Part shown: positions 1 to 44,628 of the stretch, in pieces
Numbering within the stretch: position 1 is the first letter of the stretch
How the letters are laid out: each line of letters opens with the position of its first letter
Source of the DNA: Okeania sp. SIO3I5
Lineage (GTDB): Bacteria; Cyanobacteriota; Cyanobacteriia; Cyanobacteriales; Microcoleaceae
NCBI RefSeq assembly: GCF_010672085.1
Contig: NZ_JAAHHT010000011.1
Location: 26,936 to 71,563 of the forward strand
DNA: 44,628 nucleotides
Direction of reading: 5' to 3'
Notes under the pieces: generated by a model
The model's database searches: none
What the model was told of the DNA's origin: nothing
What the model saw: the letters and a program-made list of their open reading frames with translations, nothing else
Program-made: the position numbers and the translations under genes

Positions 1-226
1 AAATAAATTAGAGTTAACTTTTTCACTAATTCTTCCCCCATTGTCTACTATCAAAATTTATATTTAATTGTTTTCTATTACTTAAGTTTTCAAGGGAACA
101 CTTAATAGGAAACAGGGAACAGTTGGAAAAACATTTCCGGGATTTTGATTGAGTATCAGTAATTTTAAAATGCTAATTCTTTCTGAGCTATAGCATCTGA
201 AATGGTAAAAAATTTGTCATAGTTAT

Positions 227-442
227 CTAATTCAAGTTCATCGGAATTTTAATTATAAATTCTGTACCTTTTCCGAGCTGAGAATAACATTCTAGTTTTC
301 CTTGATCTTGTTCCACAATAATTTGATAACTAATCGAAATTCCTAATCCAGTTCCTTTTCCAATAGGTTTGATTTTCAAGAAAAGTTCAAATAAATTCGA
401 CCTAACTTTTTCACTAATTCCTCCCCCATTGTCTAATATCAA
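227..442 (-). pseudogene. Histidine kinase C-terminal fragment, copy A
   Basis: This 71-codon open frame matches the last ~70 residues of the kinase at 1135-3630, with DNGGGISEKVRSNLFE and GKGTGLG still readable. It has no start region, no HisKA domain and no N box. The phosphate-acceptor end is absent, so it cannot be a working kinase. A few substitutions (for example FELFLKIKP where the full gene has FEPFFTTKP) show drift after duplication. I read it as a relic of tandem duplication. Expression as a small ATPase-lid peptide is not excluded but nothing supports it. Confidence 0.75.
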
Positions 443-617
443 AATTTATATTTAATTATCTTCTATTACTTGAGTTTTCAAGGGAACAGGGAACAGTTAC
501 AAAAAAATTTCCGGGATTTTGATTGCTCATCAGTAATTTTAAAATCCCAATTATTTCTGAGCTATAGCATCCGAAATGGTCGAAAATTTGTAATAGTTAT
601 CTAATTCAAGTTTATCG

Positions 618-1000
<383 letters not shown>

Positions 1001-1134
1001 TACTTGAGTTTTCCAGGGAACAAGAAACAGTTGGAAAAAAAATTCCGGGATTTTGATTGCTCATCAGTAATTTTAAAAGGCAAATTTTTTTTGAGTTATA
1101 GTATCCGAAATGGTCGAAAATTTGTAATAGTTAT

Positions 1135-3630
1135 CTAATTCAAATTCATCGGAATTTTAATTATAAATTCTGTACCTTTTCCCAACTCAGAATAGCATTC
1201 TAGTTTTCCTTGATGTTGTTCCACAATAATTTGGTAACTAATCGAAAGTCCTAATCCAGTTCCTTTTCCAACAGGTTTTGTAGTAAAGAAAGGTTCAAAT
1301 AAATTCGACCTAACTTTTTCGCTAATTCCTCCCCCATTGTCTGCTATTAAAATTTCTACCCAATTGTCTTTTATTACTTGAGTTTTAATCCAAATACAAT
1401 CAGCGTCACACTGTTTTTCTTGAGAAGATTGAGCATTTTCAATTGCATCAATGGCATTACCGATAATATTCATAAATACTTGATTAAGCTGTCCTGCATA
1501 ACAGTTAATACTAGGAAGTTGACTATATTCTTTAATCACTTCAATACCAAGAAATCCTGGTTTAGGTTTGAAGCGATTTTGTAAAATCATTAAAGTGCTA
1601 TCAATTCCTTCATGGATATCGACTTCTTTAATTTCTGCTTCATCCAAACGGGAAAAAATTCGTAGTGATTTGACAATTTCTATAATCCGCTCTGTTCCAC
1701 TTTTCATAGATTTTAGCATTTTTTTGATATCTTCTTGGAGGAAATTTAATTCAATAGCTTCAATTTCTTCCTCAATTTCTGGATGGGGATGGGGATAATA
1801 ATTTTGATAGAGTTGAAGTAAATTGAATAAGTCTTGAGTATAACTTGTTGCATAAATAATATTTCCATGAATAAAGTTAACCGGATTATTAATTTCATGG
1901 GCAACCCCGGCAACCATTTGACCTAAACTCGACATTTTTTCACTTTGAATGATCTGAGTTTGAGCCCATTTCAGTTCTTGTAAAGTTTGCTGTAGTTCTT
2001 GTTTTTGTATTCTTAATTGAGCTTCTGATTTTCGTAGAGCATTCTCGGCAAGTTGGCGATCGCTAGCTTCAATTGTTAGAGAAACTAGGTTAGCAATTGA
2101 ACGGACAAAAAATTCATCTTCAAGAGTCCAATATTTGATTTGACTGCACTTTTCTATACAAATAACACCCACTACTTCTCCACGAATCAAAATCCCAGCG
2201 TCAAGCATAGAAAAAATATCTAAAGGTTTGAGGTAATTCTCAGAAAATTCCTTGGTTCTAGGATCGTTGCGAGCATCATTAGCTGCAATAATATTATTAT
2301 CTTGTAGTGAGCTAATCGCTTGAAAATAACTAGGATAATCCTTGAAATTAAGATTTATTTCTCTAATGTGTTCATTGAGTTTGTTTTGGTACAAATCTAG
2401 AGATTTTAAATAATTTTTCGAGTCGTCATACAGCCAAATTCCCACTCGCTCAACCTCTAATATTTTGGCTGTAGCTTCTGTAATTGCTTCTATACCTGTT
2501 GACAAATATCCTTGATTTACAGCTCTATTTTGAGCAAGTTCTATTAATATTTTATTCTGATTTTGTAGCCTAGTTTGGCTTTGTTTTCGATCGCGAATTT
2601 CCACAAGTAACTGATGTTGAGTATATTTTAACTCCTGTAAAGCCTGATTTTTTTCTTCTAGTTGTTGCTCCAGTTCATCAGTTTGAATAATTACTCGATC
2701 AGTTAATGGATGTAGTAGTAGAATCATTCCACAAGTACCCAAAAGACTTAAGAATATTATGACAATTCCAATAGTAATAACCTGACGATTCACTGGAGCA
2801 TATAATTCCTGACGTTCGATGGCGATCGCGAGTCCCCAATTTACATTGGATACAGGTTCAAAAGCAATTATTTGACCATAAATCCCATACTTAGATTTAA
2901 CAACTATTACTCCAGACTCTTGAGAAAATAATGTTTTTTCCAAGGCTTTAGCAATTGATTCAGATAAATTTTTGCTTTCATTTTTAGAAGATAAAAATAA
3001 TTTTAACTGTTGTTTTTCTAAAGTTCCTAAAAAGACTTCTCCAGTTTTACCTAGCCCCGCATTATCTGTAATAATTTTTTCTAAACCCTGGATTTTAAAC
3101 AACACCAAATCTGTACCTACTTGTTGTTTTTTTGAGTTAATAATTGGTTGGCTAATAATGATATAAGATTCATTCTTTAGGCGAATTTGATTGCTAATTT
3201 TAGGTTTTTGAATAGGCAATTTCCAAAATTTTTGAGGGATAGGTAAACCTAGTTGAACCACCAATTGATTATCTCGATCTAAGCGAGTAATTCCAACTAC
3301 ATCTTCAGTCTGATTAAGAGCATCAGTGAGAATCCGAGTCAGATTAGAAACAGCAGAATTGCGATTATTTGGACTACGGTTATAAACTTCTAATTCCCGT
3401 TTTGCTTGAGTACGACTAGAAATTTGTGCAGCAATATCCTTAGCTCTTGAAACAAATTGTTCCACTGCTAAACTTCTACTTTGTAACGTTGACTGTAAGT
3501 TGCTTTCTTCATTTATTCTGAGTTGTTTATCAAGGGGGAATATACTTATTATTGCTACTAATACACTGATAATAAATATTCCTAAGGCAGAATAAAATAT
3601 TAACAACCGTTGTAATTGTTTAGAGTTCAT
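1135..3630 (-). CDS. Membrane sensor histidine kinase with periplasmic sensor and GAF domains
   Basis: An 831-residue hybrid-free sensor kinase. A membrane helix (about 9-31) precedes a periplasmic Cache-like sensor region (about 40-280), a second membrane helix (about 284-306), a coiled coil (315-365), a GAF domain (about 370-520), another coiled coil (525-565) and the transmitter. The phosphorylated residue is His578 in GVAHEINNPVNF. The ATPase keeps the N box (MNIIGNAIDA), G1 (DNGGGI), F box (FEPFF) and G2 (GKGTGLGL). Family knowledge says it would autophosphorylate and pass phosphate to a separate response regulator, but none is adjacent, so the partner and signal are unknown. The start at 3630 puts the first helix at the N terminus, although the ribosome site is weak. 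Decayed copies of its 3' end lie downstream. Confidence 0.9.
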   Translation of the reverse strand: MNSKQLQRLLIFYSALGIFIISVLVAIISIFPLDKQLRINEESNLQSTLQSRSLAVEQFVSRAKDIAAQISSRTQAKRELEVYNRSPNNRNSAVSNLTRILTDALNQTEDVVGITRLDRDNQLVVQLGLPIPQKFWKLPIQKPKISNQIRLKNESYIIISQPIINSKKQQVGTDLVLFKIQGLEKIITDNAGLGKTGEVFLGTLEKQQLKLFLSSKNESKNLSESIAKALEKTLFSQESGVIVVKSKYGIYGQIIAFEPVSNVNWGLAIAIERQELYAPVNRQVITIGIVIIFLSLLGTCGMILLLHPLTDRVIIQTDELEQQLEEKNQALQELKYTQHQLLVEIRDRKQSQTRLQNQNKILIELAQNRAVNQGYLSTGIEAITEATAKILEVERVGIWLYDDSKNYLKSLDLYQNKLNEHIREINLNFKDYPSYFQAISSLQDNNIIAANDARNDPRTKEFSENYLKPLDIFSMLDAGILIRGEVVGVICIEKCSQIKYWTLEDEFFVRSIANLVSLTIEASDRQLAENALRKSEAQLRIQKQELQQTLQELKWAQTQIIQSEKMSSLGQMVAGVAHEINNPVNFIHGNIIYATSYTQDLFNLLQLYQNYYPHPHPEIEEEIEAIELNFLQEDIKKMLKSMKSGTERIIEIVKSLRIFSRLDEAEIKEVDIHEGIDSTLMILQNRFKPKPGFLGIEVIKEYSQLPSINCYAGQLNQVFMNIIGNAIDAIENAQSSQEKQCDADCIWIKTQVIKDNWVEILIADNGGGISEKVRSNLFEPFFTTKPVGKGTGLGLSISYQIIVEQHQGKLECYSELGKGTEFIIKIPMNLN

Positions 3631-4234
3631 TCTTTTACTAAAAAATTGGGAGATAACTTACCAAAGTAGAGGAGTGGGGGAGATGAGGAAATAGCAAATT
3701 GCAAGTGTATTGGAGTACTTTTCAACCTTGTTCTCCTATTACCTAATTTCCGTAGATGATTCCTGACTCAAAAATTTAATCGCTGGCATTGATACAAAAT
3801 GGCTTTTATTAACTATGTTCGGTTAAGATAAATCTAAATGCTGGCTGAAAAACCTATATTTTCCTTGAAAAATCTTTGGCATTCCAAATTCAAAACAGGA
3901 GCATTGATTTTCAACTATCATGTATTGAGAAAATACTGATTATTAAGGCAATTTGAATCTCTCCTCCCCTTGCCGAGGGTCAATTTATTGTCACCAGAGA
4001 AAAAAGTTAAGAGAAGGTGGGGAGGTGTTGGAGGCGTGGGAAGTGTGGTCCGTGTGGGGAGGATGGGAAGTGTGGTCCGTGTGGTCTGTGTGGTCCGTGT
4101 GGCACAAAAGTCCACTTTTATTCATGCAGCTTACGTATCCCCATCCTCCCCATCCTCCCCATCCTCCCCATCCTCCCCATCCTCCCCATCCTCCCCATCC
4201 TCCCCATCCTCATTAAATTGGTTTAGCCACTCAA
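3631..4234. repeat. Intergenic region with a CATCCTCCC 9-bp tandem array
   Basis: The stretch between the kinase and the thioredoxin gene contains no convincing gene. Positions 4142-4210 are about eight copies of the 9-mer CATCCTCCC. Positions 4030-4105 hold an imperfect array built from GTGGTCCGTGTGG and GGAAGTGTGG. Reading frames through it are only low-complexity Pro-His-Pro or Ser-Pro-Ser repeats. Confidence 0.8.
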
Positions 4235-4822
4235 CTATTGTACTTGACTACCGTGAACCCGAGGATCTGCTTGACTTGCTTTAATTGGTGCTACTGGAGC
4301 ATTAAATTCAGAACCTTGACCAACTGTACCATTATATGGTAATAAACTTCCGGCAACTAAAGCTTCTATATTTGCTGCCATAACAGACTTCGGCACTTCT
4401 CCAATAGTCTGACCAACTTCAGTCCCTTCTCGATCCATAAACACAAAGTGGGGAATACCATCTACCCGATATTTAACCAATTCTGGTAACCACTTGCTAT
4501 TATCCACATTCAACATTACAAAGTTGGCATTCCCAGCATACTGTTGCCTAATTTCCTCCAACTCAGGAGCCATAGCTTGACAAGTCGTACACCAATTAGC
4601 ATAAAATTCAACTATGCTAGGCTTATTATTAGTTAATGCTATATCTAGAGGTGTTGAAGTTTCAGCCATTTCATTTAGGGAAACGGAGACCGTCTCAGTT
4701 CGTAATCCGATAAAAATGGTTACTGATAAAGCGATCGCGACCGACACAATAATAAAATTTCTCCAGCGCACCGCCAAAGAGGAAATATTTTTAGGGTCAG
4801 ATGGATTTACATTCATTGTCAT
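4235..4822 (-). CDS. txlA: Membrane-anchored thioredoxin-like protein (TxlA/HCF164 type)
   Basis: A 195-residue protein with a short cytoplasmic N terminus, one membrane helix (about 22-40) and a thioredoxin fold (about 55-165). The redox pair is Cys78 and Cys81 in YANWCTTCQAM, and the cis-proline is in DGIPHF. Thylakoid HCF164/TxlA proteins use this arrangement to carry reducing equivalents to lumenal targets, including apocytochromes during cytochrome b6f biogenesis. That role is taken from the family. The C-terminal tail (about 165-195) is low-complexity. No neighbour shares its strand closely, so it is probably a single-gene transcript. The symbol rests on similarity of architecture. Confidence 0.85.
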   Translation of the reverse strand: MTMNVNPSDPKNISSLAVRWRNFIIVSVAIALSVTIFIGLRTETVSVSLNEMAETSTPLDIALTNNKPSIVEFYANWCTTCQAMAPELEEIRQQYAGNANFVMLNVDNSKWLPELVKYRVDGIPHFVFMDREGTEVGQTIGEVPKSVMAANIEALVAGSLLPYNGTVGQGSEFNAPVAPIKASQADPRVHGSQVQ

Positions 4823-5171
4823 AAAATTAAATAATTATTACAATTACTGAAAAAGGGTTGAGAGCAATGTCTCTTTTAGAGCTGAGATGAAAACAAGGTA
4901 ATTGTTAAACCCAGACAACTAAAGTCATCTTCCTATATAAATTTTAGTTGCTCAAACTTTAGATAGCTAAAGCACATAGTAAAAATATAACTTTTTTAGG
5001 GACGCTCGATAGAACGTCCCTGCTGTATTCTAATTACAATAAAAATTGTTGTAATACCAAGTGCGATAAATGTTTGCTACAAATATTTAGGCTATTTATT
5101 AAGAGTCAGGTAGGATAAGCGTCTGCTTGGCGACTACAGAAGTCAGTAGTCAGAATCAATAGCTTAAATAA
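4823..5171. other. Intergenic, no gene seen; contains a small GGGACG hairpin
   Basis: No coding region is visible. A short inverted repeat at about 4998-5023 (TAGGGACGCTC paired with GAACGTCCCT) belongs to the same hairpin family seen inside the element at 25511-25538 and near 7967-7993. Confidence 0.6.
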
Positions 5172-5263
5172 TCAGGACTTACACAATACCACTATATATA
5201 GTGTAAATTTGGTCATAGTTCCTAACATCACCACTATAATTAGTGCCGTTGCGTAAGTCCTGA
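5172..5263. mobile_element. MITE family A copy 1 (AGGACTTACGCA ends)
   Basis: A 92-bp palindromic element with ends TCAGGACTTACACA and TGCGTAAGTCCTGA. The central part is AT-rich with a CACTATATATAGTG palindrome and lacks the GGGCGAATG core of the other copies. Further copies lie at 30199-30290, 30550-30641, 31165-31288 and 33557-33647. Confidence 0.75.
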
Positions 5264-5266
5264 TAA

Positions 5267-5430
5267 TATAGCGTTTCTCAGCAATCGTGAGGTACACCTA
5301 TCTTTATTTGTTCCTATTTCCTATTCCCTGTTTCCTATTCCCTATTCCCTATTCCCTGTTCCCAGTTAAGTGTTCCCTGTTCCCTAAAACCAAGGAATTT
5401 TGTACCTCACGCTTCTTGGGAATTGCTATA
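5267..5430. mobile_element. MITE family F copy 1 (TATAGC...CGTGAGGTAC ends)
   Basis: Imperfect terminal inverted repeats of about 29 bp (left TATAGCGTTTCTCAG then CGTGAGGTAC; right GTACCTCACG then AATTGCTATA) enclose an array of TTCCTATTCCC / TTCCCTG units. A diverged second copy is at 30307-30454. The rest of the gap to 5764 is AT-rich and holds no convincing gene. Confidence 0.6.
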
Positions 5431-5764
5431 TTTCTGAGTGAGAAACTTCTCTTTTTAGTCAAAGGTACATTTAACTCAATTGTTTCAATTATTCTGATTA
5501 TTTGTAACATTCTTTATTTTGAATACGGTATGACTAAATAATTATGGCAATTTTAATACTTGTGAGGAGAAAAATTCGTTTGTTTTAGGGAGTAGAGAGT
5601 AAGTTGGAGGTAGGGACTAACCATGCTTAGTCTGTACAAAGTAGTAATTTGCTAAACAGGGAATCGAAAAGAAAAAAAACAACTGTACCTCAGTAACTTG
5701 AGAAACCCTATAAATAAATGATGAAAAAATCAGTTTTATAATTAAGAATATAGAGGATTAACCC

Positions 5765-6169
5765 GTGAAAAAACGAGTGACGTTAACATTTCCACAACGG
5801 TCAATTCATATGCCAATTACCTATAAATTAGCAAAAGATTTTAATGTTGCTGCTAATATTATTCGTGCTCAAGTAGCACCAAATCAAATAGGTAAATTAG
5901 TGCTGGAATTATCAGGAGATATTGATGAGTTAGAAGCTGCAATAGAGTGGATGAGACTCCAAAATATAGATGTATCTCTCAGTAGCAGAGAAATTTTAAT
6001 CAATGAAAATAGCTGCGTAGACTGTGGTTTATGCACTGGTGTATGTCCTACAGAAGCTCTAACTTTACAACCTGATACCTTTCGTCTCAATTTTTTCAGA
6101 TCCCGTTGCATTGTATGTGAACAATGTATTCCTGCCTGCCCAGTTAAAGCAATTTCTACTAACCTATAA
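5765..6169 (+). CDS. NIL-domain protein with two [4Fe-4S] ferredoxin motifs
   Basis: A 134-residue soluble protein. Residues 1-75 match the NIL domain (a small ferredoxin-like regulatory fold also found after some methionine-transporter ATPases). Residues 80-128 are a bacterial 2[4Fe-4S] ferredoxin domain with Cys84/87/90/94 (CVDCGLCTGVCP) and Cys115/118/121/125 (CIVCEQCIPACP). Both clusters are complete. NIL-ferredoxins are common in cyanobacteria and have been linked by others to sulfur or homocysteine metabolism, but nothing here proves that. The GTG start at 5765 has a GAGG ribosome site nine bases upstream. The next gene begins 6 bp after its stop, so the two are probably cotranscribed. 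Confidence 0.88.
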   Translation: MKKRVTLTFPQRSIHMPITYKLAKDFNVAANIIRAQVAPNQIGKLVLELSGDIDELEAAIEWMRLQNIDVSLSSREILINENSCVDCGLCTGVCPTEALTLQPDTFRLNFFRSRCIVCEQCIPACPVKAISTNL

Positions 6170-6175
6170 AATAAT

Positions 6176-6601
6176 GTGAAACCAATACCTTTACTTTCTT
6201 CGACTCTACTTTTAATAACTTATGGCATTTTTGGCTGGAGTCTAGCTAATGCTCAAGCTTCTGTGTTTTTATATTTAGTTGTTATAGCGGGTATTTTTTT
6301 ATTAGATGCAATTTTAACTTTTCGTTTCCTGAATTTGAAAACAATAATTCCCTGGTTTAACTCTGAACTTTATACTTTTATTTCTGCAATTGTTACTGCT
6401 TTTTTCTTTGTAGTTATAATTAGGTGGATTAACATTTTTACCCATAGTTTAGTGTTAATCTCTGCCGGGATATTAGTAAGATTAGATACTCAAATTTATG
6501 GTCTAAAAAACTGGCATTCTTTTGGAATTTTACTCATTATTTCAGAGGGGGGTTTGGGTCTGGGAGTTGGACTTTACTTATTGCTCAAAAATCATACATA
6601 G
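6176..6601 (+). CDS. Small four-helix membrane protein of unknown function
   Basis: A 141-residue, very hydrophobic protein with four likely membrane helices (about 5-25, 30-50, 65-88, 92-112) and a hydrophobic C-terminal segment around 118-138. I do not recognise the family. It starts with GTG six bases after the NIL-ferredoxin stop and is on the same strand, so it is probably cotranscribed and could be its membrane partner. That link is inference from spacing only. A stem-loop about 70 bp downstream could end the transcript. Confidence 0.65.
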   Translation: MKPIPLLSSTLLLITYGIFGWSLANAQASVFLYLVVIAGIFLLDAILTFRFLNLKTIIPWFNSELYTFISAIVTAFFFVVIIRWINIFTHSLVLISAGILVRLDTQIYGLKNWHSFGILLIISEGGLGLGVGLYLLLKNHT

Positions 6602-6669
6602 AAATTCTATTTCTTCCTGTTTTAATATTTTATATAATATCAAATCCGCTTGGCAACGGAAGTGTTATA

Positions 6670-6733
6670 AGAAACCGGGTCTATGGCAGGTATATTTTAG
6701 TCTGGAGAAGCATTTAATATAGACCTGGTTTCT
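6670..6733 (+). terminator. Long-stem hairpin downstream of the NIL-ferredoxin pair
   Basis: AGAAACCGGGTCTAT at 6670-6684 pairs with ATAGACCTGGTTTCT at 6719-6733. This is a 15-bp stem with one G-T pair and a 34-base loop, followed by a short T-rich stretch. It may be a terminator or another repeat element, since GAAACCGGGTTTC also occurs inside the element at 31165-31288. Confidence 0.45.
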
Positions 6734-6954
6734 CTGCTTTTTTTACATCAATATTTATTAAAAAGCTGAAAGCTGACAGCTAATAGCTGAATGCTTACCA
6801 TAACTTTTATATTACAATTAGCAATTGAACTTAGGAATTCGTAACAAGATCAAGTATAGTTGCAATAAACGTTTAAAAAATTGTCACAAATAAATCTAAC
6901 AAAAATACTTAATTTATGAGATAATATGAAAAATAAGCGTTTAACTGTCCTTGA

Positions 6955-6982
6955 CCCCTGCCTCTCCATGGAGGGGTTTTTT
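6955..6982 (+). terminator. Candidate rho-independent terminator
   Basis: CCCCT at 6955-6959 pairs with AGGGG at 6972-6976, enclosing the palindrome CTCCATGGAG, and six T follow at once. A GATAAT box lies about 35 bp upstream, so a very short RNA is conceivable but not supported further. The remainder of 6602-7260 is AT-rich, with a TTCCCTGTTCCC-type repeat at about 7200-7228 and no gene. Confidence 0.4.
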
Positions 6983-7260
6983 ATTGACTTAAAATTTATA
7001 GTACCTAAATTCAAAAATCTCAAATATTCTGAAATTATTACTAATGTTTCATTTTGCTCAACTACCGTGTTTTTTTCAAAGATATTAATTCATACTCTTT
7101 TAATCCTTAAATATTGGGATGAATAGTTTAATAACGAATAGACAGAGGCGTGAAAATCAAAACTAAAATTAATTCTTATCCAGAAATTATCAATTACTTC
7201 TTCCTGTTCCCTGTTCTCTGTTCCCTATTTTTTGGAGATGTCTAATCAATAATTAAACGA

Positions 7261-7815
7261 CTACCGATAAGATGACTTTACCACCTTTTTAATTTCTTCC
7301 AGCACCAACATTGTTACTTGTTCAGGGGTATCTTGACTATTAACATTAATATGAACATCTGCATTTGCGTAAAGCGGTCTTCTTTCCTCCAAGATAGCCT
7401 GAAGTTTATCCAAAGGCTTACTATTCTGAAGTAAAGGTCTAGTCATATCCCCTTCCAAGCGACTATATAAAACTTCTGCTGGCACATCTAACCAAACCAC
7501 TATGCCATGGTGCAAATAACTCCAGTTAAATTGACTCACAACAATACCACCACCTGTAGCAATAGTCAAATTTTTGTAACTAGATACTTCTGACAATACA
7601 TTTGTTTCCAATGCCCGAAAAACTGCTTCACCCTCAGTAGCAAAAATTTCGTTAATTGACTTGCCTGCAGCTTGAGAAATTAAATTATCTGTATCGAGAA
7701 AACTATATCCTAAGCGTTGTGCAAGTAAATGTCCCACAGTTGTTTTACCAGCACCCATCATCCCGACTAGATAAAGATTTACTCCCTGTAATAATTGCCT
7801 ATTACTAATATCCAT
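7261..7815 (-). CDS. aroK: Shikimate kinase
   Basis: A 184-residue cytoplasmic enzyme that phosphorylates shikimate with ATP in the chorismate pathway to aromatic amino acids and, in cyanobacteria, to quinones. The P-loop is GMMGAGKTT at about 18-26. The shikimate/Mg site is DTD (about 41-43). The glycine-rich ATGGGIV segment is at about 86-92, and the lid arginine sits in TRPLL. Length is normal for bacterial AroK. It is flanked by long repeat-bearing gaps on both sides and appears to be a single-gene unit. Confidence 0.95.
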   Translation of the reverse strand: MDISNRQLLQGVNLYLVGMMGAGKTTVGHLLAQRLGYSFLDTDNLISQAAGKSINEIFATEGEAVFRALETNVLSEVSSYKNLTIATGGGIVVSQFNWSYLHHGIVVWLDVPAEVLYSRLEGDMTRPLLQNSKPLDKLQAILEERRPLYANADVHINVNSQDTPEQVTMLVLEEIKKVVKSSYR

Positions 7816-8223
7816 ACTAATGAGTTATGCCAAATCTCAATAAGTTGACTACATATCGTGAAAAAAGGTTTTATATCAAGTCTGATTAATTAGCCATAAT
7901 AAAAATCTTCTTTTCTTACGCGCCAGAATATTTTTCGCTCCTTCCCCTTATTCCCTACTACCTACTTTGTACAGACGTTGCATGAACGTCCCTACCTAAA
8001 TTTTTTATAGTGGTTATTCACGCAAGACATAATATTAGGCGGCATAAGGTTTTGGAAAAATACCCTTGGTATAAACAAGTAATTGTCACTACTTAGGGAC
8101 TAGCAAAAAAATAGACTACCATTTAATTGTATAGAGTAGAGATTGCTACTCTGCGATAAGGCTTTCCTTAAGGAATGCTATCGCAAACGCCTACGGCTGA
8201 CTTGATTCTTAGAAAAAATCTAC
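7816..8223. repeat. Intergenic region with GGGACG and GCGATA hairpins
   Basis: No gene is visible. A small inverted repeat (CAGACGTTGCATGAACGTCCC) lies near 7971-7991. The hairpin 8153-8184 (GCGATA pairing with TATCGC around TTCCTTAAGGAA) ends 39 bp past the iscB stop. It could terminate iscB or mark the far end of the iscB element. Confidence 0.6.
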
Positions 8224-9498
8224 TCAAAACGAGTAATTGTATCCATCTCGTCTGTGAACGGGTTGGATATGGTTTCGAGAAACAGACAAAATTTCATCTT
8301 GATGTCGGATATCAAAATTGCCTTTACTTCTTACAGTTTTAATCCTGACTCCTTTTAGTCCAATATTTTGGCCTTTTACGACATTGATAATATCTCCAGT
8401 TTTCCAACCAGGGACAGGTTTTGTAGCCTTATAACCTTTGCGGGGAAAACCATATTTATCCATTTGTACCATCTGCCTGCAACCGTGTCCCATTGCTGTA
8501 ACAATCAATGGTTGAGCCGTAAGAATTGTTAATTTTTCTACTTCCCCAACGCACGCTGCATCTATCCAATGTTCTTTTGGTAAATCCAATCGACGACGAT
8601 TGTACTTGGTTTGCGCACCACTCCCGGTAACAACGGGTAGTTCTGTCTTTTTTAAAGTTTCAAAGATTTTCCAACGAGTTGCATTAACTGCTGCTGCATC
8701 TTTTAATGGCGTTTTGGCTTGTTTCAAAACTCGTTCCAAAAGAGATGGTTTATCCTTCAAAAATTCTCTAATATCCATAGCACCCTTATCTTTGTTGCAT
8801 TGATGACAAGCAATAACTAGATTCGACACCCTATTGCTTCCACCTTTTGAACGGGGAGTTGTATGCTCAATTTCTAAGCGAGTATCTTTTGCGCCGCAAT
8901 AAACACATTTGCGATTAAACTTTAAGAGCAAATATTCGCGAAGATCGTATCCCGATAAAGTTCCTTGCTGGTATTCAATTCCAGAGATTTCGGGATTTTC
9001 AACTTTTTGGGTATCGAACTTTACTAATTCCATTGCTAGGGAATTAATGGGTGCTAAGAAGCATAATTTGTTAACCCAAGCTTCTACAGTTAAAACTCTG
9101 TGCATTAAACTTGGTGGCAGCCATCCTTTTTTACGCTTTCTGTTAAGAAAACGCGGTTGTCGATAGCGGGTTTTTCGACGGCGGCGACCTCGCCGAAGAT
9201 TTCGCCGCCTAAGCATAGCGTTTTTTATTTGTTGACCTCGATGGATTAAGACCATCGCCCAAATAACTTCCCCTTCTTGAGTTACTAAAGCAAAACCTGT
9301 TTGCTTAGACCCAGGGTCAATTTTTAGCTGTAAATCCTGATGTTTTTCTGCTACCAATTTATTGAGAATTATGCTGAATGGATAGCGCCTAAAAACCTTG
9401 GCTTTACCTGCTTTTAATAATGACCTTGCCATTCCTGCCTTGCATGGTGCTAAAGGCTTTTTATTTGCATCAAGTACAAATACATAATTGGTGGACAT
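8224..9498 (-). CDS. iscB: IscB RNA-guided nuclease (PLMP, split RuvC, HNH)
   Basis: A 424-residue protein with the full IscB plan. The N-terminal PLMP domain has LDANKKPLAPCKAGMARSLL and GKAKVFRRYPF. RuvC-I follows with Asp61 in KIDPGSKQTG, then an arginine-rich bridge helix (about 96-124). RuvC-II has Glu157 in LAMELVKFD. The HNH domain has CxxC pairs at 198/201 and 231/234 and catalytic His212 in EIEHTTPRSKGG. RuvC-III has His310 and Asp313 in HWIDAACVG, and a C-terminal target-recognition region follows. All catalytic residues are present. IscB proteins are Cas9 ancestors that cut DNA using an omega RNA encoded just upstream, and such an RNA is visible here. The start at 9498 is preferred over 9567 because CCTCCT (AGGAGG on the coding strand) lies nine bases before it and the PLMP domain begins there. 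No TnpA transposase is adjacent. Confidence 0.93.
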   Translation of the reverse strand: MSTNYVFVLDANKKPLAPCKAGMARSLLKAGKAKVFRRYPFSIILNKLVAEKHQDLQLKIDPGSKQTGFALVTQEGEVIWAMVLIHRGQQIKNAMLRRRNLRRGRRRRKTRYRQPRFLNRKRKKGWLPPSLMHRVLTVEAWVNKLCFLAPINSLAMELVKFDTQKVENPEISGIEYQQGTLSGYDLREYLLLKFNRKCVYCGAKDTRLEIEHTTPRSKGGSNRVSNLVIACHQCNKDKGAMDIREFLKDKPSLLERVLKQAKTPLKDAAAVNATRWKIFETLKKTELPVVTGSGAQTKYNRRRLDLPKEHWIDAACVGEVEKLTILTAQPLIVTAMGHGCRQMVQMDKYGFPRKGYKATKPVPGWKTGDIINVVKGQNIGLKGVRIKTVRSKGNFDIRHQDEILSVSRNHIQPVHRRDGYNYSF

Positions 9499-9506
9499 TG
9501 TTGCGT

Positions 9507-9513
9507 CCCTCCT
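9507..9513 (-). promoter_or_regulatory. Strong ribosome binding site fixing the iscB start
   Basis: The coding strand reads AGGAGGG, with an 8-base spacer before the ATG at 9498. It favours this start over the in-frame ATG at 9567, which would lie inside the omega RNA. Confidence 0.8.
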
Positions 9514-9519
9514 ATAGAA

Positions 9520-9800
9520 ATGTAAAGTTGGCCTCGCCCGGTTATTTTGGCTTGTTAGGCTCGACACACTAGCTTTTCAAGTCTCTTTGCCTGTTTAATG
9601 CCGAGCAATAGAGGTCGGAACTGGCCGCGCATTCCGACGTATTGTGACCAAAATAACGTTTACCTTAAAAAAGTAGGCTGGACTAACCATTTAAACACAA
9701 ATAAGCGTTTTGATTAGATTTGTGGTTAGTCTTTATTATTGAGGTTGAGTCTAAGATTGCCGCCTTGCTTCGGACAGGTACGGGGATTTTTCCCCATGAA
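9520..9800 (-). ncRNA. Omega RNA (HEARO RNA) of iscB
   Basis: The 280 bases upstream of iscB fold into the multi-stem layout expected of the HEARO/omega RNA. GTTATTTTGG (9541-9550) pairs perfectly with CCAAAATAAC (9648-9657). Inside that closing stem lie GCTCG/CGAGC (9559-9563 with 9602-9606) and GTCGGAA/TTCCGAC (9614-9620 with 9632-9638). A further 9-bp stem joins GACTAACCA (9681-9689) and TGGTTAGTC (9723-9731). The 5' part has the motif AAGGCGG and a GGGG-AAAAAT-CCCC hairpin (9782-9795). In known IscB systems the guide precedes the scaffold, so the bases just above 9796 are the likely guide. The exact ends are inferred. Confidence 0.78.
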
Positions 9801-9902
9801 TAATTGGTACTTTATTAACGTGCAAATCTCTTACAATACAAAAACACTATCAAATTTCAGTACACTTATTTGAGTTACTAATTGCCTGATTGATTTATCA
9901 AA

Positions 9903-9929
9903 CAGGATTGGGTCTAAAACCCCGCCTTG
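9903..9929 (-). repeat. Second omega-RNA-like motif (possible remnant)
   Basis: On the minus strand this reads AAGGCGGGGTTTTAGACCC and continues AATCCTG. The omega RNA at 9741-9769 has AAGGCGG followed by CTTAGACTCAACCTC at the same spacing, about two thirds identical. It may be the stub of another HEARO RNA next to the complete one. Nothing else is seen in the gap 9800-10015. Confidence 0.4.
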
Positions 9930-10015
9930 ATTATTGGCGAAATATTTTTGGAGCGTTGCTCTAATCCCTGTTACAAAAACAACTTCTGACCTCTGAATTC
10001 TGACTTCTGACTTCG

Positions 10016-10720
10016 TTAATGTTCTGGAGGAACCTCCTCATCATCTTTTTCTTGAGTAGGTGTAGATTGATCTTGAGGTGGCGGTGGGGTAATCACCCGA
10101 TAATCAGCATCATAGACAGATTCAGTTTGACCAACCCCTGAACCACTAGGTTCGCGATAACCATAAGAATAAACCGAACCAGACCAAGACTCTGTTTTTG
10201 GTTCTTTTTCCACTTCATAACTTTTCTCTGTAGAATCTTGACTAACAGACTCTTGTGACTCTTCAATATCTTGTTCTCTTGTACTACCGTCCCAAGAAGG
10301 ACTAACTTTAGGAGGTCCTTGTTTCCAGTCATCAAAGTTTTCATCTTCCTCCCTTGGTTCCGAATCTTTATTTAGGTTAAAAGAGCTTTGGGAATTTGAT
10401 ATTCCTTGAGACTGTGAAGCTCTATCCCTACCTTGCCCAGCTTGATTTTGATGCTGAGATTGTCTAGGGCGAGGTCTGGAAGGTTGTAAATTTTGTTTAA
10501 ACAGGTAATTTGAAAGTTCAAAAATACCATAGATCGACAAGTAAGTAATTACACCTGCAACAAGAGCAGCTAAAATCCATATAGAAACAGGTAGAGGTAT
10601 AGACTTTAACCCTAGAAAAGTTAAGTCCAAACTGGGGGACCAATTTTGCCAAGTAAATAAGGCAAGCCCACCGAGGACTACAATTAAAACTATTAATAGT
10701 AAATTCCGACTTCTATTCAT
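10016..10720 (-). CDS. LapA-domain (DUF1049) membrane protein with acidic tail
   Basis: A 234-residue protein with two membrane helices (about 6-24 and 43-66) that match the LapA/DUF1049 hairpin, including QNWSPSLDLTFLGLKSIPLP between them. A long hydrophilic tail (80-234) is rich in Ser, Gln, Glu and Pro and is probably disordered. LapA domains are linked to envelope or lipopolysaccharide assembly in proteobacteria, and the cyanobacterial role is unknown. Its ATG overlaps the ubiX stop by 8 bp (10713-10720), so the two are translationally coupled. Confidence 0.8.
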   Translation of the reverse strand: MNRSRNLLLIVLIVVLGGLALFTWQNWSPSLDLTFLGLKSIPLPVSIWILAALVAGVITYLSIYGIFELSNYLFKQNLQPSRPRPRQSQHQNQAGQGRDRASQSQGISNSQSSFNLNKDSEPREEDENFDDWKQGPPKVSPSWDGSTREQDIEESQESVSQDSTEKSYEVEKEPKTESWSGSVYSYGYREPSGSGVGQTESVYDADYRVITPPPPQDQSTPTQEKDDEEVPPEH

Positions 10721-11345
10721 GGCCTATCCACCGTTTAATAGGAACACAATCTAGACCAAATTGATCTAAAGCACGAGCTACTACAAAGTCTACCAAATCC
10801 TCTATAGTTTGGGGATTATGATACCAGGCCGGGATGGCCGGGACAATTCTTGCTCCTGCTTCTGCTAGAGTAGTCAAATTTCGTAAATGAATCAAGCTAA
10901 AAGGTGTTTCCCGAGGTACTAATATTAGTTTACCTCCTTCTTTTAATTGTACATCTGCAGCCCGTTCTAGTAAATCTGAACTAAATCCAGCGGCTAATTT
11001 ACTTACTGTTCCCATACTACAGGGAATAATTATCATACCCTGAGTTCGATAGGAACCACTTGCAATATTTGCTCCTACATCTTGCCAAGGATGACAATGG
11101 AGTTTGCCTTTGTTTTCTTCTCCAGCTTTCTCTCGCCAGAATACTTCTTGTTTAGTTGGTTCAGCAGGCATTCTAATATTTTGCTCTGCTTGCCAGACTG
11201 AATATGTAGCTTTTGATGCTACTAAGTCAATGGTGTAATTAGCTGCCAGTAAATATTTAATGCTTCTGACAGCGTAAATTAGTCCTGATGCTCCTGTAAC
11301 TCCAATAACTATCGGTAGTTGAGGAGTAGATATAAAATTAGTCAC
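10713..11345 (-). CDS. ubiX: Flavin prenyltransferase UbiX family
   Basis: A 210-residue flavoprotein-fold enzyme. The FMN-binding start is IGVTGASGLIYAVRSIKYL (about 13-31). The later signatures are IIPCSMGTVSKLAAGFSSDLLERAAD and LVPRETPFSLIHLRNL. UbiX joins a dimethylallyl group to reduced FMN to make the prenyl-FMN cofactor used by UbiD-type decarboxylases, which serve quinone biosynthesis in cyanobacteria. Length is typical. It is first in a two-gene unit with the lapA-like gene. No ubiD lies in the window. Confidence 0.93.
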   Translation of the reverse strand: MTNFISTPQLPIVIGVTGASGLIYAVRSIKYLLAANYTIDLVASKATYSVWQAEQNIRMPAEPTKQEVFWREKAGEENKGKLHCHPWQDVGANIASGSYRTQGMIIIPCSMGTVSKLAAGFSSDLLERAADVQLKEGGKLILVPRETPFSLIHLRNLTTLAEAGARIVPAIPAWYHNPQTIEDLVDFVVARALDQFGLDCVPIKRWIGHE

Positions 11346-12038
11346 GTTTTTTTCACTTATCAGCCTTTTCAGTTATCAGTTATCAGCCTTTTCAGTTATC
11401 AGCTTTTTTAGTTTTTTCAGTTTTTTTTTATAATGGAAAATAAGATTTTGCTAATCTCATCTGCATCCTGATGGATACTTTCAAAGGCTTTTTATTCCAT
11501 ATAGTTAGTATCTTTTTTCAGTGAACAGTGAACAGTTATCAGTTATCAGTTTTTTCTGTTTTTTAATTATGGAGAACAAAATTTTACCTACCTAATCTAC
11601 ATCTTCATCAATACTCTCAACAGCTTTTTATTCAAGATAAAAAGCTAAGAATTGATTTAGTTTTGTTGTAGAAATATAAACTATCAACCTGTTACTGATA
11701 ACTGATAACTGAATAGATGTTCCACTTCTTAACAGTTCTTTAGATAATACATACTCCTTTTTTTCCTCTGCTAAGTATTTGTAAGCTTTGACTACTCTAA
11801 TGGCAAATTGATCAGCTTTTTGATAAACAATACTGTTATTTATATCTATAAACTTCTGAAAAAGCTAAAAACTAATAACTATAAGATATGATAACTGATA
11901 ACTGTTCACTTCATACTTTCGAGTGCGAACTTTAGGTAGAAAAAACATAATGAGTGTTTATACTTATTTTTATTTAACTTCTTTTATGTTATCTTTTTTT
12001 AAACACCTAACTATTGGTCAACAGTTAAGGAGGAAATC
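11346..12038. repeat. Intergenic repeats: CAGTTATCAG arrays and a ~150-bp diverged direct repeat
   Basis: Blocks of CAGTTATCAG or CTGATAACTG occur near 11366-11402, 11525-11551, 11693-11714 and 11888-11906. Around them, about 11403-11515 and 11551-11640 are diverged direct repeats that share GATTTTGC/AATTTTACC, CATCTGCATC/TACATCTTCATC and GCTTTTTATTC. No open frame in this gap looks like a gene. Confidence 0.6.
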
Positions 12039-12317
12039 ATGCGTACTAGAGAAGCGTCTTTTTTATTAGGTATCTCTCGTCAACGTTTATTAGTCTTACT
12101 CGCTCAAGGAAGAGTCAAAGGAGCCGACAAAAAAGGTAGATTCTGGGAAATTCCAGCATCTCCGAGCGGTATGCCTGTAATAATTCCCGCTCGGCGCGGT
12201 CCGAAAGGTATCTGGCACAAGCAAGAAACCAAGGTACCTCAAATGATTCACGTTAATCAACACAACATTAGAGATAATATAGGTAAGCCTCCAGAGGAAA
12301 TGCGGAGTAAGGAGTAA
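12039..12317 (+). CDS. Small helix-turn-helix DNA-binding protein
   Basis: A 92-residue basic protein. Residues 1-40 (TREASFLLGISRQRLLVLLAQGR then VKGADKKGRFWEIP) resemble the excisionase/MerR-type winged helix used by small DNA-binding proteins. The remainder is uncharacterised. It has a strong AAGGAGG ribosome site seven bases before the ATG. The last residues (MRSKE) and stop come from the GGAGTAAGGAGTAA repeat, so the native C terminus may have been replaced by repeat sequence. It precedes the first kinase-cyclase by 124 bp on the same strand, but a MITE-like element lies between them. Target unknown. Confidence 0.72.
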   Translation: MRTREASFLLGISRQRLLVLLAQGRVKGADKKGRFWEIPASPSGMPVIIPARRGPKGIWHKQETKVPQMIHVNQHNIRDNIGKPPEEMRSKE

Positions 12318-12329
12318 GGAGTAAGGAGT

Positions 12330-12429
12330 AATATCAAATCCGGTTGAATACAAGAGTGTATTGTTGGGGGAGATGGTCCGATTGTCCGATTTAATAATGA
12401 ACATATACTATATAACCGGATTCTATATT
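12330..12429. mobile_element. MITE family G copy (AATATCAAATCCGGTT ends)
   Basis: About 100 bp bounded by AATATCAAATCCGGTT on the left and AACCGGATTCTATATT on the right. It ends 12 bp before the proposed start codon of the first kinase-cyclase and could affect its expression. A related element with AATATCAAATCC-type ends lies at 24174-24327, and a half-copy near 6639. Confidence 0.55.
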
Positions 12430-12441
12430 ATCTATTATATT

Positions 12442-15400
12442 ATGGTAACTCTTGCCGGATACAACAATTTTTACCCCATTCACAATAGTACCAACTCTCA
12501 AGTTTATCGTGCCCGACGAGTTGATGATCATCAACCTGTCATCCTCAAATTTCTTAACCAAAACTATCCTACCTCAGAACAAATTAGACGCTATAAACAG
12601 GAATATTATCTGACTTGCCAGTTAAAATCTCCAGGTATTATCAAAGCTTATGATTTGCTAGAATGGCAAAGGAGTTATGTAATAGTCCTCGAAGACTTTG
12701 AAGGAATTTCCCTCCAAGAATTCTTGCAAGGACGAGAAAAACTCACCCTAAAAGAGTTTTTGTTTTTGGCGATCGCCATCGTTGAAAGTTTGGGAGAAAT
12801 TCATAACCAACATATTATTCATAAAGATATCAATCCAGCAAATATCGTTTTTAATCCCCAAACTCAAGAACTAAAAATTATTGATTTTGGCATTTCTACC
12901 CAACTAAGTCGAGAAAATCCTACTCTCAAAAATCCTAATGTTTTAGAAGGGACTTTAGCTTATATTTCCCCAGAACAAACTGGGAGAATGAACCGTAGTT
13001 TAGACTATCGGACAGATTTTTATTCCTTAGGGGTAACATTCTATGAAATGTTAACCAAACAACTGCCTTTTACTACAGAAGATGCCTTAGAATTAGTTCA
13101 CTCTCATATTGCTAAAAAGCCAATTTTACCCTCAGAAATTGACAGTTCGATTCCCTGGATAATCTCACAGATAATAATGAAATTAATGGCGAAAAATGCC
13201 GAAGAGCGCTATCAAAGTGCCTGGGGATTAAAAGCGGATTTAGAAAATTGTTCTGAGCAATTAGAATTAGTGGGAAATATTGAAGTTTTCCCTTTAGCAA
13301 CTCAAGATATTTCAGAGCGCTTCTCTATTCCTCAAAAACTCTACGGACGAGAAGCAGAAATTGCCACTTTACTTTCCACATTTGAGCGAGTTGCAAAAAG
13401 TGGAAAAGTCGAACTGATGATGGTGGCAGGTTATTCTGGGATTGGCAAATCATCTCTGGTACAAGAACTTTATAAACCCATTACTGCCCGTCGGGGTTAT
13501 TTTATTTCTGGGAAATTCGACCAATTTCAAAGGAATATTCCTTATAGTGCGATCGTGTCTGCTTTTGGAGGATTAATTAGGCAATTATTGGGAGAGACTA
13601 AAGCGGGGTTAGGAATCTGGCGAGAAAAATTATTAAAAGCTTTGGGAAATAACGGACAAGTTATTATTGATGTAATTCCTGAAGTGGAACTGATTATTGG
13701 CAAACAACCACCAGTTCCAATATTAGGAGCGAACGAAACGCAAAATCGTTTTAATCTTGTCATTAGTAATTTTATTTATGCTTTTTGCACTGAAGAGCAT
13801 CCTTTAACTTTATTTCTCGATGATTTGCAATGGGTAGATTTGGCAACTTTAAAACTAATGGAACGGATGTTAGTTGAAAAGCAAACTGAATATTTGTTGC
13901 TCTTAGGTGCTTATCGCGATAATGAAGTAAATGTCGGTCATTCTTTGGCAATTTCTCTGGAAAAACTTAGACAAAATAACAATGCAATTAATCAAATTAG
14001 CTTAAAAAATCTATCTTTAAATCAAATTACTTGTTTAATTACCGATACCTTTAGTCAGACTAAACAAGTTTCCCATTTAGCTCAGTTAGTCTGGGAAAAA
14101 ACCGGAGGAAATCCTTTTTTTGTTAATGAATTCTTACAGACATTATATGACAAAAAAATGTTGGAATTTGATCGTCAAGAGAGAACTTGGCAATGGGATA
14201 TTGAAGCGATCGCTGCTAGGAATTTCACCGAAAATGTAGTGGAATTAATGATAGAAAAACTGCAACAATTGCCAGAATGCAGTCAAAAAACTTTATCCCT
14301 TGCTGCTTGTTTAGGAGCCGAATTTGACTTAAAGATACTAACATGGATTGAAGAAAAATTGCCGTCAGAGATTTTTGAATTATTGAAAATCCCTCTAGAA
14401 TTGGGTTTTATTTTTCCCCTATCAGAAATGGATGAAAATCTACTGATTCAGTCCTATAAATTCGGGCACGATCGTATTCAACAAGCTGCTTACGCTCTAA
14501 TTCCTGACGACGAAAAAGCAACACTCCATTACCAGATAGGAAAAGTATTGCTGCAAAAGCTCTCAGAAGAAGCAAGAGTCGAGAACATTTTCGATTTAGT
14601 CCGTCAATTAAATTACGGTATAGAGCTAATTACCGAACAAAAAGAACGAGACGAACTTGCCCAACTCAATCTTATTGCCTGTCGCAAAGCTAGAAATACT
14701 AGTGCATATCAGGCTGCTCGCGAATATGCTGATATGGGATTATCTATACTTGGAGAAAACTCTTGGCAGCGGCAATATGAAATGAGTCTAGAATTACATG
14801 AATTAAAGGCTGAGTTAGCATGGTTATGTGGCGACTTTGAGGAAATGGAGCAGTTTATTGAGATCGTTATTGCCAAAGCACAATCTTTACTAGAACAGGT
14901 TAACGTTTGCAAAATTAAAATTATCTCAAATTACTCCCAGAATAAACTAACTGAAGCGATCGCTACTGCCCTAGAATTTTTACAAAAGCTAGGAGTCTCC
15001 TTTCCCGAAGCGCCAACCGACAGCGATATTCAATCCAGTATTGCAGAAATTGGCGAATTGATAGGAGATACAGAAATAGAGGATTTAGCGGATTTACCCA
15101 TAATGACAGATCGGGAAAAAATTGCCATTCTCCAAATTTTTAATAGCGTTATACAGGCACTATACATCCTTGGTTCTTCTTTATGGCCTTTGCTAGTGGC
15201 TTTGTCAGTAAAATTATCCATTCAATACGGAAATTCAGAAGCTTCCGGTGTCGCTTATGTTCTTTATGCTATTATTACTTGTGATTTTTTAAAAGATGTC
15301 GATACAGGAGTTAAATTCGGTCAACTGGCACTTAAGGTTGTCTCCAAACTGGATGCTAAAACTGTGAAATCCCAAGTATTACATTTGGCTGGGATGTTTC

Positions 15401-17697
15401 TCTTGCACCGTCAATATCACTATAAAAGAGTGCTACCGCTCTGGGAAGAAGCTTATGCAGTCGGACTGGAAGTAGGAAATTTAGAACCCCTCGGACCTAT
15501 TGCCGCTGGTTTTTGTGGTGTTTCTCTTTGGAGTGGTCGGTTTCTTACTACTTTGGAGCAGGAGACTCGCCTCTACTGTAATAGATTAATACAACTGAAT
15601 CAATTGACAGGACTAAATTGGAATCGTCTTCATTGGCAACTTATGTTAAATTTACTCGGAGCAAGTGCAGAGCATCCAAGTATTTTATCTGGGGAAGCGT
15701 TCCAAGAAACTGAATTACTTCCACAACTCTTGTCTGCTCGCGATCTTGTAGGGTTGTACCTTTTTTACCTATATAAGCTGATGCTTTGCTACTTATTTGG
15801 AGAAATCAAATCTGCTAACAGTCATGCAGCAAAGTGTAAAGGCAATTCAACAGTTAACATGGGAAGTCCAGGAGAAGCTATATATTACCTTTATGATTCT
15901 TTGACTGCTTTAGCGCTCTTGAGTTTGCAACCAGACAAAACATCAGAGTTATTTCAACGAGTGGAAGAAAACCAAGGGAAATTACAGCAAAGATTGGCAG
16001 ACTATGCTCCAATGAATTACCAACATAAGGTAGATTTAGTAGAAGCTGAAAAATGTAGATTCTTGGGGAAAAAGGCAGAAGCTATTGAGTTATACAACAA
16101 AGCGATCGCTCTCGCTCAAGAAAACGAATACATCCAAGAAGAAGCTCTAGCTAACGAACTCGCTGCCAAATTTTATCTCGACTGGGGTCAGGAAAAACTT
16201 GCCGGCTTTTACATGACAGACGCACATTACTGTTATTCTCTTTGGGGTGCAATAGCAAAGGTAAGGCACTTAGAAGAAAACTATCCTCAATTATTTCAGT
16301 CCCAAACCACAAAAAAACGTGTTCCAAAAACCCTGAAGACTCCCACTACAAACAATTATACTGATGGTACAGAATTAGATTTAGCCACGGTTATTAAATC
16401 CACTAATGCTATTTCTAGCGAAATCGTTTTAGATAATTTGCTGGCAACTTTAATGGATATTCTGGTAAAAAATGCTGGAGCGCAACGAGGCATTCTGATT
16501 TTGCCCAGGGGCGAAAGTTTATTCATCGAAGCTACCAAAGAAGCAGAGTTGTCAGCAGTTTCAGTCTTGCAGTCTCTGCCCCTAAATAAGTTTGAAAAGC
16601 TATCAGAAAAGATTGTCCGTTATGTTGCCCGCACTCGTGAAACTGTAGTTCTCAACAATGCCTCAACTGAAGGTGACTTTACCGAGGATGCCTACATTCA
16701 AGAGTATCAATGTCAGTCTATCGCTTGCACTCCTCTGATTAATCAAAATCAACTCCAAGGTATTATCTATTTGGAAAATAATCTGAGCGCGGGAGCTTTT
16801 ACCCAAGAGCGCATGGCACTCTTGCGTACCCTCGCTGCTCAAGGTGCGATTTCTTTGGAAAATGCTCGACTATACGATGCTTGTCAGCGTTTTGTACCGG
16901 AACAGTTTCTCAGTTTCTTAGAAAAAAAGAGCATTATTGATGTGGAATTAGGAGAGCAAGTGGAACGGGAAATGACGGTGCTGTTTTCCGATATCCGAGG
17001 TTTTACCACCATCTCGGAACAGATGACACCGGGAGAGAACTTTGCTTTTATTAATGAGTATCTCGGTTACATGGAACCTCAAATTCAAAAACATGGCGGT
17101 TTTATTGATAAATATATAGGTGATGCAATTATGGCGCTGTTTCCTAATTCTGCTGATGATGCTCTTAAGGGAGCGATCGCTATGTTGGAGGAGTTGAAAA
17201 AATACAATTTATCTCGACAGCAAAAGAATATCAACCCCCTGCGTATTGGTATTGGTTTGCATACAGGGAAGTTAATTTTAGGAACTGTGGGCGGTTTGAG
17301 ACGCATGGATGGAACTGTGATTGGGGATGCGGTTAACCTGTCTTCGCGCGTGGAGGGGTTGACTAAAACTTATGGGGTTTCTCTGTTAATTACTCATCAA
17401 ACTTTGGCACGTTTGAATAATCCTGTGGAATATGACTTGCGGTTTATTGAGCAAGTGAAAGCTAAAGGAAAAGCTAAAGCGGTTGGTTTATTTGAGGTGT
17501 TTGCTGCTGATGTGCCTGAATTGCGAGCAGCAAAGAACGCTACTAAGGAAAAGTTTGAAAAGGCAGTTATTTTATATCATCAGAAGTCTTTTGTGGAAGC
17601 AGGGCGTTTATTTGAAGAATGTGTGGCGGAGAATGGTGGCGATCATACTGCTTCTAGTTATCTCGAACGGTGTGGGAGTATGGAAGTGGGACAGTAG
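12442..17697 (+). CDS. Giant Ser/Thr kinase - AAA ATPase - GAF - adenylate cyclase, copy 1
   Basis: A 1751-residue signalling protein. The kinase domain (1-265) has Lys36 in VILKF, HKDINPANI in the catalytic loop and DFG near 147. A STAND/AAA module (about 295-560) has Walker A GYSGIGKSS near 330 and Walker B LTLFLDDLQWVD. A long helical TPR-like region runs from about 560 to 1280, a GAF domain from about 1315 to 1480, and a class III nucleotide cyclase from about 1508 to 1660. The cyclase keeps both metal aspartates (FSDIRGFT, YIGDAIMALF), the adenine-selecting Lys and Thr (FIDKYIGD, DGTVIGD) and the transition-state NLSSR, so cAMP is the likely product. The start at 12442 is chosen because copy 2 begins with the same MVTLAGYNNFYPIHN. 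Confidence 0.9.
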   Translation: MVTLAGYNNFYPIHNSTNSQVYRARRVDDHQPVILKFLNQNYPTSEQIRRYKQEYYLTCQLKSPGIIKAYDLLEWQRSYVIVLEDFEGISLQEFLQGREKLTLKEFLFLAIAIVESLGEIHNQHIIHKDINPANIVFNPQTQELKIIDFGISTQLSRENPTLKNPNVLEGTLAYISPEQTGRMNRSLDYRTDFYSLGVTFYEMLTKQLPFTTEDALELVHSHIAKKPILPSEIDSSIPWIISQIIMKLMAKNAEERYQSAWGLKADLENCSEQLELVGNIEVFPLATQDISERFSIPQKLYGREAEIATLLSTFERVAKSGKVELMMVAGYSGIGKSSLVQELYKPITARRGYFISGKFDQFQRNIPYSAIVSAFGGLIRQLLGETKAGLGIWREKLLKALGNNGQVIIDVIPEVELIIGKQPPVPILGANETQNRFNLVISNFIYAFCTEEHPLTLFLDDLQWVDLATLKLMERMLVEKQTEYLLLLGAYRDNEVNVGHSLAISLEKLRQNNNAINQISLKNLSLNQITCLITDTFSQTKQVSHLAQLVWEKTGGNPFFVNEFLQTLYDKKMLEFDRQERTWQWDIEAIAARNFTENVVELMIEKLQQLPECSQKTLSLAACLGAEFDLKILTWIEEKLPSEIFELLKIPLELGFIFPLSEMDENLLIQSYKFGHDRIQQAAYALIPDDEKATLHYQIGKVLLQKLSEEARVENIFDLVRQLNYGIELITEQKERDELAQLNLIACRKARNTSAYQAAREYADMGLSILGENSWQRQYEMSLELHELKAELAWLCGDFEEMEQFIEIVIAKAQSLLEQVNVCKIKIISNYSQNKLTEAIATALEFLQKLGVSFPEAPTDSDIQSSIAEIGELIGDTEIEDLADLPIMTDREKIAILQIFNSVIQALYILGSSLWPLLVALSVKLSIQYGNSEASGVAYVLYAIITCDFLKDVDTGVKFGQLALKVVSKLDAKTVKSQVLHLAGMFLLHRQYHYKRVLPLWEEAYAVGLEVGNLEPLGPIAAGFCGVSLWSGRFLTTLEQETRLYCNRLIQLNQLTGLNWNRLHWQLMLNLLGASAEHPSILSGEAFQETELLPQLLSARDLVGLYLFYLYKLMLCYLFGEIKSANSHAAKCKGNSTVNMGSPGEAIYYLYDSLTALALLSLQPDKTSELFQRVEENQGKLQQRLADYAPMNYQHKVDLVEAEKCRFLGKKAEAIELYNKAIALAQENEYIQEEALANELAAKFYLDWGQEKLAGFYMTDAHYCYSLWGAIAKVRHLEENYPQLFQSQTTKKRVPKTLKTPTTNNYTDGTELDLATVIKSTNAISSEIVLDNLLATLMDILVKNAGAQRGILILPRGESLFIEATKEAELSAVSVLQSLPLNKFEKLSEKIVRYVARTRETVVLNNASTEGDFTEDAYIQEYQCQSIACTPLINQNQLQGIIYLENNLSAGAFTQERMALLRTLAAQGAISLENARLYDACQRFVPEQFLSFLEKKSIIDVELGEQVEREMTVLFSDIRGFTTISEQMTPGENFAFINEYLGYMEPQIQKHGGFIDKYIGDAIMALFPNSADDALKGAIAMLEELKKYNLSRQQKNINPLRIGIGLHTGKLILGTVGGLRRMDGTVIGDAVNLSSRVEGLTKTYGVSLLITHQTLARLNNPVEYDLRFIEQVKAKGKAKAVGLFEVFAADVPELRAAKNATKEKFEKAVILYHQKSFVEAGRLFEECVAENGGDHTASSYLERCGSMEVGQ

Positions 17698-17940
17698 TGG
17701 AATAGGGGAAGGGTGGGAAGATGGAACATTTTTTGTAGCAAATTAAGGGGATTTGATCTGACTCGTCAAAACTCAGGAATTAATGCATGAGTAAGTTTGA
17801 GCATTTATCAATGTCAGCGCCATATTTGTGTAGTGCTATAATTGTAAAAATAAATAAGGGTAAAATTATACTAAAATATTTCTATTTTAGTTACAAGGAC
17901 AAAATCTCTTGTCCATTACCTATTATCTATTATTTTTTTT

Positions 17941-20900
17941 ATGGTAACTCTTGCCGGATACAACAATTTTTACCCCATTCACAATAGCGCTAACTCTCAA
18001 GTTTATCGTGCTCGACGAGTTGATAATAATGAATCTGTCATTCTCAAATTTCTTAATCAAGACTATCCTACCTCAGAACAAATTAGACGCTATAAACAGG
18101 AATATCATCTGACTTGCCAGTTAAAATCTGCAGGTATTGTCAAAGCTTACAGTTTGGTAGAATGGCAAAGGAGTTATGTAATTGTCTTAGAAGACTTTGG
18201 AGCAATTTCTCTCCAAGAATTCTTGCTTGAACTTGAAAAACTATCTCTGGAAGAGTTTTTGTTTTTGGCGATCGCCATCATCGAAAGTTTGAGAGAAATT
18301 CACACCCAACGCATTATTCACAAAGATATCAATCCAGCAAATATCGTTTTTAACCCCCAAACCAAAGAACTAAAAATTATTGATTTTGGCATTTCTACAC
18401 AACTAAGTCGAGAAAATCCTACCCTGAAAAATCCCAATGTTTTAGAAGGTACTTTAGCTTATATTTCCCCAGAACAAACTGGGAGAATGAACCGTAGTTT
18501 AGACTACCGGACAGATTTTTATTCCTTGGGGGTAACATTCTATGAAATGTTAACCAAACAACTGCCTTTTACTACAGAAGATGCCTTGGAATTAGTTCAT
18601 TCTCATATTGCCAAAAAGCCAATTTTACCCTCAGAAATTGACAGTTCAATTCCCTGGATAATCTCACAGATAATAATGAAATTAATGGCGAAAAATGCCG
18701 AAGAGCGCTATCAAAGTCTCTGGGGATTAAAAACGGATTTAGAAAATTGCTCTGAGCAATTAAAATTAGTGGGAAATATTGAAGTTTTCCCTTTAGCAAC
18801 TCAAGATATTTCAGAGCGCTTTTCTATTCCTCAAAAACTCTACGGACGAGAATCAGAAATTGCCACTTTACTTCAAGCATTCGAGCGAGTTGCAAAAAGT
18901 GGAAAAGTTGAATTGATGATGGTGGCGGGTTATTCTGGCATTGGTAAATCATCTCTGGTACAAGAACTTTACAAACCCATTACTGCTCGTCGTGGTTATT
19001 TTATTTCTGGGAAATTCGACCAATTTCAAAGGAATATTCCTTATTCAGCTATTGTTGCTGCTTTTGGAGGATTAATTAGGCAATTATTGGGAGAGACTAA
19101 AGCGGGGTTAGGAATCTGGCGAGAAAAATTATTAAAAGCTTTGGGAAATAACGGACAAGTTATTATTGATGTGATTCCCGAAGTAGAACTGATTATTGGT
19201 AAACAACCTCCAGTTCCAATATTAGGAGCAAACGAAACACAAAATCGTTTTAATCTGGTGATTAGTAATTTTATTCGTGCTTTTGGCAGAAAAGAGCATC
19301 CTTTAACTTTATTTATCGACGATTTACAATGGGTAGACTTAGCTAGTTTACAACTGATAGAACGGATATTAATCGAAGAAAAAACCGAGTATTTATTGCT
19401 GTTGGGTGCTTATAGAGATAATGAAGTTTCAGCGGGTCATCCTTGGGCTATTTCTCTAGAAAAACTCCGGCAAAATAACAACGCAATTAACCAAATTACT
19501 TTAAATGCTTTACCTGTTGAAGAAATTGCTTATTTAATCGGTGATACCCTGAATAAGACTCCAGAAGCAGTTCTTAATTTAGCTCAATTAGTCAAGGGAA
19601 AAACTGGAGGTAATCCGTTTTTTGTCGAGCAATTTTTACAAGCATTGTATGGAGAAAAATTGCTACAATTTAATTTTCAGTCGCGAAGTTGGCAATGGAA
19701 TTTAGCAGCAATTAAAGCCAGAGGTTTTACCGATAATGTGGTGGAATTAATGGTGGAAAAATTGCAAAAATTACCGCCATCGGTACAAGAAATTTTATTT
19801 AAGGCTGCTTGTTTGGGAGCAGAATTTGAATTACAAATTTTGCAGTGGGTGGAAAAAAAACCTGAACAAGAAATCTTTCAATTATTAAAAATAGCTATTT
19901 CTCGCAACTTGATCATTCCTCTCTCCGAACTAGACGAAAACCTGCTAATTCAATCCTATAAGTTTGGACACGATCGCATCCAACAAGCTGCTTATACTCT
20001 AATTCCGGAAGAGGAAAGAGCTATTAAACACCTAGAAATAGGACGAACTCTCCTCAAAGAGATTCACGAAAGTGAGCAAGAAGATAAGTTATTCGATATT
20101 GTCGAACAATTGAATCGCAGTCTGGAACTCGTAAGCGATTCAGGCGAACGGGAAAAATTAGCTCGTTTAAATTTGCAAGCGGGACGCAAAGCTATTGACG
20201 CCAATGCTTATGCCGCAGCGATCGCTTACTTCGATGCGGGAATGTCTCTGCTGGATGCAGGCGGTTGGCAGACTCAATACGAATTAACTCTCAGTTTGTA
20301 TCAAGAAGCCACTAAAGCCGCTTATCTGAACACAGAAATCAAGCGGATGGAACAATTAGCAGGGATAATCGCCAAGGAAGCGAAAACACCTCTCAATCGC
20401 CTCGAACTGGGGAAAATTCAAGTTGATGCTTATAGCAATCAAGAACGATTTGTCGAAGCCCTAACTGCTGGTTTGGATAGTCTTGCCTCCTGTGGTATCG
20501 AATTTCCTGAAGAAGTATCTCAGGCAGATTTTGCAGTTGCCTTGCTCAACATCAAAACCCTCATAGGCGATCGCCAACCTACCGAACTTGCTAACTTACC
20601 TCAAATGCAAGACCCTCTCATCCACCAAGTTTTAGCCCTTTTAGTCCAACTTGTTTCCGTGACATATGTAGGAGAACCAACCTTATGTAGCCTGATTATT
20701 TTAAAACAAATCGAACTCTCCCTCGATTATGGAAATGCACCAGCATCTGCTTTTAGCTATGCAACTTACGGGATGATTCTTTGTGGTGCTGGGGAATTCC
20801 GACTCGCTTACGAATACGGTCAACTAGCTTTAACTCTCCTTTACCAGTTTAACGACAGACAGTTTGAAACGGCTATTTTGACGGTGGTTTATGCCTTTAT

Positions 20901-23202
20901 TAATCTTTCCAATGCTCACCCGAGAGAGTCACTAAAACCATTACAACAAGCATTTCTATTGGGTTTAGAAACAGGAGATTTTACCTACGCAGGTGGTGCT
21001 AGCAACAATTATTGTGGTTGCTTGTATTTCAGAGGCGAGGAGCTTTCTGAGGTGGCGCGAGAAATAGAAAGTCATAATAAAATCCTAGAGACGATAGGTC
21101 ACAAACACATAATCAACTATAACCGACCTTTGTTGCAAGTAGCTTTAAACTTGCAGGGACGATCGGAGCAACCAGATCGGCTAGTGGGGACAGTAATGGA
21201 TGAGGAATCCTTAATTCTCTATTTTGAGAAAAACCAAAATCACCCCGGATTATGGATGATTTATATTTTAAAAGCAATGCTTTACTATATTTTTGAAAAA
21301 TTTGATGAGTCCCTTGTTGCCAGCACCGCAGCCGAAAAATATTCAGCCACTGTAAGGGGCGGTTCTTGGTTCATACCCTTAAGGCATTTTTACAGTTCCT
21401 TGGCACGGTTGGCTCGGGTAAAACATAATGTAATTGAAAGCGAAGAATTGTTAGTGAGCGAAAGTCTAATTCAACAAGTACGAGAAAACCAAGAAAAAAT
21501 CAAGCATTGGGTGGATTGTGCACCCATGAATTATTTGCATAAGTTTTATCTTGTGGAAGCCGAATATTATCGAGCTATAGGAGAAAAGTCAAGGGCGATT
21601 GAATTTTATAACTTGGCAATTGCAGGAGCAAAAGAAAACAAATATATCCAAGAAGAAGCCCTGGCCAACGAACTCACCGCAAAATTTTATCTCAACTGGA
21701 ACATGGAAACAGCAGCCCGTGCTTACATGATAGAGGCCCATTACTGTTATTCTCTGTGGGGGGCAACTGCAAAAGTTAAGCACCTGGAAGAAAACTATCC
21801 TCAATTGTTCCAGTCCCCAACCACATTAAGTTCTAGTTCCACAATCTTGAATACCCGCACCACGAGCAATTCTACGGATGGTGCAGAATTAGATTTAGCT
21901 ACTGTCATCAAATCCACTAATGCTATTTCCAGCGAAATTGTTTTGGAGAATTTGTTGGCAACTTTAATGGATATTCTGGTAGAAAATGCCGGAGCGCAAC
22001 GAGGCATTCTGATTTTGCCCAGAGGCGAAAGTTTATTCATAGAAGCTATCAAGGAAGCAGAGTTGGAGGAAGTCTCGGTTTTGCAGTCTGTTCCCTTAGA
22101 GCAGTTTGAACAGCTCTCGGAAAAGATCGTCCGTTATGTCGCGCGCACTCGTGAAACTGTAGTTTTCAACAATGCTGTAACTGAAGGTGACTTTACCGAG
22201 GATGCCTACATTCAAGAGTATCAATGTCAGTCTATCGCTTGCACTCCTCTGATTAATCAAAATCAACTCCAAGGTATTATCTATTTGGAAAATAATCTGA
22301 GCGCGGGAGCTTTTACCAAAAATCGCATGGCACTCTTGCGTACCCTCGCTGCTCAAGGTGCGATTTCTTTGGAAAATGCTCGACTATACGATGCTTGTCA
22401 GCGTTTTGTTCCGGAACAGTTTCTCAGTTTCTTAGAGAAAAAGAGCATTATTGATGTGAAATTAGGAGAGCAAGTGGAACGGGAAATGACGGTGCTGTTT
22501 TCCGATATCCGGGGTTTTACTACCATCTCGGAACAGATGACACCGGGAGAGAACTTTGCTTTTATTAATGAGTATCTCGGTTACATGGAACCTCAAATTC
22601 AAAAATATGGCGGTTTTATTGATAAATATATAGGTGATGCAATTATGGCACTGTTTCCTAATTCTCCTGATGATGCTCTCAAAGGAGCGATCGCTATGTT
22701 GGAGGAGTTGAAAAAATACAATTTATCTCGACAGCAAAAGAATATAAATCCCCTGCGTATTGGTATTGGTTTGCATACAGGGAAGTTAATTTTAGGAACT
22801 GTAGGCGGAATGGGGCGTATGGATGGAACTGTGATTGGGGATGCGGTGAACCTGTCTTCGCGCGTGGAGGGGTTGACTAAAACCTATGGGGTTTCTCTGT
22901 TAATTACTCATCAAACTTTAGCGCGTTTGAATAATCCTTTGGAATATGACTTGCGTTTTATTGAGCAAGTGAAAGCTAAAGGAAAGGCTAAAGCGGTTGG
23001 TTTATTTGAAGTATTTTCTGCTGATGTGCCTGAATTGCGAGCAGCAAAGAATGCTACTAAGGAAAAGTTTGAAAAGGCAGTTATTTTATATCATCAGAAG
23101 TCTTTTGTGGAAGCAGGGCGTTTATTTGAAGAATGTGTGGCAGAGGGTTGTGGCGATCGTACTGCTTCTTTTTATCTTGAGCGGTGTCAGAGTAGGGATT
23201 AG
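17941..23202 (+). CDS. Giant Ser/Thr kinase - AAA ATPase - GAF - adenylate cyclase, copy 2
   Basis: A 1753-residue tandem paralogue of the preceding gene, 243 bp downstream, with the same domain order. Residues 1 to about 490 (kinase and AAA core) and about 1310 to the end (GAF and cyclase) are nearly identical to copy 1 even at the DNA level. The helical middle (about 500-1290) is strongly diverged. The kinase (HKDINPANI, DFG), Walker motifs and cyclase residues are all intact. The middle of such STAND proteins usually senses the signal, so the two probably accept different inputs and share one output. The ATG follows a TATTATCTATTAT stretch also found before copy 1, with no clear ribosome site. 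Confidence 0.9.
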   Translation: MVTLAGYNNFYPIHNSANSQVYRARRVDNNESVILKFLNQDYPTSEQIRRYKQEYHLTCQLKSAGIVKAYSLVEWQRSYVIVLEDFGAISLQEFLLELEKLSLEEFLFLAIAIIESLREIHTQRIIHKDINPANIVFNPQTKELKIIDFGISTQLSRENPTLKNPNVLEGTLAYISPEQTGRMNRSLDYRTDFYSLGVTFYEMLTKQLPFTTEDALELVHSHIAKKPILPSEIDSSIPWIISQIIMKLMAKNAEERYQSLWGLKTDLENCSEQLKLVGNIEVFPLATQDISERFSIPQKLYGRESEIATLLQAFERVAKSGKVELMMVAGYSGIGKSSLVQELYKPITARRGYFISGKFDQFQRNIPYSAIVAAFGGLIRQLLGETKAGLGIWREKLLKALGNNGQVIIDVIPEVELIIGKQPPVPILGANETQNRFNLVISNFIRAFGRKEHPLTLFIDDLQWVDLASLQLIERILIEEKTEYLLLLGAYRDNEVSAGHPWAISLEKLRQNNNAINQITLNALPVEEIAYLIGDTLNKTPEAVLNLAQLVKGKTGGNPFFVEQFLQALYGEKLLQFNFQSRSWQWNLAAIKARGFTDNVVELMVEKLQKLPPSVQEILFKAACLGAEFELQILQWVEKKPEQEIFQLLKIAISRNLIIPLSELDENLLIQSYKFGHDRIQQAAYTLIPEEERAIKHLEIGRTLLKEIHESEQEDKLFDIVEQLNRSLELVSDSGEREKLARLNLQAGRKAIDANAYAAAIAYFDAGMSLLDAGGWQTQYELTLSLYQEATKAAYLNTEIKRMEQLAGIIAKEAKTPLNRLELGKIQVDAYSNQERFVEALTAGLDSLASCGIEFPEEVSQADFAVALLNIKTLIGDRQPTELANLPQMQDPLIHQVLALLVQLVSVTYVGEPTLCSLIILKQIELSLDYGNAPASAFSYATYGMILCGAGEFRLAYEYGQLALTLLYQFNDRQFETAILTVVYAFINLSNAHPRESLKPLQQAFLLGLETGDFTYAGGASNNYCGCLYFRGEELSEVAREIESHNKILETIGHKHIINYNRPLLQVALNLQGRSEQPDRLVGTVMDEESLILYFEKNQNHPGLWMIYILKAMLYYIFEKFDESLVASTAAEKYSATVRGGSWFIPLRHFYSSLARLARVKHNVIESEELLVSESLIQQVRENQEKIKHWVDCAPMNYLHKFYLVEAEYYRAIGEKSRAIEFYNLAIAGAKENKYIQEEALANELTAKFYLNWNMETAARAYMIEAHYCYSLWGATAKVKHLEENYPQLFQSPTTLSSSSTILNTRTTSNSTDGAELDLATVIKSTNAISSEIVLENLLATLMDILVENAGAQRGILILPRGESLFIEAIKEAELEEVSVLQSVPLEQFEQLSEKIVRYVARTRETVVFNNAVTEGDFTEDAYIQEYQCQSIACTPLINQNQLQGIIYLENNLSAGAFTKNRMALLRTLAAQGAISLENARLYDACQRFVPEQFLSFLEKKSIIDVKLGEQVEREMTVLFSDIRGFTTISEQMTPGENFAFINEYLGYMEPQIQKYGGFIDKYIGDAIMALFPNSPDDALKGAIAMLEELKKYNLSRQQKNINPLRIGIGLHTGKLILGTVGGMGRMDGTVIGDAVNLSSRVEGLTKTYGVSLLITHQTLARLNNPLEYDLRFIEQVKAKGKAKAVGLFEVFSADVPELRAAKNATKEKFEKAVILYHQKSFVEAGRLFEECVAEGCGDRTASFYLERCQSRD

Positions 23203-23262
23203 GATTGGGTTTGACAAATTTAAAAAAGTCTGATATCTTGTCCGGTAGAATAGGAGATAAAT

Positions 23263-24156
23263 ATGTTTACAAAAACAAAGATAGAAATACAACCCTTCTC
23301 TGAAAATTTAGGTAGAAAAATTATTAATACAGAGAATACAAGTCTTTTAGACATCGACAAAGAAGAGATAATTAATCTGTTTAAGTATTATAGTTTCTTA
23401 CTATTTAGAGGTTTTGAAACTAATGTTGATACTTTTGCAAAATTTAGTAATTCACTGAGTAAAGATTTTATGGATTACACTGGAGGTGTGATAAATCGGA
23501 GAATAATTAATGAGGATGGAACTATATTAACTGTTAATGACTTTAAGGATGAAATGAAACTACATGGAGAAATGTACTATATCAACAAACCTCCCCAGAT
23601 AGTTTGGTTTTTTTGTGCTAATCCACCTTTAAAAGATGGAGAAACAACAGTATGTGATGGTCGGCAATTCTTCAATGAACTTAGTAATTCAATGCAAGAT
23701 TTATTGAGTAGGAAGAAATTAAAATTTCCTGGTCATTTAAAAAAAGAAGATTGGCAGAAAAAATACAAAACTAATGATTTGAATGTCGCCAAAGAGATAT
23801 GTAAAAGTCAAGGCAAGGAAGTTCAAGTTAACGAAGATGAATCAATTAATTTTAAATTCATTTGTTCAGCAATACATAAAAGTAGAACTGAAAAAGATGA
23901 TGTTTTTATTAATAGTTTATTACAGGCAAAAAAGGTAAACCCAAAAAGCGTATGCTTTGAGGATGATTCAGAAATAACTGATGAGATAATGTCAGAACTA
24001 AATGAGATTGCTGAGAGAATAACTATAGAAATAAGCTGGCAAAAGGGGGATATTCTGATGATTGATAATACGAGAATTATGCATGGTAGAAGAGCCTTTT
24101 ATGATGACCAACGAGATATTTATACTCGGATGTGTTTTCCAGCATTTCCATTTTAA
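23263..24156 (+). CDS. TauD/TfdA-family Fe(II)/2-oxoglutarate dioxygenase
   Basis: A 297-residue non-haem iron oxygenase. The iron triad is His101 and Glu103 (KLHGEMYY) with distal His274 (RIMHGRRAF). Arg289 in IYTRMCF is placed to bind 2-oxoglutarate. The motifs YYSFLLFRGF and PPLKDGETTVCDGR are typical of the SyrP-like branch that hydroxylates amino acids in natural products. The triad uses Glu instead of the more common Asp. No biosynthetic genes adjoin it, and its low G+C with many Lys/Asn codons hints at transfer. The substrate cannot be inferred. The ATG lies 60 bp after the second cyclase, with AGGAGA ahead of it. Confidence 0.85.
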   Translation: MFTKTKIEIQPFSENLGRKIINTENTSLLDIDKEEIINLFKYYSFLLFRGFETNVDTFAKFSNSLSKDFMDYTGGVINRRIINEDGTILTVNDFKDEMKLHGEMYYINKPPQIVWFFCANPPLKDGETTVCDGRQFFNELSNSMQDLLSRKKLKFPGHLKKEDWQKKYKTNDLNVAKEICKSQGKEVQVNEDESINFKFICSAIHKSRTEKDDVFINSLLQAKKVNPKSVCFEDDSEITDEIMSELNEIAERITIEISWQKGDILMIDNTRIMHGRRAFYDDQRDIYTRMCFPAFPF

Positions 24157-24173
24157 AGTTTCAAAAGCTGAAT

Positions 24174-24327
<154 letters not shown>

Positions 24328-24420
24328 TTTAGGGGTAAGAATTATTAAGCTTATTGTTACAGAAAAATGGTATTAATTCTGAAACAGTCCTACCCCTCTT
24401 GGGCGACAGCAGGAAATACT

Positions 24421-24477
24421 AATGAGCGATCGCTCTTCCAAAACCAACCAGGTTTGAGGAGCGATCGCTCATTTTTT
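24421..24477 (+). terminator. HIP1-built palindromic terminator-like hairpin
   Basis: AATGAGCGATCGCTC (24421-24435) and GAGCGATCGCTCATT (24459-24473) form a perfect 15-bp stem with a 23-base loop and a T-run at once after. Each arm is itself a palindrome around GCGATCGC, so the two can also fold separately or cruciform. It would serve transcripts from the upstream dioxygenase, but this is untested. Confidence 0.5.
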
Positions 24478-24560
24478 AATCAATGGTTGACAAAAACTTT
24501 CTGTCTCTGCTACCCTGATGATATTAACCAACATAATTATCAATTATCAATTATTAATTA

Positions 24561-24866
24561 ATGAAAGTGATTATGAAACAAACACACTATTTAACGACAA
24601 AAGTTTTAACAGGTAATCGAATTGATATTTGCCTCTCTAATTTACCTGTAGGAGAAACTATAGAAGTTATTTTAATTGTACCTGAAGCTGCATCAAAAGC
24701 TGCATCAAATATGTCAATTAAACGCCAAGCTTTTCGACAACTTCCCATAGAGGAACGTCATCGTATTTTAACTGAACAAGCAGAAACAATGAAAGAATAT
24801 TATCAAGAAGACAAAGATTGGAAAGATTGGATAAGCTTTGATAACAGAGAAATTTATGAAGATTAA
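24561..24866 (+). CDS. Antitoxin-like protein upstream of broken mazF
   Basis: A 101-residue protein that overlaps the start of a mazF-type gene by 11 bp, the usual layout of a type II antitoxin. Residues 1-45 resemble a cyanobacterial antitoxin N terminus (GNRIDICLSNLPVGETIEVILIVPE). Residues 55-80 (RQAFRQLPIEERHRILTEQAE) match a helical motif common in MazE-like partners. The acidic C terminus (KDWISFDNREIYED) would bind toxin. A start at 24573 is equally possible because neither has a good ribosome site. The gene looks intact although its toxin is not. Confidence 0.7.
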   Translation: MKVIMKQTHYLTTKVLTGNRIDICLSNLPVGETIEVILIVPEAASKAASNMSIKRQAFRQLPIEERHRILTEQAETMKEYYQEDKDWKDWISFDNREIYED

Positions 24867-25321
24867 TCCTAAGCGGGGTGAAATTTGGCTGATTAACTTA
24901 GACCCAACAATTGGTGCTTCAATAATTAACAATTAATAATTAATAATTAATAATTACCTCTTCTTAAAAAGGAAATTTTTTTCTTTTTTCTCCTTTACAG
25001 GAGAGACTTTAAACCTTGATTTTTCGGGAAATTAAAAAAACTCGACCAGCAGTAATCGTTAATTCAGATTATATTGGTAAACTTCCTCTGAAGTTAGTTG
25101 TACCAATTACCAACTGGCAATCATCTTTTTCTAGTAATCTCTGTCATATTTATCTAACACCAACCTCAGACAATGGGTTAAGTAAACTATCATCTGCTGA
25201 CGCATTACAGTTAAGAAGCGTTGATCTAGAAAGATTTATTCGTAAATTAGGATTTTTATCAACCTCTGAATTAGAAGAAATAATAACAGCAATTGCCATT
25301 ATAATAGAAAGCGATCGCTGA
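24856..25321 (+). pseudogene. MazF/PemK-type endoribonuclease toxin split by a 109-bp element
   Basis: Codons 1-21 at 24856-24918 (MKINPKRGEIWLINLDPTIG) and the remainder from 25028 (EIKKTRPAVIVNSD onward, 97 residues) join to a normal 118-residue MazF once 109 bases are removed. The inserted sequence adds a stop five codons after the break. It also brings AGGAG and a TTG at 25016 that could restart translation in the toxin frame. The product would lack the first beta strand and the conserved GEIWLINLDP segment, so it is probably inactive. MazF toxins cleave mRNA. The antitoxin upstream is intact. Confidence 0.82.
24919..25027. mobile_element. MITE family C copy 1, inserted in mazF
   Basis: A 109-bp element with an AATTAATAATTAATAATTACC left part, then CCTCTTCTT, a stem-like AAAGGAAA/CTCCTTT section, and ...CTTTAAACC with TTTTTCGG at the right end. 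Longer relatives with the same order of blocks lie at 32483-32612 (inverted) and 39953-40081. It is a shortened derivative. Confidence 0.7.
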
Positions 25322-25380
25322 CGAGAGGTTGGAAATCTCAATTGAGAGGTTTCTAACTCCAACCGAGAAGTTAATTTACT

Positions 25381-25577
25381 AATTTTGCCATCAAAACAAC
25401 AACAGATCGCGGCTCAACCCGATACCTCACACCAATAACCTCGATCGCTGCATCCAAATTATTGCAGCGCTTTTCAGATTGATGAACCACATCGACACAA
25501 CAAAAACCTTGTAGGGACGTTCCATGGAACGTCCCTACTGTGATCTACTGAAATGAAAACTGCTGTAAAATCTCTAG
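25381..25577 (-). pseudogene. glgX 3'-end fragment, tail copy 1
   Basis: About 80 bp repeat the last codons of glgX (28010-28095), including ACAACAACAGATCGCGG and CACCAATAACCTCGATCGC. After the family B MITE the homology resumes with TAAAATCTCTAG (25566-25577), exactly where glgX continues. This is a duplicated gene tail, not a gene. Confidence 0.75.
25465..25565. mobile_element. MITE family B copy 2, inserted in the glgX tail copy
   Basis: The ends CAGCGCTTTTCAG and TGAAAACTGCTG match the element at 768-926. The right flank is TA and the left flank is TG, presumably a mutated TA. The intact glgX gene gives the empty site. The core is the hairpin TAGGGACGTTCC/GGAACGTCCCTA (25512-25537). Confidence 0.7.
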
Positions 25578-25610
25578 TCCACTACTGGACTACTAATAAA
25601 TATAAATAAC

Positions 25611-25847
25611 TCATTTTGACAACTCAATATCATCTAAGGGTAATAATCCTTCATCTATATCTGGAAAGTCTTCATCTAAAGGTTCAAGGTTAGAAAGAGT
25701 TTGCAGGAGGGATTTTTTCTTGACAGGGGAAATAATAGCAAAGGGAATACCATTTTCGATGATAGTTAAGGGTTCACCTGTCTTTTGTGCTTGGTTAATT
25801 AGGTTTTTTATGGATTCGGGAAATTCTGCAAGGGGTATCTGTTTCAT
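25611..25847 (-). CDS. Orphan Phd/YefM-type antitoxin
   Basis: A 78-residue protein with the Phd/YefM DNA-binding N terminus (IPLAEFPESIKNLINQAQKTGEPLTII split by a turn, then ENGIPFAIISPV). The acidic tail (LEPLDEDFPDIDEGLLPLDD) normally wraps the toxin. Such antitoxins repress their own operon and neutralise a RelE, Doc or VapC partner encoded just downstream. Here the downstream side holds only the decayed glgX tail and a MITE, so the toxin has been lost or is encoded elsewhere. The gene ends the island that begins with the CRISPR array. Confidence 0.82.
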   Translation of the reverse strand: MKQIPLAEFPESIKNLINQAQKTGEPLTIIENGIPFAIISPVKKKSLLQTLSNLEPLDEDFPDIDEGLLPLDDIELSK

Positions 25848-25868
25848 TGATTAGTTATGGGGTTGGAC

Positions 25869-27080
25869 GTTTCAATCCCTAAATAGGGATTAGGGTTTGC
25901 AAAGTTAAAGCTATCAACATAGCAAAAGTTGATTATCTGAAGTTTCAATCCCTAAATAGGGATTAGGGTTTGCAAAGTGGTGATTTAGTACGAGATTCTT
26001 GGGGGTGCATTACTGTTTCAATCCCTAAATAGGGATTAGGGTTTGCAAAGTTATACTGGTGAACTTATTGACCTTACTCAGCATCGTGTTTCAATCCCTA
26101 AATAGGGATTAGGGTTTGCAAAGGTACTCTAGTGGTTTAGCAAATTTTGCTTGCCACCTTAGAGTTTCAATCCCTAAATAGGGATTAGGGTTTGCAAAGG
26201 TTGAAACTCCTGTAATTGAAGAATTCCTACCAGATGTTTCAATCCCTAAATAGGGATTAGGGTTTGCAAAGCAATGCCAACCAAAACTTCATTGGTTTAA
26301 CTGAAAGTTTCAATCCCTAAATAGGGATTAGGGTTTGCAAAGGTTTGCGATGTGGAATACAACCATTTGGAAGGACAATGGAAGTTTCAATCCCTAAATA
26401 GGGATTAGGGTTTGCAAAGTTTTTGAGTTGCTTAACAAAAAGCATCTGAAAGCAATGTTTCAATCCCTAAATAGGGATTAGGGTTTGCAAAGACTTTCCG
26501 CTGGTCAGGCGAGTTCTGCAGCTTTCTGTTTCAATCCCTAAATAGGGATTAGGGTTTGCAAAGATGGGAGCACACATTCCCAACTACAGGTAATCAAACT
26601 ACGTTTCAATCCCTAAATAGGGATTAGGGTTTGCAAAGGAAACCACCAACAAATTGGAGGAGGGATCCCGAAAGGTTTCAATCCCTAAATAGGGATTAGG
26701 GTTTGCAAAGCGTCAAGCAAGCCCGGAAGTCATTGAAGGTAAAAAGTTTCAATCCCTAAATAGGGATTAGGGTTTGCAAAGGTGAATGCTCAGAAAGCAA
26801 AAGAAGATGCTAAGCATCAAGCCTGTTTCAATCCCTAAATAGGGATTAGGGTTTGCAAAGAAAAGAACGAACAGTTTGATTTCGGGTTTATAGAGAGCGT
26901 TTCAATCCCTAAATAGGGATTAGGGTTTGCAAAGTTAAGTTATTTGCTGAACAATTGTTACCTAAACGCTGTTTCAATCCCTAAATAGGGATTAGGGTTT
27001 GCAAAGTGCTAAAATTGGTTACTATTACCTGTCAACTGATGAACGTTTCAATCCCTAAATAGGGATTAGGGTTTGCAAAG
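25869..27080 (-). CRISPR. CRISPR array, 17 identical 36-bp repeats and 16 spacers
   Basis: Seventeen exact 36-bp repeats (plus-strand start GTTTCAATCCCTAAATAGGG, end TTTGCAAAG) begin at 25869, 25942, 26015, 26088, 26164, 26236, 26307, 26384, 26457, 26528, 26603, 26675, 26746, 26825, 26899, 26971 and 27045. The 16 spacers are 35-43 bp and all different. Read on the minus strand the repeat ends in ATTGAAAC, the 5' handle of type I/III crRNAs, so transcription probably runs from right to left. The repeat contains CCCTAAATAGGG and CCCTAA-type inner palindromes. No cas gene is in the window. Lack of any repeat decay suggests an array that is young or still maintained in trans. Confidence 0.97.
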
Positions 27081-27480
27081 AGCTACGATCTAGAACCCAG
27101 ACATAGCAAGGGTTTCAAATACCCAAATCGACGCGCCCCTTTGATTTTATCATCAACAAGGCTAATTTTGCCAAAATGACGACCCTCAAACCCGCTCCTG
27201 GCATGGCATCGACGGGGGTCAACGAGAGAATCAGTGTTTCAGCGATTCTCTGACCCGCGTCGATGGGGGTCCATGCAAACATGAAAAACCACCTGTTAGT
27301 CACCCTTAATAACTAAGAAATGACCAAAAACCTATTACTATTTATTTTTCGAGGTTCTTAACTGTAAATATACTAACTTTTACCTTTCATTCCTGTCAAG
27401 TGGACGAAAAAATCAATTTTTGATAGTCTTTTTATAAAAAATATTTTCAGTTATCCATTTTTATTTTTTATTTTCAATAG
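27081..27480 (-). promoter_or_regulatory. CRISPR leader region
   Basis: On the proposed upstream side of the array lies an AT-rich block (about 27300-27480) followed by a GC-rich palindrome and then the first repeat. A partial repeat-like GGTTTCAAATACCCAAAT sits at 27111-27128, separated from repeat 17 by 31 bp. Lack of a gene, position and AT-richness suggest the leader and promoter. The reading frame 27115-27303 on the minus strand is judged spurious. Confidence 0.65.
27201..27276. repeat. Large imperfect palindrome inside the CRISPR leader
   Basis: CATCGACGGGGGTC (27207 on) pairs with GACCCGCGTCGATG (ending 27265), and GAGAATC with GATTCTC inside. The outer GCATGG and CCATGC extend it to 27201-27276. 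The transcript could form a long hairpin, or the DNA a cruciform, just ahead of the first repeat. Confidence 0.75.
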
Positions 27481-27536
27481 CACTCTGGATTTCACGGATA
27501 TCTAACACCAATAACTTTTGTTGCTGTATCCAGATC

Positions 27537-27665
27537 GTTGACATACTCCCGACGTTGCCCTTACGGGACAACGCGGGATTCTTCAGTCTGGGAAACCCTG
27601 ACCGCTGTTTAGACAGAGGTGATGTCCTCCCCCTGTGTTGACATTGATAATAACAAAATTCTCCT
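27537..27665 (-). ncRNA. Solo TnpB-type right end / reRNA (omega RNA) scaffold
   Basis: On the minus strand the segment runs through GACTGAAGAATCCCGCG, a hairpin (CCCGCGTTG/CAACGTCGGG, 27549-27579) and ends GGGAGTATGTCAAC at 27537. This resembles the right end of cyanobacterial IS200/IS605 TnpB elements, where the RNA scaffold ends and the guide starts. No tnpB frame remains beside it. Read this way, the guide would begin at 27536 and run into the glgX tail copy. It may be a decayed or a trans-acting guide unit. Confidence 0.5.
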
Positions 27666-27727
27666 AGCTTGTCAAGGGCATATAAACGTTTAGCTTATGA
27701 AGGTATCCGAATCCTGGCCCTGGCTTT

Positions 27728-27800
27728 CATCCCGACGCTCCCCTCCCCCCTTCCAAAGGGGGGTTAGGGGGGATGGAGAGCGCGGGACTTCCCGCCAGGA
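27728..27800. repeat. Short inverted-repeat element with GGGGGGTTAGGGGGGA core
   Basis: CTGGC...TCCCGACGCTC on the left and GAGCGCGGGA...GCCAG on the right bracket CCCCCCTTCC/AAGGGGGGTTAGGGGGGA. The same core recurs at about 30340-30412. Confidence 0.5.
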
Positions 27801-27834
27801 AAGTTAAAATCTCTAGTCCAGTAGTGGACTACTC

Positions 27835-27946
27835 TGCAGACGCGGATTTGGCCACGGATACACGGATGGATGTGGTTGAGATCCTAGGATTAAGTCGCGA
27901 TTAAGGCAGACGCGGATTTGGCCACGGATACACGGATGGATGTAGT
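27835..27946. repeat. Two 39-bp direct repeats (GCAGACGCGGATTTGGCCAC type)
   Basis: The unit beginning GCAGACGCGGATTTGGC and ending ACACGGATGGATGT occurs at 27835-27873 and 27908-27946 with no obvious change. Inverted relatives (ATCCGTGCATCCGTGGC) recur four times around 36120-36320 and once near 31305. Confidence 0.75.
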
Positions 27947-28007
27947 AGTAGTGGACTGTTTCATCTACTCGACTCCTCAACCCAACCTACAGCTTTTGAC
28001 TTCACAC

Positions 28008-30152
28008 CTATTTTGCCATCAAAACAACAACAGATCGCGGTTCAACCCGATACCTAACACCAATAACCTCGATCGCTGCATCAAAATTATTAAAATCTCT
28101 AGGAGAAGCAAAAGCAGTATTAACAATCAAATACCAACTTTCCCCTTTTGGCAAAAGTGGTAACTCAAACATTAGAGGTTTCCAATAACCATTCAACATA
28201 ATATGAAAATATTCACCTTTTTTCTCCTCTGACGAAATAGCAGCAGGTAGCTCTGGATGCCTTAAACTAAAAGCTAAAGTCCGAGAATCTTCCCACCAAT
28301 CAGGTTTACCTAAACTTACTCCATGCCAACTAATATTAGGTACTTCATTCGGATTAATTTGCTCTTCATCTGTAGCTAAAGACGATTCTGGAGTCCCCGC
28401 TCCCACAGTAGCTAAAACCTTATCTACCTGCATAATTTCTAACTCTTGGGTAAAATTAATAATCCCTCTGACAAATCGTAATAGATCCGTTTGTTTCTCA
28501 ATTTGACTCCAATCAAACCAACTAAGTTCATTATTCTGACAATAACCATTATTATTACCCAGTTGAGTGCGCCTGACTTCATCTCCCATCAAAATCATTG
28601 GGGTACCCTGGGAAAAAAACAATATGGTGAAAAAATTCTTGATTTGTCGCAGTCTTAATACTTCAATTTCCCGCCGATCCGTAACTCCTTCAACTCCACA
28701 ATTCCAACTCAAATTATCATTAGCACCATCGCGACTATCTTCACAATTTGCCTCATTATGTTTCTCATTGTAAGAAACCAGATCGTTCATAGTAAAACCA
28801 TCATGGCAAGTAATAAAATTAATACTATGATTCGGTTCCCTGTCTGGTTGAGGATAAATATCAGGACTACCCATAATTCTTGCTGCCAACTTATCAATTA
28901 TTTTGGGGTCACTTTTGACAAATTGACGCACATCATCCCGATAATGTCCGTTCCATTCAGCAAAGCGATCGCCAATAAACGAACCCACCTGATAAAGTCC
29001 TGCTGCATCCCAAGCTTCAGCAATAATCTTAGTTCCCGCCAAAACCGGATCAGACTCAATTGCCCACAAAACCGGAGGATCTTCCAAAGGATCGCCAGTC
29101 ATACTGCGAGACATAACAGATGCCAAGTCAAACCGGAACCCATCAACGTGCATCTCTCTCACCCAGTAACCAAGACAGTCAACAATTAAGCGATGTACAA
29201 AAGGATTATTCGTATTGAAAGTATTTCCACAACCACTATAGTTAGTGTAGCAACTAGAATCATCAGCTTCCAGAATGTAGTAAGCAGAATTTTCCAAGCC
29301 CCGGAAAGAAACAGTTGGTCCGTTTTCATTCCCCTCCGCAGTGTGATTGAACACCACATCCAAAATTACCTCTATTCCCGATCTATGCAAAGCTTTAACC
29401 ATATCTCGAAACTCATCCATCGGTCCGAAAATATCTTGGCGAGAACTATAACCGTGGTGAGGAGCAAAAAAAGCGATCGGACTATAACCCCAATAATTAA
29501 TTAGAGGTTCGCGCACATCTTGTTCGTCAAATTGTTGTACGGGTAATAATTCCACCGCAGTAATTCCCAATTCTTTGAGATAAGGAATTTTTTCTATTAA
29601 TCCAGCAAAAGTACCGCGTTTTTCAGGCGGTACTCCAGAGTTCGGATTACGAGTAAATCCACCAACGTGCATTTCATAGATAACTGTGGTAGCGTAGGGA
29701 GTTTCTAGGGGTTTGTCATCTTCCCAGTCATAAGTAGTTGGATCAGCTACTACCCCTTTGAGAGCGTAAGCACAGTTATCAGTATTACCCGTAGCAGCTT
29801 CACGACTATATTTTTCTTGTCCCACTACGACTCTAGCATAAGGATCGAGTAAAACTTTTTTACCATCAAATCGGTGACCTTTTTCTGGATTAAAAGGTCC
29901 ATAAACTCGATAAGCATATATTTGTCCCGCTCCAATACCAGAAATAAAAATGTGCCAGTAATGATGAGTTCTGTGTTGTTTTGGATCAAGTAAAATTACT
30001 CGTTCTGGTTTAGCTGCCAATGGTTCATCAAATAGTAGTAATTCTATTGCCGTAGCATTTTTGGAGTAGATAGAGAAATTTACTCCTTTGGGGTTTTGAG
30101 AGACAGTGGCACCAATCGGAAAACTATTACCGGGTAAAATATTAAGATTCAT
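28008..30152 (-). CDS. glgX: Glycogen debranching enzyme (isoamylase type)
   Basis: A 714-residue GH13 enzyme that hydrolyses alpha-1,6 branches in glycogen. An N-terminal CBM48-like domain (1-150) precedes the barrel. Landmarks are YWGYSPIAFFAPHHGYSS, DVVFNHTAEG, the nucleophile Asp342 in FRFDLASV, the acid/base Glu379 in IIAEAWDAAG, and the third carboxylate Asp451 in CHDGFTMNDLV. All three are intact. The C-terminal beta domain ends VVVLMAK. The last ~85 bp were duplicated twice downstream, on the two sides of the CRISPR island. No other glycogen gene is adjacent. Confidence 0.95.
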   Translation of the reverse strand: MNLNILPGNSFPIGATVSQNPKGVNFSIYSKNATAIELLLFDEPLAAKPERVILLDPKQHRTHHYWHIFISGIGAGQIYAYRVYGPFNPEKGHRFDGKKVLLDPYARVVVGQEKYSREAATGNTDNCAYALKGVVADPTTYDWEDDKPLETPYATTVIYEMHVGGFTRNPNSGVPPEKRGTFAGLIEKIPYLKELGITAVELLPVQQFDEQDVREPLINYWGYSPIAFFAPHHGYSSRQDIFGPMDEFRDMVKALHRSGIEVILDVVFNHTAEGNENGPTVSFRGLENSAYYILEADDSSCYTNYSGCGNTFNTNNPFVHRLIVDCLGYWVREMHVDGFRFDLASVMSRSMTGDPLEDPPVLWAIESDPVLAGTKIIAEAWDAAGLYQVGSFIGDRFAEWNGHYRDDVRQFVKSDPKIIDKLAARIMGSPDIYPQPDREPNHSINFITCHDGFTMNDLVSYNEKHNEANCEDSRDGANDNLSWNCGVEGVTDRREIEVLRLRQIKNFFTILFFSQGTPMILMGDEVRRTQLGNNNGYCQNNELSWFDWSQIEKQTDLLRFVRGIINFTQELEIMQVDKVLATVGAGTPESSLATDEEQINPNEVPNISWHGVSLGKPDWWEDSRTLAFSLRHPELPAAISSEEKKGEYFHIMLNGYWKPLMFELPLLPKGESWYLIVNTAFASPRDFNNFDAAIEVIGVRYRVEPRSVVVLMAK

Positions 30153-30198
30153 AATTTTTAACTTATTAATTGTTAGATAACTTAAGTAATTTTATACA

Positions 30199-30290
30199 CA
30201 GGACTTACGCAAAATTCCAAATCATACACCTTATGTAGGGGCGAATGGCATTCGCCCTTTACTAGATATGGTGGTTCTGCGTAAGTCCTG
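30199..30290. mobile_element. MITE family A copy 2
   Basis: Ends CAGGACTTACGCA and TGCGTAAGTCCTG bracket the core palindrome GGGCGAATGGCATTCGCCC. It lies 47 bp upstream of the glgX start and may sit in its promoter region. Confidence 0.85.
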
Positions 30291-30306
30291 ATACAATAAA
30301 AATAGA

Positions 30307-30454
30307 TATATAGTGATTTTCACCAAACGTGAGGTACATTAACAATCCCCCTAAATCCCCCTTTGTAAGGGGGACTTCCGGTTCCCCCCTTTTTCAAGGG
30401 GGGTTAGGGGGGATCTACAGCAGTGTATCTTACTAGCCTGAGAAATGCTATATA
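30307..30454. mobile_element. MITE family F copy 2 with CCCCC/GGGGG core
   Basis: The left end TATATAGTGATTTTC with CGTGAGGTAC and the right end TGAGAAATGCTATATA resemble the element at 5267-5430. The interior holds opposed AATCCCCCTAAATCCCCC and AAGGGGGGTTAGGGGGGA blocks. Together with family A copies it fills the 521-bp gap between glgX and the stress protein, where no gene is seen. Confidence 0.55.
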
Positions 30455-30549
30455 GCAGGGAATAGGGAACAGGGAATAGTTGGAAAAACGTTTCCTAGTC
30501 TAAGATTTATTATCAGTCTATGTCCTTACCAGTTCTTTTTTAGCTGTAT

Positions 30550-30641
30550 CAGGACTTACGCAAATTCTTAGACAATAAGCTATCTATAGAGGGCGAATGC
30601 CATTCGCCCCTACTAGATATGGTGGTTCTGCGTAAGTCCTG
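30550..30641. mobile_element. MITE family A copy 3
   Basis: Ends CAGGACTTACGCA and TGCGTAAGTCCTG with core GGGCGAATGCCATTCGCCC. It ends 32 bp before the universal stress protein start. Confidence 0.85.
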
Positions 30642-30673
30642 TGTATATTAAAAAAATTTGGGAATATTAACCT

Positions 30674-31141
30674 ATGTATGAAAAAATTTTAGTTGCTATT
30701 GATACATCTGCCATAGGCGATCGCGTCTTTAATACAGCCTTACAGTTAGCAAAACTTGGTAACTCAAATCTGATGTTAGTTCATATTCTGTCGGAGGAAG
30801 CACAAGAAAGTCCTATCAGTAACCTTTGGCCAATGAGTGTTGGTTACGATCCACAGATAATGAAAGAATATCATCAGATTTGGGAACAGTTTGAGAAAGA
30901 ATGTTTACAGATGCTGCAATCAAAAACAAGTGCAGGAAGAGACGCTGGTTTTCCAACAGAATTTACTCAAGTAAGAGGTAATCCTGGTCGGGAAATCTGT
31001 AAAATAGCACAAGAATGGAGTGCTGATTTAATTGTTATGGGACGTCGTGGACATTCTGTTTTGAGTGAACTGGTATTAGGTAGTGTAAGTAATTATGTTA
31101 TCCACCGCGCTCATTGTTCTGTTCATATTGTACAAGATTAG
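30674..31141 (+). CDS. Universal stress protein (UspA family)
   Basis: A 155-residue cytoplasmic Usp domain. It opens KILVAIDTSAIGDRVFNTAL and carries the ATP-binding signature GRRGHSVLSELVLGSVSNYV near residues 127-147, so it belongs to the ATP-binding Usp branch. Such proteins respond to starvation, oxidative or light stress, but no specific partner is shown here. Length is typical. Family A MITEs lie just upstream and just downstream and may influence its transcript ends. Confidence 0.92.
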   Translation: MYEKILVAIDTSAIGDRVFNTALQLAKLGNSNLMLVHILSEEAQESPISNLWPMSVGYDPQIMKEYHQIWEQFEKECLQMLQSKTSAGRDAGFPTEFTQVRGNPGREICKIAQEWSADLIVMGRRGHSVLSELVLGSVSNYVIHRAHCSVHIVQD

Positions 31142-31164
31142 ATTTTCAGTTATCAGTTATCAGT

Positions 31165-31288
31165 CAGGACTTACGCAGAAACCGGGTTTCTTATAACCAG
31201 CACTTACGCAAAACCATCATATCTAGTAGGGGCGAATGGCATTCGCCCCCTGCGGATAGCGTGTTGTCTAAGAGTTTGCGTAAGTCCG
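31165..31288. mobile_element. MITE family A copy 4, extended or nested
   Basis: The outer left end CAGGACTTACGCA is followed by GAAACCGGGTTTC and then a second left end (CAGCACTTACGCA, 31198 on). The core GGGCGAATGGCATTCGCCC and a right end TTTGCGTAAGTCCG complete it. The doubled left end suggests that another palindrome entered one copy. Confidence 0.75.
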
Positions 31289-31385
31289 GATAATATAACT
31301 CACCATCCGTATATCCGTGGCCAAATCTGTGTCTTGCCCCCAACTTCTCCCGCTGATATAGAATCCCCATAATTACTATCGCTAA

Positions 31386-31459
31386 GTCATTGCGACTTAC
31401 ACTCCTGGAAGAAAGCAATCTCCTCAACATAAGAGATTGCTTCCTATCGTCGCAATGAC
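31386..31459. repeat. GTCATTGCGA palindromic repeat
   Basis: GTCATTGCGAC on the left and GTCGCAATGAC on the right frame GAAAGCAATCTC/GAGATTGCTTC, giving a nearly complete hairpin of about 74 bp. The same type of interspersed palindrome is widespread in bacteria. The bases 31480-31600 are TTTTGAATT and CCGTTTGCA repeats with no gene. Confidence 0.7.
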
Positions 31460-31600
31460 GACTGTTCAACCGGACTTTATAAGAGACGTTTCCTGCCTCA
31501 ACTTTTGAATTCCGTTTGCAAACGTTCTTACTTTTGAATTCTGTTTGCAGACATTCTTACTTTTGAATTTTGAATTTTGAATTTTGAATTTTAACTCTAG

Positions 31601-32380
31601 CTACAACTGTTCTGGATCGATACCAAGGGAACGCAACATTTGTTCAAGTTGTTCAGCACGTTGCCGTTCCTGTTGAACTTCTTCTTCAAGTTGTTCAGCA
31701 CGTCGTTCTTGCTGTTCAGCACGTTGTCGCTCCTGTTGAACTCGTTGTCGTTCCTGAAGTTCTCGCTCTTCTGGGGTCATAAACCTGTTCCCCTCAGAGT
31801 CATACCAATACAACCACTCTTGTTCGGAATGGTAATGGTTACCAACTTCAGTTCCTATCCCGAGACCAATTTCTGGCATCCACACGGGATTTCCTTGTAA
31901 ACGTTGGTATGCTCCATTTAACAAACGATACACCTCAAAACGCTCATGTTTGTCTCGCTTGGAATAATCTGGGTTATAAATCACATAATACAAGACTCCC
32001 AACCGAGCATAATCAATCATTTTTTTATCGTATTCGTTGCCATAAGTTTGAGAAACAATTTCCAATACGAATATGGGAACAATATAATTTTCCTCCCAAA
32101 GAACATAAGAGAGTCGCAATTTATCATTTTTGAGTCGTGTAACTCCCAAACTGAGAAAACCATCAGGAACTATAGGAACTCTAGGACTTGAACCGGTGGT
32201 GTGGAAAATTCCCATATCCACGCCAAAAAACCAATCATAGCGATCGCTCCATAACCGATCTAAAATTAGCAGTAGCAAGTTAGGAATTAGGTTTTGTATT
32301 TCATTATCCACGGGTTTGTCGTCTGAACTGGGTAATTCGTCACTTGATGGTAGGTTGAGTAATTCGTTGTAGTTTACCAT
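31601..32380 (-). CDS. Uma2-family protein, tandem copy 1
   Basis: A 259-residue Uma2 (DUF820) protein with a PD-(D/E)xK nuclease-like core. The expected residues are the Asp of IVPDGFLSLGV, the Glu of PIFVLEIVS and the Lys of YDKKMIDYARLGV. The C-terminal third is a charged coiled coil built from ERQRAEQ and RRAEQLEEEVQ units and ends LRSLGIDPEQL. Uma2 genes are greatly expanded in cyanobacteria, and their biological role is still unknown. It is the first of three tandem copies that differ mainly in coiled-coil length. The ATG at 32380 has no strong ribosome site. Confidence 0.88.
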   Translation of the reverse strand: MVNYNELLNLPSSDELPSSDDKPVDNEIQNLIPNLLLLILDRLWSDRYDWFFGVDMGIFHTTGSSPRVPIVPDGFLSLGVTRLKNDKLRLSYVLWEENYIVPIFVLEIVSQTYGNEYDKKMIDYARLGVLYYVIYNPDYSKRDKHERFEVYRLLNGAYQRLQGNPVWMPEIGLGIGTEVGNHYHSEQEWLYWYDSEGNRFMTPEERELQERQRVQQERQRAEQQERRAEQLEEEVQQERQRAEQLEQMLRSLGIDPEQL

Positions 32381-32482
32381 AATAATTTGGTTGTGACATT
32401 TGAACTATTTAATTTTAGCAAATAAATGATATAGTAGGAAATGGCTAAATTTCAAAATAAATGGATAGTCTATGTTTACTTA

Positions 32483-32612
32483 CCGAAAAATTTTGGTTTA
32501 AAGCCTCCCCTTTTAAGGGGATAATAAATAAAAATTTTCATGATTAGTCAATCCTCTTCTTTTCAAGGAGAGGTAATTATTCATTATTCATTATTCATTA
32601 TTCATTTTTGAA
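32483..32612. mobile_element. MITE family C copy 2 (inverted)
   Basis: Reading right to left it has the same blocks as the mazF insertion: TTCAAAAATGAATAATGAAT, TACCTCTCCTTGAAAAG, CCCCTTAAAAGGGG and CTTTAAACC with TTTTTCGG. Its right edge abuts a truncated gene remnant at 32610. Confidence 0.7.
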
Positions 32613-32717
32613 GAGCAGGTACTAAATGAAGTACATAATCTTTCCTATACAGATCGACTGAGATTACTAGAAGCATTGCAAAAGATGCTTAATGATGAGG
32701 TGAAAGTATCGGTATAA
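32610..32717 (+). pseudogene. Remnant of a small addiction-module-type protein
   Basis: A 35-codon frame (EEQVLNEVHNLSYTDRLRLL then EALQKMLNDEVKVSV, stop at 32715-32717) begins inside the edge of the family C element and has no start codon of its own. The helical LSYTDRLRLLEAL motif resembles small antitoxin N termini of cyanobacteria. It looks like the end of a gene whose start was removed by the element. The identification is tentative. Confidence 0.45.
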
Positions 32718-32765
32718 CACTTCCATTGTCAGCAAATTCGATCTGACTTGCGTATAGCACTATAG

Positions 32766-33509
32766 CTACAACTGTTCTGGATCGACACCAAGGGAACGCA
32801 ACATTTGTTCAAGTTGTTCAGCACGTTGCCGTTCCTGTTGAACTTCTTGTTCAAGTTGTTCAGCACGTTGTCGCTCCTGAAGTTCTCGCTCTTCTGGGGT
32901 CATAAACCTGTTCCCCTCAGAGTCATACCAATACAACAACTCTCGTTGATAACGGTAATAATTACCAACTTCAGTTCCTATCCCCAGACCAATTTCTGGC
33001 ATCCAGACGGGATTTCCTTGTAAACGTTGGTATGCTCCATTTAACAAACGATACACCTCAAAACGCTCATGTTTGTCTCGCTTGGTATAATCTGGATCTG
33101 GACTATAGATCGCATAATACAAGACTCCCAACCGAGCGTAATCAATCATTTTTTCATCGTATTCACCCCTATAGGGTTCAGCAACAATTTCCAATACGAA
33201 TACCGGAACAATATAATTTTCCTCCCAAAGAACATAAGAAGGTCGCAATTTATTATTTTTGCAACTTGGAACTCCCAAACTGAGGAAACAATCAGGAACT
33301 ATGGGAATTCTAACGTTAGAGCCGGTAGTGTGATAAATTCCCATGTTTACGCCAAAAAACCAATTAGAGCGATCGCCCCACACTCGATTTAAAATCTCTC
33401 TTAGCAGGAAAGCAACGAGGATATGCATTTCACTATCTACAGGTTCGCCGTCTGAATCAGGTAATTCCTCACTTGATGGGAGATTAAGTTGTTCGTTGTA
33501 GTTAACCAT
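32766..33509 (-). CDS. Uma2-family protein, tandem copy 2
   Basis: A 247-residue Uma2 protein similar to its two neighbours. The nuclease-like residues are the Asp of IVPDCFLSLGV, the Glu of PVFVLEIVA and the Lys of YDEKMIDYARLGV. It has a CIY-type variation (LLYWYDSEGNRFMTPEERELQ kept intact) and a two-unit coiled-coil tail that ends LRSLGVDPEQL. It is the most diverged of the three in the N-terminal 60 residues. A family C element and a gene remnant separate it from copy 1. Confidence 0.86.
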   Translation of the reverse strand: MVNYNEQLNLPSSEELPDSDGEPVDSEMHILVAFLLREILNRVWGDRSNWFFGVNMGIYHTTGSNVRIPIVPDCFLSLGVPSCKNNKLRPSYVLWEENYIVPVFVLEIVAEPYRGEYDEKMIDYARLGVLYYAIYSPDPDYTKRDKHERFEVYRLLNGAYQRLQGNPVWMPEIGLGIGTEVGNYYRYQRELLYWYDSEGNRFMTPEERELQERQRAEQLEQEVQQERQRAEQLEQMLRSLGVDPEQL

Positions 33510-33556
33510 AATATTTGGATTGTGATATTTTGTTTGATTTTAGCAAGTAATTTGAT

Positions 33557-33647
33557 CAGGACTTACGCAAAATACGAAATTATACACCACCTGTAGGGGC
33601 GAATGCCATTCGCCCTTACTATATATAGTGGCTCTGCGTAAGTCCTG
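33557..33647. mobile_element. MITE family A copy 5
   Basis: Ends CAGGACTTACGCA and TGCGTAAGTCCTG, core GGGCGAATGCCATTCGCCC. It lies between Uma2 copies 2 and 3. A second small inverted repeat, GAGTCGCG/CGCGACTC, follows at about 33684-33725. Confidence 0.85.
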
Positions 33648-33782
33648 TTGATGATTATAGCATTTTTTCGGTGAAAGGGAAATGAGTCGCGATAGAACGA
33701 CCTTCCGCGCTCCGCGAACGCGACTCAAATCAAGAAATTGTCATCAAGTTTTTGTATGTTTAACTTTTAACTTGAGCGATAG

Positions 33783-34520
33783 CTACAACTGTTCTGGATC
33801 GATACCAAGGGAACGCAACATTTGTTCAAGTTGTTCAGCACGTCGTTCTTGCTGTTCAGCACGTTGTCGCTCCTGTTGAAATCGTTGTCGTTCCTGAAGT
33901 TCTCGCTCTTCTGGGGTCATAAACCTGTTCCCCTCAGAGTCATACCAATACAACAACTCTCGTTGATAACGGTAATAATTACGAACTTCAGTTCCTATCC
34001 CCAGACCAATTTCTGGCATCCACACGGGATTTCCTTGTAAACGTTGATATGCTCCATTTAACAAACGATACACCTCAAAACGCTCATGTTGATCTCGCTT
34101 GAAATAGTCTGGGTTATAAATAACATAATACAATACTCCCAACCGAGCGTAATCAGTCATTTTTTGATCATATTCGTCGCCATAAGTTTTAGAAACAATC
34201 TCTAACACGAATATCGGAACAATATAATTTTCCTCCCAAAGAATATAGGAAGAGCGCAACTTATCATCTTTCAGTTTTGGAACTCCTAAACTGAGGAAAG
34301 CATCAGGAACTATAGCAACTCTAGGACTTGATCCGGTGGTGTGGAAAATTCCCATATTTATGCCAAAAAACCAATCCGAGCGATCGCCCCATAACTGATT
34401 TAAAATTAGCCATAGCAGGTTAGGAATTAGGATTTGTATTTCGTGATCCACGGGTTTGTCGTCTGAGTCTGGTAATTCGTCACTTGATGGTAGGTTGAGT
34501 AATTCGTTGTAGTTTACCAT
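33783..34520 (-). CDS. Uma2-family protein, tandem copy 3
   Basis: A 245-residue Uma2 protein. The nuclease-like residues are present (IVPDAFLSLGV, PIFVLEIVS, YDQKMTDYARLGV). The N terminus (VNYNELLNLPSSDELPDSDD) matches copy 1 most closely. The coiled coil is intermediate in composition: ERQRFQQERQRAEQQERRAEQ in two pieces, then LRSLGIDPEQL. The 5' flank TAATAATTTGGTTGTGACATTTGA is shared in part with copy 1, so copies 1 and 3 are probably the more recent duplicates. Confidence 0.88.
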   Translation of the reverse strand: MVNYNELLNLPSSDELPDSDDKPVDHEIQILIPNLLWLILNQLWGDRSDWFFGINMGIFHTTGSSPRVAIVPDAFLSLGVPKLKDDKLRSSYILWEENYIVPIFVLEIVSKTYGDEYDQKMTDYARLGVLYYVIYNPDYFKRDQHERFEVYRLLNGAYQRLQGNPVWMPEIGLGIGTEVRNYYRYQRELLYWYDSEGNRFMTPEERELQERQRFQQERQRAEQQERRAEQLEQMLRSLGIDPEQL

Positions 34521-34640
34521 AATAATTTGGTTGTGACATTTGAGTTGTTTTATTTTAGCAAATAAAAGGTACTAAATAGTCAATAGAAAATTCATTGGAT
34601 GATGCAAGTCTTTATAAGTCATTACTGAATTTACTATGAG

Positions 34641-34976
34641 CTACAAAAACTCAATATTATTGTACATATATTCAGGTTATAAACATTCCCAAACTAAGAC
34701 TAAATCGCTAATAATTTTTCCTATTGACTGACGTTGTTAACGAGTATAAATAATTCCAAAATGTTCGATACCTGTGGCAGCTAAACTGAGAAAATCATTA
34801 TCAAAGGTAAAAATGACTCGTTCTTCAGATAAAGCATAAGCTAATTGTTGTTGATCAGATGCACCAATGAGCAACGCTTCTGCTGAGGTTGTAACATCAA
34901 TGCCTCGTATTCTCAAACCATTTGCTATGGCATTACTAACATTTTAATCTAGATGAAATTTAATTTTATTTGACAT
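34641..34976 (-). pseudogene. DUF5615 PIN-like toxin with three in-frame TAA codons
   Basis: From ATG at 34976 to TAG at 34641 there are 112 codons in one unbroken frame. They translate to a typical DUF5615 protein except for TAA at codons 11 (34944-34946), 80 (34737-34739) and 100. Readable blocks are NVSNAIANGLRIRGIDVTTS, ALLIGASDQQQLAYALSEER, VIFTFDNDFLSLAATGIEHF and GIIYTR followed after a stop by QRQSIGKIISDLVLVWECL. The first and third stops sit where the family usually has Glu and the second where Gln fits. There is no frameshift. The start overlaps the DUF433 stop, as in an intact toxin-antitoxin pair. Confidence 0.82.
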
Positions 34977-35283
34977 TTTCATCCTTGATAATTTTTTGAA
35001 TTAAAGATGGTTTGTTGCCTTGTAATTGTTTGGCAAAAGCTTCTCCTGACTCAATTTGTTGCCTAATTTCTGCTCGATGATCATGGTAATAAGCTAAAGC
35101 TGCATAAACATCTGCTAAGGTAATAGTAGGATGGTGATAAATAATTTCATCTGGAGACATTCCCATTCTTTCATGCCAAATCACAATATCTTGAACTTTA
35201 ATTCGATGTCCGGCAATACGGGGTTTTCCGCCACAGATACCTTCTGTAATTTCTATGTGTTGTGAGATAATTGAAGAAGACAT
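34966..35283 (-). CDS. DUF433 antitoxin
   Basis: A 105-residue protein with the DUF433 fold: ITEGICGGKPRIAGHRIKV, then VQDIVIWHERMGMSPDEIIYHHP and LADVYAALAYYHDHRAEI. DUF433 contains a winged-helix DNA-binding element and is the usual partner of a DUF5615 PIN-like toxin. The downstream toxin gene overlaps it by 11 bp but is broken by three stop codons. The antitoxin frame is intact. Confidence 0.88.
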   Translation of the reverse strand: MSSSIISQHIEITEGICGGKPRIAGHRIKVQDIVIWHERMGMSPDEIIYHHPTITLADVYAALAYYHDHRAEIRQQIESGEAFAKQLQGNKPSLIQKIIKDENVK

Positions 35284-35371
35284 AATTGTTTACTTTTAAT
35301 ATCGCTCAATTTTGATAATTATAGCATTTTTTTCTAGAAAGGGAAGTGGGGAGCGATCGCTTATCTACCCA

Positions 35372-35599
35372 TCATAAATTAGCGATAAACTCATCCGGGG
35401 TAATTTTCGTTTGTTTGAGAATGCTGCTAAGAGTACCAATTTTTAATTCGTTATGCGGTGGCACGACACAAACAATTGTTCCATCTGGCAAGGGTTTTTT
35501 GAGAACAACATGACTACCTGTTTGCCTGACTTGCTGAAAACCCAGACGCTCTAGGGTGCGAATTGCTTCTTTGCTTGAAATTCTTGGAAGTCTAGGCAT
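35372..35599 (-). CDS. hicA: HicA mRNA-interferase toxin
   Basis: A 75-residue protein with the double-stranded-RNA-binding-like HicA fold. It reads PRISSKEAIRTLERLGF, then QTGSHVVLKK with the catalytic His30, and VPPHNELKIGTL near the middle. HicA cleaves mRNA and tmRNA until bound by HicB. The start at 35599 is chosen over 35623 because it overlaps the hicB stop by 8 bp and fits the family N terminus. No inactivating change is seen, unlike the other toxins in this region. Confidence 0.9.
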   Translation of the reverse strand: MPRLPRISSKEAIRTLERLGFQQVRQTGSHVVLKKPLPDGTIVCVVPPHNELKIGTLSSILKQTKITPDEFIANL

Positions 35600-35804
35600 A
35601 ACTAACCTCAATATTCGTAACAAATCTTGGGGTTATATTATCCGGTGGGGGGCACTCTTCCAGATAGAGTCTTGTTGCTTCTTTTAGATTTATCAGTGCT
35701 TCTTCTATTGTAGCACCTTGATCAACTGTACCAATTTCAGGACATTCAGCTATATACATATCCTCTTCTCGGTAAACGATGGCAGTAAAGCTTTTTGTTT
35801 TCAT
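35592..35804 (-). CDS. hicB: HicB antitoxin
   Basis: A 70-residue partial RNase H-like HicB domain: SFTAIVYREEDMYIAECPEI, GTVDQGATIEEALINLKEAT and YLEECPPPD. HicB binds and blocks HicA and normally represses the operon. It is encoded before the toxin here, the less common gene order for this family but frequent in cyanobacteria. The ATG at 35804 gives the normal length. A TTG 45 bp upstream (35849) would add an unlikely leader. Confidence 0.9.
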   Translation of the reverse strand: MKTKSFTAIVYREEDMYIAECPEIGTVDQGATIEEALINLKEATRLYLEECPPPDNITPRFVTNIEVSYA

Positions 35805-35955
35805 GGGTATTGTTTGGGAAGTGGTTTTCTCTATATTAGGATACTTCAAAGGAGCAGTTTTGGCAAGGGAGGAAATGAGTGGCGATCGCTTTTCTGTGCA
35901 GAGGAATCTTTTTTGGAGAATAAGATTTTACCATTAATGTTGGGAAAAGTAGTCC

Positions 35956-36053
35956 AGTAGGGTGCGTTAATGATAATGTAATGCACCGAAACATTTTGGG
36001 CGGTGCGTTACGCTTTCCTGCGGAATGCTGCGCAAACGCTAACACACCCTACT
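35956..36053. mobile_element. MITE family E copy 1 (AGTAGGGTGCGTTA ends)
   Basis: AGTAGGGTGCGTTA on the left and TAACACACCCTACT on the right bound about 98 bp, with inner GGTGCGTTACGC and TGCACC motifs. Related sequence lies at 40246-40302 and 41112-41186. Confidence 0.7.
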
Positions 36054-36059
36054 GAACTT

Positions 36060-36350
36060 TTAAATTCCGTTTGCAGACATTCTTAACTTTTGAATTTTGA
36101 CTTTTGAATTTTGAATTTCCTCATCCGTGCATCTGTGGCAAAATCTGTGTCTTGTCCCCAACTTTTAAATTCCGTTTGCAGACATTCTTACTTTTGAATT
36201 TTGACTTTTGAATTTCCTCATCCGTGCATCCGTGGCAAAATCTGTGTCTTGCCCTCAACTTTTGAATTTTGAATTTCCTCATCCGTGCATCCGTGGCAAA
36301 ATCTGTGTCTTGCCCTCAACTTTTGAATTTTGAATTTTAACTCTTTTGAC
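36060..36350. repeat. Array of TTTTGAATT and ATCCGTGCATCCGTGGC repeats
   Basis: Runs of ACTTTTGAATTTTGA alternate with about four copies of CCTCATCCGTGCATC...AAAATCTGTGTCTTG. The array runs into the 3' end of the TPR gene, where it encodes the last residues (KSKFKSQKS). No gene lies between 35850 and 36336. Confidence 0.8.
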
Positions 36351-38343
36351 TTTTGAATTTTGACTTTTGAATTTCCTCCTGCAATTCCTGACATTCTTTC
36401 AATTCTGGCACTCCTAATTCTGTGAAAATAGCCAACGCCTCATCGCAATACTGTCGTGCTGCATCTAAATTTCCTAAGTGTTGATGGGTTTCTGCTATAT
36501 TCTGGAGAGCTATTGCTTGGTGATGAGGGTTTCCTATCTGCTGAAATATCTCTAATGCTGCTTGTGAATATTCCAGAGATTCGGGATATTTTTCTAACTT
36601 GAGCAGAGTTTCTCCCCAGTCACCCAAAGCACTACCTTCCCCAGAGCGATCGCCTATTTCCCTGGCTATTTGCAAACCCTGCTGATGATACTCGATGGCT
36701 TTGTCATATTCTCCTAGGGAATAGTAAGCACTACCCAAATTCCTCAAAGCAATACCCTCCCCAGAACGATCGCCTATTTCCCGTGCTATTTGTAAACCCT
36801 GCTGAAGATACTCAACAGCTTTGTCATATTCTCCTAGGGAATAGTAAGCATTACCCAAATTCCCCAAAGCAGAACCCTCCCCAGAACGGTTGCCTATTTC
36901 CCTGGCTATTTGTAAATACTGCTGATAATACTCCATAGCTTTGTTATATTCTCCTAGGGAATAGTAAGCACTACCCAAATTCCCCAAAGCATAACCCTCC
37001 CCAGAGCGATCGCCTATTTCCCTTTTTATTTGTAAATACTGCAGATCATACTCAATGGCTTTGTTATATTCTCCTAGGGAATAGTAAGCACTACCCAAAT
37101 TCCCCAAAGCATAACCCTCCCCAGAGCGATGGCCTATTTCCCGTGCTATTTGTAAATGCTGCTGATGATACTCAATGGCTTTGTGATATTCTCCTAGGAA
37201 TTTGTAAGCATTACCCAAATTCCTCAAAGCATAACCCTCCTCAAAACAGTCGCCTATTTCCCTTGCTATTTGTAAATGCTGCTGATGATACTCAATTGCT
37301 TTGTGGTATTCTTCTAGGACAAAGTAAGCACTACCCAAATTCCTCAAAGCAATACCCTCCCCAGAACGATCGCCTATTTCCCGTGCTATTTGTAAATGCT
37401 GCAGAGCATACTCAATGGCTTTGTGATTTTCTCCTAGGCAAAGGTAAGCACTACCCAAATTCCCCAAAGCAGTACTCTCCCCAGAGCGATCGCCTATTTC
37501 CCTTGCTATTTGTAAATGCTGCAGATCATACTCAATTGCTTTGCGATCTTCTCCTAGGACAAAGTAAGCACTACCCAAATTCCCCAAAGCAGTACTCTCC
37601 CCAGAGCGATCGCCTATTTCCCGTGCTATTTGTAAATGCTGCTGATGATACTCAATAGCCTTGTGATATTCTCCTAGGGAATAGCAAGCATTACCCAAAT
37701 TCATCAAAGCAGTACTCTCCCCAGAGCGATCGCCTATTTCCCTTGCTATTTGTAAATGCTGCAGATCATACTCAATTGCTTTGTGGTATTCTTCTAGGAC
37801 AAAGTAAGCATTACGCAAACGATTTAAACAAATACCATCCCAATGTTGGTCTAATTTACCTAACAGTTTACTGTAGAGTTGAATATATTCCTCATAGTAA
37901 CCCCAGTTCCATAGTTGAACATCTAAATTTTCACCAACTGGCGTAGAAATAATTTGACTTGCTTTTTCCCACTCTCCCATTTTGCCAAAATGACGGAAAG
38001 CTTGCAGATATCCTTTGACTTTTTCCAAGTTAGATCCACCCGGTTCTGGTTGATAGATTTTTAACCAATAATAGGCGAGGCGGAGGTTAGCTTTTTCTCT
38101 GTGCGTTAAACTTTTTTCTGGTTGAGGTAAATGGTTATTGTCTGATGGATCAAGGTTATTTTGGGAAGAGTTGGCCATAGTTAATTTGGAAGTTTGTTTT
38201 TGCCTGGCATAGTTAAGGACAATATTTTCATTTTTTTGGGGTGTGATAGTAATTAATTGACCGGAATTGTCATAGCAAACTTTACTCAATTGAGTGATGG
38301 ATAAGTATTGTATTTTTTTGATTGTTTGATATTTTTGATTCAT
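36337..38343 (-). CDS. TPR protein with ten near-identical 40-residue repeats
   Basis: A 668-residue helical repeat protein. After an N-terminal region (1-190) without clear similarity come ten 40-residue TPR_12-like units (pattern AREIGDRSGEGxALGNLGSA then YYSLGEYxKAIEYxQQxLQI). Two more degenerate TPRs follow before a tail written by the flanking TTTTGAATT repeat. Such units bind peptides or proteins. The gene starts 158 bp after the NB-ARC gene on the same strand. NB-ARC and TPR are usually fused in cyanobacterial STAND proteins, so this may be the sensor half of a split pair. A start at codon 56 (MANSSQNNL) is an alternative. Confidence 0.88.
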   Translation of the reverse strand: MNQKYQTIKKIQYLSITQLSKVCYDNSGQLITITPQKNENIVLNYARQKQTSKLTMANSSQNNLDPSDNNHLPQPEKSLTHREKANLRLAYYWLKIYQPEPGGSNLEKVKGYLQAFRHFGKMGEWEKASQIISTPVGENLDVQLWNWGYYEEYIQLYSKLLGKLDQHWDGICLNRLRNAYFVLEEYHKAIEYDLQHLQIAREIGDRSGESTALMNLGNACYSLGEYHKAIEYHQQHLQIAREIGDRSGESTALGNLGSAYFVLGEDRKAIEYDLQHLQIAREIGDRSGESTALGNLGSAYLCLGENHKAIEYALQHLQIAREIGDRSGEGIALRNLGSAYFVLEEYHKAIEYHQQHLQIAREIGDCFEEGYALRNLGNAYKFLGEYHKAIEYHQQHLQIAREIGHRSGEGYALGNLGSAYYSLGEYNKAIEYDLQYLQIKREIGDRSGEGYALGNLGSAYYSLGEYNKAMEYYQQYLQIAREIGNRSGEGSALGNLGNAYYSLGEYDKAVEYLQQGLQIAREIGDRSGEGIALRNLGSAYYSLGEYDKAIEYHQQGLQIAREIGDRSGEGSALGDWGETLLKLEKYPESLEYSQAALEIFQQIGNPHHQAIALQNIAETHQHLGNLDAARQYCDEALAIFTELGVPELKECQELQEEIQKSKFKSQKS
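36620..37820 (-). repeat. Ten exact-period 120-bp coding repeats with embedded HIP1 sites
   Basis: The segment ending CGCCTATTTC recurs at 36660, 36780, 36900 and so on to 37740, exactly 120 bp apart. Six or so of the units carry the cyanobacterial octamer GCGATCGC or one-base variants of it. The constant period without indels and the high identity point to recent unequal recombination. Confidence 0.9.
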
Positions 38344-38501
38344 GGTGAAATTTGATCATCTATATTTATAGCTTGAAGCATTTAGCTATCAGCTCAAGCT
38401 AACCTGTACTGTTTCACTAAAGTCAGAGGTCAAAAGTCAGAAGTTACATTTTCCTGACTTTAAACCTCCTGATTGCTTACTGCTGAGTGTTTACTGCTTC
38501 T

Positions 38502-39944
38502 TTAATCTTCCTCAATATAACCCAAATTATCCTCAAGAGCAACATTTTGAATTAAATTATGGAGACGATAAAGAACCTTATTGTGAGGTTTTTCCCATTC
38601 CAACAAAAACCTTTTTTTCAAAGTTGCAAAAGCCAAATCCTGTTCTTTTTCCGGCGCATCACACACAACCGTCAACCAGGCTAATTTTTCAGCAAAACAT
38701 TCTAATTCTGCTCCCATAGATAACATTAAATAAGCATATTGGTGAGAAGAGTATAAACGTTTTAAAGTATCCTCAACTCTACTTCTAACCTTCTCAATAA
38801 TATACTTACTTCTCACATTTTCACCATTCCGAATCTGACGTTCCATAGCTTCAAAATGAGGTTTATTCTCTTCCCAAAAAGCCTCAATATCTCCCTGATA
38901 AGGTTCATTAAGAATATCGCCAGCAATCAACTTTAAAGCCAGAGGATGCCCCTCATAAATTTTAATTATTCTGGTTAAAAAATCCTCCGTTTGACTATTC
39001 TCAATGCTGACATTCCAACGTTCAAAAAGTCGCAAAGACTCCTCCTGATTTAAACCCTCAAGTCGCTCTTCCCAGATTCGTTCATCATATCTACCTTGTG
39101 CCAAAACAGGTAAACTATATTGAGAAGTAAGTATGACTCGCGACGGCATATTTTCAGCTAGTATTATTCTCTCTAAAAAATCTCCAAAAATAGACTCTCC
39201 CTCTTGCCAAAAATGACTACCTTTCCCATCAGAAATTAACACCGCCTCCAACATATCAATAATTAATAGAATCGGACGAACTTGCAACTCATTAATCATT
39301 GCCTGCAACAAAGCTTTTCGATCCTGTTGTAACTGAGGTTGTGCAGACAACTTTTCCGCCAAAACTTGTTGCGCCACCAGATCAAAAGTTTTAGTCGGAG
39401 CATCATAAAACCTCACCCAAGAGGGAGTCAGGAAATTTGAAATCTGCTCATCAACAGAAAGTCGTGTTGCCAGAGAAGTCTTACCAATACCAGTGATGCC
39501 AACAATAGAAATTATGCGCAACTCACCCGATAGTTTTTGCCTCAAGTCAAAAATTAATTCTGCGCGTCCTACCCAACGTAAATTAGAATCTTCTATATCT
39601 GTATCAGCAGTGTCAGGAGAAGAGAGAGTTTTTTGTTCGGCAGTATTAGGAAGATCATCTTTATGGATATAGTCAATATTATCCTCAAATTTTAAATCAA
39701 AAGTTTCAGCTACCGCTTTAATATATTTTGTGTCAGCATTTTCTTCACGCTTCCAGATTTTTTTGAAAGTATCTAAGCTAAAGTCTCCTTGCTTCTCAAT
39801 AATTAGACTTAAGATTTGTTCAAACTCTTTATCTGTAGGTTGAATACCAAAAAATGGAAACTTCTTATTGACAGCATTCTTGAGTTTATCGAACCCTTTA
39901 TCTGTCAGAATACGACCTCGTTTGCGTGTTTTCTTTTCATTCAT
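38502..39944 (-). CDS. NB-ARC (STAND) NTPase with N-terminal HTH-like domain
   Basis: A 480-residue STAND ATPase. Residues 1-95 (KRGRILTDKGFDKLKNAVNK and DFSLDTFKKIWKREENADTK) look like the small HTH-like adaptor common in front of cyanobacterial NB-ARC domains. The NTPase (about 125-420) has Walker A GITGIGKTS, Walker B RPILLIIDM, sensor motif SRVILTSQ and the ARC-type GHPLALKLIAG. It ends without any repeat domain (LHNLIQNVALEDNLGYIEED). Proteins of this class act as signal-triggered switches, some of them in phage defence, but this one has no identifiable effector. A family C element begins 8 bp before its ATG. Confidence 0.88.
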   Translation of the reverse strand: MNEKKTRKRGRILTDKGFDKLKNAVNKKFPFFGIQPTDKEFEQILSLIIEKQGDFSLDTFKKIWKREENADTKYIKAVAETFDLKFEDNIDYIHKDDLPNTAEQKTLSSPDTADTDIEDSNLRWVGRAELIFDLRQKLSGELRIISIVGITGIGKTSLATRLSVDEQISNFLTPSWVRFYDAPTKTFDLVAQQVLAEKLSAQPQLQQDRKALLQAMINELQVRPILLIIDMLEAVLISDGKGSHFWQEGESIFGDFLERIILAENMPSRVILTSQYSLPVLAQGRYDERIWEERLEGLNQEESLRLFERWNVSIENSQTEDFLTRIIKIYEGHPLALKLIAGDILNEPYQGDIEAFWEENKPHFEAMERQIRNGENVRSKYIIEKVRSRVEDTLKRLYSSHQYAYLMLSMGAELECFAEKLAWLTVVCDAPEKEQDLAFATLKKRFLLEWEKPHNKVLYRLHNLIQNVALEDNLGYIEED

Positions 39945-39952
39945 AAGCTCAA

Positions 39953-40081
39953 TTCAACAATTAATAATTAATAATGAATAATTAATAATTACCTCTCCTT
40001 GAAAATAAGAAGATTGACTCAAAGGAAAATTTTTATTTATTATCCCCTTAAAAGGGAAAGCTTTAAACCAAAATTTATCGG
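39953..40081. mobile_element. MITE family C copy 3, abutting the NB-ARC start
   Basis: Blocks TTCAACAATTAATAATTAAT, TACCTCTCCTTGAAAATAAG, CCCCTTAAAAGGG and CTTTAAACC...TTTATCGG match copies 1 and 2. It lies 8 bp upstream of the NB-ARC start codon, so the gene's present leader and promoter are within or beyond it. Confidence 0.72.
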
Positions 40082-40094
40082 TAAAAATTAAATG

Positions 40095-40124
40095 TCCCCA
40101 GTGCGAGCATCTTGCTCGCTTCGG
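40095..40124. terminator. GCGAGCA/TGCTCGC hairpin
   Basis: CCCC AGT GCGAGCA TCT TGCTCGC TTC GGGG forms a compact stem-loop. No T-run follows on either strand, so it may be a repeat element instead of a terminator. Confidence 0.4.
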
Positions 40125-40192
40125 GGTGTACCTCATCAAGGTAGAACCCACTGTATTTAAAAATTTGCTGACTCAATTTTAACCCAACTTAA

Positions 40193-40635
40193 GGTTATTA
40201 TCCAGGGGAGTTATGGCAGTTAAGGCGATAAATATCTCAGCAGTTTAGTAGGGTGCGTTAATGAAATGTAACGCACCGCATATCCCAAGTGCTTCGGTGC
40301 TCAAAATGTAGGTTGGGTTGAACGACAGTGAAACCCAACAAAACCTTACTAATTTTGGACTAATGTTGGGTTTCGTTCCTCAACCCAACCTACGCTTATT
40401 GCTTAAAGTTATTATCCAGAGAAGTTATGGCACTTAAGGCTATAAATATCTCGGCAGTCTTCTAGTGGACTGATACACCTAAAAATGTAGGTTGGGTTGA
40501 ACGACAGTGAAACCCAACAAAACCTTACTAATTTTGGACTAATGTTGGGTTTCGTTCCTCAACCCAACCTACGCTTATTGCTTAAAGTTATTATCCAGAG
40601 AAGTTATGGCACTTAAGGCTATAAATATCTCAGCA
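40193..40635. repeat. Segmental direct repeats carrying GTAGGTTGGGTTGA palindromes
   Basis: A unit of about 154 bp occurs twice, nearly identical, at 40303-40457 and 40482-40635. Each holds a palindromic element with ends GTAGGTTGGGTTGAACGAC and TCCTCAACCCAACCTAC, then TTATTATCCAGAGAAGTTAT and AAGGCTATAAATATCTC. The second half alone occurs a third time at 40193-40243. A family E element lies at 40246-40302. No gene is visible between 39945 and 40800. Confidence 0.85.
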
Positions 40636-40805
40636 TTTAAGACAGATAAAGCCATCAAAAAGCTCGTTAAAAAAAATTTCTTAAGTGCCATAAAAGCTCT
40701 AGATATCTTCTATTCAAAACTGATATGTTGCCAATATAAAAATTGAAATCCCGGCCAACAAAGCCATCAATTTTGATAAGGATAAATTTCGTAAAAGGAA
40801 AAAAA

Positions 40806-41084
40806 ATGCTAGTAGAATTTACAGCCAATAAATTAGCTATAGTTGCCATAATAATCCCAAATATTCTTGGCAAATTACCCACTATTTTAATAGGAATTAG
40901 TGCTATAGCAACTATTATTATCCAAATACTTGATTCAGTAGTTGAACAAAAAAAGAATCACGCTAAAGCTTCTTACAAATTTTGGGAAAACAATAGCTCC
41001 AAAATTAAATTTTTGGTCGTATTTATATCAAATATAAGTATCCTAGTGAGAAGCATCCAAGTTATATTTTCTTCGAGTTTCTAA
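40806..41084 (+). CDS. Small hydrophobic protein of unknown function
   Basis: A possible 92-residue protein. Two hydrophobic segments (about 8-22 and 25-45) could be membrane helices, then a basic segment (EQKKNHAKASYKFWENNSSK) and a third hydrophobic stretch near the C terminus (IKFLVVFISNISILV). The ATG at 40806 has AAAGGAA about seven bases upstream, which favours it over the earlier start at 40743. I recognise no family, and the surrounding sequence is repeat-rich, so it could be spurious. Confidence 0.4.
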   Translation: MLVEFTANKLAIVAIIIPNILGKLPTILIGISAIATIIIQILDSVVEQKKNHAKASYKFWENNSSKIKFLVVFISNISILVRSIQVIFSSSF

Positions 41085-41111
41085 TTGATAGAAACCAGGA
41101 AGTAATCTTTT

Positions 41112-41186
41112 AAGGTGCATTTTGCTGCGTAACATGAAAATGAAATGTAACGCACCGCATACCCCAAATATTTCGGTGCGTTACAC
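41112..41186. repeat. Family E repeat copy 3
   Basis: TAAGGTGCATTTTGCTGCG and TGTAACGCACCGCAT with CGGTGCGTTACAC match the repeats at 35956-36053 and 40246-40302. CTGATAACTGATAACTGA repeats follow at 41216-41239, just past the topoisomerase stop. Confidence 0.6.
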
Positions 41187-41241
41187 TGTCTTCATATACT
41201 TGGAATCTGCTGTAACTGATAACTGATAACTGATAACTGAA

Positions 41242-43863
41242 TTAATAACCAAGCACCTTAATAATTCTTTCCTTTGCACCCAACTTCAGTAAGCGATCGC
41301 CTTTATCATCTTGCCCATAAACTTTTACCCGATCGCTAATCATCCCAAACACCCTACCATCAGTTGTCAACATCTGAACCAAAACATTTGAATCACCAAC
41401 AACCATCCCTGCCAAAACATCATTTTCTTTAGTAAACTGAAAAACATTTTGCCCAATACCACCGCGATTAGCTAGTCGCAAACCAGCAACAGGAATTTGC
41501 TTACCATAACTCTGTTGAGAAACTAACAATAAATTACTTTCTCCACTTAAACTCACACAACCAATTAACTCTTCTTGTTTCCTTAATCTTGTTGCTTGAG
41601 AACCTTGAGCAGTACGCCCCATTAATGGTAATTGTTCGTCATCTATTTCTAATCTTAATAATCGCCCACCAGAAGTTGCTAAAACTACTTGTTCTCCCAT
41701 TTTACCCAGATTAGCATAACGTAATTCATCATCTTCTTTGAGTTTAATTACTGTCATACCACGATTTGTTAAATCGCTCAAATCAGACAAAGATAAACGT
41801 TTAATTTTGCCATTTTGAGTCAACATGATTAAGTCTTTATTCTCTTCTGCTTCATTTAAAACAAATTGAGCAACAATAATTTCTCTAGGGGAATTCGTTA
41901 TTTCTTTTGTTGCTGATGGTGGTAGTAACGTTACTAAAGGCACCCCTTTATTTTCATTTCTTGTTGTCGAACGGTTAGAAGCAGCAGGAATATCATTTAC
42001 TTTTAAAGGATATGCTTTACCAGTACGAGTTAATAATACTAAAGTTTTGTCGGTAGTTACTTCAATTATATTAGTCGTAAAATCCTCACTATTGTTGATA
42101 GTAATATCGGATTTTTTATCGATTTGATGTTTATCAAATCCTTTGGCAGAAACTCTTTTTACATATCCTCGGTGGGTAAATTCTATGATAACTTTTTCTG
42201 TAGGTGGCGGTGTAGCTTCCAAAGTCAAAATTTGTGATTCGACTGTTGTATTTTTTGATTTTCTACTTCTACCTTTGGTTTGTCTATCTATTTCTTTGTT
42301 ACCAGTTTCTAGATCACTTTTTTGTTGAGAAATAGATGCAACATTCTCGGCATTTTTAGATTCTGCTTGCTCAATAATTCGAGTCCGTCTGGGATCGCTA
42401 TATTTCCGTTTTAGGGTTCGCAATTCTTTTTTCAGCGCTTTGAGGAGTTGATTGCGATCGCTCAATAAATTTTCTAATTCTTGTATTTTTGCTATTAGTT
42501 GCTCATATTCTTCTTCTAATTTTTGTTTCTCCAAACCAGTCAGTCTACGCATTGGCATTCCTAAAATAGCATCAGCTTGATTTTCACTTAAACCCAAATT
42601 TTCTTGGAAGCTAACTTTAGCAGTGCTGCCATCAGGTGCATTTCTGAGAATATCAATTACTGTATCCAATTCTGTTAAAGCAGTCAGCAAACCCTCGACA
42701 ATATGACATCTAGCTTGAGCTATTTCTAACTCATAGGTGTAGCGACGAGTGAGAGTCTGTTCCCGAAAACTGAGAAATTCTTGTAAAAGTTCTCGCAAAG
42801 ATAATTGCCGTGGTTGCCCATCAACCAAAGCTAGCATAATTGCATTAAACTTAGAAAGTAAGTCAGTCTGTTGATAGAGATGGTGCAATACAACACTGGG
42901 ATCTGTTTCACGTTTTAGCTCAATGACAACCCTAATTCCAGAGCGATCGCTTTCATCCCGCAGATCGGCAATACCTTCTATCTTGCCAGCATTAACTAAG
43001 TCTGCTGTTTTTTCGATCCAACCTGCTTTATTAACCTGGAAAGGCAACTCTGTCACCACAATCGCCGTTTTTGTGCGTCGTCCACGACTTGTGGGAACTT
43101 GCTCAATAGTTGCCACACCCCTGATCGGGATACTACCTCTACCCTTAGTATAAACATCAATAATTCCATCTGTACTGACAATTTCTCCTCCAGTGGGAAA
43201 ATCCGGCCCAGGAATTAATTGAAATAACTTTTGATCGGAAACATTAGGATTATCAATTAGGGCGATAAGGCCATCCACTACTTCAGCTAAATTATGTGGT
43301 GGAATATTAGTCGCCATCCCTACAGCAATTCCAGAAGAACCATTCAGTAATAAAAATGGTAATTGTGCAGGTAATACTTTAGGTTCTTGTTGGGAACCAT
43401 CAAAGTTGTTGGTAAAGTCAACTGTAGCTTCACCAATTTGTGTCAATAAACCTTCATTGCCAATTGATGCCAAGCGACTTTCTGTGTAACGCATGGCAGC
43501 AGCGGGGTCATTATCAATAGAGCCAAAGTTGCCGTGGCCATCTAGCAATGGATAACGAGTGGAAAAACTTTGAATCATCCGCACCATAGCATCATAAACA
43601 GCTTGATCGCCATGGGGATGATATTTTCCGAGAACATCTCCAACTACCCTGGCGCATTTCCGAAAAGGTCTATCTGGAGTGAGACCAAGTTCGTGCATAG
43701 CGTATAGTATTCGGCGATGAACTGGTTTTTGTCCATCTCTAACATCTGGCAAAGCGCGGCCAACAATCACACTCATGGCATATTCAAGATATGATTGCTG
43801 CATTTCGATATGGAGTGGTGTAGTAATAACTTGTCCCGAAAGTAAATTTAATTGTTTGGCCAT
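41242..43863 (-). CDS. gyrA: Type II DNA topoisomerase subunit A (GyrA/ParC family)
   Basis: An 873-residue DNA breakage-reunion subunit. The active-site Tyr126 lies in [10 protein letters not shown]. The quinolone pocket is [17 protein letters not shown], with Gln87 where E. coli GyrA has Ser83. A coiled-coil tower and gate (about 360-490) is followed by a 60-residue Ser/Lys-rich linker (about 500-560), then the beta-pinwheel C-terminal domain. The canonical GyrA box (QRRGGKG) that wraps DNA for negative supercoiling is not found, and the matching place reads [15 protein letters not shown]. It could therefore act more like topoisomerase IV. The symbol is by family, and ParC is the alternative. 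No gyrB is adjacent. Confidence 0.9.
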
Positions 43864-44496
43864 GAGTTAGTATTTAGATAAGTAATAGGGAATATAAATT
43901 AGTATTAAACTGTAGCTCATCACCCTAAAAATTGCTGTAATATAATTAATTTGGAGAATTTTAGAGATCTTGTTAGGAATTTAGCAAAAGTAAATTTAAT
44001 ATCCTATAGCGCTACGCGCAAGTCAAAAGTTAAAAGTATCTTTGAGCAATTTTTCGATGTCCAAATGCCCCAATCAGAGAATTTACTAATTCCCGCGCCC
44101 TAAATATAGTGCTATATTTAATTCAAGCTAACTTGTTAGATTCTCAAATAAACAGGAGTTAGATCATGTCTCTTTGAATAACCACAATAAAAAATTTAGG
44201 GAGCAGGGAGCAGTGAGTAGGAAACAAAGGGAAAGAGCGAAAAATATTATCTTGAGAGAGAAGAACATTTTTATTATGGCTAATTAAACTGTTACCAACA
44301 TCACCACTAAATTATTGAAATAATATATTTTAAGTCTTATTGGATTTCAATAAAAATATAGACATTTATAGACATTTACGGACAATTATGTTATTCTTTT
44401 CATAGTTGAGGATATATTCTATTTCTTTTAGTGCCGGAATATATGGACGACCTAGAGCGATAAAGAAAAGAAGAGAAACACTCTCTCAGGGGTGAG
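43864..44496. other. Intergenic region before tnpB
   Basis: AT-rich sequence without a convincing gene. It has a GGGAGCAGGGAGCAGTGAG repeat near 44200. Around 44359-44385 the repeated ATAGACATTTATAGACATTTA and CGGAC may belong to the left end of the following IS200/IS605 element. Confidence 0.5.
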
Positions 44497-44628
44497 ATGC
44501 TGAAACTGATTGAAAAACATATAATTAAGCCGAATCATTCTAATTATCAAGAAATAGATAAGTTATGCTTTTTGTCAAAAAATTTATTTAATGCAGTGAA
44601 TTATATTGTTAGACAAGAATTTATCTTT
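44497..44628 (+). CDS. tnpB: TnpB (IS200/IS605 RNA-guided nuclease), N-terminal part
   Basis: The first 44 codons of a gene that runs off the right edge. The translation begins MLKLIEKHIIKPNHSNYQEI, then DKLCFLSKNLFNAVNYIVRQ, and ends EFIF. This matches the N terminus of cyanobacterial TnpB/OrfB proteins (IEKHIIK...LSKNLYNAANYLVRQ type). Full-length TnpB has about 400 residues with a RuvC nuclease and uses an RNA from its own 3' end. The ATG has AGGGGTGAG immediately upstream. Whether the gene is intact, or a TnpA is present, cannot be seen here. Confidence 0.85.
   Translation, partial: MLKLIEKHIIKPNHSNYQEIDKLCFLSKNLFNAVNYIVRQEFIF

What the first reader, a model, noticed from the sequence alone, without database searches (positions are those of the whole stretch)
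8224..9800. Complete IscB locus with all nuclease residues and its omega RNA, without a transposase
All IscB landmarks are visible: the PLMP domain, RuvC Asp61/Glu157/His310/Asp313, HNH His212 and a strong ribosome site. A structured RNA region fills the space just upstream. There is no TnpA next to it, so this is either an IscB mobilised in trans or one kept for another role. Naturally intact IscB with readable RNA is of high interest as a Cas9 ancestor.
Basis: partly seen in the sequence, partly recalled or inferred. Interest (0 to 1): 0.85.

Follow-up and report, generated by a model that had tools for sequence, protein, structure and literature searches.

The report
Intact IscB element with its guide RNA
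A marine cyanobacterium carries an intact, mobile copy of IscB, the RNA-guided DNA cutter from which Cas9 is thought to descend; it belongs to a known kind of element, but its genome also holds a family of shortened copies that kept the guide RNA and lost the protein.

Summary
Confirmed. The RNA upstream, 9522-9731, matches Rfam HEARO end to end (103.2 bits, cut-off 83). Copies in its own and related genomes fix the element as about 1.5 kb, left end 9731, right end 8211 or 8207. The omega RNA starts at the left-end base, so the guide is the left flank. AAGAG stands at the right junction in 20 of 26 copies, probably the TAM/insertion target; the window copy has AAGAA. Orthologous sites of four other copies are empty in some relatives, so the family moves; dN/dS is 0.07-0.22. 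No Y1 transposase shares a contig with the five intact IscBs, as is usual for HEARO/IscB (PMC9755519, passages). An ordinary IscB element, presumably moved in trans.

Less ordinary: 13 of 26 two-ended copies are 348-368 or 556-565 bp, lack the ORF, keep the RNA and both ends, and share a hairpin with compensatory changes that the 13 longer copies lack. Standalone omega RNAs working with IscB are already reported (PMC9581776, passage).

The parts
8224..9498 (-). iscB coding sequence, 424 aa, ATG start, TGA stop; PLMP-type N-terminus (reads PLAP), split RuvC (D61, E157, H310, D313), HNH (H212), C-terminal region that by family knowledge contacts the TAM
   Evidence: purifying selection
9508..9513 (-). 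ribosome binding site AGGAGG, 9 nt before the ATG
   Evidence: read directly from the sequence
9522..9731 (-). omega RNA scaffold (HEARO, RF02033), whose 5' end is the left end of the element
   Evidence: 103.2 bits, model 1-211; fold z -2.73; 11 of 37 pairs with two-sided changes over 20 copies, 0/500 shuffles
9681..9731 (-). left-end terminal hairpin GACTAACCA...TGGTTAGTC, also the first stem of the omega RNA
9732..9747 (-). predicted natural guide CAACCTCAATAATAAA: flanking DNA just 5' of the scaffold (the length of 16 nt is assumed from recalled IscB work)
   Evidence: boundary by copy comparison; no other exact match in the genome; 24 sites within 2 mismatches, itself included, against 35 for the reversed pattern
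8206..8210 (-). predicted TAM/insertion target, AAGAA here; consensus AAGAG (20 of 26 complete; final AG in 25 of 26, the exception being this copy)
   Evidence: empty sites
8211..9731 (-). whole mobile element (1521 bp; 1525 bp if AAGA is counted as its right end)
   Evidence: sharp similarity limits against copies in the same and related genomes
8221..8235 (-). possible right-end hairpin TACTC-GTTTT-GAGTA, overlapping the iscB stop codon
   Evidence: read directly from the sequence; right ends aligned
8093..8206 (-). right half of a dispersed repeat into which the element inserted
   Evidence: uninterrupted copies in a relative (L088-L091)
9732..9835 (-). left half of the same dispersed repeat

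Best explanation
An intact IscB/HEARO element of a mobile family. Shown by comparison: sharp ends, insertion as a unit, the omega RNA starting at the left-end base, and a conserved motif at the right junction. Inferred from established IscB biochemistry (recalled): the transcript starting in the left flank is processed to a guide of about 16 nt plus scaffold. IscB with this RNA then cuts DNA that matches the left flank followed by the TAM, which is the empty donor site, re-formed on chromosome copies that lost or never had the element. Repair from a copy with the element restores it there, so the nuclease keeps the element in place and offsets loss on excision. Excision and insertion themselves are presumably done in trans by a Y1 transposase; which one is not shown.
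For: Protein family and residues. HEARO match end to end. Copies sharing both ends in the own genome and relatives. Empty orthologous sites for 4 of 4 further copies tried, with alignments across the junction: C268 in G002 and G003; C212, which carries an intact IscB, in G001, G004, G005 and G006; C115 in G001, G004 and G005, while G002 holds the insertion; C257 in G003, G004 and G005. The flanking genes of the window copy lie together without IscB in 5 of 6 relatives. AAGAG at the right junction in 20 of 26 copies, AG in 25 of 26. 25 different guides among 26 copies, the repeated one being an orthologous insertion. dN/dS 0.07-0.22 over the 21 pairs of 7 full-length close relatives. Compensatory changes in the RNA.
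Against: No expression data. The window copy has AAGAA, the only one of 26 without the final G, so its own re-formed empty site may be poorly recognised. At C257 the empty sites do not carry AGAG and the left flank aligns over only about 37 nt; at C212 and C268 empty and filled sites differ by 2 nt, at one or the other depending on where the right boundary is set. At the window locus the orthologous intergenic DNA has diverged too far to show the junction; it comes from paralogous copies of the host repeat at 65-72% identity. No transposase with these ends was found at the 35 of 74 Y1 loci compared, with up to 1.5 kb of flank. One related contig (L115, same as G003 C744) has a partial Y1 match about 3.4 kb from an IscB element's left end.
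Confidence: 0.87

Rival explanations
1. A domesticated IscB kept by the host for another role (regulation or defence) at a fixed site.
For: Intact reading frame under purifying selection; no transposase beside it.
Against: Present at this site in none of the 5 relatives with the syntenic flanks; multicopy with near-identical ends; close homologues have other flanks in Okeania and Hydrocoleum contigs; no second exact match of the guide in the genome.
Confidence: 0.05
2. A variant of the best explanation: the same kind of element, but this copy is stranded, no longer able to move or to protect its own site.
For: AAGAA at its right junction; another small repeat lies at that junction; no transposase with matching ends found; many decayed IscB pieces in the same genome.
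Against: Coding and RNA features intact; ends like those of copies that moved.
Confidence: 0.25
3. On the ORF-less copies: they are ordinary MITEs that keep the omega RNA region only because its first hairpin is the transposase recognition site; the RNA has no function.
For: Mean pairwise identity of the omega part (0.869) is little above that of the middle (0.842) and below that of the last 34 bases (0.912) in the 10 short copies; three copies of 556-565 bp carry a ~205-bp repeat inside the RNA.
Against: Internal stems far from the ends show compensatory changes over the joint set of long and short copies, though this was not tested on the short copies alone.
Confidence: 0.45

Closest known systems
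IscB / HEARO elements (ISC group of the IS200/IS605 superfamily), e.g. KraIscB, AwaIscB, OgeuIscB
   Same: RRXRR/RuvC/HNH protein, HEARO RNA upstream with its 5' end at the element end, guide in the left flank, conserved motif at the right junction, no target duplication seen
   Different: Predicted TAM AAGAG, not one of the IscB TAMs I recall (ATGA, ATAAA, NWRRNA; recalled, not looked up); a short ORF-less subfamily with a covarying hairpin
Standalone omega RNAs that function with IscB (PMC9581776, passage, which cites earlier work)
   Same: Omega RNA loci without an adjacent iscB in a genome with iscB elsewhere
   Different: Here they are short elements with both ends, in 6 of 13 an exact remnant of the iscB start, an extra hairpin, and empty orthologous sites for the copies tested; function not shown
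IsrB and Cas9 (type II-D)
   Same: Shared RuvC ancestry, and HNH with Cas9
   Different: IsrB lacks HNH (PMC9581776 passage); Cas9d is longer (747 aa in the abstract listed) and CRISPR-associated

Membership tests
IscB (RNA-guided endonuclease) | Match to the IscB family model above its cut-off | tested here: met
   NF040563 459.4 bits, cut-off 175
IscB (RNA-guided endonuclease) | Split RuvC with inserted HNH, catalytic residues intact | tested here: met
IscB (RNA-guided endonuclease) | PLMP domain at the N-terminus | tested here: met
   RRXRR model matched over its full length, residues 6-179; the motif itself reads PLAP
HEARO / omega RNA (RF02033) | Match above gathering score directly upstream of the ORF | tested here: met
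   103.2 bits, gathering 83; 23 nt between RNA end and ATG
IscB (RNA-guided endonuclease) | RNA-guided, TAM-dependent DNA cleavage | not testable with these tools
   needs biochemistry
ISC / IS200-IS605 type element | Precise insertion next to a short motif, hairpin ends, no target duplication | tested here: met
   2-nt uncertainty at the junctions, and one of four loci without the motif in its empty sites
ISC / IS200-IS605 type element | Y1 transposase (TnpA) encoded within or moving the element | tested here: inconclusive
   none on the contigs of the five intact IscBs; no matching ends at 35 of 74 Y1 loci of the genus; a trans-acting one cannot be excluded

The most novel reading that the evidence does not exclude
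The ORF-less copies form a distinct, spreading family of guide-RNA-only transposons. They hitch-hike on both the transposase and the IscB made elsewhere in the genome, so that each insertion adds a new guide protecting its own site, and their extra covarying hairpin has a role of its own (RNA stability or recognition by the transposase).
Probability: 0.3. Interest if true: 0.6.

Novelty: new member of a known kind. Interest (0 to 1): 0.4.

Why it matters
It adds a well-delimited IscB family with its natural guides, a testable TAM and empty sites in close relatives, which makes the homing model of IscB checkable in one genus. The ORF-less copies would be a natural case of guide RNAs spreading without their nuclease.

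Tried and rejected
Domestication: rejected for lack of site conservation. Guide with other targets in the genome: 24 sites within 2 mismatches (one of them itself) against 35 for the reversed pattern, so none above chance. A Y1 transposase with the same ends: the best match (L050, E 0.003 for the first 60 bases of the left end) lies at the start of a ClpC-like reading frame (recalled likeness), far from the Y1 gene there, and was rejected as chance. tblastn for TnpA in the IscB loci used only 2 of 6 intended queries, because my script read the other four on the wrong strand; it found one fragment, in L115. Stronger conservation of the omega RNA than of the rest in ORF-less copies: not seen clearly. 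Right boundary at 8207: revised to 8211, because AGAG is already present in at least one empty relative at 3 of 4 loci. Papers: searches for IscB with MITEs and for TnpB, MITE, guide RNA and IS605 together found nothing relevant; four papers I looked up as the founding ones on IscB, ISC, HEARO and TnpB are not held, so what I say of them is recalled. Promoter-like sites at chance level, 5 against a mean of 4.2; terminator-like 5 against 1.6 around the element, not followed up.

Full report
What is there. On the minus strand, 9498-8224, lies a 424-residue protein without stops. It matches NCBIfam guided_IscB at 459.4 bits (cut-off 175), Pfam RRXRR over residues 6-179 and HNH, and solved IscB and IsrB chains. 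A ribosome site AGGAGG stands nine bases before the ATG. The RNA at 9731-9522 matches HEARO from the first to the last model position, 103.2 bits against 83.

Limits of the element. The genome that holds the window (G000, 10.5 Mb, 562 contigs) has 17 HEARO matches at E <= 0.001, 5 of them over the gathering score, and 46 tblastn matches to the protein, of which 5 are full-length and uninterrupted: the window, C212 (83% identity), C533, C203 and C201. Many of the weak ones cover only the HNH part inside other long reading frames. DNA comparison gives sharp limits at 9731 and 8207. In the loci held at that point a script found 46 left ends, 26 of them with both ends (not a census, since the loci came from capped lists). 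In these 26 the base after position 8207 is G in 25; the exception is the window copy. Reading inward, AAGAG is complete in 20 of 26. Beyond it there is only bias: the next base is A once in 26, the one after is A or T in 25 of 26, in flanks of 31% G+C.

Empty sites. The neighbours (shikimate kinase and the 10016-10720 gene) lie within 0.1-1.3 kb of each other without IscB in 5 of the 6 other genomes of the genus; the sixth gave only repeat matches. The window copy sits in a dispersed repeat of which four uninterrupted copies from G002 were aligned at 65-72% identity; two of the four read AAGAG at the expected place. For four other copies I looked for orthologous sites and found empty ones each time. 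C268: G002 and G003 span the junction; other relatives aligned on one side in the output shown. C212, with an intact IscB: G001, G004, G005, G006. C115: G001, G004, G005, while G002 carries the insertion without the ~205-bp repeat. C257: G003, G004, G005 span it, with a short left match; G002 aligned on the right side only. At the right flank the empty sites read AGAG in G002 and G003 (C268), AGAG in three and AGAA in one (C212), AGAG in two and AGAA in one (C115); at C257 they read TAGAC or similar. So AAGAG is probably target and not element. Empty and filled versions differ by 2 nt at C268 or C212 depending on the boundary chosen. In the relatives the C212 site appears to lie within the first codons of a gene resembling peptidyl-tRNA hydrolase (my reading of the aligned sequence, no search made).

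Function under selection. Among 7 close full-length IscBs pairwise dN/dS is 0.07-0.22; dS exceeds 1 in many pairs, so the lower values are rough. The omega RNA of 20 of the 26 copies (six with insertions or deletions in the RNA left out) shows two-sided changes at 11 of 37 pairs, 40 cells, reached by 0 of 500 shuffles; the number of further pair types does not exceed shuffles (333 of 500). The tool warns that related sequences can exceed shuffles without structure; slid controls are far lower, though they favour a structure derived from the same alignment.

Transposase. G000 has 10 Y1_Tnp matches on 9 contigs, none on the contigs of the five intact IscBs. In the 7 genomes of the genus there are 74 matches; I compared the 35 loci held, up to 1.5 kb each side, with both ends, and found no credible match. 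Against this reading, one Okeania contig (L115, G003 C744) has a partial Y1 match about 3.4 kb from the left end of an IscB element. [quoted passage not shown] the window therefore looks typical.

Shortened copies. Of the 26, 10 are 348-368 bp and 3 are 556-565 bp, without the ORF; two more are internal deletions of 632 and 1187 bp; 11 are 1501-2674 bp. Nine of the 13 are in G000, two in G002 and two in G003. Six of the 13 keep exactly the bases around the iscB start (GGACGCAACAATGTCC), so they derive from an iscB-bearing element. All 13 carry a hairpin TTTTGAG...CTCAAAA (two with one changed base at its 3' side) between RNA and right end; the 13 longer copies do not. Three of its 12 pairs change on both sides, in 12 cells: 0 of 500 shuffles by cells and by covariation score, but 128 of 500 by number of pairs and 417 of 500 by pair types. 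The 556-565 group holds a ~205-bp repeat inside the RNA, found at more than 25 other listed places in G000. Identity of the omega part among the 10 shortest copies is 0.869 against 0.842 for the middle and 0.912 for the last 34 bases, so selection on the RNA in these copies is not shown. One passage in PMC9581776 reports standalone omega RNAs that function with IscB; one passage in PMC8400943 treats the HEARO RNAs of Limnospira as remnants.

Host. The nearest named contigs are Okeania and Hydrocoleum, and loci of G003 and G002 are identical in sequence to the Okeania sp. SIO2F4 and Hydrocoleum sp. CS-953 contigs there. The window is therefore from a marine filamentous cyanobacterium of that group (inference).

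Verdict. A real, intact and ordinary IscB element in a family that moves; the newer part is the guide-RNA-only subfamily, whose function is open.

Noticed in passing
L004, L006, L007, L011, L012, L017, L081, L086, L087, L178: ORF-less 348-368 bp copies with omega RNA, both ends and a covarying hairpin TTTTGAG...CTCAAAA.
   Followed up: partly
L013, L014, L015: A ~205-bp repeat, abundant in G000, sits at the same place inside the omega RNA of three copies at different loci; at the C115 locus the G002 ortholog lacks it.
   Followed up: partly
L059 (same as L111), L036, L066: A ~57-bp hairpin repeat is inserted in the omega RNA of three copies, one of them (L059/L111) with an uninterrupted IscB.
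   Followed up: no
L005 around 1500 and 3033 (G000 C212): The second intact IscB copy appears inserted within the first codons of a peptidyl-tRNA hydrolase-like gene, judging from the empty sites of relatives; an ATG lies downstream (my reading).
   Followed up: no
window 9895-10019: A ~125-bp dispersed repeat found at dozens of listed places in the genus, also beside the L007 copy.
   Followed up: no
L115 218-334 (G003 C744): Partial Y1 transposase match about 3.4 kb from the left end of an IscB element.
   Followed up: no
OR578707 and MK605246 (phage records): Full-length IscB relatives (53% and 52% identity) in a Microcoleus phage and a Nodularia phage.
   Followed up: no
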